A stretch of 46,083 bases of DNA, from positions 1 through 46,083 of the forward strand of contig JAAYKC010000076.1 of NCBI GenBank assembly GCA_012522645.1, written 5' to 3'. Under the pieces are notes generated by a model that was not told the origin of the DNA, ran no database searches, and saw nothing but the letters and a program-made list of their open reading frames with translations. Below, in pieces: positions 1 through 46,083 of this stretch (positions are counted from its first letter, which is position 1; every line of letters starts with the position of its first letter). The stretch is from Thermoplasmatales archaeon. GTDB lineage: Archaea > Thermoplasmatota > Thermoplasmata > Methanomassiliicoccales > Methanomethylophilaceae. The position numbers were made by a program, and so were the translations under genes.

Positions 1-1190
1 ACGCTGTTCCCGATGATCAGAGATTCAAGACCTGTACACTCGTAGAACGCTTCTTTGCCTATGGACGTGACGCCGTTCCCGATGGTTACGGAGGCGAGAC
101 TCGTGCAATATGCGAATGCATCGCCCTCTATGGATTTCACACTGTCCGGGATCTCGATGGATGCAAGGAATGCGCACTCCTGGAATGCCCTTTCGCCTAT
201 GGATTCCACGCTGTTCCCGATTATTACGGATGAGAGGTTTGTGCAGCGGAAGAATGTTTCATTCCCTATGGATTCCACGCTGTCCCCGATTATTACGGAT
301 GAGAGGTTTGTGCAGTGATAGAATGCTTTATTGCCTACGGTCTTCACACTGTCCGGGATCTCAACGGATGTCAGGGATGTGCACCTTAAGAATGCCTCAT
401 CCCCTATGGATTTCACGCTGTTCCCGATAATTATGAATGAGAGCTTTGTTCATCCGGAGAACATCTGATTGTCTATGGTTTCTACGCCGTCCCCGATGAT
501 CACGGAAGAGAGATTCGTACAACCATAGAATGCCCCGCCGCCTACGGACTTGACGCCGTCACCGATGATCACGGATGCCAGACTCGTACACTGCGAGAAT
601 GCCCCGCTGCCTATGGATTCTACACTGTCAGGGATATCGATGGATGTCAGGGACGTGCACTCTGAGAATGTTGCATTGAGTATGGAGCCAACACCGTTCT
701 TGATGGTCACGGAAGAGAGATTCGTGCAGCCCATGAAGGTTGCATTGCCTATGGATTCCACGCCGCTGCCTATGGTCACGGAAGAGAGATTCTTGCATTG
801 AGAGAACGCTGTGTTGTCTATGATTTTAACACTGTCCGGGATCTCAACGGATGTCAGGGATGCACATTCCGAGAACGCGCTGCTGCCTATGAATTCCACT
901 CCGTTTCCGAGGGATATGGAGGTCAGGTTCGCACATCGCATGAATGCAGCATTGTCCAGGGATCTCACATTATCGGGGATAATCACAGAAGTGAGGCCTA
1001 TGCAGCAATTGAATGCCCCGCCGCCTATGGATTCCACGCCGCCGCCTATGGATACAGTTGTAAGATTTACACAACAGTTGAATGCCCCGCCGCCTATGGA
1101 CGTGACGCTGTCCGGAATGATCACAGAATTGAGAAATGTTTTGTTTCCGAATGAATTATTGCCTATGGCGACCACTGTTTTTCCGTTGAC
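1..1190 (-). repeat. Tandem 69-nt (23-codon) LRR repeat array
   Basis: Period of 69 nt read directly; about 196-246 and 265-315 are near-identical direct repeats. Confidence 0.85.
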
Positions 1191-1391
1191 CTCCCCCGGG
1201 ATCTCGATATCTGTCAGGGAACCTGTGTATTCGGTAATAGTCGCATCCGTGCCGTCGAATGTGTATAAGAAACCTTCATATTCTCCGCTTCCCAGCGGAT
1301 CCGCTCCGGTGTTCGTATAGTTCGACAGCATCAGAATCGGCAGGACCAGAGCGATCGCCAGGGCGATCATGGCATAGAATCGTTTGTTCAT
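1..1391 (-). pseudogene. BspA-like leucine-rich-repeat (LRR_5 type) secreted/surface protein, interrupted by an in-frame TGA at 450-452; continues beyond the left window edge
   Basis: Signal peptide MNKRFYAMIALAIALVLPILMLSN followed by ~23-aa repeats (F..C.NL.SV.I.D.V.SIG..AF). The same frame stays open from 449 down to 1 and continues the repeat pattern after the TGA. Confidence 0.75.
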
Positions 1392-1423
1392 TGCAACCCA
1401 TGACGAGAATTTATTTTTATGCG

Positions 1424-1434
1424 TATATAAACTG
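1424..1434 (-). promoter_or_regulatory. TATA box of the LRR gene (same element at 2038-2048 for the remnant)
   Basis: TATATAAACTG on + (CAGTTTATATA on -), 33 nt from the ATG; identical 11-mer 32 nt from the remnant's ATA. Confidence 0.6.
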
Positions 1435-1573
1435 CACTTATTTTCTGATATCAGACGGAAGATTTTTTTGTTGATGCCTGGAAAATACAGCCTCCGGCTC
1501 AGAAACCGTTATACTTATAACATGTTCCGGAACAAGATATAAAAGTAACGGATTATGTTAAATATGAATTGGA

Positions 1574-1667
1574 GTGATGCACAACCTGCAAGAAAGGGAG
1601 AATTTCAAAGTTTTGGTGCGTGTCCGTTATTTTTTCACAGGGACCTTCCCCATTCAGGGTTGGGCGC
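1574..1667. repeat. Upstream repeat copy A (diverged pair with 2189-2286)
   Basis: GTGATGCACAACCTGCAAGAAAGG...TTTTTTCACAGGGACCTTCCCCATTCAGGGTTGGGCGC aligns by eye to copy B. Confidence 0.55.
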
Positions 1668-1797
1668 CGGGGCAACCGTTCCTCTGAATTATGTCAGAAT
1701 GCGGTCCCGTGTTGTTGCCGGCACAACAGGAGATTTAAATCTCCCGGCATCTGATATGAATCAACAGATGCATTAATTGCGGGAAGGATGAAAGGAT

Positions 1798-1819
1798 CCT
1801 GCCGCACGGGTGCGGCAGG
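1798..1819 (-). terminator. Hairpin CCTGCCGCAC/GTGCGGCAGG downstream of the remnant
   Basis: 10-bp perfect inverted repeat just 3' of the remnant stop; only a modest T-rich tail. Confidence 0.5.
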
Positions 1820-1846
1820 CCCCTTCCGTTTTCAGGAATCTGCTCC

Positions 1847-2006
1847 TCACTGCCTCCCGAGCACCATCGCAGCCATGATCATCGCAAAGATCGCCGCACA
1901 CACCGCCGGGCGGATCCGCCTCAGTGTCCACGCAGTTCGACAGCATCAGAATCGGCAGGATCAGGGCGATCGCCGGGGCTGCCACGGCATAGAACCGTTT
2001 GTTTAT
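1847..2006 (-). pseudogene. Remnant of a paralogous LRR-type surface protein: signal peptide (start codon ATA) joined out of frame to a C-terminal transmembrane anchor
   Basis: (ATA)NKRFYAVAAPAIALILPILMLSNCVDTEADP matches the N-terminus of the 1391 gene; the +1 frame then reads PAVCAAIFAMIMAAMVLGRQ-stop. Confidence 0.65.
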
Positions 2007-2188
2007 TCTGACCGATGCCGGGATCCGTCTTCACGATTATATAAACTGTATTTATGTTCAGCATATTCACAGAATGATTCGGATCACGGCGCTGCAGAAA
2101 ACATCAGCCCGGATCTGAAAATCGTCTTTTTTCAAATAAATCTGCGAACAAAATAAAGAACTGGCGGATTTTTTAAATACAAAGTGAG

Positions 2189-2286
2189 GTGGTGCATACA
2201 TCGCACAAAAGGTATTTTCCGAGACCCAAATATGCGTTCACAGTCGTTTTTTTACAGGAGGCTGTTCTCATTCAGGTTCAGTGCTC
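2189..2286. repeat. Upstream repeat copy B (diverged pair with 1574-1667)
   Basis: GTGGTGCATACATCGCACAAAAGG...TTTTTTTACAGGAGGCTGTTCTCATTCAGGTTCAGTGCTC. Confidence 0.55.
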
Positions 2287-2535
2287 ATGAGATCCGGCTG
2301 AAAACAGCCTGTGACTGTCTGTTTCAGTATATCCGGTGCCATAATGCCTGATGCTCTGAATAATATGTATCTGAGTATAAGCCGGGAATTGTCAACAGGT
2401 TCGTCTTTTTAATTCGATCTCATACCCAGGAGGACCATGTGTCTGAATTCAGACAAATAAGTACCCATATTCGAACGGATTTTCGTATCCCTTAATATAC
2501 GTTAAATGTCATTTCCGGTCGGGAGGTGAGAATCG

Positions 2536-2757
2536 ATGAGTGCCGTTAAAACAGCCAAGGATATACTGTATGCGCTTCTGTCAATACTTGTGATGATCGT
2601 ACTGGCAATAATATTCTTCATAATAATTCTGTTCATCATAAAGTTCGCAGCAGACACAGTCTTCGAATCTGTTACACTCAGTGCGGATTTCGCTGTTCTG
2701 TCAGCAGTTATCCTAACTGCGGTCAGCATGCTCGGCGGAGCCTATTATGTCGAGTGA
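2536..2757 (+). CDS. Small two-TM membrane protein, unknown function
   Basis: 73 aa, two hydrophobic segments; SD GGGAGGTGA at 2521-2529 and TATA-like TTAATATAC upstream. Confidence 0.7.
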   Translation: MSAVKTAKDILYALLSILVMIVLAIIFFIIILFIIKFAADTVFESVTLSADFAVLSAVILTAVSMLGGAYYVE

Positions 2758-2853
2758 TGAATCAAACGGGGCTCTGCCCCTTTCAATATTTTATTCTGAA
2801 TCATGCGCCGAGCCTGCTAAAAGCTATTATTACGTGCCCAACGATACAGGTCC

Positions 2854-4026
2854 ATGGAACTCAGCAGGGAAGAGCAGGCCATCCTGAACGGTGAATCGGG
2901 GGACGGTCCGCGGAAGGCGATGGAGCTCATCGTCGCTTTGGGCAGGATATACGGGGCGGAGGGTCTCGTGGACATAACATCGGCGCACCTGTCCGGCGCA
3001 TCATACAAGACGATAGGGGACGGAGGACTGCTGTATCTGGAGGATATGGCGGCGGGAGGCTCCATGGTGAAGGTGCCGTCCACACTGAACCCGATAGGTA
3101 TGGACCGCGGGAGATGGAGCGAGATGCACATCTCAGAGGATTTCGCCAAGAAGCAGCTGAGGATCGTGGAGCTCTACGGGAAGATGGGCGTGATGACCAC
3201 CTGCTCATGCACCCCGTATCTCGGTGAGAACGTCCCGAAGTTCGGCGATCACGTATCGTGGGCGGAGTCCTCAGCTCTGTCGATGGTGAACTCCATGATA
3301 GGTGCCAGGACAAACAGGGAAGGAGGTCCCGGGGCCCTTGCCGCAGCGATACTGGGCAAGACCGCGAAATACGGTTATCATCTCGATGAGAACAGGAGGC
3401 CGACCGTGGTCATAGATGCCGATATAGGCGATTCCCTCTTCGAGCACTCCCTTCTGGGTCAGGCCGTGGGGTCCGGGATAGGCGGCGGTGTCCCTTATTT
3501 CAGAGGCATATCCCCGGATATGGATCAGGCGAAGACCATGGCGGGAGCCATGGCCGCATCCGGGGCGGTGGCGATGTTCCATGTGGAAGGCGTCACGCCC
3601 GAGGCGAAGGACCAGGACATCTCCGGTCTGGATGTCATAACGATAGGGGATGCGGAGATAAAGGAGGCCGCGGACCGGCTCAATACCGCGGAGGAGGTGC
3701 AGCTGATAGCCCTCGGATGCCCCCATCTGTCGGAGAGGGAGATGAAGGAGATAGCCGGCCTGCTCAAGGGGAAGAAGAAGAGAGGGGATGCGGAGATATG
3801 GTTCTGCACCTCGGAATCAGTAAGAGCCAGATGCCCGGATGAGGTCAGGATAATGGAAGGATTCGGCCCCGTTCTTGCGGATACGTGCATGGTGGTCTCG
3901 CCCATAGAGGGCACCTTCGGGAGGACAGGCACGAACTCGTGCAAGGCCGGGAACTACCTGCCGACCCTGTGCTCGCAGAAGGTCATGTGCAGGGACATCG
4001 CGGATCTTCTGAGGGTGATATCATGA
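2854..4026 (+). CDS. Aconitase X / phosphomevalonate dehydratase large subunit (DUF521)
   Basis: Family-like sequence including DITSAHLSGASYKTIGDGGLLYLEDMA and CSCTPYL.GENVPKFGDHVSWAESSA; ATGA overlap with the small-subunit gene. Confidence 0.9.
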   Translation: MELSREEQAILNGESGDGPRKAMELIVALGRIYGAEGLVDITSAHLSGASYKTIGDGGLLYLEDMAAGGSMVKVPSTLNPIGMDRGRWSEMHISEDFAKKQLRIVELYGKMGVMTTCSCTPYLGENVPKFGDHVSWAESSALSMVNSMIGARTNREGGPGALAAAILGKTAKYGYHLDENRRPTVVIDADIGDSLFEHSLLGQAVGSGIGGGVPYFRGISPDMDQAKTMAGAMAASGAVAMFHVEGVTPEAKDQDISGLDVITIGDAEIKEAADRLNTAEEVQLIALGCPHLSEREMKEIAGLLKGKKKRGDAEIWFCTSESVRARCPDEVRIMEGFGPVLADTCMVVSPIEGTFGRTGTNSCKAGNYLPTLCSQKVMCRDIADLLRVIS

Positions 4027-4805
4027 TGATACAGGGAAGGCCGATCTCCCCCGGCAGGGCGGAAGGCGAGGTCCTCGTGATAGATGACGCATTCAGCTTC
4101 CTGGGGGGAGTGGACGCATCCACGGGCGAGCTGAAGGTCAGCCCCGGCGGCAACGTAGCGGGGAAGGTGCTCGTATTCCCGAGCGGCAAAGGAAGCACCG
4201 TAGGGTCCTTCGTGATGTACGATCTCAAGGTCCACGGGAAGGCTCCCGCTGCCGTGATCAATGCGTCTGCGGAGACGATAGTGACCACGGGCGCCGTGAT
4301 CTCATCCATCCCCATGATCGATAAAGTGGATGTGTCACTATTCAGGACAGGTGACACCGTGAAGGTGGATGCCGACAACGGGACGGCGGAAATAGAGAAC
4401 GTAACGGTAACGGATTCCGTTTCGTCCGTGATCCTGATAGACGGCAGGATCCTGATGCTCAGGCGCCCGGACGGTGCGCGCTCGTACCCCGGCAGATGGT
4501 CCTTGTGCGCAGGCAAGGTCGAGGAAGGGGAGGACCCGGAGACCGCTGCGGTCAGGGAGATCATGGAGGAGACCGGCATAGAGGCGGGCAAACCGCTGGG
4601 GAGGATAGATCCGATACTCGTCAGGGAGAAGAGCACCGTATGGAGGGTGAGCCCGTTCATATTCAGGGCGGACGGGGAGGTCCCGTCCCTGAACTCGGAG
4701 AACACAGCATACAGGCTCTGCTCACCCGATGAGGTGATCTCCTGCGACAGGCTGGTGGAGCGCACCCCTGAGGCCGTGAAGGCCCTTCTGGACCTCACAC
4801 GCTGA
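4023..4805 (+). CDS. Phosphomevalonate dehydratase small subunit (DUF126) fused to a C-terminal Nudix hydrolase domain
   Basis: DUF126-like N-terminus (GRPISPGRAEGEVLV...GKGSTVGSFVMYDL) followed in one ORF by a complete Nudix box GKVEEGEDPETAAVREIMEETGI. Confidence 0.85.
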   Translation: MMIQGRPISPGRAEGEVLVIDDAFSFLGGVDASTGELKVSPGGNVAGKVLVFPSGKGSTVGSFVMYDLKVHGKAPAAVINASAETIVTTGAVISSIPMIDKVDVSLFRTGDTVKVDADNGTAEIENVTVTDSVSSVILIDGRILMLRRPDGARSYPGRWSLCAGKVEEGEDPETAAVREIMEETGIEAGKPLGRIDPILVREKSTVWRVSPFIFRADGEVPSLNSENTAYRLCSPDEVISCDRLVERTPEAVKALLDLTR

Positions 4806-7743
4806 TCGATATCCCGATCACGATCTCCCTGCCGGAGACATCCCACGTCTTGACGGACTCGCCTCCGGGGCTGTCGGTGAAGACAAGCTTCTTCGCCCTG
4901 ACCTCTCCGGCTATGTGTCCGACCCAGGAGGAAACGGACCCTTCCAGGTCCTCCTCCGCCTTTATCTCGCAGAAGATATAATCCTCCACATCGAGCTTCA
5001 TGTCCTTGCGCATCTGCTGGATGCGGCGTATCAGTTCCCTGGCATAGCCTTCCGATGCTATCTCCGGCGTAACCTCGAAATCCACGAGGACATCGCCGGG
5101 GCCGAAGCTGACCGCCACAAGCTCCCTGTTCTTCCCGGGGGCCTTGTCCGTGTACTCCACGGATTTTATGTTGCCCTGCTGTGCCAGCACAGCGCCGAAC
5201 ACATTTACGGCGTCCGTGGTCTCCTTATCTCCGCATATGATGACGGACTTGAGGGGCCATCTGAGCTTGCTGCCCATCTTCTGCCTCTCCGCCGCGATTA
5301 TCTCGACGATATCCTGGATCAGCTTCATGCTGTACTCCAGATCGTCGCGTATGAGGTCCGCATCCCACGACGGCCAGTCCTCCATGTGAACGGATTCCAG
5401 TCTCCCTCCCATGTGGAGGTACACCTCCTCGGCTATGTGGGGGCATACAGGGGCGATCGTCAGAGCGGTGCTCATTATGGCATAGTGCAGCGTGAAGTAG
5501 GATGCGTTCTTGTCCCTCGCCGCATCCTCGTCCTCGGACCATGTGCGGTCCCTGACCAGGCGGACATACCATCTGGACAGGTCCTCAAGGATGTACTCCT
5601 CCAGGACGCGGGTCAGCCTGTGCAGCTCCCTCCCCTCCAGGTATTCGGCGGCATCCCTCTTCATCTTCTCGGTCCTGGATATCATCCAGCGGTCCTCGTC
5701 CCTGAGGCAGTCCCTCATGGAGTCCATGTTGTGGGCGTCCGGGTCGTAACCGTCTATGTTCATGTATGTGGACGCGAAGTTCACAACGTTCCAGTAGGTG
5801 TTCAGGACCTTGCGCCCGTTCTTCGGACCGTCCTTCTGGAAGGCCGTATCATCCCACGGGGCGTTGGACCTCAGCATGTAGAACCTGAGAGGGTCCGCAC
5901 CTGTCTGGTCCATTATCTCCACGGGATCGATGACGTTGCCTTTGGACTTGGACATCTTCTGCCCCTTGGGATCCAGGATCCACCCGTGCATCATCACCTC
6001 GTCGTAAGGTGCTCTGTCGAAGGAGATCACTCCCGCCGCCAGCTGGGAATAGAACCATCCCCTCGTCTGATCGTGGGCCTCGACGATGAATCTCGCAGGC
6101 CACCATTCCTCGAACTGCTTCTTATCGGAAGGCCAGCCCAGATCGGCCCATCCTGCAACGCCGGAGTCGAACCATACGTCGAGGACGTCCTTGACGCGGT
6201 GCATCTCCCCTCCGCATTCGGGGCATCTGAACGTGACCTCATCTATCCAGGGCCTGTGGGTGTCCATGCCCTCTGTGTAGTTGTTGCCTTCCTTCAGCTC
6301 ATCGTATGTGCCGATCACGCGCTTCTCGCCGCAGCGGCACGTCCATACGGGCATGGGGATCCCCCAGTACCTCTGCCTGGATATGCACCAGTCCCTGGCA
6401 CCCTCAACCCAGTTCCTCTCCCTGGATGTCCCGGCCCATTCAGGGACCCATTTGACCCTGTCCACCTCTGCCAGCATCTTATCCTTGATGGCGGTGACCT
6501 TGAGGAACCATTGATTCGTGTTCCTGTATATGATGGCGGATTTGCATCTCCAGCAGTGCCCGTAGCGGTGCGCGACCTTCTCTGATGCGAACAGGACCCC
6601 TTTCTCATCCAGATGCTTCAGCAGGTCCTGGTCCGAGGCCTTGACCTTCCTGCCGGCCATGAGCGGGAAGGCCTCGGTGAACCTGCCCGCCTCGTTCACG
6701 GGGCAGAACGGGTCCAGCCCGTACTTCTTCCCCGTCTCGTAGTCATCGGGTCCGAAGCCGGGCGCGGTGTGGACCAGTCCCGTATTATCATTCTCAACGT
6801 AATCGGCGAGGACGACCCTGTGCCTCCACTCCGTCTTCTTACGATACTTGTCGTCGATGTCGAAAGGCGGTATGTATTCCAGGCCTTCCAGGTCCCTGCC
6901 CTTCATCCTTTCGAGGACCTCCGTCCCGGTGAATCCGCCGGCGGATGCCACGTGCCCCGTCTGCGATTCAAGTATGATCACGGTCTTCGAGCGGCCGCCG
7001 CCTGTCATCCTCACTTTGGCATAATCAAAATCGGGATGCGCCGCCACGGCCATGTTGGACGGCAGCGTCCAGGGGGTGGTGGTCCATATCAGCAGGGAGC
7101 CATCGCCTTCTTTGAGAGGGAACTCCACCATCACCGACGGGTCCTTCTCGTCCCAGTACTCGATCTCGGCCTCAGCCAGGGCGGTCTCGCACCTGGGGCA
7201 CCAGGTGAGGACCCTGGAATCCGAGACCAGCAGGTCCTTGTCATAGGCCCTGGACAGGGTCCACCATGCCGCTTCTATGAAATCAGGCCTCAGCGTCTGA
7301 TAAGGCTCATCCCAGTCCATCCAAACGCCCAGCCTCCTGAATTGATCGGTCATGCTCCCGCGGAGCTCCTGAGCGAAATTCTTGCATGTGGTCACGAAAT
7401 TATCGATGCCGAACTCCTCTATCTCCCTCTTGGAGCGGACGCCTATCTTCTTCTCGACCTGCACCTCGATGGGGAGGCCGTGCATATCGAATCCGGGCTG
7501 GTCGCGGACGTTGTAGCCCTTCATGCGCCAGAAGCGTATCAGGACGTCCTTGATCGTCTTGTTCATCGCCGTGCCGAGGTGGATCGACCCCGTCGTGTAC
7601 GGCGGGCCGTCGAGGAAGTAGAACTTCTCCCCTTCGGACCTGAACTCCCTGGTCTTCCCGTAGATGTTGTCTTTCTCCCAGAAATCCTGGACGCCTTTCT
7701 CTATTGCCGGTGCGTTATAATCTGATCTGACCTGCTTTATCAT
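4795..7743 (-). CDS. ileS: Isoleucyl-tRNA synthetase
   Basis: Class I aaRS with FLDGPPYTTGSIHLGTAMNK and KMSKSKGN; start at MIKQVRSDYNAP, since the longer ORF extends into fen1. Confidence 0.95.
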   Translation of the reverse strand: MIKQVRSDYNAPAIEKGVQDFWEKDNIYGKTREFRSEGEKFYFLDGPPYTTGSIHLGTAMNKTIKDVLIRFWRMKGYNVRDQPGFDMHGLPIEVQVEKKIGVRSKREIEEFGIDNFVTTCKNFAQELRGSMTDQFRRLGVWMDWDEPYQTLRPDFIEAAWWTLSRAYDKDLLVSDSRVLTWCPRCETALAEAEIEYWDEKDPSVMVEFPLKEGDGSLLIWTTTPWTLPSNMAVAAHPDFDYAKVRMTGGGRSKTVIILESQTGHVASAGGFTGTEVLERMKGRDLEGLEYIPPFDIDDKYRKKTEWRHRVVLADYVENDNTGLVHTAPGFGPDDYETGKKYGLDPFCPVNEAGRFTEAFPLMAGRKVKASDQDLLKHLDEKGVLFASEKVAHRYGHCWRCKSAIIYRNTNQWFLKVTAIKDKMLAEVDRVKWVPEWAGTSRERNWVEGARDWCISRQRYWGIPMPVWTCRCGEKRVIGTYDELKEGNNYTEGMDTHRPWIDEVTFRCPECGGEMHRVKDVLDVWFDSGVAGWADLGWPSDKKQFEEWWPARFIVEAHDQTRGWFYSQLAAGVISFDRAPYDEVMMHGWILDPKGQKMSKSKGNVIDPVEIMDQTGADPLRFYMLRSNAPWDDTAFQKDGPKNGRKVLNTYWNVVNFASTYMNIDGYDPDAHNMDSMRDCLRDEDRWMISRTEKMKRDAAEYLEGRELHRLTRVLEEYILEDLSRWYVRLVRDRTWSEDEDAARDKNASYFTLHYAIMSTALTIAPVCPHIAEEVYLHMGGRLESVHMEDWPSWDADLIRDDLEYSMKLIQDIVEIIAAERQKMGSKLRWPLKSVIICGDKETTDAVNVFGAVLAQQGNIKSVEYTDKAPGKNRELVAVSFGPGDVLVDFEVTPEIASEGYARELIRRIQQMRKDMKLDVEDYIFCEIKAEEDLEGSVSSWVGHIAGEVRAKKLVFTDSPGGESVKTWDVSGREIVIGISISV

Positions 7744-7882
7744 CGCCAGCCACTCCGGACCGGGTATATCTTGCCCGGCCGTGGGCCCTGATTGCGGAGG
7801 TCGTTTATAAAACAGCACCATCCGCTGAGAAGAGTCAGACCGGCGGAATACGTTCCCTCTGACCGCATCATCCGGTGCAGGA

Positions 7883-8911
7883 TCAGAACCAGGAGTCCAG
7901 GGACCTTTGCTGCCTCTTGGCCTTGTTGGCAGCTCTGGCACTGTCGATCTTGTCCAGGGCGGAGACGATACGGCTCTCTGTGAAATCATATCCTGCCAGC
8001 ATATCGATCACGCCGTCCCTGTCCATATCCTCGGGGTTCAGCCTGTATGCGTCCGAGTACTCCCCGTCAAGGAATATCCCCCTGACATCCTCATAATCAG
8101 GAATATCCTGGCCTATGTGCTTCAGAGCCTTCTCGAGGCTGCCGTGGTCCTTTATCAGCTTTATGCCCCTCTTCGGGCCTATCCCGGACAATCCGGGGTT
8201 GAAATCCGTGCCCATGAGGATGCAGGCATCCACCAGCTGCTCCCTGGTGAGGCCTATGTGCTTCAGAGCCTCCTCGGATTCGATTATCTCGGTCCTGACG
8301 GTCCTGTACTCGTCCCTGCCCGGTACCTTCCTCCTCCCGGTTATCGTCATGTTCCTGACGAGCCTCGGAGCCCCGAACAGTATCGAGTCATAATCCTGGG
8401 ATGCCGATGCCCACACGTCGCCTTTGGCGCACATGTATGCCGCCTGCGCCTCCCCGTCGCCGGGCGCCTCGATCAGAGGCAGGCCCATAAGATCCAGGAG
8501 CCTCATCGATGAATCCCTGATCTCATCGGTCATCCTCGACGTCTGCTGCGCCTTCGTGAAGGCCTTCTTGAGGTCCCCCTCCCTGACAGCCTTCTCCCAT
8601 TCCTTCTCGGCATCGTCCCTGCGCGTTTTCCTCTTATCAAGGGTTGTGCGCTTCAGCTCGTGCGGAGCGCCGTCGAAGACGAAAGACGGCTCGATGCCCG
8701 ACTCGATGAGGTTCGCCGTCCGGTACAGGAGCCCGGACAGATGGGACGTCACCCTGCCCTTGGAATCGCAGAGGGGATAGCCGTCCGGCTGCCTTATAAT
8801 TGAAAGGAACTGGTATATCGTATTGTATGCGTCAATGGTGACCTTCCGGCCGCTCAGGTAACCGAGATCGACCTCGCGGCACTCTATGACACCGGAGAGG
8901 TTGACTCCCAT
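7883..8911 (-). CDS. fen: Flap endonuclease 1
   Basis: FEN1 motifs (YNTIYQFLSIIRQ, FDGAPHELKR, GEAQAAYMCAKGDVWASASQDYDSILFG) and a PIP box QRSLDSWF at the C-terminus. Confidence 0.95.
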   Translation of the reverse strand: MGVNLSGVIECREVDLGYLSGRKVTIDAYNTIYQFLSIIRQPDGYPLCDSKGRVTSHLSGLLYRTANLIESGIEPSFVFDGAPHELKRTTLDKRKTRRDDAEKEWEKAVREGDLKKAFTKAQQTSRMTDEIRDSSMRLLDLMGLPLIEAPGDGEAQAAYMCAKGDVWASASQDYDSILFGAPRLVRNMTITGRRKVPGRDEYRTVRTEIIESEEALKHIGLTREQLVDACILMGTDFNPGLSGIGPKRGIKLIKDHGSLEKALKHIGQDIPDYEDVRGIFLDGEYSDAYRLNPEDMDRDGVIDMLAGYDFTESRIVSALDKIDSARAANKAKRQQRSLDSWF

Positions 8912-8919
8912 GGATGCAC

Positions 8920-9108
8920 CTATCCTTCCCTCTCGGATATCCCGACGGCGCCGACGGCCGCGGTGGAGAAGAGAAGGACGAGGGATATGAATGCAGCATA
9001 CAGTATATCGGTCGCAACGAAGACGATGAACAGTGCCAGGAACAGCAGTGACAGCAGGACGGTCAGGTATCCGTCGTCGACGGCCGACCTCAGGGACAGC
9101 TTAGCCAT
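8920..9108 (-). CDS. Small two-TM membrane protein
   Basis: 62 aa, hydrophobic; ends in TAG just upstream of fen1. Confidence 0.55.
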   Translation of the reverse strand: MAKLSLRSAVDDGYLTVLLSLLFLALFIVFVATDILYAAFISLVLLFSTAAVGAVGISEREG

Positions 9109-9134
9109 GACCGTATAAAAGCTGGGGTCTTAGA

Positions 9135-9791
9135 TTAATCTTTCCCGAAGGTCTTCCAAAGGGCTATCTCGGATGCCATATCATCCATGCGGAAAAGATA
9201 GCTTCCCGCCGCCAGGACCGTCGCCCCCGCTTCTGCGCACCTTCTTCCCGTTTCCCGGTTGATGCCGCCGTCCACGGAGATCTCCAGTCCCGGGTTGCAT
9301 TCTTCGGCGTATCTGCCGGCCGCCGTGATCTTCGGCAGACCCTCCTCCCGGAAGCTCTGGCCTCCGAATCCGGGCTGCACGGTCATGACCAGCAGCACAT
9401 CAACCTCATCAAGGTACTTCTCCACTGCGGAGAAGGGGGTCCCGGGGTTCAGGGATATGCCGGCCCTCAGGCCCCTGTCCTTTATCGCTTTGATCGCTTC
9501 CCTGATCTCCCCTTCGGCCTCCGTGTGCACCGTGAGTATGTCCGCTCCGGCGTCGGCGAAGGCGTTCACATAACGGACGGGCTTCTCGATCATCAGGTGC
9601 ACGTCGAAGACGATCCTGCTTAGGGGTCTGAGGGCCTTCACCACCAGAGGGCCCACGGTTATGTTCGGTACGAACATCCCGTCCATCACGTCGATGTGGA
9701 TCCAATCCGCTCCTGCGCGCTCCACCCGGAGAAGCTCCTCTCCCAATCTGGAGAAATCAGCTGAGAGCATTGAGGGGGAGACCTTTGTCAT
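9135..9791 (-). CDS. rpe: Ribulose-phosphate 3-epimerase
   Basis: SPSMLSADFSRLGEELLRVERAGADWIHIDVMDGMFVPNITVGP; VQPGFGGQSF; VDGGIN. Confidence 0.93.
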   Translation of the reverse strand: MTKVSPSMLSADFSRLGEELLRVERAGADWIHIDVMDGMFVPNITVGPLVVKALRPLSRIVFDVHLMIEKPVRYVNAFADAGADILTVHTEAEGEIREAIKAIKDRGLRAGISLNPGTPFSAVEKYLDEVDVLLVMTVQPGFGGQSFREEGLPKITAAGRYAEECNPGLEISVDGGINRETGRRCAEAGATVLAAGSYLFRMDDMASEIALWKTFGKD

Positions 9792-9955
9792 GGCTGAGCC
9801 GATTATACTACAGGGATTTAATCTTTGGAGTCCCCGCCCCTCTTTCCCGGGGGATATCCTGTCATCCGCCCTGTGGGTCCCGGCCGCTGCGGAGAACGGT
9901 TGTTGCGCACCATCTTCAGTAAACAATAAATCCGTTCTCCGGGATTGGCTGTATC

Positions 9956-10156
9956 ATGAGCAGAGACTCCGCAGAGCACATATGCGACGTGCAGGGATGC
10001 ACGGACAAGGCCGAGAGATCCATATCCGGGAAGAAGGTGGAGATGACAGATCTCGCCCTCAAGAGCGAGGGCATCAGGCAGGACCACCTTTGCAAGACCC
10101 ATTACAGGGAGTTCAAGAAGGAGACCAAGGGAACGATCCCGGATTACATGGGCTGA
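9956..10156 (+). CDS. Small putative zinc-binding protein
   Basis: 66 aa with CDVQGC and HLCKTHY motifs; tightly linked to RNase Z. Confidence 0.6.
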   Translation: MSRDSAEHICDVQGCTDKAERSISGKKVEMTDLALKSEGIRQDHLCKTHYREFKKETKGTIPDYMG

Positions 10157-11068
10157 GTGATGATCGAGATTCTCTTCCTGGGGACTGCCGCGAGCATGCC
10201 CTCCAGGCACAAATCCCTGCCGTGCGTGGCCGCCAGGCACGGTTCCGACGTCCTCCTGTTCGATTGCGGAGAGGGGACCCAGAGGCAGCTGATGATCTCC
10301 CCTTTATCATTCATGAAGGTGAAGGCGATATTCCTGACGCATCTGCACGGGGACCATATAATCGGCGTTCCGGGGCTGCTGCAGACCATGGGCCTCTCGG
10401 GCAGGAAGGACCCTATATTCATATACGGACCAAGCGGCACCGGGAATTCGGTAAGGATGCTCATGGGCTCCTGCGAAGGGGAGCTGCAGTATCCGGTTGA
10501 GGTCATTGAAGCGGATCCGGGTCTTGTATTCGAAGGCAGGGGCTACAGCGTGAGTGCCGTGGAATCCGATCACGGGACGGCATCACTGGCATATGTGATG
10601 GAGGAGAACGCAGTGCCCGGCAGGATCAACAGGAGCAAGGCTGAGAGCCTGGGTCTGGAACCGAAGGATCTGGCACTCATCAAGAAAGGCATCTCCGTGA
10701 AGGGCGTTGACCCCGGGGAGGTCACAGGCCCGGCCAGACGGGGGGTGAAGATCGTGATAACAGGGGACACACGTCCTCATGACAGGATCAGGGAGGCCGC
10801 CGCCGGAGCGGACATGCTGATACATGAGGCCACATTCATGAACGACAGCGCAGAGCTGGCAGACGCCCATATGCACTCCACGGCCCTGCAGGCCGCCGAG
10901 ATCGCCAGGGGATCGGACGCAGGGATGCTGGTACTGACCCACATAAGCAACCGCTACGAGGATCTCTCCCTGCCTGAGGAGGAGGCGAGATCGGTGTTCC
11001 CCAATACCGTCGCCGCCAGGGACATGGACATGTATCAGGTGTCGATTTCCGGCATCAGATCAGTTTGA
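10157..11068 (+). CDS. rnz: Ribonuclease Z
   Basis: FLGTAASMPS...LLFDCGEGTQRQL...FLTHLHGDHIIGVPGLLQTM. Confidence 0.95.
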   Translation: MMIEILFLGTAASMPSRHKSLPCVAARHGSDVLLFDCGEGTQRQLMISPLSFMKVKAIFLTHLHGDHIIGVPGLLQTMGLSGRKDPIFIYGPSGTGNSVRMLMGSCEGELQYPVEVIEADPGLVFEGRGYSVSAVESDHGTASLAYVMEENAVPGRINRSKAESLGLEPKDLALIKKGISVKGVDPGEVTGPARRGVKIVITGDTRPHDRIREAAAGADMLIHEATFMNDSAELADAHMHSTALQAAEIARGSDAGMLVLTHISNRYEDLSLPEEEARSVFPNTVAARDMDMYQVSISGIRSV

Positions 11069-11618
11069 GCATATCGGCGTTGGTTATTATCCCCACCACA
11101 GACCCCTTCCTGGAGACCAGGATGGCATCGCAGGCGCTTATCATGGCCGTTATCGTCGCCAGCGGCGTGGTCTCCGAGATGAGAGGATACGGATCGGACA
11201 TGACCTTGGATATAGTCATGCCCGACAGCTCGTCCATCGTCATCCCCTGCCTCAGAAGGCTCAGGATCGATTTCTCTGAGATGCTGCCGACAGGCAGCTC
11301 CCCGTTAAGGACCGGGACCTGGGAGAATCCCGTGGATTTCATAAGATCGGAAGCGGCCTTGACATGCTCCCCGAACTGGATGGACACCACGCCTTTGGAT
11401 GCGATCTCGGCAGCCGTCAGTCCCTTCCCGTCATCCTCCTTTATCGTCTCCATCGTATCGAAGAGCCTGACCACGGTCTCGTATCCTGCGGATATGGTGC
11501 CCTTCTCTATCTTGGCGATAGTGCTCTGGCTTATGCCGGATGCAGCGGCCAGTTGGGTCTGTGTCAGATCGAGGGACTTCCTCATCTTCCTTATGTCAGA
11601 TGTCGGAGGGAATCTCAT
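11055..11618 (-). CDS. XRE-type HTH regulator with CBS domain pair
   Basis: MRKSLDLTQTQLAAASGISQSTIAKIEKGTISAGYETVVRLF HTH, then two CBS-like repeats; start chosen at MRFPPTSD. Confidence 0.85.
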   Translation of the reverse strand: MRFPPTSDIRKMRKSLDLTQTQLAAASGISQSTIAKIEKGTISAGYETVVRLFDTMETIKEDDGKGLTAAEIASKGVVSIQFGEHVKAASDLMKSTGFSQVPVLNGELPVGSISEKSILSLLRQGMTMDELSGMTISKVMSDPYPLISETTPLATITAMISACDAILVSRKGSVVGIITNADMLKLI

Positions 11619-11633
11619 GTTACAGGACATCGT

Positions 11634-11654
11634 AAAATTCCTATAAGAATATTT
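11634..11654. promoter_or_regulatory. Dyad AAAATTC-CTATAA-GAATATTT overlapping the TATA box of the HTH-CBS gene
   Basis: 7 of 8 arm positions symmetric; overlies CTTATAG on -, about 26 nt from the ATG at 11618. Confidence 0.5.
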
Positions 11655-11720
11655 GTCACACGCTCCTTTATTTACTGGTATAATCTGCATTCACTAATTA
11701 CCTCTGGAGGGTCGAACAAG

Positions 11721-12938
11721 ATGAGCAAGAACATTTACGTAGAGGGCATAAACGAGGTGCCCACGCCTAAAGGCAGGATAGAACTGGTCGAAAGGAAAGG
11801 TATCGGGCACCCGGACAGCGTCGCAGATGCTCTGGCAGAGGAGGTCTCCAGGGCCCTGTGCGGTATGTACAAGAAGGAATTCGGGAAGATACTGCACCAC
11901 AACACCGATGAGACGCAGATAGTGGCAGGGATGTCCGCGCCCGGATTCGGCGGCGGGAACATCATCACCCCGGCGTACATACTCCTGGTGGGACGTGCCA
12001 CCACCTTCATATCCGAGGAGAAGGACATCAGGGAGCTCCCCTGTGCGTCCACTGCCCTGAAGGCCGCGAGAAAGTACATGAAGAAGACATTCCCCAACGT
12101 CGACATGGACTCGGACGTCATAATCGACACGAAGCTCGGTCAGGGGTCCGACGACCTCATGGGCGTCTACACAACATCAAAATTCCTCGCCAACGACACA
12201 TCCTTCGGAGTGGGCTACGCTCCCTTCTCCATAACGGACAGGGTCGTTTACGACACCGAGAAGTACATCAACGGCAAGCTCAAGGACAGCCTCAAGGAAG
12301 CGGGTCAGGACGTCAAGGTCATGGCATCCAGGGTCGACAAGGACATCACCCTCACAGTTGCATGCGCCATGGTGGACAAGTACATCGATGATGCGGATCA
12401 CTATAAATCGGCCATAGAGCAGCTCACCGACAATGTCTACCAGAACGCTCTGGACATCATCGACGGCGAGGACGTGACGCTGAAGCTGGAGGTCAACACC
12501 GCCGACGATTACGACCGCGGAGTCTACTACCTCACATGCACCGGTCTCTCCCAGGAGATGGGAGACGACGGATCGGTGGGAAGGGGCAACAGGGCCAACG
12601 GGCTCATCACACCATACAGGCCCATGTCCATGGAGGCCACCTCCGGTAAGAACCCGGTCACCCACATAGGGAAGATCTACAACGTGATGTCCATACTCAT
12701 GGCAGAGGAGATAGCGAAGAAGGTCAGCTCCGATGTGGAGGTGCGCGTCAGGATACTGTCCCAGATAGGGAAGCCTGTGAGCGAGCCTCTGAACTGCAGC
12801 GTGCAGCTCGTTACGAACGTCAAGGAGCCCAAGATGAAATCCTGGGAATCCGAGGCGAACGGCATAGCGAATGAGTGGCTCAGCAACGTTGACAGGATAA
12901 CAGACCTTATAACTTCAGGAAAGATATCTACATTCTGA
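11721..12938 (+). CDS. mat: Archaeal-type S-adenosylmethionine synthetase
   Basis: [47 protein letters not shown]...; SD CTGGAGGGTC upstream. Confidence 0.95.
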
Positions 12939-12942
12939 TAGG

Positions 12943-13524
12943 ATGAAGATAATTAACATGCCTGATTACGGTCCGATGTTCCGCTTCAATGATGCGGATG
13001 TCTACTGGGCGCTGCATGTCCTCTCCGACGGGAAGAGGATGGGCAGGAAGCGTCTGGCAGAGGCATTGGGCATAGGGGAGGGAAGCGTGCGCAGGATCGT
13101 GGACACTCTCCGGGATTGGGAGATGATCTCCGTCCACCAGACGGGCATCACCATAACCCGTTCCGGTCTGGGGTTCCTTGCGGAGCTTCCGGTGAAGGTG
13201 CTCGATATCAGCCTGGGGGACTCCGTGGTAGGGGACTGTCAGCAGTCGATCCTGGTCTACGGGGTGGGCAGCAAGATAGAGAACGGGATGCAGCAGAGGG
13301 ACGTCGGCATAAGGGTCGGCGCTCTCGGCTGCACGACCGTCGTCATGAGGGACGAGGTCCTCATGATACCTCCTGACTGGAATCTTGACGAGGAGCGCCC
13401 CGATATAGCGGAGAAGATACGGAAGACCGACATGGGCCCCAACGATGCCATCATCGTGGGCAGCGCCCAGGACAGTCATACGGCCGTCAACGCCGCACTC
13501 ATGGCGGCATTCCAGCTGTTCTGA
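12943..13524 (+). CDS. HTH domain protein with DUF4443-like C-terminus
   Basis: wHTH-like N-terminus (GRKRLAEALGIGEGSVRRIVDTLRDWEMISV) and an archaeal-type conserved C-terminal domain. Confidence 0.65.
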   Translation: MKIINMPDYGPMFRFNDADVYWALHVLSDGKRMGRKRLAEALGIGEGSVRRIVDTLRDWEMISVHQTGITITRSGLGFLAELPVKVLDISLGDSVVGDCQQSILVYGVGSKIENGMQQRDVGIRVGALGCTTVVMRDEVLMIPPDWNLDEERPDIAEKIRKTDMGPNDAIIVGSAQDSHTAVNAALMAAFQLF

Positions 13525-13525
13525 T

Positions 13526-14482
13526 ATGAATCACCTCCTCGGGTACACGATATACGGCAGCACCGCTGATATACCGGGCACCGGCACGGCCGCAGAGAGG
13601 CTGAGGTCCGCAGGTGCTGACGGGATAGAGCTGCTCACAGGATACCAGAGCGTGCCGGAGGACATGGTGCCGGTCACCAGGGCGGTCCATCTCCCGTATG
13701 CCACTGACTGGTACGGCGTATGGTCAGGCAGGATAACCGTCGGGGAGGACGTACCGGATGATACGGTGCGCCACACGTTCTACGGAAGGTCCCGGCAGGA
13801 GATATGCGATACCATACAGGAATGCATATCCGCCGCCTCTCGGCTGGAACCGGATTACGCCGTATTCCATGCGGGCAACGCCAATACGGACGATCTGCTG
13901 ATCAGGGAGCAGTCCGACAGCGATGAGGATGTGCTCAGAGCACTGGCCGAGGCCGTGAATGACGCCGTCTCCCGCATGGGAGGGGAACCCCCGGTGAGGA
14001 TACTGTTCGAGAACCTGTGGTGGCCCGGCCTCAGGCTGACCGGCGGATCGGGATACCGCATCCTGGAGAGGGAACTGGAATTCGAGAATTGGGGGCTGTG
14101 CCTGGACACGGGCCATCTGCTCGTGTCCCTGGGCGGGGTGGACACGGAGGATGAGGCGATAGACCTTCTGCTGAGGACCGCGGATTCCTACCCTGACGAC
14201 CTGACTGACAGGATAGATGCGATGCATCTCCACCTCAACACATCAGCGGAGTTCATGAGATCCCAACGCAACGGCGGCGATGTCCCCGATAAAAGGGAGG
14301 ACAGGATGCTCGCCGCTTACGACCGCATCTACGGTTCGGACAGTCATGATCCGTTCACGTCCGCGAGGGTCCGGGAACTGGTGGAGGCGATCGATCCCCG
14401 GACGATAACGCACGAGATGAAGACGCAGGATCCGTGCAGGATGATGTCGGACTTCCTGTGCCAGAGATCATTATTTCCCTGA
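13526..14482 (+). CDS. TIM-barrel protein, xylose isomerase / AP endonuclease family 2-like
   Basis: ILFENLWWPG..., LCLDTGHLLVSLGG, DAMHLHLN motifs. Confidence 0.7.
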   Translation: MNHLLGYTIYGSTADIPGTGTAAERLRSAGADGIELLTGYQSVPEDMVPVTRAVHLPYATDWYGVWSGRITVGEDVPDDTVRHTFYGRSRQEICDTIQECISAASRLEPDYAVFHAGNANTDDLLIREQSDSDEDVLRALAEAVNDAVSRMGGEPPVRILFENLWWPGLRLTGGSGYRILERELEFENWGLCLDTGHLLVSLGGVDTEDEAIDLLLRTADSYPDDLTDRIDAMHLHLNTSAEFMRSQRNGGDVPDKREDRMLAAYDRIYGSDSHDPFTSARVRELVEAIDPRTITHEMKTQDPCRMMSDFLCQRSLFP

Positions 14483-14710
14483 GGCTTAAGGAGAGGTCAT
14501 CTCCCCGGGCGATCATTCGCAATAACGCGATCCTCTGCGAGAAACAGGACCCATTCCGAACTTTTATTTTGACGGAGGAGAGGGATCAGCGGTGTCCCGG
14601 CGTATGTTCATTCGCCGCCGCGGATCCGGCAGTTCTCCGGAACATACCCATTCCTCTGACATTATGTTTATATCCGCCTAATGTCTGATGAGGCGCAGGA
14701 GGATGGATGC

Positions 14711-14926
14711 ATGAACAGCAAGATAGAGGACGGGATAGTCCTTCTTCTGATGATCATACTGGGAGTGATCCTGGTACTGGCTCTTACCCTTCTGGTGGTC
14801 TTCGTCCTGGCTACGGCCTCGGACCTGATAACCGGAGGGGCAGAGGTGATCAACGCGGCGGCGCTTCTCATGAGCGCCATGGTCGTCTCTGTGACGGTGT
14901 ACGTGGTCGTGAAGAAGAGACAGTGA
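14711..14926 (+). CDS. Small two-TM membrane protein
   Basis: SD AGGAGG at about 14698 precedes ATG 14711; TATA-like TTTATAT near 14668 makes the upstream ATG at 14681 unlikely. Confidence 0.65.
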   Translation: MNSKIEDGIVLLLMIILGVILVLALTLLVVFVLATASDLITGGAEVINAAALLMSAMVVSVTVYVVVKKRQ

Positions 14927-14949
14927 TTACGAAACGCCTTAACCAAACC

Positions 14950-15381
14950 TCATATGACCTTTTCCAGCGCCGATATGACGTCGAGGCAAAGGGACGGACA
15001 GAACTCGGTATAGACGTTATTCCTGTGCGCCGCGAGGTCATCCTCCTCTTTCCTTATATCCAGGCCCATCAGCTCCGGGCAGGAGATCCCTCTGTTGTGC
15101 TTCTTCCTGAGCTCTGCCATGAACTGCTCCTTCTTGATGAGGGCAAGCCCCTTGGAGGCGAAGTCCGGCTTGTCATTCCCGTACTTCAGGCCTATCACGA
15201 CATAAGCGGCCAGGACCGCACCGCAGGCGCTCCCTTCCAGCAAGCCCATCCCCAGGCAGGATACCGACCTCATGAGATCACCGAAGCTGTCCGTCTCTAT
15301 CCTGTCCCTTAGTGCGAATATCACACACTGAGCGCAGTCATAGCCCTCTTCGTACAACCTGTTGATGTATGCGATATCCAT
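14950..15381 (-). CDS. C_GCAxxG_C_C family putative redox protein
   Basis: EEGYDCAQCVIFAL...GLLEGSACGAVLAAYVVIGLKYG...; start at MDIAYINRLY. Confidence 0.75.
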   Translation of the reverse strand: MDIAYINRLYEEGYDCAQCVIFALRDRIETDSFGDLMRSVSCLGMGLLEGSACGAVLAAYVVIGLKYGNDKPDFASKGLALIKKEQFMAELRKKHNRGISCPELMGLDIRKEEDDLAAHRNNVYTEFCPSLCLDVISALEKVI

Positions 15382-15558
15382 GCTGTATGAATCGGCAGAG
15401 CGTGTAAATACTTCTTCGCTTCCGGTCCGCCGGCGTGCAGACGGGGACCCTTCCGGAGACGTCCAGACAGGAAACGGCATGCCGCGGCCGTCCGCCTGAC
15501 TGCCCCTGACGAATCATATTTATAATAGGTCATTATTGGACACTCCAGAGGAATAGGA

Positions 15559-15708
15559 ATGGCACGCTTCAAAGAGGCAGAGAGCAGACTTCTCGATAAA
15601 TCGGTTTGTATGAGCTGCTACGCCACGAACCCAAAGAACGCCAGCAGGTGCCGCAAATGCGGATACAGCAACCTTAGACCCAAGGCGAGGGAAAGCAGGA
15701 AGCAGTGA
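15559..15708 (+). CDS. rpl40e: Ribosomal protein L40e (missed by the ORF track because it is short)
   Basis: [49 protein letters not shown], zinc-ribbon L40e. Confidence 0.95.
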
Positions 15709-15727
15709 GCTGACCTATTTCCTGCTT
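15693..15727 (+). terminator. Stem AAGCAGGAA/TTCCTGCTT overlapping the L40e stop codon
   Basis: 9-bp perfect inverted repeat followed by CACACTTTG. Confidence 0.35.
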
Positions 15728-15812
15728 CACACTTTGTAAGGTCCGCGGCACGGCTAAGCGGTTTAATACTCTTAATGCGTGACGGGACTCATACATCCTG
15801 GGGACAGATAGG

Positions 15813-16697
15813 ATGAAGGTTCTGGTCATTGACGATAACGAGGCGATTCAGGAGATAATCGCTGAGATATTGAGTGTGGACGGCTATGCTACAGAGATAG
15901 CAGGGTCCATCGAGGAGGCGCGTTCCAAGCTGACCTCGTTCATCCCCGATGCGATACTTCTGGATTCCGTGGTCAACGGAGAGAGCTCCCTGCCCTTCCT
16001 GGATGAGTTGGACCCCAAGTCTGAGGTGAAGGTCCTGATCCTTACGAGCGGGAAGGAGATCCTGCCCAAGGACTCGCCTCTGGTATACGGGCATATCCAG
16101 AAGCCGTTCAAGAGCACGGACATCATCGACAACGTCCGCGGCATGACGTTGGGCGAGGCAGCCGCCGCCAGGAAGAAGAAGATCAAGTTCAGGCTGTTCG
16201 GGAACAGGAAGCCGGAATCCGAGGATGTCCGCGAGACGGAGATCAATTTCGGGAGATCATATATCGTTTTCGAGAATGAACCGTCATTGGTATACGCGAT
16301 GGCGCACACGCTGCAGTCCAGGGACTGCGATGTGATGGTGATCACCTCCGAAGGCGTGAAGTACGTCAATGACAAGATAGGCGGGGATACCATGAGGATC
16401 CTGGGGATGTCCCCCAGACTGAAGGCCGGTTACGTTGAGATGTCAAAGCTGGGGACGCTCATGGCCAATGCGGTGGAGTTCATGGATCAGAACGCAAAAC
16501 CGGTGGTGGTATTCGACAATCTTCAGCCTCTCATAGAGGCCAACAGCCTTAACGGGGTGCTGACCATGATATACCAGCTGATAAACGGGGACTCGAAGAA
16601 GACCTCATCCATAATAATATCAGCACCGGAATCCAGTTTCACAGACAAGGATAAGGACCTGCTGCTGAGGAATATGGAGATTTACAAGGAAACCTGA
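15813..16697 (+). CDS. Response-regulator receiver domain fused to a DUF835-like domain
   Basis: Receiver residues VLVIDDNEA, LLDSVV, QKPF; C-terminal SYIVFENEPSLVYAM...PVVVFDNLQPLI. Confidence 0.8.
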   Translation: MKVLVIDDNEAIQEIIAEILSVDGYATEIAGSIEEARSKLTSFIPDAILLDSVVNGESSLPFLDELDPKSEVKVLILTSGKEILPKDSPLVYGHIQKPFKSTDIIDNVRGMTLGEAAAARKKKIKFRLFGNRKPESEDVRETEINFGRSYIVFENEPSLVYAMAHTLQSRDCDVMVITSEGVKYVNDKIGGDTMRILGMSPRLKAGYVEMSKLGTLMANAVEFMDQNAKPVVVFDNLQPLIEANSLNGVLTMIYQLINGDSKKTSSIIISAPESSFTDKDKDLLLRNMEIYKET

Positions 16698-16707
16698 GTG
16701 TGATATC

Positions 16708-17970
16708 GTGAAGATCGAGAAGGTATGGGTGAGAGAGGTGTTGGATTCCAGGGGCAATCCCACCGTAGAGGCTGAGGTGACCGTCAGGGGCCACAGGATA
16801 ACCGCAATAGCGCCGTCAGGGGCCTCCACGGGCACCTGGGAGGCGCATGAGATGAGGGACGGCGGCAGCAGGTACGGCGGGAAAGGCGTCCTGAACGCCG
16901 TGTCCAACGTACGCGGCGAGATAGCGTCCCGCCTGACCGGCATGGACGTATCCGATCAGGAATCCGTTGACAGGGCCATGATAGAGCTCGACGGCACGCC
17001 CAACAAGAGCAGGCTCGGGGCCAACGCCATCATAGCAGTATCCCTTGCCGTCGCAAGGGCGGGTGCGGCCGCTGAGATGAGGCCTCTTTACAGGCACATA
17101 GGCAGGGACGGCAGGACGCTCCCGGTGCCCATGCTGAACATAATCAACGGCGGGATGCATGCGGGCAGCGATCTGAAGATACAGGAGTTCATGATCATAC
17201 CTGCGGGAGCCAAGAGCTTCTCCGAGTGCCTCCGCATGTCCTCGGAGGTCTACATGGCCCTGAAGTCCATACTCGCCGAGAGATACGGATCATCCTCCGT
17301 CAACCTGGGGGACGAAGGCGGCTTCGCTCCGCCCTTCAGTACGTCCGCAGAGGCCATGGGAGTCATATCCGATGCGATATCCGGTGCGGGCTACGTTCCG
17401 GGGAAGGACGTGTTCATGTCGCTCGATGCGGCGTCAAGCGAGTTCTTCAAGGACGGCGTTTATGAGATAGACGGTCTGAAGCTCTCCCCGGGAGAGCTCG
17501 CCGATCACTACGTCGGCATGACCAGGGATTTCCCCCTCATAAGTCTGGAGGACCCCTTCTTCGAGGATGATTATGAGACGACCGCGGCCCTGACGAAGAG
17601 GATAGGTTCCAAGGTCCAGATCGTCGGAGATGATCTCTTCGTGACCAACACGGAGCGTCTCAGCAAAGGGATATCCATGGGATCCGCCAACTCCCTCCTC
17701 CTGAAAGTGAACCAGATAGGCACGGTCACGGAGGCGGGTGCGGCCGCGGACATGAGCTTCAGGAACGGGTACTCCGTGGTGGTGTCGCACCGCTCCGGCG
17801 AATCCGAGGATTCGAGCATAGCGGACCTTTCCGTCGGGTGGGGGACCGGGCAGATAAAGACCGGGGCCCCTGCAAGGGGAGAGCGCACCGCGAAATACAA
17901 CAGGCTTCTGAGGATCGAGGAGGAATTGGGCTCTGAAGCAGTATTCAAGGGAATAAAGGCGTTCAGATGA
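16708..17970 (+). CDS. eno: Enolase
   Basis: VREVLDSRGNPTVEAEV, GASTG, LKVNQIGTVTEA, VVSHRSGESED. Confidence 0.97.
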   Translation: MKIEKVWVREVLDSRGNPTVEAEVTVRGHRITAIAPSGASTGTWEAHEMRDGGSRYGGKGVLNAVSNVRGEIASRLTGMDVSDQESVDRAMIELDGTPNKSRLGANAIIAVSLAVARAGAAAEMRPLYRHIGRDGRTLPVPMLNIINGGMHAGSDLKIQEFMIIPAGAKSFSECLRMSSEVYMALKSILAERYGSSSVNLGDEGGFAPPFSTSAEAMGVISDAISGAGYVPGKDVFMSLDAASSEFFKDGVYEIDGLKLSPGELADHYVGMTRDFPLISLEDPFFEDDYETTAALTKRIGSKVQIVGDDLFVTNTERLSKGISMGSANSLLLKVNQIGTVTEAGAAADMSFRNGYSVVVSHRSGESEDSSIADLSVGWGTGQIKTGAPARGERTAKYNRLLRIEEELGSEAVFKGIKAFR

Positions 17971-19160
17971 CCGGAGGGAGACTGTTCTCGGCCTCGGAGG
18001 AGGAGATCCGCAGAGGATACACCACCGACGTTTACTTCGGCAGGACCAAGAGGATCCTGGAGGCCCGCGGCAACGGGGGCACGGAGGTATGGGCCGAGGT
18101 CACGGGCAGTTCCCTTCCCAGGGACTGGGACTGGGCCGTGTATTGCGGTCTCGAGGAGGTCCTCAGGCTTGCCGAGGGATATCCCATCGACATGTACTCG
18201 GTCCCGGAGGGCACGGTCTTCCGCGTCAGATCCTCCAACAGCGTGAGGATCCCCCTGATGAACATACACGGGGTGTACTCCGGGTTCGGCGTCATCGAGA
18301 CGCCTCTCCTGGGCATGCTGTGCCAGCCCTCCGGTGTCGCCACATGCGCCGCCAGGACCAAGATGGCGGCGGGCGGGAAATCGGTGACGGCATTCGGCAA
18401 CCGCAGGATGCATCCGTCCATATCCGGGGTCCTGGACCGCTCCGCCTTCATCGGAGGATGCGATGCCGTCTCGTCCAGGATGGGGGGCGACATCACGGAG
18501 ACGGAGCCTCTGGGCACAACGCCCCACGCACTGATGCTGGTCATGGGGAGCAACGAAGCGGCCTTCAGGTCCTTCGATGAGATAATAGAGCCAGAGGTTC
18601 CCCGCATAATGCTTATCGACACCTTCTCCGACGAGAGGACGGGAGCGATGGATGCATGCAGGTCCGTGAAGGACCTGACCGGCGTAAGGCTCGATACCCC
18701 CGGATCCAGGAGAGGGAACTTCAAGGAGATAATCGACGAGGTCCGCTGGGAACTGGATATCAACGGCTACGGGAACGTGGGGATAATGGTGTCCGGAGGG
18801 CTTGATGAGGAATCCGTGGCGGCCCTTTCCGGCACATGCGTGACGGGATTCGGTGTTGGCACATCGATAAGCAACGCGCCCACGCTGGACCTGTCCATGG
18901 ATATCGTGGAGAGGAAAGGCGAGCCCGTGTCCAAGAGGGGCAAGTTCGGGGGCCGTAAGTACGCATACCGCTGTCCCGACTGCCTGTGCATGGATGCAGC
19001 TCTCTCGCCAAGTGTCAGCATAGTCTGCGCCTGCGGATGCGAGATGGACATGATCGAGGAGAAGGTCCTGGAGAACGGGAAGAGGATATCGAAGCCCCGC
19101 AGTGCCAAGGAAATACGTAAGAATGTGCTTGAGCAATTAGAGATCATATCAGAGCTCTGA
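17967..19160 (+). CDS. pncB: Nicotinate phosphoribosyltransferase with Cys-rich C-terminal extension
   Basis: YTTDVYFGRTKRILEA...; GVGTSISNAPTLDLSMDIVERKGEPVSKRGKFGG; C-terminal YRCPDCLC...CACGCE; ATGA overlap with eno. Confidence 0.85.
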   Translation: MTGGRLFSASEEEIRRGYTTDVYFGRTKRILEARGNGGTEVWAEVTGSSLPRDWDWAVYCGLEEVLRLAEGYPIDMYSVPEGTVFRVRSSNSVRIPLMNIHGVYSGFGVIETPLLGMLCQPSGVATCAARTKMAAGGKSVTAFGNRRMHPSISGVLDRSAFIGGCDAVSSRMGGDITETEPLGTTPHALMLVMGSNEAAFRSFDEIIEPEVPRIMLIDTFSDERTGAMDACRSVKDLTGVRLDTPGSRRGNFKEIIDEVRWELDINGYGNVGIMVSGGLDEESVAALSGTCVTGFGVGTSISNAPTLDLSMDIVERKGEPVSKRGKFGGRKYAYRCPDCLCMDAALSPSVSIVCACGCEMDMIEEKVLENGKRISKPRSAKEIRKNVLEQLEIISEL

Positions 19161-19274
19161 CTCATCTGAATCAAGACAGCCCCGATCCTGAATTCATACC
19201 CCTTTGTTTCCACTGGAGAATTTAATCAATGTTAAGTTAACACCCTTTTAAACGGGTATTGCTGGCCACTGTTG

Positions 19275-19369
19275 TTGGATGTGCAGAACGGAGTAGGTGC
19301 GAATGCCGTTACCGGAAAACTTTTTCGCACTTAGGAGATAAGCTCCGACATTTATTTTTTCATTTTTTT
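19275..19369 (+). ncRNA. Candidate structured non-coding RNA / leader RNA ending in a long T tract
   Basis: TATA-like TTTTAAA at 19246-19252, stem 19294-19303/19324-19333 (10 bp), outer stem CGGAG/CTCCG 19289-19293/19343-19347, T tract 19351-19369; no plausible coding capacity. Confidence 0.35.
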
Positions 19370-19513
19370 AAATTTGCTTTTAGGCGCTTCAGAGATAGAC
19401 TTATATGTATACTTAGGATAGTCTGTCTTCGACGCAGAGGATTGGGAGCGGTCGCATTTTGCGGACGTTACTGCGGAATGATCCTATATGGATCCGGGAA
19501 GGGACAGCAAGCG

Positions 19514-19759
19514 ATGATAACGACAGCGGTAGCTATGGACCACAAGTCCTGCGGGGCGATAGATCTGATCGACCCCCGGAATCTGATGAAGGTCTACTGC
19601 AACTGCGGACGGATAGTCGGTCTCGATGCTTCCCAGATGACCCTGAAGCTCAGCCTGCGCAAAGAGCTGGAATGCACATATTGCAGGAACCTCAGGATAT
19701 CCCATGACATAGATGAACTGAACGCGATCTTCGATGGTACCTCGGAAGAGGAAAGTTGA
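19514..19759 (+). CDS. Small zinc-ribbon-like protein
   Basis: 81 aa, VYCNCGRIVGL...ELECTYCRNLRI. Confidence 0.6.
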   Translation: MITTAVAMDHKSCGAIDLIDPRNLMKVYCNCGRIVGLDASQMTLKLSLRKELECTYCRNLRISHDIDELNAIFDGTSEEES

Positions 19760-19798
19760 TATTACTTTTATAGTTGCAGAATACTAGCAGTCCCCCAG

Positions 19799-20395
19799 AT
19801 GGATATTCTAGTAGTCGCGGGAATGCTTGGTGCCGGTAAAACGTCGGTAATAATTCAGCTGCTGGAACCGCTCTCGGCCGGAGGGCGCAAGGTGGCAATA
19901 ATCGAGAATGAGATCGGCTCCGTGGGTATCGATGGGGAAGTGTTGAACAAAGGCGGTCTCCAGATCAGGGAGCTGGCCGGAGGATGCGTATGCTGTACCC
20001 TAAAGACGGGGATGATAGATACGCTCAAAGCCCTCCAGGCGGAAGTGAACCCCGATATTGTGGTGATAGAGCCCACCGGCATAGCCGATCCCGAGTACAT
20101 ACTGCTCTCCGTGGACGGCGTCATGGGCCTCACAGTGGGCACATCGAAGGTCGTTGTGGTCATAGATGCAGAGAGGTTCCTGAAACTGAAGACGATGTTC
20201 GAGAGGCCTCTGAAGAACCAGATGGAGACGGCGGACATCGTGCTCATAAACAAAGTGGACACGATCCCCCTGCAGGACCTCAGGTCCGTAGAGGACAGCA
20301 TAAGGTCGACCTTCAAGTACAAAGGGAAGATCGTTCATGTGAGAGGGGACACGGGGGACGGGATATCCTCGGTCCCGAAGGAGATAGGCCTTTGA
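19799..20395 (+). CDS. COG0523 / CobW-HypB-type G3E GTPase (GTPase domain only)
   Basis: GMLGAGKTSVIIQLL P-loop, ELAGGCVCCTL CxCC motif, VLINKVD. Confidence 0.88.
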   Translation: MDILVVAGMLGAGKTSVIIQLLEPLSAGGRKVAIIENEIGSVGIDGEVLNKGGLQIRELAGGCVCCTLKTGMIDTLKALQAEVNPDIVVIEPTGIADPEYILLSVDGVMGLTVGTSKVVVVIDAERFLKLKTMFERPLKNQMETADIVLINKVDTIPLQDLRSVEDSIRSTFKYKGKIVHVRGDTGDGISSVPKEIGL

Positions 20396-20841
20396 CCCGG
20401 GACGAGCCCTTCATACCGACCGTGCTGGTCATGGAACTGTCCGGGGACCTGGAGGGCAGGCCCCCGGAGGAAGCCGTATCCATGTTCTCCGCTGCCGTTT
20501 CAGAGACAGCGTTGGGATGCGCAGGGGCCGGCGGGACGATAGGTCACATAAAGGCGAACATGCGCTCCTCTGAGGAGATGGTATCAGCCAGCTCCACGAC
20601 CGAGGACGGCAATGTAAGGCTGAGATTCAGCCTTGAATCTCCCGTCAGGGGATACACCATAGTCTTGAATGCGATAGTCTACCGTATCGAATACCGGGAT
20701 ATGAAATCCATAGCGGAGAAGGCATTCTCCGGATTCCGGGCGGAAACGTCGGTGTGGCACAAGGAGGGCATATGCAATGATCCGAAATGCAGCGACCCCG
20801 ACTGCCAACGTCATCACGGGAAGACGGTCCGATCAGACTGA
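20392..20841 (+). CDS. Partner protein of the COG0523 GTPase with a Cys/His tail
   Basis: TTG start overlapping the GTPase TGA (TTGA); C-terminal CNDPKCSDPDCQRHH. Confidence 0.65.
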   Translation: MTRDEPFIPTVLVMELSGDLEGRPPEEAVSMFSAAVSETALGCAGAGGTIGHIKANMRSSEEMVSASSTTEDGNVRLRFSLESPVRGYTIVLNAIVYRIEYRDMKSIAEKAFSGFRAETSVWHKEGICNDPKCSDPDCQRHHGKTVRSD

Positions 20842-23094
20842 GGTCTTCTTTTTCTTCTTGCCGGGGCAGTCCATGTTGATGCAGCTGTCCCCTTTGCTGT
20901 ACTTGAGCATGGGGGCTCCGCAGTGGGGGCACGGTTCGTCCGCCGGCACCAGGGTCCCTCTGGGCCTCAGCGGATAGGTCTGCTTGCACTCAGGCCATTC
21001 CGTGCATCCTGCGAAGCGTTTCCCGGCCTTGGAATACATCATGCGTATACGGCCCTTGCCGCATGCGGGACAAGGACCCAGGTCCGTCATCTTGACATTG
21101 GATTCGCACTTCGGGTCTATGCACTGCATGCTCGGCGGGGAGCCGCGCCTTATGACCTTCAGCATCGGGAGGCCGCATATCTCGCACACGGACTCAGAGG
21201 TCTGTATCATGGCTCCTCTGGGGAGAGGGTAGGCCTCTTTGCATTCAGGATAGCCGTCGCAGCCGATGAAGTTCCCGTTGCGCGACCTTTTTATGGTCAG
21301 ATTGTCACCGCACTTCACGCAGGTGCCGAGGTGCTGCTGCGACCTGAGGGCTGAGCGTATCTCATCCCCTATGGCGGTCTTCTCCTTCTCTATGGCCCTG
21401 ACCGCTCCGTGCAGCATCGATAGTGATTCTCCGACAACATCCTGGAGGGTCTTATCGCCCCCGCTGATCTCCAGCATGTCGTTCTCGAGCTTGGCGGTCA
21501 TCTCCGGTTCGGTTATCCCTCCGCCGTGCTTCTCAAGGGAGCGCGTCAGCGCGATCCCTCCTGCGGTGGGGATCATATGCGCCCCCTGGATGTAGTTCCT
21601 GGAATAGAGCTTGCCGATGATATCGTGCCTGGTGCTCTTGGTCCCCAGGTTCAGCTTGTCCATCTCCTGTATCAGGGAGCCCTGGTTGTACCTGTAAGGG
21701 GGCTTCGTCGCATCCTCCTCGATGCCCATGGACCTTATCGTCACAACGTCGCCGACCTTCAGCTTATCCAGATAGGAATCGGTCCTGCGGAGGTACTGGC
21801 CGTAATATTTCTTCCAGCCGTTCTTCTTCAGGACGTATCCTTCCGCTTTGAACGTCTCACCGTTCACATCGATCGTGCAGTCGGTGACCTCCGCCTCCGC
21901 ATTGGGAGCCAGTGTGGCAAGGAATCTCCTGACGATCAGTTCGTACAGCTTCCACTTATCCCCTTTCATGGATGAGGATTTGGCCCCGGATGTCGGGTGT
22001 ATGGGCGGGTGGTCCGTCGTTCTCCTCCTGCCCCTCGAAGGGGATATCTTCTCCTGGGACAGGATCTCTGCCGCCTCCTTCGAGAAATCGGAGTCCTTCA
22101 GTCTCTCGAGTATGTTCCTCAGCCCCAGGCTGATGGGGTACTCCGTGTTCTCCGTTCTCGGATATGAAATGTAACCTGCCGTGTAGAGGTCCTCCGCCAG
22201 CTTCATGGCCACAGCCGGAGGTATGCCTATCTTGTTAGCCTCCACCTGCATCTGAGTGGTATCGAAGGGGGGCGGTCTGTACTCCTCCTTCATCTTCACC
22301 TCATAGGCCCTGACGGTCCCCTCCTTTGCGTTCCCGCATCTGCTCATAACCGAATCGGCATCGTCCTTGTTCCAGAACGGATTGGATTCATGGTTCCCCC
22401 TGAATGCGAGCATCCCGAATTTGCCTCCGATCGTCCAGAACGGTACGGGTTCGAACGCGGCTATCTCCGCATCCCTTTCCACCAGCAGTTTGAGGGTGGG
22501 GCTCTGGACCCTGCCCACGGACATGAAGTTCTTGCCCACCTGCCCCGATGAGAGCGATATGAGCCTGGTCAGCACAGCGCCCCAGGAGAGGTCTATGATC
22601 TGCCTGGCCTCCGCGGCGTCCGCCAGCTTCTCGTCCGGTTCCACGAGATTGGAGAAAGCATTCTCCACCTCCGCCTTCGTGAGAGCGCTGAACTTCGCCC
22701 TCTTCACCTTGGACATGTCTATCCCGGCGTACTTGACGGTCTCCATGCCGATGAGCTCTCCCTCACGATCATAGTCAGTGGCTATGATGACCATGTCCGA
22801 TTCATCGGCCGCCTTCTGTATCGCATCGACTATGCCCTTGATCTTCACTTTTTTCTCCTGCGGCGCGTACACGAGGTCCGCAGGCGGGAATTTGCTCCAA
22901 TCGCTGTATTCTGAAGGATAATCCAACTCGATTATGTGCCCTCTGAGGCTGATAACGGAGTATTCATCCTCTCCCGAGGAGAATGTGAGCACGCTTACGC
23001 TGCCGTGCTTCTTGGTGCTTGTCTTGCCGCCTGATAATATCGCGGATATTCTCCTGGCCGCATTGGCCTTCTCAGTGATTATGAGCTTTCTCAT
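20833..23094 (-). CDS. topA: DNA topoisomerase I (type IA) with C-terminal zinc ribbons
   Basis: IITEKANAARRISAIL, DYDREGELIG, SVGRVQSPTL, YPRTENTEYP, several C4 motifs. Confidence 0.95.
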   Translation of the reverse strand: MRKLIITEKANAARRISAILSGGKTSTKKHGSVSVLTFSSGEDEYSVISLRGHIIELDYPSEYSDWSKFPPADLVYAPQEKKVKIKGIVDAIQKAADESDMVIIATDYDREGELIGMETVKYAGIDMSKVKRAKFSALTKAEVENAFSNLVEPDEKLADAAEARQIIDLSWGAVLTRLISLSSGQVGKNFMSVGRVQSPTLKLLVERDAEIAAFEPVPFWTIGGKFGMLAFRGNHESNPFWNKDDADSVMSRCGNAKEGTVRAYEVKMKEEYRPPPFDTTQMQVEANKIGIPPAVAMKLAEDLYTAGYISYPRTENTEYPISLGLRNILERLKDSDFSKEAAEILSQEKISPSRGRRRTTDHPPIHPTSGAKSSSMKGDKWKLYELIVRRFLATLAPNAEAEVTDCTIDVNGETFKAEGYVLKKNGWKKYYGQYLRRTDSYLDKLKVGDVVTIRSMGIEEDATKPPYRYNQGSLIQEMDKLNLGTKSTRHDIIGKLYSRNYIQGAHMIPTAGGIALTRSLEKHGGGITEPEMTAKLENDMLEISGGDKTLQDVVGESLSMLHGAVRAIEKEKTAIGDEIRSALRSQQHLGTCVKCGDNLTIKRSRNGNFIGCDGYPECKEAYPLPRGAMIQTSESVCEICGLPMLKVIRRGSPPSMQCIDPKCESNVKMTDLGPCPACGKGRIRMMYSKAGKRFAGCTEWPECKQTYPLRPRGTLVPADEPCPHCGAPMLKYSKGDSCINMDCPGKKKKKTSV

Positions 23095-23258
23095 CCGGAA
23101 CGGTTGAAGCAGTAGGCCTTATTAAAACAATGTCATGGTTCTGCGGATACAGGCTCTTCCCGGAGGATGCTATCCTCAACTCAGGGACTGGCACATTGAA
23201 CGTTCTTCAACATATGCGGTGATAGCCCTTTTTACCGTGCATATCCCTCACCTACCGG

Positions 23259-23801
23259 ATGAACGTAAGGGAAACCGTCCTGGCGGACCTGAGATCGGTC
23301 AAAGGCGTGCTCACCGCAGAGCTGATGGACGATGAGATATCATGCGAGATAGACCATTCCGAGCGATCGGTCAGGACCCAGGGGGGACTGGAGTTCAGGA
23401 ACGACGGGTATCAGGAGGCCATGCGGCGCCAGGTCCGGATATGCATCTTCTGCACAGAGGACTTCGAGTTCCCCGACGACCGGTCCATATACTTCATGAC
23501 TGAGGACGGCACCGTGATGGGCCACAATATAACGGAACAGGAGAAGGGATCGTTCCTTGCAAGGGACGATATCGTCTGGGTCTCCGATGATTTCATAATG
23601 TACACCGAAAGGAAGGGCTGCGGAGAGGAGGTGTTCGTGTACAAAGGGACAAGATATCCTCCCGTTGAGGCCTATCCCGGCTGCACCAACGGCCTGATAG
23701 TCATCCCGGCCGGCCCGTCAGACCTGGTCCTCAAGAGCAGATACGGCATTCCCGACCGCCGGGAGATAGCAACTGCCGTCATGGCCTTCGACATCATCTG
23801 A
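23259..23801 (+). CDS. Hypothetical protein
   Basis: 180-aa ORF with consistent codon usage; family not recognised. Confidence 0.55.
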   Translation: MNVRETVLADLRSVKGVLTAELMDDEISCEIDHSERSVRTQGGLEFRNDGYQEAMRRQVRICIFCTEDFEFPDDRSIYFMTEDGTVMGHNITEQEKGSFLARDDIVWVSDDFIMYTERKGCGEEVFVYKGTRYPPVEAYPGCTNGLIVIPAGPSDLVLKSRYGIPDRREIATAVMAFDII

Positions 23802-24330
23802 GCAGCAATATCCCGAAGAACTCCACTTCGCCGTCGCGGAACGGGAAATCCCTGTCGCATCCCTTCAGGTAATCGTCCATGATTATCCCGAATCCGCTTA
23901 TGGAGGGTATCAGCATGTCCGGGTATGCGCACTCGGCATCAGGGTATGTGCATTCCTCGCAGTACCCGCATTTGCCGTCCGCCATCAGATAGAGGTCCGC
24001 CCCTCCTTCTCTGAGATCCGCAGCGGCCTCCCGGCAGTCGGTCTGGAACTGCATGGAGGCGGCTTCCGCTGCCTTCCTGTCATTGATATCGACGGCGTAG
24101 GTCTTCGTCATGACGATCGCGTCATCATAACTGCGCATGATCCCGAGGCATTCATCCGGCGTTGCCGATCCCGGGGGGCAGGCCCACGTCAATCCGTAGC
24201 AGCCGCATTCATTGCTCTCGCACATCCTCCTGCATTCGGATACGGTCGCAAGCGTAGGTCTCGGCACAGGGGCATCCGTTACCTCGAATCCTCTCCTCTC
24301 CAGCCTCCTCTTCGCTTCCTCCGCCCTCAT
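23794..24330 (-). CDS. DUF2284-like Cys-rich metal-binding protein
   Basis: CRRMCESNECGCYGLTWACPPGSATPDEC...KCGYCEECTYPDAECAYPD; start at MRAEEAKRRLERRG. Confidence 0.85.
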   Translation of the reverse strand: MRAEEAKRRLERRGFEVTDAPVPRPTLATVSECRRMCESNECGCYGLTWACPPGSATPDECLGIMRSYDDAIVMTKTYAVDINDRKAAEAASMQFQTDCREAAADLREGGADLYLMADGKCGYCEECTYPDAECAYPDMLIPSISGFGIIMDDYLKGCDRDFPFRDGEVEFFGILLLR

Positions 24331-24332
24331 AT

Positions 24333-24776
24333 TCAGTCCCCTCTGAGGCCCGCATGATGCATATTGCCGGAGGCGGGAGAGGTCATTGTGAGCTTCCCTC
24401 TGAGCACCCCTTTTATGGACATGAGCTCGTTCGACAGGTTCTTCAGATCGCCCATGACACCTATGGCGGTGACGGTCTCGAGGATGTTCCTGCCCTCCAG
24501 AGGCACACTCAGGCTGCCCACCATGTCGGAGCGCCATTTCCTTCCCAGATCCCTGAGCTGATCATGAATGCCGTCGTGCCTGCTGTCATATACGAATACC
24601 AGGACCCCGACCGTTATCTGCCTCTCATTCTTCCACTCCTTCTCGGCCAGGGAATCCCGTATCAGGTCCCTTATGGCCTCGGAGCGGCTCACGTATCCTT
24701 TTTGGGTTATCGAAAGGTCGAATTCATTGAGGAGCCTCGGGTCCAGGGAGACTCCGATACGGGTAACGCCGTCCAT
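24333..24776 (-). CDS. nikR: NikR-family RHH/ACT regulator with degenerate metal site
   Basis: RHH RIGVSLDPRLLNEFDLSITQKGYVSRSEAIRDLIRDSL plus NikR C-terminal domain; immediately upstream of the DUF2284 gene. Confidence 0.85.
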   Translation of the reverse strand: MDGVTRIGVSLDPRLLNEFDLSITQKGYVSRSEAIRDLIRDSLAEKEWKNERQITVGVLVFVYDSRHDGIHDQLRDLGRKWRSDMVGSLSVPLEGRNILETVTAIGVMGDLKNLSNELMSIKGVLRGKLTMTSPASGNMHHAGLRGD

Positions 24777-24847
24777 GGAAGCCGTTAACGCATTATCCGT
24801 ATTAAACGGGACACATACTTATTATCAAAGAGGCCTTAGACGCGAAT

Positions 24848-25636
24848 ATGGCATCCGGACTGACCCCTGTGTTCAGGGAAGTGATAGCCGATATGGTGAG
24901 AGGCAAAACTGTTGCCGTGGCATTCTCAGGAGGGCTGGACAGCAGCACGGTGGCCGCCATCGTGAAGGATGAGGCCGAATCAGCGACGCTCTACACATCC
25001 GGAGTGGATGATGCCTATGATGTCAATGAGTCCAGGGAGATGGCCGGGATCCTCGGGATGGATTGGCGGCACATCCTGATCTCAGAGGGGGATCTGGAGG
25101 ATTGCGTTAGGCACATGATCCGGATAACCGGGACGGTGAATCCGATAACGCTGTCATTCGAGATACCGTTCTATTACGTGGCGAAGCACTCTGAAGAGCA
25201 TTACATAATAGGCGGCCAGGGCGCGGATGAGCTGTTCGCAGGATACGCGAAGTACATAGGGCTCTCCGACCCGGAGCTCAGGGACATGATGAATGCGGAC
25301 ATGTGCCGTCTCCTCGATGAGACGCTGGCTCATGAGAAGGCAGTTGCCGGGGAATTCGGGAAGGAGGTCATGTACCCGTATCTGGATGACAGGATCGCCA
25401 AGGCCGTCGGGAAGATGGACATAGGGGATCTGGCCCCGGGCGACATCAGGAAGAGGGCCCTCAGAGAGGTGGCCGAGGATCTGAGGTACCCGGAGATCGC
25501 CGCGAAGAAGAAGAAGGCGGCACAGTACGGGTCCGGATCAATGAGGCTCCTCAGGCGCATAGCCAAATCGAAGGGCATGACCGTCCGGGAGATGACAGAG
25601 GGGATGCAGGTTGAATGGGAATCCCGGAGCTCTTGA
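24848..25636 (+). CDS. Asparagine synthase-like ATP-pyrophosphatase lacking a glutaminase domain
   Basis: VAFSGGLDSSTVAAI PP-loop; GGQGADELFAGYAKY. Confidence 0.85.
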   Translation: MASGLTPVFREVIADMVRGKTVAVAFSGGLDSSTVAAIVKDEAESATLYTSGVDDAYDVNESREMAGILGMDWRHILISEGDLEDCVRHMIRITGTVNPITLSFEIPFYYVAKHSEEHYIIGGQGADELFAGYAKYIGLSDPELRDMMNADMCRLLDETLAHEKAVAGEFGKEVMYPYLDDRIAKAVGKMDIGDLAPGDIRKRALREVAEDLRYPEIAAKKKKAAQYGSGSMRLLRRIAKSKGMTVREMTEGMQVEWESRSS

Positions 25637-26852
25637 TTGGCTGTACGGCCTCCAAAGGCACGGCATGAAGCTGGGACTGAGGAATACCGGGGAACTCCTG
25701 TCGGCACTCGGGGACCCTCAGAACGATTTCAGGAGCATACATGTGGCCGGCACCGACGGCAAGGGCTCCGTAGCCGCCATAACGGCATCGATCCTCAGGA
25801 AAGCGGGCATAAGAACGGGACTCTACACATCCCCGCATCTGGAGAGCTTCAACGAGCGCATATGCGCCGACGGGATCAGGATATCCGACGGGGAGCTGGC
25901 GGATCATGTTTCCGTGATACGTCCGAAGGTGGAGGAGATGGCCTCCCGCGGCCTCATATGCACATTCTTCGAGGTGACCACCGTCATAGCCTTCCTGCAT
26001 TTCAGGGAGGTCGGGGTCGAGTATGCGGTCATCGAGGTGGGGATGGGCGGCAGGGATGACGCCACCAATGTCATAACGCCCGACGTCTCGGTGATAACCA
26101 ACATAAGCCTGGAGCATACGGAGTATCTCGGGGATACGACAGAGAGCATCGCCGCAGAGAAGGCGGGCATAATCAAAGAAGGCGTCCCGGTGGTGACGCA
26201 ATGCGGAGGACCGCCGCTTGAGGTGATAAGAGCCAGGGCCGCAGAGTCGGGATCGGATGTCACGGTAGTGAGCGCTCCTGAGATAGTGTCCCTGGAGCAG
26301 ACCGGTACGGTATTCATGTACGAAGGAGAGAGATACACAGTCAGTCTTGCAGGCAGGCATCAGGCGCTCAATGCCGTCACTGCGATGGAAGCGGTCCGAC
26401 TGCTCGGTGACGGGCGCATCAACGATGCGGTCATCCCGGGGCTGAGGGATGTGGTATGGCCCGCGCGTCTTCAGAAGCTCCCCGGGCGTCCCATAGTCCT
26501 TGACGTGACCCATACAGTCTCCGGGGCCAGGGATCTTGCGGATGACATATCCGAGATATACGGCCGTGTGACGCTGGTGATCGGTGTGCTCTCAGACAAG
26601 AACCTCAGGGGGATAGCGGAGAATCTGGCTCCCGTGGTGAACAGGGCGGTGATAACATCCCCTGATTCCGACAGGGCCATGCTCCCGGATGCCGAGATGG
26701 CCCGGATATCGGAATACATACAGGATGCGGAGACGGCGCCCACGATCGGAGATGCTATAAAGAGGGCCTTGGAGATAAGGGGGGAGGACACGGTACTGAT
26801 AACCGGGTCCCATTTCATGATAGGGGAGGCGGTAAGATGGCTGGAGATATAG
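25611..26852 (+). CDS. folC: Folylpolyglutamate synthase-like Mur ligase
   Basis: HVAGTDGKGSVAAITASILRKAGIRTGLYTSPHLESFNERI; probable TTG start; TAG stop. Confidence 0.85.
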   Translation: MNGNPGALDWLYGLQRHGMKLGLRNTGELLSALGDPQNDFRSIHVAGTDGKGSVAAITASILRKAGIRTGLYTSPHLESFNERICADGIRISDGELADHVSVIRPKVEEMASRGLICTFFEVTTVIAFLHFREVGVEYAVIEVGMGGRDDATNVITPDVSVITNISLEHTEYLGDTTESIAAEKAGIIKEGVPVVTQCGGPPLEVIRARAAESGSDVTVVSAPEIVSLEQTGTVFMYEGERYTVSLAGRHQALNAVTAMEAVRLLGDGRINDAVIPGLRDVVWPARLQKLPGRPIVLDVTHTVSGARDLADDISEIYGRVTLVIGVLSDKNLRGIAENLAPVVNRAVITSPDSDRAMLPDAEMARISEYIQDAETAPTIGDAIKRALEIRGEDTVLITGSHFMIGEAVRWLEI

Positions 26853-27517
26853 TCGAGATCCTGGATGCATTGGCACCCCTCTACGGGAGGGGAGCCTACC
26901 CCGGCAGGTCCGCAGAGGGCCTCAATCCGAGATGGGAAGCGGACCCGTTCCACGTACTGATAGCGACCATACTGTCCCAGAGGACCAAGGATGCCAATAC
27001 GCGCAGGGCATCCGACAATCTGTTCTCGGAATACGATTCGATAGAGGAGCTTGCGGAAGCTGATGAGGAGGCCGTATGCGAACTGATACGCCCCGCAGGA
27101 TTCCCCAGGCAGAAAGCGTCAGGGATCATCAGCTGCTGCAGGATCCTCAGGGATGAGCACGGGAGCTCTGTCCCGTCCGGGACGGAGGAGCTGCTGAGCC
27201 TTCCGATGGTGGGGAGGAAGACCGCCGCCTGCGTGCAGGCCTACGCCATGGGGATCCCTGCGGTATGCGTCGATACCCACGTGCACAGGATATCGAACCT
27301 CATGGGCCTCGTCGATACGAAGAATCCCGAGGAGACAGAGTACGCCCTGATGGAGATGACCCCGAGGGAGAGGTGGAACGACATAAACCGCTACATAGTG
27401 AGGCACGGGCAGGAGATCTGCCTTCCGAACCGCCCAAGATGCGGGCAATGCCCCGTATCACAGCACTGTGACCATGCGCAGAACAATTTTAGAAGCGACG
27501 GAATTAAAACTGATTAA
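26837..27517 (+). CDS. nth: Endonuclease III
   Basis: LIATILSQRTKDANT, LPMVGRKTAACV, VDTHVHRISNLMGL, C-terminal FeS cysteines CLPNRPRCGQCPVSQHC. Confidence 0.95.
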   Translation: MAGDIVEILDALAPLYGRGAYPGRSAEGLNPRWEADPFHVLIATILSQRTKDANTRRASDNLFSEYDSIEELAEADEEAVCELIRPAGFPRQKASGIISCCRILRDEHGSSVPSGTEELLSLPMVGRKTAACVQAYAMGIPAVCVDTHVHRISNLMGLVDTKNPEETEYALMEMTPRERWNDINRYIVRHGQEICLPNRPRCGQCPVSQHCDHAQNNFRSDGIKTD

Positions 27518-27533
27518 AACATCCGCATCCTGA

Positions 27534-27908
27534 ATGCACGAGGTTTCCGTCGTATCGAACATAGTTTCCGCCGTACTCAGGGAGTTGGAGAAGTACGATG
27601 CCCACGGGGTCGAGGAGGTCGTCCTGATCATAGGGGACATGACCAACCTCGGTGCGGAGCAGATGGCGTTCGCCTTCGAGATAGTCACCCGGGACACGAT
27701 CCTGGAGGGGGCGAATCTTGTCATAGAGAGGGAGGCCATCGTCGTCATATGCTCTGAATGCGGATACAGGGGGCCTGTGCAGATGATCGAGAGCGATTAC
27801 GGTGAGCATTCGATCCCCATACTGTCCTGCCCGGAATGCGGAGGCCATATCAAAGTGATCGAGGGCCAGAGCTGCGGGGTCAAGAACGTCAAGATCAGAG
27901 AGGCATAG
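27534..27908 (+). CDS. hypA: Hydrogenase nickel insertion protein HypA
   Basis: MHEVSVVSNIVSAVLRELEKY; zinc motif CSECGY...CPECGG. Confidence 0.93.
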   Translation: MHEVSVVSNIVSAVLRELEKYDAHGVEEVVLIIGDMTNLGAEQMAFAFEIVTRDTILEGANLVIEREAIVVICSECGYRGPVQMIESDYGEHSIPILSCPECGGHIKVIEGQSCGVKNVKIREA

Positions 27909-27909
27909 G

Positions 27910-28989
27910 ATGTACAAGTACAGGGACGAGAGGACGGCTTCACGGATAATAGAGAAGATAGGTGCCATGAACGGTAAGTACACGTTCATGCACGTCTGCG
28001 GCACCCATCAGGACACCATAGTAAGATTCGGCCTGGAGCAGATGCTGGCGGATGTGGGCGTGGAGATACGTCAGGGCCCCGGCTGTCCCGTGTGCGTCAC
28101 AACGAGCAAAGAGATAGGGGACGCCATACATCTGGCACGTTCCGGCATAACGATCTGCGCCTTCGGGGATATGATGAGGGTGCCCACCACCGTCGGAACG
28201 CTGAATGATGCGAAGGCCGACGGTGCTGACGTGAGGATCGTATACTCGATCGAGGACGCGGTCCGCATGGCGCCGGACCTCGACGGGGACATAGTGTTCG
28301 TTGCCGTGGGATTCGAGACCACCGCGCCGTCAACATGCGTACCGCTTCAGAAGGATCTGCCGGAGAATTTCAGCATCTACAGCTGCCACAGGGTGTGCCC
28401 TCCCATCCTGAAGACGATATTCGATATGGGCGAGACCAAGGTCCAGGGCATGATAGAGCCGGGCCATGTGGCGGTCATCACCGGCACAGGCATATTCGAG
28501 CCCCTTGCGGAAGGATACAAAATGCCTCAGGTGGTGGCAGGATTCGAGCCGCTGGACATACTGATGGCGTGCTATATGCTCTGCAGGCAGATCGAGGAGG
28601 GGAGATGCGAGGTGGAGAATGAGTACACCCGTCTTGTCAGGCCCGAGGGGAACCCGAAGGCGCAGAAGCTCATGGAGGTCACCTACGATCCTGAGGACAG
28701 GGCCTGGAGAGGGTTCCCTGTGATAGAGAAGAGCGCTCTCGCTCTCAAGAAGAAATACGAGTCTCATGATGCGACGAAGGTCCATCAGGACATCCTTGCC
28801 CTGGCACCGGAAGTGGAGCCGGAGGCTCGCGGATGCAGATGCGGTGAGGTCCTCAGAGGGCTCATCAGGTCCGAGGAGTGCCCGATGTTCGGCAGGGCGT
28901 GCAAGCCCATGAGCCCGTCGGGCCCCTGCATGGTCTCCGCCGAGGGGAGCTGCAATATCGCGTACAGGTTCGGGAAGAGGGGGATTTGA
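27910..28989 (+). CDS. hypD: Hydrogenase formation protein HypD
   Basis: FMHVCGTHQDTIVRFGLEQMLADVGVEIRQGPGCPVCVT; VAVGFETTAPSTC. Confidence 0.96.
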   Translation: MYKYRDERTASRIIEKIGAMNGKYTFMHVCGTHQDTIVRFGLEQMLADVGVEIRQGPGCPVCVTTSKEIGDAIHLARSGITICAFGDMMRVPTTVGTLNDAKADGADVRIVYSIEDAVRMAPDLDGDIVFVAVGFETTAPSTCVPLQKDLPENFSIYSCHRVCPPILKTIFDMGETKVQGMIEPGHVAVITGTGIFEPLAEGYKMPQVVAGFEPLDILMACYMLCRQIEEGRCEVENEYTRLVRPEGNPKAQKLMEVTYDPEDRAWRGFPVIEKSALALKKKYESHDATKVHQDILALAPEVEPEARGCRCGEVLRGLIRSEECPMFGRACKPMSPSGPCMVSAEGSCNIAYRFGKRGI

Positions 28990-28992
28990 ACA

Positions 28993-29556
28993 ATGAATAA
29001 TTCCGAAGAAAGCAATATGATCAAAGTACCAGAAAAGAGGATTTTCGTGATAACCAATGACTCCACGGTGTTCCAGACGGACAAGTGGGTCAGTGCCTTC
29101 GAGATGTTCGGCGGCCGCGTGACAGAGGTCAAGAACCTTGTCACGGATCTCTGCGGCGAAGCGGACGTATCCATGGGGATAATCTCAGGCCGATTCGGAT
29201 TCATACCTGCCAATTACGTCGTAATGCCGTACCCGTGGGTTCCCGAGTCCAAAGAGGACTTCGAGCTCCTGCAGTCCAAGAGGGATTTCCTGGGCGCGAT
29301 CAAGAAGACGCTGGGGATAAAGGTGGGCGACACCTATCTCTACGACAAGGTGATAGTCTGCGTTCCGAAGGTCCTGTTCGAGATGATGAAGGACGTTCTG
29401 CCTGATGACAGGGTCATAGCGATCACGAACCCCCAGTTCGAGGAGGAGTGCAGAAACCGGGGATGGTCGTATTACAAGCGCGGCGGTTCCAGGGTGGGCA
29501 AGAAGAACGCCGCGGACATAATCAAGGAGATCGAAGGCTGGAACGCAGGAGCCTGA
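28993..29556 (+). CDS. Conserved-looking protein of unknown function linked to hypA-hypD (DUF6884/YaaA-like appearance, weak)
   Basis: 187 aa; IISGRFGFIPANYVVMPYPWVPESKEDF; directly follows hypD. Confidence 0.55.
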   Translation: MNNSEESNMIKVPEKRIFVITNDSTVFQTDKWVSAFEMFGGRVTEVKNLVTDLCGEADVSMGIISGRFGFIPANYVVMPYPWVPESKEDFELLQSKRDFLGAIKKTLGIKVGDTYLYDKVIVCVPKVLFEMMKDVLPDDRVIAITNPQFEEECRNRGWSYYKRGGSRVGKKNAADIIKEIEGWNAGA

Positions 29557-30262
29557 GGTCCTCTTTAGCCTTCGCATCCACGCGGTACGAATCGGTTATC
29601 TTGCCGATGGTCATGCGCAGCACGTCCGTCTCCAGGGCTCCGCCCCTGAGGATCGGATCGGTCCTCTCAGGATACTTCACGTAGCATTCCGCAAGGGCCC
29701 AGGCGACCCCCATCTTCAGATAGTAGCCCTGATGCCGGACCGAGGACAGCATTCTCAGGACAGCGTCTATGCTCCCGTCGTCCAGGAAATGGGATTTCAT
29801 CATCACTGCGGCATACCTCATCCCGAACTCCGTACCGTCATCGTGATGTGCCAGGACCGAATCCCAAATCATACGGCGGTCCCTGTCGGTCGGCTTGAAG
29901 GCTGAGCAGAAGGCGTCACACACCGCCCAGTTATCTATCCTCGGTATGAATCCTTCCGCCAGCCGCATGCGCTCTTCCGCGTCCTCCGGCGCAAGGCAGA
30001 TGACCAGCCCTCTGATCATGACCTCCTCGAAGTACACGTCCCTGCCTTCGAGATACTCACGCCAGTCCCCTCCGGATACGTTCCTGACGATCCTTCTGAT
30101 GACGGGCATCCTCACCCCTATGATCCCTTCCGATCCCGGGATGAGCTTCCTGTTGAACTTACCGTACTTCTCATCGGCATTCTCCAGGAGCTCGCACATG
30201 ACCTCTTCTCTTATGCCCATGCGGCATAATCCCGTGCAAAGGGTATATTCTTTGTCGGACAT
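29522..30262 (-). CDS. DNA alkylation repair enzyme (AlkD-like HEAT repeat)
   Basis: IIGVRMPVIRRIVRNV..., FIPRIDNWAVCDAFCSAFK, GYYLKMGVAWALAECYVKYPE. Confidence 0.85.
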   Translation of the reverse strand: MSDKEYTLCTGLCRMGIREEVMCELLENADEKYGKFNRKLIPGSEGIIGVRMPVIRRIVRNVSGGDWREYLEGRDVYFEEVMIRGLVICLAPEDAEERMRLAEGFIPRIDNWAVCDAFCSAFKPTDRDRRMIWDSVLAHHDDGTEFGMRYAAVMMKSHFLDDGSIDAVLRMLSSVRHQGYYLKMGVAWALAECYVKYPERTDPILRGGALETDVLRMTIGKITDSYRVDAKAKEDLRLLRSSLRSP

Positions 30263-30270
30263 CCCTCATC

Positions 30271-31182
30271 GTGATACTGAGCGCCAGCAGGAGGACCGAC
30301 ATCCCGGCATTCCATTCGGAATGGATGATGAACCGTCTCAGGGACGGCAGGCTGATGGTCCGTAACCCGGGTTTCAGGAGCATGGTCTATGACGTTGACG
30401 TGAGCCCCGGGAATGTGGATGCCGTCATCTTCCTGACGAAGAACCCATCCCCTATGACGGGGATGATCGATGAGATACTGTCCATGGGGCACCGTCCGTT
30501 CTTCCAGGTGACGATAACCGGTAACGGCAGGGGGATCGAACCGAATGTGCCGGACATCAGGAAGACAACGGACGCGTTCAGACGGATATCCGGGAAGATA
30601 GGCCCCGACAGGATGATATGGAGATACGATCCGGTGCTGCTGTCCGCGGGGATCGGAGCGGAGGAGCACGCTGAAAGGTTCTCGGAGATATGCTCGCTCC
30701 TGGAAGGTCATACGGGAAGGTGCGTATTCGGGTTCCTGGAACCTCATGCCAAACTGAGTGCCAAGATCGCATCCGGTGCGCTTCGGGAAGCATCAGGGGA
30801 GGAGATGAGAGCGGTCGCCGAGGCCCTGCTGCCGATAGCCGAGTCTGCCGGCATGGAGCTCACGTCCTGCTGCACCGGGACAGCTCTGGAGGGCACCGGG
30901 GTGAAGGATGTCGGGTGCATAGATGAGGACACCATGCGCCGTTCCGGCATACCGTTCACCAGATACTCAGTGCCACAGAGGGAAGGATGCACCTGCGTAA
31001 AGACATTCGATGTCGGGACGTACGGCACCTGTTTCCACGACTGCATATATTGTTACGCCAACCCAGCTTCGCCGGGCAGGAGGACCTCGGACCCGGACAG
31101 CCTGATGCTGGGGGACTCCCTCAGAGAAGGGGACGAGATAATCAAGGTGGGGAAGAGGCAGAGGCTTCTAAGCGACTTCTGA
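30271..31182 (+). CDS. DUF1848 family protein with C-terminal Cys cluster
   Basis: MILSASRRTDIPAFHSEWMMNRL; CFHDCIYCYAN. Confidence 0.85.
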   Translation: MILSASRRTDIPAFHSEWMMNRLRDGRLMVRNPGFRSMVYDVDVSPGNVDAVIFLTKNPSPMTGMIDEILSMGHRPFFQVTITGNGRGIEPNVPDIRKTTDAFRRISGKIGPDRMIWRYDPVLLSAGIGAEEHAERFSEICSLLEGHTGRCVFGFLEPHAKLSAKIASGALREASGEEMRAVAEALLPIAESAGMELTSCCTGTALEGTGVKDVGCIDEDTMRRSGIPFTRYSVPQREGCTCVKTFDVGTYGTCFHDCIYCYANPASPGRRTSDPDSLMLGDSLREGDEIIKVGKRQRLLSDF

Positions 31183-32145
31183 CCCGCGGCCCTCTTTTTC
31201 GAGCTCCCTCTTCATGCGCTTGGGCGAGAAAAGATAGCCGTCCATGAATATGACCCAGCATATCTCTATGACGATGGATGCCGTCACGGGGAACAATGCC
31301 CTCCCCGGGTCCAGGGCCGCAGTGACCGCCACGGCCGTCACGAGAGCTATGGCGATGCCCTTGTTCTTGTAGGACGTCATCAGAACATCCGTCACCCTCT
31401 GCTCCCAGGGCACTCCCGCCCTTCTCTCCAGGAACTCCAGGCTGAGACCCAGTCCGAACGTTCTGAGCATGGATATCCCCATGAAGGTCACCAGCAGCAC
31501 CACCTCGCTCCTGAACATATTCGCAGAGGCTCCCACGGAGATGAAGACCAGCAGGAATATGCAGGAATTCAGGAATATCGCAAGATTCTGCTTATCTATC
31601 TCGACTTTGACAAGAAGGCGGGAAAGGAACAGGGGTATGATGACGACTTCGACGACAGCTATGATCACGCCGGTGACGTCAATGATCTTGTCCAGCATGA
31701 GCCAGACCATGAAAGGGATGTAGATTATGGAAAGCAGGTAAACTGCGATCGTCCCTCTGGCGGCGTGCTTCATATCTCCCCTGAGTATGTATGACAGAGG
31801 CACCACGGACGCTGCGAAGGGAGTCAGGCCTATGAACACAAGACCGACCTTGAAAGCCTCATCCGTGAAGAAAAGGGATGCTATCAGAGGTATCGCCGAT
31901 GCGATCACCATGCTGAGCAGGATCGCTCTCAGGACGGATTTCGGGTTCTCTGCAGGATTCAGCCCTTTGAAAGGTATCCTGGAAAGGGACACGGTCATCA
32001 TGATCGCCAGGATGAGGATCGTGACATTGCTTCTGATCTCAGGCGCTATCTCAGGGAAATATCCGCTGAGCCCCAAGGCCAGGGCCACGATAAGGGCCAT
32101 GGACATCATGAAGGTCCCCCTGCTCAGCAGATCCTTAACAGACAT
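31168..32145 (-). CDS. Bile acid:sodium symporter (BASS)-like transporter
   Basis: 325 aa, about 9-10 TM segments; FIGLTPFAASVVPLSYILRGD; TAG stop. Confidence 0.65.
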   Translation of the reverse strand: MSVKDLLSRGTFMMSMALIVALALGLSGYFPEIAPEIRSNVTILILAIMMTVSLSRIPFKGLNPAENPKSVLRAILLSMVIASAIPLIASLFFTDEAFKVGLVFIGLTPFAASVVPLSYILRGDMKHAARGTIAVYLLSIIYIPFMVWLMLDKIIDVTGVIIAVVEVVIIPLFLSRLLVKVEIDKQNLAIFLNSCIFLLVFISVGASANMFRSEVVLLVTFMGISMLRTFGLGLSLEFLERRAGVPWEQRVTDVLMTSYKNKGIAIALVTAVAVTAALDPGRALFPVTASIVIEICWVIFMDGYLFSPKRMKRELEKEGRGSEVA

Positions 32146-32258
32146 AAGGCCCCGACAGGTGATTATCGTTATATACTCTCTCCATACCGCAGAATTGCAC
32201 AGTACGCGGCCCCCGTCAACATAGGAATATTAACGAAAGGTTGCCTACGGTATCAGTC

Positions 32259-33170
32259 ATGATGGAGGTAAAGCCCGTAAAAGCGGGATGGTATAATGCA
32301 TTCAGGCCCTGGACCCTGCACGGAGCGGTCGTGCCCGTGCTCATCGGCGGTGCGGTTGCGTACCGCCACATGCCGGATTCCTTCAGCCCCATTATATTCA
32401 TCCTGATACTGGTCGGGGGCTGTCTCCTCCAATCCGCGGCGAATCTTCTCAACACCTACGGCGATTTCGAGAAAGGGGTCGATACGGAGGAGAATCACAC
32501 AAGGTCCCCGGAGCTCGTCTCGGGCGCTCTGAATCCGAGGAGCGTCCTGTACATGGGAATAGGCTGCCTGGCCGTCACTGCCCTGATAGGCGTGGTGTTC
32601 ATACGGTATTCCGGATGGGAGATACTCCTGATAGGGCTGGCGGGCATAGCCGCCGCCGGATCCTACACCCTGGGAATGGCCTATAAGTACAGAGGGCTGG
32701 GGCAGATCTCCGTCTTCGTGATGATGGGCCTCCTGATGCCGTTGGGAACGTATTTCGTCCTGACGTCCCAATTCCTGATAGACCCGGTGATAGTGGGCCT
32801 CCCCAACGCATTCTTCATAACCGCGGTCCTCTGCGGCAATGAGATGCGGGATTTCAGGACGGATCTGGAAGCAGGCATCGGGACGCTGTGCGGCAGGATG
32901 GGCTACGGCAGAGGCCTCAGATTATACTGGGCGGAGAACACGCTGCCCTATCTGATCCTGGTGCTTATAGTGGTATCAGGATACGCTCCGTGGACATCCC
33001 TCATAGCCCTGGCCTCTCTGGGACTATGGTATAAGCTGATCATGAACAGCAGGAAGGCGGATGAGGACAGGCATGCGGCGTTCCTGATGGTGCCTGCGGC
33101 ATTCAAGCTGAATTGGATCTTCGGCGTCCTTCTGACCGCAGGATATTTGATTGGGATCATCTTCCTGTAG
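32259..33170 (+). CDS. MenA/UbiA-type prenyltransferase
   Basis: FRPWTLHGAVVPVLIGGAVA, SAANLLNTYGDFEKGVDT, CGNEMRDFRTDLEAGIGTL; TAG stop. Confidence 0.88.
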   Translation: MMEVKPVKAGWYNAFRPWTLHGAVVPVLIGGAVAYRHMPDSFSPIIFILILVGGCLLQSAANLLNTYGDFEKGVDTEENHTRSPELVSGALNPRSVLYMGIGCLAVTALIGVVFIRYSGWEILLIGLAGIAAAGSYTLGMAYKYRGLGQISVFVMMGLLMPLGTYFVLTSQFLIDPVIVGLPNAFFITAVLCGNEMRDFRTDLEAGIGTLCGRMGYGRGLRLYWAENTLPYLILVLIVVSGYAPWTSLIALASLGLWYKLIMNSRKADEDRHAAFLMVPAAFKLNWIFGVLLTAGYLIGIIFL

Positions 33171-33179
33171 GTGCTGATA

Positions 33180-33934
33180 TGAAAGGAGACGAGAAGGCCG
33201 GCAATCAATTCGAGGGGAAGGAAGTCTACGTGAAGGATGTCTTCAACGACATAGCCCCGTACTACGACAAGATGAACGACATCATGTCCGTGGGCATGAT
33301 CGAGCGCTGGCACAAGTTCATGTTCAAGAAAGCAGGCGACATCACAGGCTTCTCGGTCCTGGACGTCGGCACCGGCACCGGGGAGCTCGCGTTCATGTCA
33401 GCGAAGAAGGCGGGCCCGGAGGGCAGGGTGACCGGACTTGACATCACCCCGGCGATGCTGGAGATGGCCAAGCTGAAGGTCCCGGACCTGGACCTTCCTG
33501 CGGAAGTGACTTTTGTTGTGGGAGATGCCCTCGACATGGAGTTCGGGGATGACCTTTTCGACCTCGTGATTTCAGGGTACATGCTCAGGAACGTGACCGA
33601 CATCCAGACGGCGGTGGATGAGATGTACCGTGTCCTCAAACCGGGGTGCCTGGCCGTGGTGGCCGAGCTGGCGAAGCCCCGGAACAGGGTCGTACGCTGG
33701 GGACATAAGGTGTACATGAACCGCATCGTGCCCTTCTGGGGCAGGAAATATGACAAGGGGAAGGTCATAGACGGCAAACAGCCCGCATATGACTGGCTGA
33801 CATCATCGCTGGAAGGATTCCCCTACGGTCAGGAGATGATCGACATATTCGAGAAGGCCGGCTTCACGGATGCGGAATTCTATGTCAAGTCCATGGGAGC
33901 CGTCAACATATACGTGGCCCGCAAGCCTCAGTGA
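33180..33934 (+). CDS. UbiE/MenG-type C-methyltransferase
   Basis: VKDVFNDIAPYYDKMNDIMSVGMIERWHKF; VLDVGTGTGELAF; directly follows the prenyltransferase. Confidence 0.88.
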
Positions 33935-34371
33935 TCCCTTTCCATCCTCAGCAGCGATTCCTTCATCTCAGTGCCGTAGAAGTAATTGCCCGTCTCCCCG
34001 TTGGTCCTCACCACCCTGTGGCACGGTATCGCTATCGCAACGGGGTTCATTCCGCATGCGCTGCCTGCGGCCCTCACGGCCCTCGGCCTTCCGGCGCGGT
34101 CGGCTATCTGAGCGTACGTCCGGGTCTCCCCGTACGGTATCTCGGATATGGCATCCCATACCCTCTTCTGGAAATCGGTGCCTTCCGTGCGGATCCCGAA
34201 TGTGAATTCCCTCCTGTCGCCGGAAAGATATTCTGAGATCTCTTCGAATGCTCTCAGGGCAACATCGGTGGGCTCGCTCTCCCCCGGTCCGAGGAAGATG
34301 CGCGTGACGTACTCGCCGTCATCCTCTATGCCGAGATTTCCGAACGTTGTGGGGAAATAGGAAATGCTCAT
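33928..34371 (-). CDS. ogt: Methylated-DNA--protein-cysteine methyltransferase
   Basis: FQKRVWDAISEIPYGETRTYAQIADRAGRPRAVRAAGSACGMNPVAIAIPCHRV. Confidence 0.95.
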   Translation of the reverse strand: MSISYFPTTFGNLGIEDDGEYVTRIFLGPGESEPTDVALRAFEEISEYLSGDRREFTFGIRTEGTDFQKRVWDAISEIPYGETRTYAQIADRAGRPRAVRAAGSACGMNPVAIAIPCHRVVRTNGETGNYFYGTEMKESLLRMERDH

Positions 34372-34480
34372 ATCGATGACACACAGGCCTCAGGAATCTA
34401 AATTTGTTCCGCACCGCACCTTCGTCCGCACCTTCCCTGCGGGTCTTCAGTTTATTTATGCGGAAGCTCATAGTCTGAAT

Positions 34481-35023
34481 ATGGGCAACGCTCGCTGTTA
34501 TGAGAACGATTCTCTGATCATAGGCAGGTTCCAGCCGCTGCACAAAGGCCACATGGAAGTCGTAAGGAAGGTCACCAGGGAGTCAGAGCGCGTGACCATC
34601 GGCATAGGCAGTGCACAATACTCTCACACGAAGGAGAACCCCTTCACAGCCGGGGAGCGTTACAGCATGATCGCGGAGGCTCTCAAGGAGGAGGGGATAA
34701 GCAATTGCTACATCGTGCCGGTGGAGGACCTCAACCGCTATTCGATATGGGTCTCTCAGGTGGTGTCGATGTGTCCCAAGTTCTCAAGGGTGTACACCAA
34801 TAACCCCTATACCCGCCGGCTGTTCTCAGAAGCAGGATTCGAGGTGCGCGATTCACCGCTGTACAACCGTTCGGAATTCTCCGGGACGGAGGTCAGGAGG
34901 AGGATAAAATCTGGTGAGAACTGGAGGGCCCTGGTACCGGATGCGGTGGCGAAGATAATCGATGAGATCGACGGTGCGGAAAGGATCAAGCAGCTCGGCG
35001 GGGAACAGGAGAATGGGATCTGA
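34481..35023 (+). CDS. nadM: Nicotinamide-nucleotide adenylyltransferase (archaeal)
   Basis: IIGRFQPLHKGHMEVV, IGIGSAQYSHTKENPFTAGER, FSGTEVRRRI. Confidence 0.93.
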   Translation: MGNARCYENDSLIIGRFQPLHKGHMEVVRKVTRESERVTIGIGSAQYSHTKENPFTAGERYSMIAEALKEEGISNCYIVPVEDLNRYSIWVSQVVSMCPKFSRVYTNNPYTRRLFSEAGFEVRDSPLYNRSEFSGTEVRRRIKSGENWRALVPDAVAKIIDEIDGAERIKQLGGEQENGI

Positions 35024-35486
35024 GGTGGAGGAGGCCGCCCTGGCCCTCATCAGGAAAGGCATGACGCTGGCACTTGCCGAGTCCTGCACAGGCGGCGGTC
35101 TCGGGGCCATGATGACGTCCCTTCCGGGCTCATCCGTTTATTTCATGGGGAGCGCGGTGGTCTATGCTAACAGCGCCAAGCAGAAGGTCCTGGGAGTCAA
35201 ACGCGCCACACTGGACCGATACGGTGCGGTCAGCGCGGAGACGGCCTCGGAGATGGCGGAAGGTGCCAGAGTCCTTTTCGGATCCGATGTTGCAGTGGCG
35301 ATAACCGGAATAGCCGGACCGGCCGGAGGAACGGAGAAGAAGCCCGTCGGCCTGGTGTACACGGCCGTTTCGGTGAGAGGGCGTATCGACGTCAGAGAGC
35401 ACAGATTCGAAGGGGACCGGGAATGCATAAGAGGGAAATGCGCCGAGAATGCGCTCCTGCATATGCGATCCGTATTGGTGGATTGA
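35013..35486 (+). CDS. pncC: CinA C-terminal domain / nicotinamide-nucleotide amidase
   Basis: LALAESCTGGGLGAMMTSLPGSSVYFMGSAVVYANSAKQ; AITGIAGPAGGTEKKPVGLVY. Confidence 0.92.
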   Translation: MGSEVEEAALALIRKGMTLALAESCTGGGLGAMMTSLPGSSVYFMGSAVVYANSAKQKVLGVKRATLDRYGAVSAETASEMAEGARVLFGSDVAVAITGIAGPAGGTEKKPVGLVYTAVSVRGRIDVREHRFEGDRECIRGKCAENALLHMRSVLVD

Positions 35487-35487
35487 T

Positions 35488-36195
35488 ATGCAGGGAAGAT
35501 ACAGCCGTCAGATACCCATGATAGGCGAGGACGGACAGGAATGCCTGATCAGGTCCAAAGTGGCCGTGATAGGATGCGGGGGCCTCGGCTGCAATGTCAT
35601 GACCCAGTTGGCCGCGGCCGGAGTGGGGGAGATGATCCTCGCGGACAAGGACGTGCCTTCCGAGACGGACCTCAACAGGCAGTTCGTATATGCCGGGAAG
35701 GGAACCGCTCCGAAGGCGGAGCTCGCGGCGGAATGGGTGCGGCAGATATCGGAGAGCACGAAAGCCGTGCCGATGAACATTGATCTCGATAAGAGGAATG
35801 CGGCATCGGTGCTGAAAGGCTGCGACATCGCAGTGGACTGCCTTGACAACAACCGGACCAGGCTGATCCTGAATGCCGCCGTGCTGGAGAAGGGGATCCC
35901 GTTGATCCACGGGGCGGCGGACGGCCCTCTCGGGCAGGTGACCGTGATCGTCCCCGGCGAGACGGCATGCCTGGAATGCTTCCTTCCGGAAGCCGACCCG
36001 GGAACGATACCTGCCATGGGGGCAGTGGTATCCGTCATCGGGGGGATCGAAGCGGCGGAGACGGTGAAGATGATAACCGGCAGGGGGAGACCCCTGAAAG
36101 GGAACCTGCTCTCGGTGAATGCTGGCACATGGGAGATCAGGACGGTGGGGCTGAGGAAGCGCCCCGGTTGTGATGCCTGCTCCCGGAACGACTGA
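35488..36195 (+). CDS. ThiF/MoeB/HesA E1-like adenylyltransferase
   Basis: RYSRQIPMIGEDGQECLIRSKVAVIGCGGLGCNVMTQLAAAGVGEM. Confidence 0.9.
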   Translation: MQGRYSRQIPMIGEDGQECLIRSKVAVIGCGGLGCNVMTQLAAAGVGEMILADKDVPSETDLNRQFVYAGKGTAPKAELAAEWVRQISESTKAVPMNIDLDKRNAASVLKGCDIAVDCLDNNRTRLILNAAVLEKGIPLIHGAADGPLGQVTVIVPGETACLECFLPEADPGTIPAMGAVVSVIGGIEAAETVKMITGRGRPLKGNLLSVNAGTWEIRTVGLRKRPGCDACSRND

Positions 36196-36225
36196 TATTA
36201 ATACGCCTTTTTTTATTAGATTGGC

Positions 36226-37128
36226 ATGGAGCTAATCAGGACGGGCAAGGTCAAAGAGGTCTACGCCCTTGACGACAGGACGCTGGAATTCGTTTTCACT
36301 GACAACATATCGGTTTTCGATAAGATCATACCGTCCAGCATCCCCCATAAAGGGAACACCCTGTGCAGGACTGCCAAGTTCTGGTTCGATCTCCTGGAAT
36401 CAAAGGGCATCAGGACCCATTTCGGGGAGTATATCCCGCCCAACAGGATGAGGGTCAAGAGGCTTGACATAATCGAGGATTATGACAGGATACACACCGA
36501 CACGGTGAATTATCTGATACCGCTGGAAGTGATCTGCAGGCATTATGCCGCAGGGTCCCTGATGGACCGCATAAAGTCCGGCAGGATCAAGGCGGAGGAC
36601 CTGGGATTCCCAAGGGGGCATATCGTGAAGTACGGTGAGAAGCTTCCGCGCCCCTTCGTGGAGACCACCACCAAACTGGAGGCCCATGACAGGGAGCTGA
36701 CCGAGGAGGAGGCCAAGCGGATAGCCGGCCTCACCGATGCCGATTACAAGGAGATCGTGGACACCGTCCTGAGGATCGACGCGATAATAGCCGAGGAGGT
36801 GGCCAAGAGAGGTCTGATCCACTGCGACGGCAAGAAGGAGTTCGGTTACGATGAGGACCGCAGGCTCATCGTGATAGACACATTCGGCACTCTGGACGAG
36901 GACAGATGGTGGGATGCGGATGAGTACGCCAAAGGAAGAACGGTGGAGCTCAGCAAGGAGTTCGTCCGCCAGCACTACCGCGAGACCGGATACCACGGCG
37001 AACTGATGGCCGCAAGAGAGAAGGGCGGTGCCGAGCCGGACATACCCGCGCTTCCCAAGGATATCGTCGGCAGGGTCAGCGAACTGTACGTGGAAGTGTA
37101 TGAGAGGATAACGGGGCAGAAGTTCTGA
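36226..37128 (+). CDS. purC: SAICAR synthetase
   Basis: GKVKEVYALDD, DNISVFDKIIPSSIPHKG, EVICRHYAAGS, LIVIDTFGTLDEDRWW. Confidence 0.95.
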   Translation: MELIRTGKVKEVYALDDRTLEFVFTDNISVFDKIIPSSIPHKGNTLCRTAKFWFDLLESKGIRTHFGEYIPPNRMRVKRLDIIEDYDRIHTDTVNYLIPLEVICRHYAAGSLMDRIKSGRIKAEDLGFPRGHIVKYGEKLPRPFVETTTKLEAHDRELTEEEAKRIAGLTDADYKEIVDTVLRIDAIIAEEVAKRGLIHCDGKKEFGYDEDRRLIVIDTFGTLDEDRWWDADEYAKGRTVELSKEFVRQHYRETGYHGELMAAREKGGAEPDIPALPKDIVGRVSELYVEVYERITGQKF

Positions 37129-37563
37129 TCATTCCGCCCGAATGATCGTCCTCTTATCCCCTGCGGGGCATTCCGTATTCTCGAGTGTCTCGACGACGGA
37201 CAGTTTGTCCCCGTCCTTGATGAAGAAGGGATGGCACATCCCCCAGTTGGCGCATCCCAGCTCAGTGCATTTGGCATGCTCGAAGGTTATCCTGCTTCCG
37301 TCTATCGCATACTTCCTGTCGATGCAGACCCGCATCGGGACCTTGATCACCACAACGGCTCTCACGCCGCCCTCATGCATCTCGCATTCATGATGCACAT
37401 CCCTGATCTCAGTTACCTCATACATCCTGCCGACCTCCAGGTTGAAGCACACATTCTTGAATCTGCACTCACGGCATTCGAGGGAAGGACCCAGATAATA
37501 GAATCTGTTCCCTGTTCTTGCCTGCGATTCGCCCAAAAGAGTCACTAATGCCATTTCTTCCAC
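37129..37563 (-). CDS. UPF0179 family protein
   Basis: 144 aa, Cys-rich, LECRECRFKNVCFNLEVGRMYEV...CTELGCANWGMCHPFF. Confidence 0.85.
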   Translation of the reverse strand: MEEMALVTLLGESQARTGNRFYYLGPSLECRECRFKNVCFNLEVGRMYEVTEIRDVHHECEMHEGGVRAVVVIKVPMRVCIDRKYAIDGSRITFEHAKCTELGCANWGMCHPFFIKDGDKLSVVETLENTECPAGDKRTIIRAE

Positions 37564-37564
37564 C

Positions 37565-38635
37565 TCATATTACGCCTGTTGCCCTGGCAACTTCCTCGGC
37601 CGCAGCTTTGGATAAGCCGCTGCCTATGATCGTGACTCTGTCGCTTCTGACCTTATGCATATGCGTCAGCGCGTCTATGATGTCCTCCGGTTCAAGACCC
37701 AGGCCTGCGGCGTCCACCGGGGCCCCTATGTCCTTCAGTGCGCCCCTTATCCTCATCCAGTCCTTTCCCTGGAGATAGGTCATCATTATGGATCCGACCC
37801 CGCACTGCTCCCCGTGCATGGCCTTCCCCGGATGCAAAGCATCGAGGGCGTGGGAGAACATGTGCTCGGAGCCGCTGGTGGGCCTCGAACTGCCGGCCAC
37901 CGACATGGAGACGCCCGACAGGATTATCGGCTTCAGGACCAGCCAGGTGCATTCCTCATCATCGGGCTTTATGGACTTCGAGATGTCTATTATCGTCTCC
38001 GCGGCCATCATCGACATCTGGTAGGCAGAGGAGCTGAAGAATTCGTTATGGTTCTTTTTGGACAGCTTCCAGTCAGCCAGGGCGGATATGTTCGATATCA
38101 CGTCAGCGCAGCCTGATATGAGGTAACGGTAAGGTGCGGCGGTTATCACCCCCGTGTCTGCGAGGATCCCCATCGGGGACACAGCCTCCACGGACATGGT
38201 CTCGGTGCTCGACCTGAGGGACGCTCTGCCGGAGGCTATGCCGTCATGGGATGCTGAGGTCGGTATGCTTATGAAATGCACGCCCAGATTCTTCGCGGCG
38301 AGCTTCGCCGTGTCTATCTTGTTGCCTCCTCCGACGGCCAGGATGAAACGGCATCCCGCCTCCTCACCGAGTTTCACGGCTTTGTCCACGTTCTCAAAGG
38401 TGGCGTTCCCGGAGAAGCATACAGTCATATCATAGCCGCCGTCGGACATGAAATCCTCCACATCCCTGCCGGCGGACTTGTAGGTGTTCTCTCCCGTGAT
38501 CATGAGCCCGGGCCCCGTGAAACCGAGGTTCCTGCTCATGTCCACTACTCTGGGCAGTGCCTCGTGACCGACCAGTATGCTTCGGGGAAATACCATCTCC
38601 CTCGATTTCGTGAACGTCTTTTCCGTCGGGCGCAT
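37565..38635 (-). CDS. egsA: Glycerol-1-phosphate dehydrogenase
   Basis: FILAVGGGNKIDTAKLAAKNLGVHFISIPTSASHDGIASGRASL; archaeal lipid enzyme. Confidence 0.95.
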   Translation of the reverse strand: MRPTEKTFTKSREMVFPRSILVGHEALPRVVDMSRNLGFTGPGLMITGENTYKSAGRDVEDFMSDGGYDMTVCFSGNATFENVDKAVKLGEEAGCRFILAVGGGNKIDTAKLAAKNLGVHFISIPTSASHDGIASGRASLRSSTETMSVEAVSPMGILADTGVITAAPYRYLISGCADVISNISALADWKLSKKNHNEFFSSSAYQMSMMAAETIIDISKSIKPDDEECTWLVLKPIILSGVSMSVAGSSRPTSGSEHMFSHALDALHPGKAMHGEQCGVGSIMMTYLQGKDWMRIRGALKDIGAPVDAAGLGLEPEDIIDALTHMHKVRSDRVTIIGSGLSKAAAEEVARATGVI

Positions 38636-38690
38636 CTCAGCGCATATGCCCCTGAAAACATATAAAACCACACACAGGCATAGATAGCTC

Positions 38691-39242
38691 ATGAAGGCCA
38701 CATTGATTGTAGGAAGCGCCAGGAAGGAAGGCAGCACGGAAATACAGTGCGAAGCCCTAGCCGATGCCTTAGAGGAGGAAGGCTTCGAGGTCAGCGTCAT
38801 GAGGCCTTACGACATGGACATCAAGCACTGCACCGGATGCAACAGATGTTTCACAGAGGGCAAGTGCCATATAAAGGACGATATGCACATCATATATGAT
38901 GCGGTGGAGGAATCGGACCTGATCGTCATCGGCACCCCCGTCTATTTCTCAGGCCCCTCTTCCATAATAAAACAGGTCATCGACCGTTTCCAGCTCCACT
39001 GGCACACTGAGGAGGATGAGCCGTCGAAGAAGTATGTGGCTCTCGTTTCCACAGGAGGCAGCAGGAATCCCAGGTTCGAGAATGTGACGTCCATATGCAG
39101 AGCCTTCACCTTCTCCATCAATGCCAAGTGGGGCGGGGAGTCCCTGGTGGAGAACACGGACGGGGAGGACATATCCCGGGCGGGCAAAGAGGCGTACAGG
39201 TTCGGGAAGACCCTGGCACTCAAGATCAAAGGGGAACTGTGA
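38691..39242 (+). CDS. NADPH-dependent FMN reductase / iron-sulfur flavoprotein family
   Basis: IVGSARKEGSTEIQCEALADALEEEGFEVSVM; HCTGCNRCFTEGKC; GTPVYFSGPSSIIKQVIDRF. Confidence 0.88.
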   Translation: MKATLIVGSARKEGSTEIQCEALADALEEEGFEVSVMRPYDMDIKHCTGCNRCFTEGKCHIKDDMHIIYDAVEESDLIVIGTPVYFSGPSSIIKQVIDRFQLHWHTEEDEPSKKYVALVSTGGSRNPRFENVTSICRAFTFSINAKWGGESLVENTDGEDISRAGKEAYRFGKTLALKIKGEL

Positions 39243-39816
39243 AGCGCCTGTCCGCATAAACAGGCATACTCTCCGAATAGGGCAGGATCTCGGCGATCCC
39301 GAAAAGTCTTTCCCATTCCCATGAGCTCATCCCGCCGTCGAGATCGAAGACGGCCACGGAATCGAATCCTGCTGACACGAGTCTCTCCGTCACGGTCTCC
39401 GGGCCCTCCTGCCCCGGCGCGATGCGCTCTGAGCGGATCACGGCAGGGATTATGCTGTCTGAAACAGAATGCATATCGGCCAGGTCCTCATCCGAGGTCA
39501 GGTGGTAAGGCACCAGAACGGTATCGGCCTCGCTGTTGAACACGTCGAAGAGATCATCCGTATCCCTGACACAGGTCATGAGCCAGACCTTATATCTTTT
39601 GATCTTCACGTTCTTCACGACATCTGCTTTGAACCCGCCTTCCGCTATACCTTTGACATCAACCGCCAGGAACGGGCTCTTCCTGTCGATCCCGCTCTCC
39701 GGCCCGGAAACGAATCCTCTGTAGTCCGCGGTGCCGCAGGTGTCCCGGCCCAGGCGGCCGGCGGTGATTCTCCTGCCGTCATGGAAGACGGCCATAGCAG
39801 GTATCTCCAGAGTCAT
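39226..39816 (-). CDS. HisA-like TIM-barrel protein (tentative)
   Basis: EIPAMAVFHDGRRITAG opening and VAVFDLDGGMSS; overall HisA-like length and strand order, weak. Confidence 0.4.
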   Translation of the reverse strand: MTLEIPAMAVFHDGRRITAGRLGRDTCGTADYRGFVSGPESGIDRKSPFLAVDVKGIAEGGFKADVVKNVKIKRYKVWLMTCVRDTDDLFDVFNSEADTVLVPYHLTSDEDLADMHSVSDSIIPAVIRSERIAPGQEGPETVTERLVSAGFDSVAVFDLDGGMSSWEWERLFGIAEILPYSESMPVYADRRFTVPL

Positions 39817-39942
39817 GGTCCTGTCGGAATCCTATATCGCAATGATATGCTTTTGTGCTCTGTTCCCTTGCTGCATATTGATTTTTTAGGAAGTCAACTA
39901 TTTAATAAACGGTAGACGCTGATAACCGGCAGGTGATAACCG

Positions 39943-40320
39943 ATGGTTAAACGCAGAGAGATATACTATTGCGAGATTTGCGGCAACATAGTCGAAGTTG
40001 AGGTCGGAGGCAAGGGAGCCCTTGTCTGCTGCGGGGAGAACATGAAGCTCCTGACAGCCAAGACCGCTGACACGAGCAAGGAGAAGCATGTGCCTTACAT
40101 CCAGAAGGAGAAGGGCGGGTTCAGAGTGAAGGTCGGCAAAGAAGAGGATCATCCGATGCTGGACAAGCATCACATCTCCTACATCGAGATCTGCGCTGAC
40201 GGCATCATCATGAGGAAGTACCTCAACCCCGGTGACAAGCCCGAGGCATTCTTCAAGACCGACGCCGAGAAGGTCGAGGCCTGGGAAGTCTGCAATCTGC
40301 ACGGGCTCTGGAAGGCATAA
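39943..40320 (+). CDS. Desulfoferrodoxin / superoxide reductase
   Basis: [28 protein letters not shown] ligands EKHVP, HPM, HHIS, CNLHGLW. Confidence 0.95.
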
Positions 40321-40332
40321 ACTTTCTAAAAC

Positions 40333-40352
40333 AGCGGGCATCGCCCGCTTTT
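40333..40352 (+). terminator. Intrinsic-type hairpin AGCGGGC-ATC-GCCCGCT + TTT
   Basis: 7-bp stem 13 nt after the superoxide reductase stop, followed by T residues. Confidence 0.75.
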
Positions 40353-40429
40353 CATTCACCCCGCTTCAGGCGTTGACAGGTGAAAGTTTTTAACAGCATA
40401 ACCGTACAGATATCCCGAGGTTAAGGAAT

Positions 40430-41995
40430 ATGTCCAAAAAAATGACCCGATGGAAAGAAAAGTTGAGTGCCAGCCCCTATAATGACAGGGTGCTGCCGCT
40501 ACTTTCCCACAAAGTTGAGATTTTGGACACTACGCTGAGGGACGGAGAGCAGGCCCCCGGCATAGCCCTGTCCATGTCCGACAAGATCGCCATAGCGAGA
40601 GCCCTTGACGACCTCGGCGTGGACGAGATAGAGGCAGGCTTCTCGGCCTCGGGCAGGGATGAGAAGGAGACCCTGAAGAACATAGCCGGTCTCGGCCTCT
40701 CTGCGCGAGTATGCTCTCTCGCCAGGTCCACCGTATCAGATATAGATGCGGTGATAGACACAGGGCTGGATTACGTCCACACTTTCATAGCGACCTCCGA
40801 CATACATCTGGAGAGGAAGCTCAAGATGACGAAGGAGCAGGTCCTGGAAAGGGCCGTCTCCGCAGTGCAGTATGCCAAGGACCACGGCCTGAAGGTGCAG
40901 TTCTCATGCGAGGATGCGACCAGGAGCGACCTGGACTTCCTGAAGAAGGTATACGGCAGCGTGGTCGAGGCCGGTGCCGACGTGATCGATATACCGGATA
41001 CGGTGGGAGTGATGTCCCCCCGTTCCATGGATTTCCTGGTATCCGAGATCGCCAAAACGGTCAGGGTGCCGATAGCGGTGCACTGCCACAATGATATGGG
41101 GCTCGCCACTGCGAACTCCATAGCCGCGGTCGAGGCCGGAGCATCCCAGGTCCACGTATGCGTGAACGGCCTCGGGGAGAGAGCGGGCAATGCGCCGCTG
41201 GAGGAGGTGGCCGTGCTGCTCTTCATAAACTACGGGATCAGCACCGTGGACCTGTCCAAGATAGGTCAGGTGTCCAAGACGATATCCAGATACACAGGCT
41301 ATCCCATAGAGTACACGAAGCCGATCATAGGCAAGAATGCCTTCGCCCATGAATCCGGCATCCATGTGCACGGCATGCTGGCGGACTCCTCGACGTATGA
41401 GGCGTTCCCGCCGGAGCTGGTGGGGATGGACCGGAACCTTTCCCTGGGCAAGCATTCCGGGGCGCATTCCGTGAAGGAGAGGCTGGACCGCATGAAGGTC
41501 GACTTCCCCGATGAGAAGATGCCCGAGCTGATGGAGGCCATGAAGGCCATAGCGGTGGGCGGTAAGAAGATAGACGATATCGAGCTTGCCGTGATAGCTG
41601 ACAACGTCCTCTGGAAGGACCGCATCCAGCAATCCGTGGTGCTGAAGGAGTTCGTGGTCCTGACAGGAAAGAATGTCACGCCGACGGCCACGGTCACGAT
41701 AGAGGTGGACGGCAAGAGCAACACGGTGTCCCAGGTCGGCCTGGGTCCCGTGGATGCGGCCATGCATGCGATCAGAGAGGCCGTGAACGGGAACGTCTCC
41801 CTTGAGGAGCTGCGCCTGGACGCGATAACCGGAGGAAGCGACTCCATCTGCGAGGTGTCCGTCCTGGTGAAGGACACCAAGGGCGACGGGAAAGCATCCG
41901 CAGGGAAGGCCTTCGGCCTTGACATCGTCAACACATCCGTTGATGCGATCATGGAGGCCATAAACAGAGACCATTCCAGGAGGAAATCACAGTGA
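40430..41995 (+). CDS. leuA: 2-isopropylmalate synthase / citramalate synthase family
   Basis: ILDTTLRDGEQAPGIALS, VCVNGLGERAGNAPLEEV, HESGIHVHGML, C-terminal regulatory domain. Confidence 0.9.
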   Translation: MSKKMTRWKEKLSASPYNDRVLPLLSHKVEILDTTLRDGEQAPGIALSMSDKIAIARALDDLGVDEIEAGFSASGRDEKETLKNIAGLGLSARVCSLARSTVSDIDAVIDTGLDYVHTFIATSDIHLERKLKMTKEQVLERAVSAVQYAKDHGLKVQFSCEDATRSDLDFLKKVYGSVVEAGADVIDIPDTVGVMSPRSMDFLVSEIAKTVRVPIAVHCHNDMGLATANSIAAVEAGASQVHVCVNGLGERAGNAPLEEVAVLLFINYGISTVDLSKIGQVSKTISRYTGYPIEYTKPIIGKNAFAHESGIHVHGMLADSSTYEAFPPELVGMDRNLSLGKHSGAHSVKERLDRMKVDFPDEKMPELMEAMKAIAVGGKKIDDIELAVIADNVLWKDRIQQSVVLKEFVVLTGKNVTPTATVTIEVDGKSNTVSQVGLGPVDAAMHAIREAVNGNVSLEELRLDAITGGSDSICEVSVLVKDTKGDGKASAGKAFGLDIVNTSVDAIMEAINRDHSRRKSQ

Positions 41996-43245
41996 AAGGC
42001 AAGACCGTAGCGGAGAAGATACTATCCGCCAAATCAGGCCGGGATGCCCGGGCCGGAGACATAGTGGAGGCAGATGTGGATTATGTGATGGTCAACGATG
42101 TCACAGGGCCCATAGCCTTCAGAAGATTCGAGAGCCTGGGTCTTCCGCCCAAGAGGGAGAAGATAGTGCTCATACCCGACCACTACGTCCCCAACAAGGA
42201 CATAGCCTCGGCAGAACAGGCCAAGGAGATGAGGGAGTTCGCAGGCAGGCACGGGATAGGGAACTACTTCGAGGTGGGGAGATCCGGGGTCTGTCATCAG
42301 ATCATGATCGATGAGGGCTTCGCAGCCCCGGGGAGACTGATCGTCGGAGCGGACTCCCATACCTGCACATACGGCGGTCTGGGTGCCTTCTCCACAGGGA
42401 TCGGGTCGACAGAGGCGGCAGCGGTCTTCGCAACGGGCAGACTGTGGTTCAAGGTCCCGGAGTCTGTGAAGATCGAGCTGACGGGGAAATTCCGCAAGAA
42501 CGTGGGCGGGAAGGACCTGGTCATCAAGATCATCTCGGACATGGGAGTCGACGGGGCGATATACCAGGCATGGGAGTTCGGAGGGCCCGCCGCCGGTGAT
42601 GTGCCGGTGTCCGACAGGCTCACCATATGCAACATGGCCATCGAAGCGGGGGCCAAGGCAGGAATATTCCCATGCGATGCCAAGACCGAGGAGTATATCA
42701 GGGACATCGTCAAAGGTGATTACGAAGCGGTCGTTCCCGACAAGGACGCCGTCTACGCCAAGGTCCTGAAATACGACCTCTCGGAGCTGGAGCCGATGGT
42801 TGCATGCCCCCATCTGCCGGAGAACGGACGTCCGGTCAGAGAGGTGGACGTCGTCATAGATCAGGCATACCTCGGATCCTGCACGAACGGCAGGATAGAG
42901 GACATGAGGATCGCAGCGGGGATAATCAAGGGAAGGAAGGTGGCGCCCGGCGTGAGGATGATCGTGGTGCCCGCAAGCCCTTCCGTGCAGAGAGCGATGA
43001 TCGAAGAAGGGCTGATGACCATATTCATGGACGCCGGCGCCTTCGTATCCGGGCCGACCTGCGGCGCATGCCTGGGCGGCTACATGGGAATACTCGCGGA
43101 GGGTGAGAGGGCTGTTTCCTCTACGAACAGGAACTTCATCGGCAGGATGGGGCACAAGGGCTCCGAGGTGTATCTTGCCGGGCCTGAAGTAGTGGCGGCC
43201 TCCGCAGTGCTCGGCCGCATAGCAGTACCGGAGGACCTGTCATGA
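41992..43245 (+). CDS. leuC: 3-isopropylmalate dehydratase/homoaconitase-family large subunit
   Basis: GADSHTCTYGGLGAFSTGIGSTE, LGSCTNGRIEDM, GPTCGACLGGYMGIL. Confidence 0.93.
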   Translation: MKGKTVAEKILSAKSGRDARAGDIVEADVDYVMVNDVTGPIAFRRFESLGLPPKREKIVLIPDHYVPNKDIASAEQAKEMREFAGRHGIGNYFEVGRSGVCHQIMIDEGFAAPGRLIVGADSHTCTYGGLGAFSTGIGSTEAAAVFATGRLWFKVPESVKIELTGKFRKNVGGKDLVIKIISDMGVDGAIYQAWEFGGPAAGDVPVSDRLTICNMAIEAGAKAGIFPCDAKTEEYIRDIVKGDYEAVVPDKDAVYAKVLKYDLSELEPMVACPHLPENGRPVREVDVVIDQAYLGSCTNGRIEDMRIAAGIIKGRKVAPGVRMIVVPASPSVQRAMIEEGLMTIFMDAGAFVSGPTCGACLGGYMGILAEGERAVSSTNRNFIGRMGHKGSEVYLAGPEVVAASAVLGRIAVPEDLS

Positions 43246-43724
43246 CGATCTACAGAGGGAGAGTATGGAGATTCGACGATCATGTCGATACGGATCAGAT
43301 AATCCCGGCCGAGCGCCTGGTGTCAGAGATGCTGAACTGCCTCGGGGATTTCGCGTTCGAGAAGGTCAGACCGGGGATCTCGGAGAAGATGAAGGACGGC
43401 GACATAATAGTCGCAGGCAAGAACTTCGGATGCGGATCATCCAGAGAGCATGCGCCGCTGGCGCTGATGGATGCAGGCATCTCGTGCGTTGTGGCCGAAT
43501 CCTTCTCCAGGATATTCTTCAGGAACTCGATAAATACGGGCCTGGCACTTGTTGAATGCAAGGTCGATATCAAAGAAGGGTCCGAAGCGGAGGTGGACAC
43601 CTCCGAAGGTACCATACGGGACATGAGCAACGGTAAGGTGTACAATTTCAAGAAGCATCCCGACTTCATACAGAATCTCATAGAATCCGGCGGTCTGATC
43701 GAGACCATAAGGAGAAAGAAATGA
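43242..43724 (+). CDS. leuD: 3-isopropylmalate dehydratase/homoaconitase-family small subunit
   Basis: DDHVDTDQIIPAERL, GKNFGCGSSREHAPLAL, ESFSRIFFRNSINTGL. Confidence 0.93.
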   Translation: MTIYRGRVWRFDDHVDTDQIIPAERLVSEMLNCLGDFAFEKVRPGISEKMKDGDIIVAGKNFGCGSSREHAPLALMDAGISCVVAESFSRIFFRNSINTGLALVECKVDIKEGSEAEVDTSEGTIRDMSNGKVYNFKKHPDFIQNLIESGGLIETIRRKK

Positions 43725-44830
43725 AGCATCTGGCACTCATCCCGGGCGACGGGATAGGGAAGGATGTGACGGATGCAGGCATGCAGGTTCTGGATGCAGT
43801 GTCCGAGATATCCGGTTTCAGCTATGATGCGGAGCTCTTCGACATCGGTTCGGAGAGATATCTTGCTTCGGGTACACTTCTGGAAGATGGCGAGATAGAG
43901 GAGCTCAGATCCAAGGATGCGATATACTTCGGTGCGATCGGGGACCCCAGGGTCAGACCGGGGGTGCTGGAGCAGGGCGTGCTCCTGAGGCTCAGGTCAG
44001 CTTTGGACCAATACATAAACTTCAGACCGGTGACATCCGTTCACCCGTACGTACCGCTGAAGAGGGAGACCGATTTCGATATACACTTCCTCAGGGAGAA
44101 CACAGAGGATTTCTACATGGGGATGGGAGGCAGGATCCAGTCCGGAGGCAATCTGAAGCTCTCGGCGGCCCGGAGGCTGTACGATCTGAGGATATCCCTG
44201 GATCTCGATGCGGATGCGGAGGAGGATTTCGCAGTGGAGGTGGGCCTCCTGTCCAGGAAAGGTGTCGAGAGATTCGCGGATTACTCCTTCAGGCACGCCG
44301 AGTCCCTGGGACAGGACAAAGTAACTCTCGTGGACAAGGCCAATGTCTGCACGGGGATATACGGATTCCAGAGGGAGATCTTCGAACAGAAGGCCTCCGA
44401 GCACGGGATGGGACTTGACTTCATGTTCGTGGATGCCATGGCGATGGCGATGATAACCCGTCCGGAGAGATACGGCACAGTGGCGGTCCCGAATCTGTTC
44501 GGGGACATACTGACCGATCTGGGAGCTCAGCTGCAGGGCGGCCTCGGCCTCGGTGCCAGCGGGAACATAAACCCGGAGGGCGTGAGCATGTTCGAGCCCA
44601 TACACGGTTCGGCCCCGGATATCGCAGGGAAGGGCATAGCCAATCCGATCGCAGCCGTGATGGCCCTGAAGATGATGCTCGATGTCCTGGGTCACAGGGA
44701 GGAAGGGGAGATGGTCAGGAAGGCCGTGTCCGGATGCCTGGCTGAAGGCAAGGTCACACCGGACCTGGGCGGGAAGCTCAACACCTGGCAGGTGGCGGAA
44801 GATATATCCGCACGTATCCTGAAGGGATGA
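43721..44830 (+). CDS. leuB: 3-isopropylmalate dehydrogenase family
   Basis: [49 protein letters not shown]. Confidence 0.92.
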
Positions 44831-45087
44831 GGATGAGGCTGGAGATAAGAGCGGAGTACGGGGACGAGGGGACGGCCGGAGCTGTCTTCGCCGCCCTGAT
44901 GCCTGACAATAAAGGCTATGTGGAATCGGAGATGAAAGGCAGGCAGCTGCTCTTCATCATCGAATCCTCTGATGCCGGCTCTATGAAGAACTCGGCCGAT
45001 GATCTCATGGCGTGCCTCAAGGCCGCCGAGAATTCCGTAGGCCTAATCCCCGGTGCCGCTGCGGACCTTGACTGCGACGCCCTTTGA
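44827..45087 (+). CDS. pcc1: KEOPS complex Pcc1-like subunit
   Basis: 86 aa, GYVESEMKGRQLLFIIESSDAGSMKNSADDLMACLKAAE. Confidence 0.8.
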   Translation: MRMRLEIRAEYGDEGTAGAVFAALMPDNKGYVESEMKGRQLLFIIESSDAGSMKNSADDLMACLKAAENSVGLIPGAAADLDCDAL

Positions 45088-46083
45088 CATACTGGATATC
45101 TCATCTGCGGTCAGGAGCGCACGGCCGGTGGCCACGAAGCTGTCCTCCGAATCGGTGACGATCACCTCTTCCATGGGCCTTATCTCAGGGTCCGCCGACA
45201 GGACGAATCTGCAGAATGCGTTCCTTCCCTGTGACACGAAGGGAACGGAGTCGTCGTTCACAACCACTCTCATATGAGGTGCGGGAACGGCAGAGAGTAT
45301 GCGTCTGGCACCCTCTTCTCTGAGAGTGAACAGCCCGTCCCCTGCCCGCATGGAGAGCACATGCTCCCCGTCGGATATCACATTGCGGATCTTCCCGGTC
45401 TTGCGGCTCGTCACCAGTTCGATGTCCCCTCTGATCAGGGCATCTGCGGCAGCAATCCCGAACTGATATCTGGCGACTGCCCTGGCTCTTTCCACGTCGA
45501 CGTCATATCCCTCTCCCGTGACATCCGTATCCACGGGCCAGAGGGCGATCTCCTCGAATCCTGCATTATCCATGAAACAGGACAGCAGCTCGTCCTCTTC
45601 CTCTCCTATGTCATATTCCCTCTGCATAGGGAACACTGACTGTGCCAGAGGATAGATCTCATCGAGCTCTGCCGGCACCGGGCCGAAGGGAGATATGACG
45701 ACGGGTGTGAAACCCGCATCCCTGCAGGCCCCGAACTCCTCTGCATAGCATCTGCTGTACGGCTTCCCGCTCTCCAGGAAGAGAGCGGCCTTCTTCGTCG
45801 GCGGCACATACCGTGAGACGATCCTCTTGGAATATCTGAGGAATGACGGCCTGCCCCTTGTCTCCACGCCCGAATAGAACATGGCACCGTCCCTGCTGAC
45901 GGGTTCGGTCCTCTCCAGGAACTCTGAGTGATCGTAAAGTCTTCTGAGCCCTTCAAGCAGAGCAGGATGGGATCTGCACCTGTTCTCGGCCAGCTCCCAG
46001 AGCCTGCCCTCGGAGAGATACCTCTTGACGGTGTTCATCTCATTTCTTATCTGGTACAGGTTGTGACGTGCTATCGTCTTCTC
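45043..46083 (-). CDS. tgtA: Archaeal tRNA-guanine transglycosylase, C-terminal part with PUA domain (5' end beyond the window)
   Basis: Frame stays open to the edge (EKTIARHNLYQIRNEMNTVKRYLSEGRLWELAENRCRSHPALL); C-terminal PUA-like MRVVVNDDSVPFVSQGRNAFCRFVLSADPEIRPMEEVIV; TAG stop. Confidence 0.85.
   Translation of the reverse strand, partial: EKTIARHNLYQIRNEMNTVKRYLSEGRLWELAENRCRSHPALLEGLRRLYDHSEFLERTEPVSRDGAMFYSGVETRGRPSFLRYSKRIVSRYVPPTKKAALFLESGKPYSRCYAEEFGACRDAGFTPVVISPFGPVPAELDEIYPLAQSVFPMQREYDIGEEEDELLSCFMDNAGFEEIALWPVDTDVTGEGYDVDVERARAVARYQFGIAAADALIRGDIELVTSRKTGKIRNVISDGEHVLSMRAGDGLFTLREEGARRILSAVPAPHMRVVVNDDSVPFVSQGRNAFCRFVLSADPEIRPMEEVIVTDSEDSFVATGRALLTADEISSMSKGVAVKVRSGTGD

Follow-up and report, generated by a model that had tools for sequence, protein, structure and literature searches.

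The window, the whole 46,083-nucleotide stretch of DNA that was analysed, contains a gene for a MenA-type prenyltransferase followed by a gene for a UbiE/MenG-type methyltransferase, and a gene for a membrane transporter that points away from them. The features of the locus are:

31168–32145, minus strand: membrane transporter of the BASS/SBF family, 325 aa, divergent from menA (PF01758, 30.2 bits, gathering cut-off 24.3; also fold, co-occurrence and adjacency)
32146–32258, no strand: 113-bp spacer separating the divergent genes of the transporter and MenA, with probable promoters in both directions, as judged from the layout
32259–33170, plus strand: menA, MenA-type prenyltransferase of the UbiA superfamily, 303 aa (TIGR00751 above cut-off; PF01040, 120 bits)
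32442–32483, plus strand: first active-site motif of MenA, NLLNTYGDFEKGVD, residues 62–75, with N62, D69 and D75 invariant
32838–32864, plus strand: second active-site motif of MenA, NEMRDFRTD, residues 194–202, with N194, D198 and D202 invariant; the motif is also present in UBIAD1
33179–33934, plus strand: menG, UbiE/MenG-type SAM-dependent C-methyltransferase, 251 aa (TIGR01934, 193.8 bits, cut-off 158.35; PF01209, 187 bits)
33356–33382, plus strand: SAM-binding motif of MenG, VLDVGTGTG, residues 60–68, with D62, G66, T67 and G68 invariant, E. coli UbiE included

The ATG start of menA agrees in position with the starts of its homologues. The protein scores 104.7 bits against the menA model TIGR00751, narrowly above the cut-off of 102.15, and its highest scores are to MenA models of the PRK06080 type, the specific equivalog cut-offs of which it misses. 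The best NCBIfam match, NF004751, reaches 163.3 bits and is below the cut-off of 264 bits, whereas models of DGGGP synthase, heme O synthase and 4-hydroxybenzoate enzymes give merely 21–25 bits. MenA is distant from the characterised MenAs, with identities of roughly 25–36%. The invariance of the motif residues was established from alignments A1 and A4, which included E. coli MenA. The match to PF01040, the invariant residues of both Asp-rich motifs, and the fold match to UBIAD1 identify MenA as a protein with the UbiA fold. The substrate of UBIAD1, the human MK-4 synthase, is menadiol. UBIAD1 is the solved structure nearest to MenA by sequence (PDB 8djk; E 1.1e-25, 25% identity) and also by fold (TM 0.76/0.81 to the predicted MenA structure, E 1.7e-10), and the motifs NxxxTYxDF..G.D and NxxRD..xD are common to both proteins.

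In a tree of 30 sequences, the MenA proteins of the family form their own clade with a support of 100/99 and a long stem. The clade is located on the MenA side of a split, supported at 92/93, from DGGGPS, UbiA and CyoE. Judged by this tree, MenA is a separate clade apart from the ether-lipid and heme enzymes. The source genome (G000) encodes two UbiA-family proteins, MenA and a protein that scores as DGGGP synthase; the latter adjoins the GGGP synthase on contig C103, and a role of MenA as the ether-lipid enzyme was ruled out. A genome from another family of the order (G058) encodes a MenA (L074:8133-9083) that reaches 342 bits against the specific equivalog cut-off of 264 and groups with the MenA of Arthrobacter; its MenG is encoded on a different contig.

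MenG scores 207.9 bits against the specific equivalog NF001244, slightly below the cut-off of 216, and its signature LRNVxD is conserved. The two genes are both on the plus strand, separated by 8 bp, and in all 44 genome-contig loci in which both were seen they share a strand, with gaps of 4–97 nt. Of the 37 family genomes searched, the same 28 contain orthologues of MenA and of MenG, with identities of about 50% or higher. Because the two co-occur and stay co-oriented, the pair is not a product of chance. The long open reading frames that resembled MenA–MenG fusions in two genomes (G050 and G059) were rejected, since they are out-of-frame extensions of MenG. As far as sequence can tell, prenylation by MenA and methylation by MenG are well supported as the chemistry of the pair. 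The original prediction had described two adjacent, co-oriented genes for a MenA-type prenyltransferase and a UbiE/MenG-type methyltransferase, and had named a grouping of the former with ether-lipid or heme enzymes as a result that would overturn it. The genes lie where it placed them and carry intact catalytic motifs, the family matches agree with both names, and the tree puts MenA on the other side of the split. Its statement that the window holds no other menaquinone genes also stands, although it overlooked the functionally linked transporter gene.

The source genome has a size of 1.34 Mb, is 92% complete, and is nearest to those of RumEn M2 and UBA381, which are from the same genus. The host is a methanogen of the family Methanomethylophilaceae, order Methanomassiliicoccales, in the genus of RumEn M2, in agreement with the earlier guess of a Methanomassiliicoccales-like organism. 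The survey comprised 61 genomes, the source genome and 60 relatives, and the pair was searched for in the 37 that belong to the family. The window also encodes the large subunit of aconitase X, followed by the swivel subunit, which carries a fused NUDIX domain (positions 2854–4805, plus strand; PF04412, and PF01989 with PF00293). AcnX is part of the archaeal isoprenoid (phosphomevalonate dehydratase) pathway, and therefore UbiD/UbiX-type genes in archaea with AcnX need not mean quinone synthesis.

The same gene pair was reported by Borrel et al. in 2014 (PMC4153887) from three Methanomassiliicoccales genomes, where ubiA/ubiE were assigned to 'liposoluble electron transporter synthesis'. There, the annotations read DHNA octaprenyltransferase and heptaprenyl-naphthoquinone methyltransferase, and in two of the three genomes the protein accessions are adjacent. 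The pair was treated as part of the Fpo chain, the head group was left undefined, and the carrier was drawn as 'X'. The original prediction saw the pair as a candidate for making the carrier that links the Fpo-like to the Hdr complexes, and this is therefore an already published hypothesis. It agrees with the normal reduction of a membrane carrier by complex I relatives and with the presence of the pair in 28 of 37 family genomes, but the distribution of the pair weakens it. Nine of the 37 family genomes do not have a pair of this type. One of them (G013, 99% complete, from an otherwise positive genus) represents an assembly gap rather than a loss of the genes, because its contig C6 stops just past the neighbouring HypD gene, at the very place where the three genes would be expected to start. 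The other eight belong to four genera (g7, g8, g9 and g14), and all of them keep FpoH, with scores above 330 bits. An HdrD-type protein was found in 61 of 61 genomes, so the pair is not required for having an Fpo-like complex together with HdrD.

The objection is softened by two genomes of genus g14, which have another divergent MenA-like protein but no MenG (L087:7708-8619, L086:175-1272); in one of them (G015), the gene adjoins those of an ABC transporter ATPase and a substrate-binding protein. The absences may also reflect few evolutionary events, and the argument from distribution against an obligate link between Fpo and Hdr is strong but not conclusive. The search suggested earlier for fpo and hdrDE was borne out for FpoH, in the eight genomes without the pair, and for HdrD, but not for HdrE: the HdrE/NarI profile (PF02665) has no match in any of the 61 genomes, whereas the Methanosarcina acetivorans control was positive. 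The cytochrome b subunit of the HdrE/NarI type that marks the methanophenazine-type chain of Methanosarcinales is thus missing from all the genomes surveyed. Methanophenazine is probably absent from ISO4-H5 (PMC5011839), and later papers assume a direct coupling of Fpo to HdrD (PMC7374477, PMC10804542). We consider it improbable that the pair makes an obligate carrier that joins the Fpo-like complex to HdrD, and argue that it is accessory to, rather than the core of, Fpo/HdrD energy conservation.

The early steps of quinone synthesis were searched for with profiles of MenD (TIGR00173) and MqnA/MqnD (PF02621). Neither profile had a match above the cut-off in any of the 61 genomes, whereas the control genomes were positive. 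The complete menaquinone pathway that would have made the pair ordinary in the original prediction was not found with these profiles. MenD-like matches in most genomes were rejected, because they reach at most 86.8 bits against a cut-off of 244 and are consistent with other ThDP enzymes. The presence of MenA and MenG together with the absence of MenD and MqnA/MqnD constitutes a late-step-only pattern. It is possible that an endogenous head group, phenazine-, benzoquinone- or naphthoquinone-like, is made by an unrecognised pathway and finished by MenA and MenG, with the transporter unrelated or only indirectly involved. The long stem of the MenA clade would fit a different acceptor, and the methanophenazine pathway, which has not been identified, is expected to include UbiA/UbiE-like enzymes (PMC6315138). 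However, no candidate head-group genes were recognised among the conserved neighbours of the pair, the catalytic motifs are those of MenA and UBIAD1, and the co-occurrence of the transporter would be left without an explanation. We regard such an endogenous head group as unlikely.

Similar late pathways are known from the gut bacteria Lactobacillus and Prevotella, in which the late steps are present and the early ones missing, and the uptake of soluble DHNA from neighbours was proposed for them (PMC4746308, PMC5738691), as it is here. According to Fenn et al. (PMC5738691), menA plus ubiE are enough to convert secreted DHNA to menaquinone, bacteria that have MenA and UbiE only are thought to use it in this way, and DHNA transporters 'have not been described'. 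Ravcheev and Thiele (PMC4746308) proposed an exchange of precursors among organisms with incomplete pathways, and pointed out that precursor transporters need to be predicted in support of such exchange. Unlike the Lactobacillus and Prevotella cases, the locus described here is from an archaeal methanogen, its MenA belongs to a clade of its own, and a candidate transporter is genetically linked to the pair.

The structure of the transporter was predicted with a mean pLDDT of 89, and its top fold matches are to ASBT_NM with TM-scores of 0.71–0.78. Glu260 and Gln264 of ASBT_NM, which we take to be Na+-coupling residues, correspond to Met and Lys in the transporter, and therefore its ion coupling probably differs from that of ASBT_NM. 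The transporter shares the predicted fold with the BASS family and ASBT_NM (PDB: 3zuy, 8oyf, 8oyg) at a sequence identity of about 18%. Among the 28 family genomes that encode MenA, 26 also have an orthologue of the transporter, and all nine of the remaining family genomes lack it. The two MenA-bearing genomes without it (G025 and G034) have a completeness of about 79%.

A scan of contigs from named genomes identified 60 archaeal and six betaproteobacterial loci with the transporter. menA is nearby in 49 of the archaeal loci, within 1 kb in 47, and the two genes are divergent in 44 loci and co-directional in five. The co-directional loci read transporter–menA–menG and probably represent one operon. 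Among the 11 archaeal loci without menA nearby, three end at a contig edge on the menA side and eight are solitary. In two g4 genomes (G005 and G017), the transporter is kept even though it is 28–100 kb away from menA, and a genome from another family of the order (G041) has a 55% identical transporter as well as its own, unlinked MenA–MenG pair. These observations suggest that the transporter belongs functionally with the pair.

The region is broadly syntenic among the relatives (HypA, HypD, DUF1848), and this general conservation of gene order inflates the signal from the adjacency of the transporter gene and menA. The link could be mere conserved gene order if the pair prenylated and methylated a non-quinone aromatic, and so provided an antioxidant or membrane-modifying lipid. 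Quinones are not known from methanogens outside Methanosarcinales, and a quinol-oxidising enzyme was not identified with the PF02665 profile in the survey, both of which fit such a product. Against it, the combination of MenA with MenG is typical of naphthoquinone synthesis, and the three genes stay together in two orientations and in seven loci in which a stretch of at least 5.5 kb showed none of the usual upstream genes (DUF1848, HypD, HypA, EndoIII). A non-quinone product is, in our judgement, improbable.

We propose that the transporter, MenA and MenG form a salvage module for quinone head groups, the lipid product of which is accessory to the Fpo-like/HdrD chain, and hold this reading with a confidence that falls a little short of even. 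It draws on features read from the sequences, namely the enzyme families and their motifs, the placement of MenA, the absence of mqn and menD, and the co-occurrence, adjacency and fold of the transporter. What the transporter carries and in which direction, which lipid results and which enzymes act on this lipid are inferred. The BASS-fold transporter would import a soluble aromatic carboxylate that neighbouring microbes produce, with 1,4-dihydroxy-2-naphthoate (DHNA) or its 6-isomer as the most likely candidate. MenA would then exchange the ring carboxylate for a polyprenyl chain, in a prenylation coupled to decarboxylation, and MenG would C-methylate the ring to give a menaquinone-like lipid. 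The lipid may serve as an accessory carrier over the Fpo-like/HdrD chain rather than as an obligate link.

Salvage is supported by the fold of ASBT_NM, which is that of a carboxylate transporter. It is weakened by the replacement of the ASBT sodium ligands by Met and Lys, by the distance of MenA from characterised MenAs and its scores below the specific equivalog cut-offs, by the inflation of the adjacency signal through regional synteny, and by the few evolutionary events from which the absences may stem. The transporter also occurs without MenA, in the eight solitary archaeal loci and on the six betaproteobacterial contigs, which likewise speaks against salvage. One locus (L219) is from the sediment metagenome 'CSSed10', so the trait is not confined to the gut, which weakens salvage and favours an endogenous head group. 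The more specific claim, that the protein encoded at 31168–32145 imports a DHNA-like precursor and that Methanomethylophilaceae are quinone-precursor auxotrophs building menaquinone on a bacterial head group, we consider possible, though on balance rather doubtful.

If the claim is true, it would add a true quinone to the methyl-reducing methanogens and provide a candidate for DHNA transport, a function for which no transporter had been described (PMC5738691). It would also show that rumen and gut methanogens depend for a nutrient on organisms of another kingdom, the bacteria, with a bearing on culturing these methanogens and on limiting their methane output. The linked transporter gene makes the question of the carrier concretely testable. 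New in comparison with PMC4153887 are the link to the transporter, the absence of menD and mqn across 61 genomes, the patchy distribution of the pair, the MenA tree, and the persistence of Fpo and HdrD in genomes without the pair.

The betaproteobacterial transporters are from termite-gut members of Zoogloeaceae and Azoarcus (L243, L248–L250, L253, L255), belong to the same subfamily, and are 39–43% identical to the transporter of the window. No MenA is encoded alongside them, and by inspection no quinone genes were found among their neighbours. Their similarity suggests gene exchange between termite-gut betaproteobacteria and gut methanogens. A 187-aa protein encoded at positions 28993–29556 of the window, plus strand, has no Pfam or PHROG match and follows HypA–HypD in about 15 related loci; it is possibly tied to hydrogenase maturation or is an unrelated conserved protein. 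At positions 450–1391, minus strand, the window encodes a BspA-type leucine-rich-repeat protein (LRR_5, 229 bits), which is likely to be a surface or adhesin-like protein.
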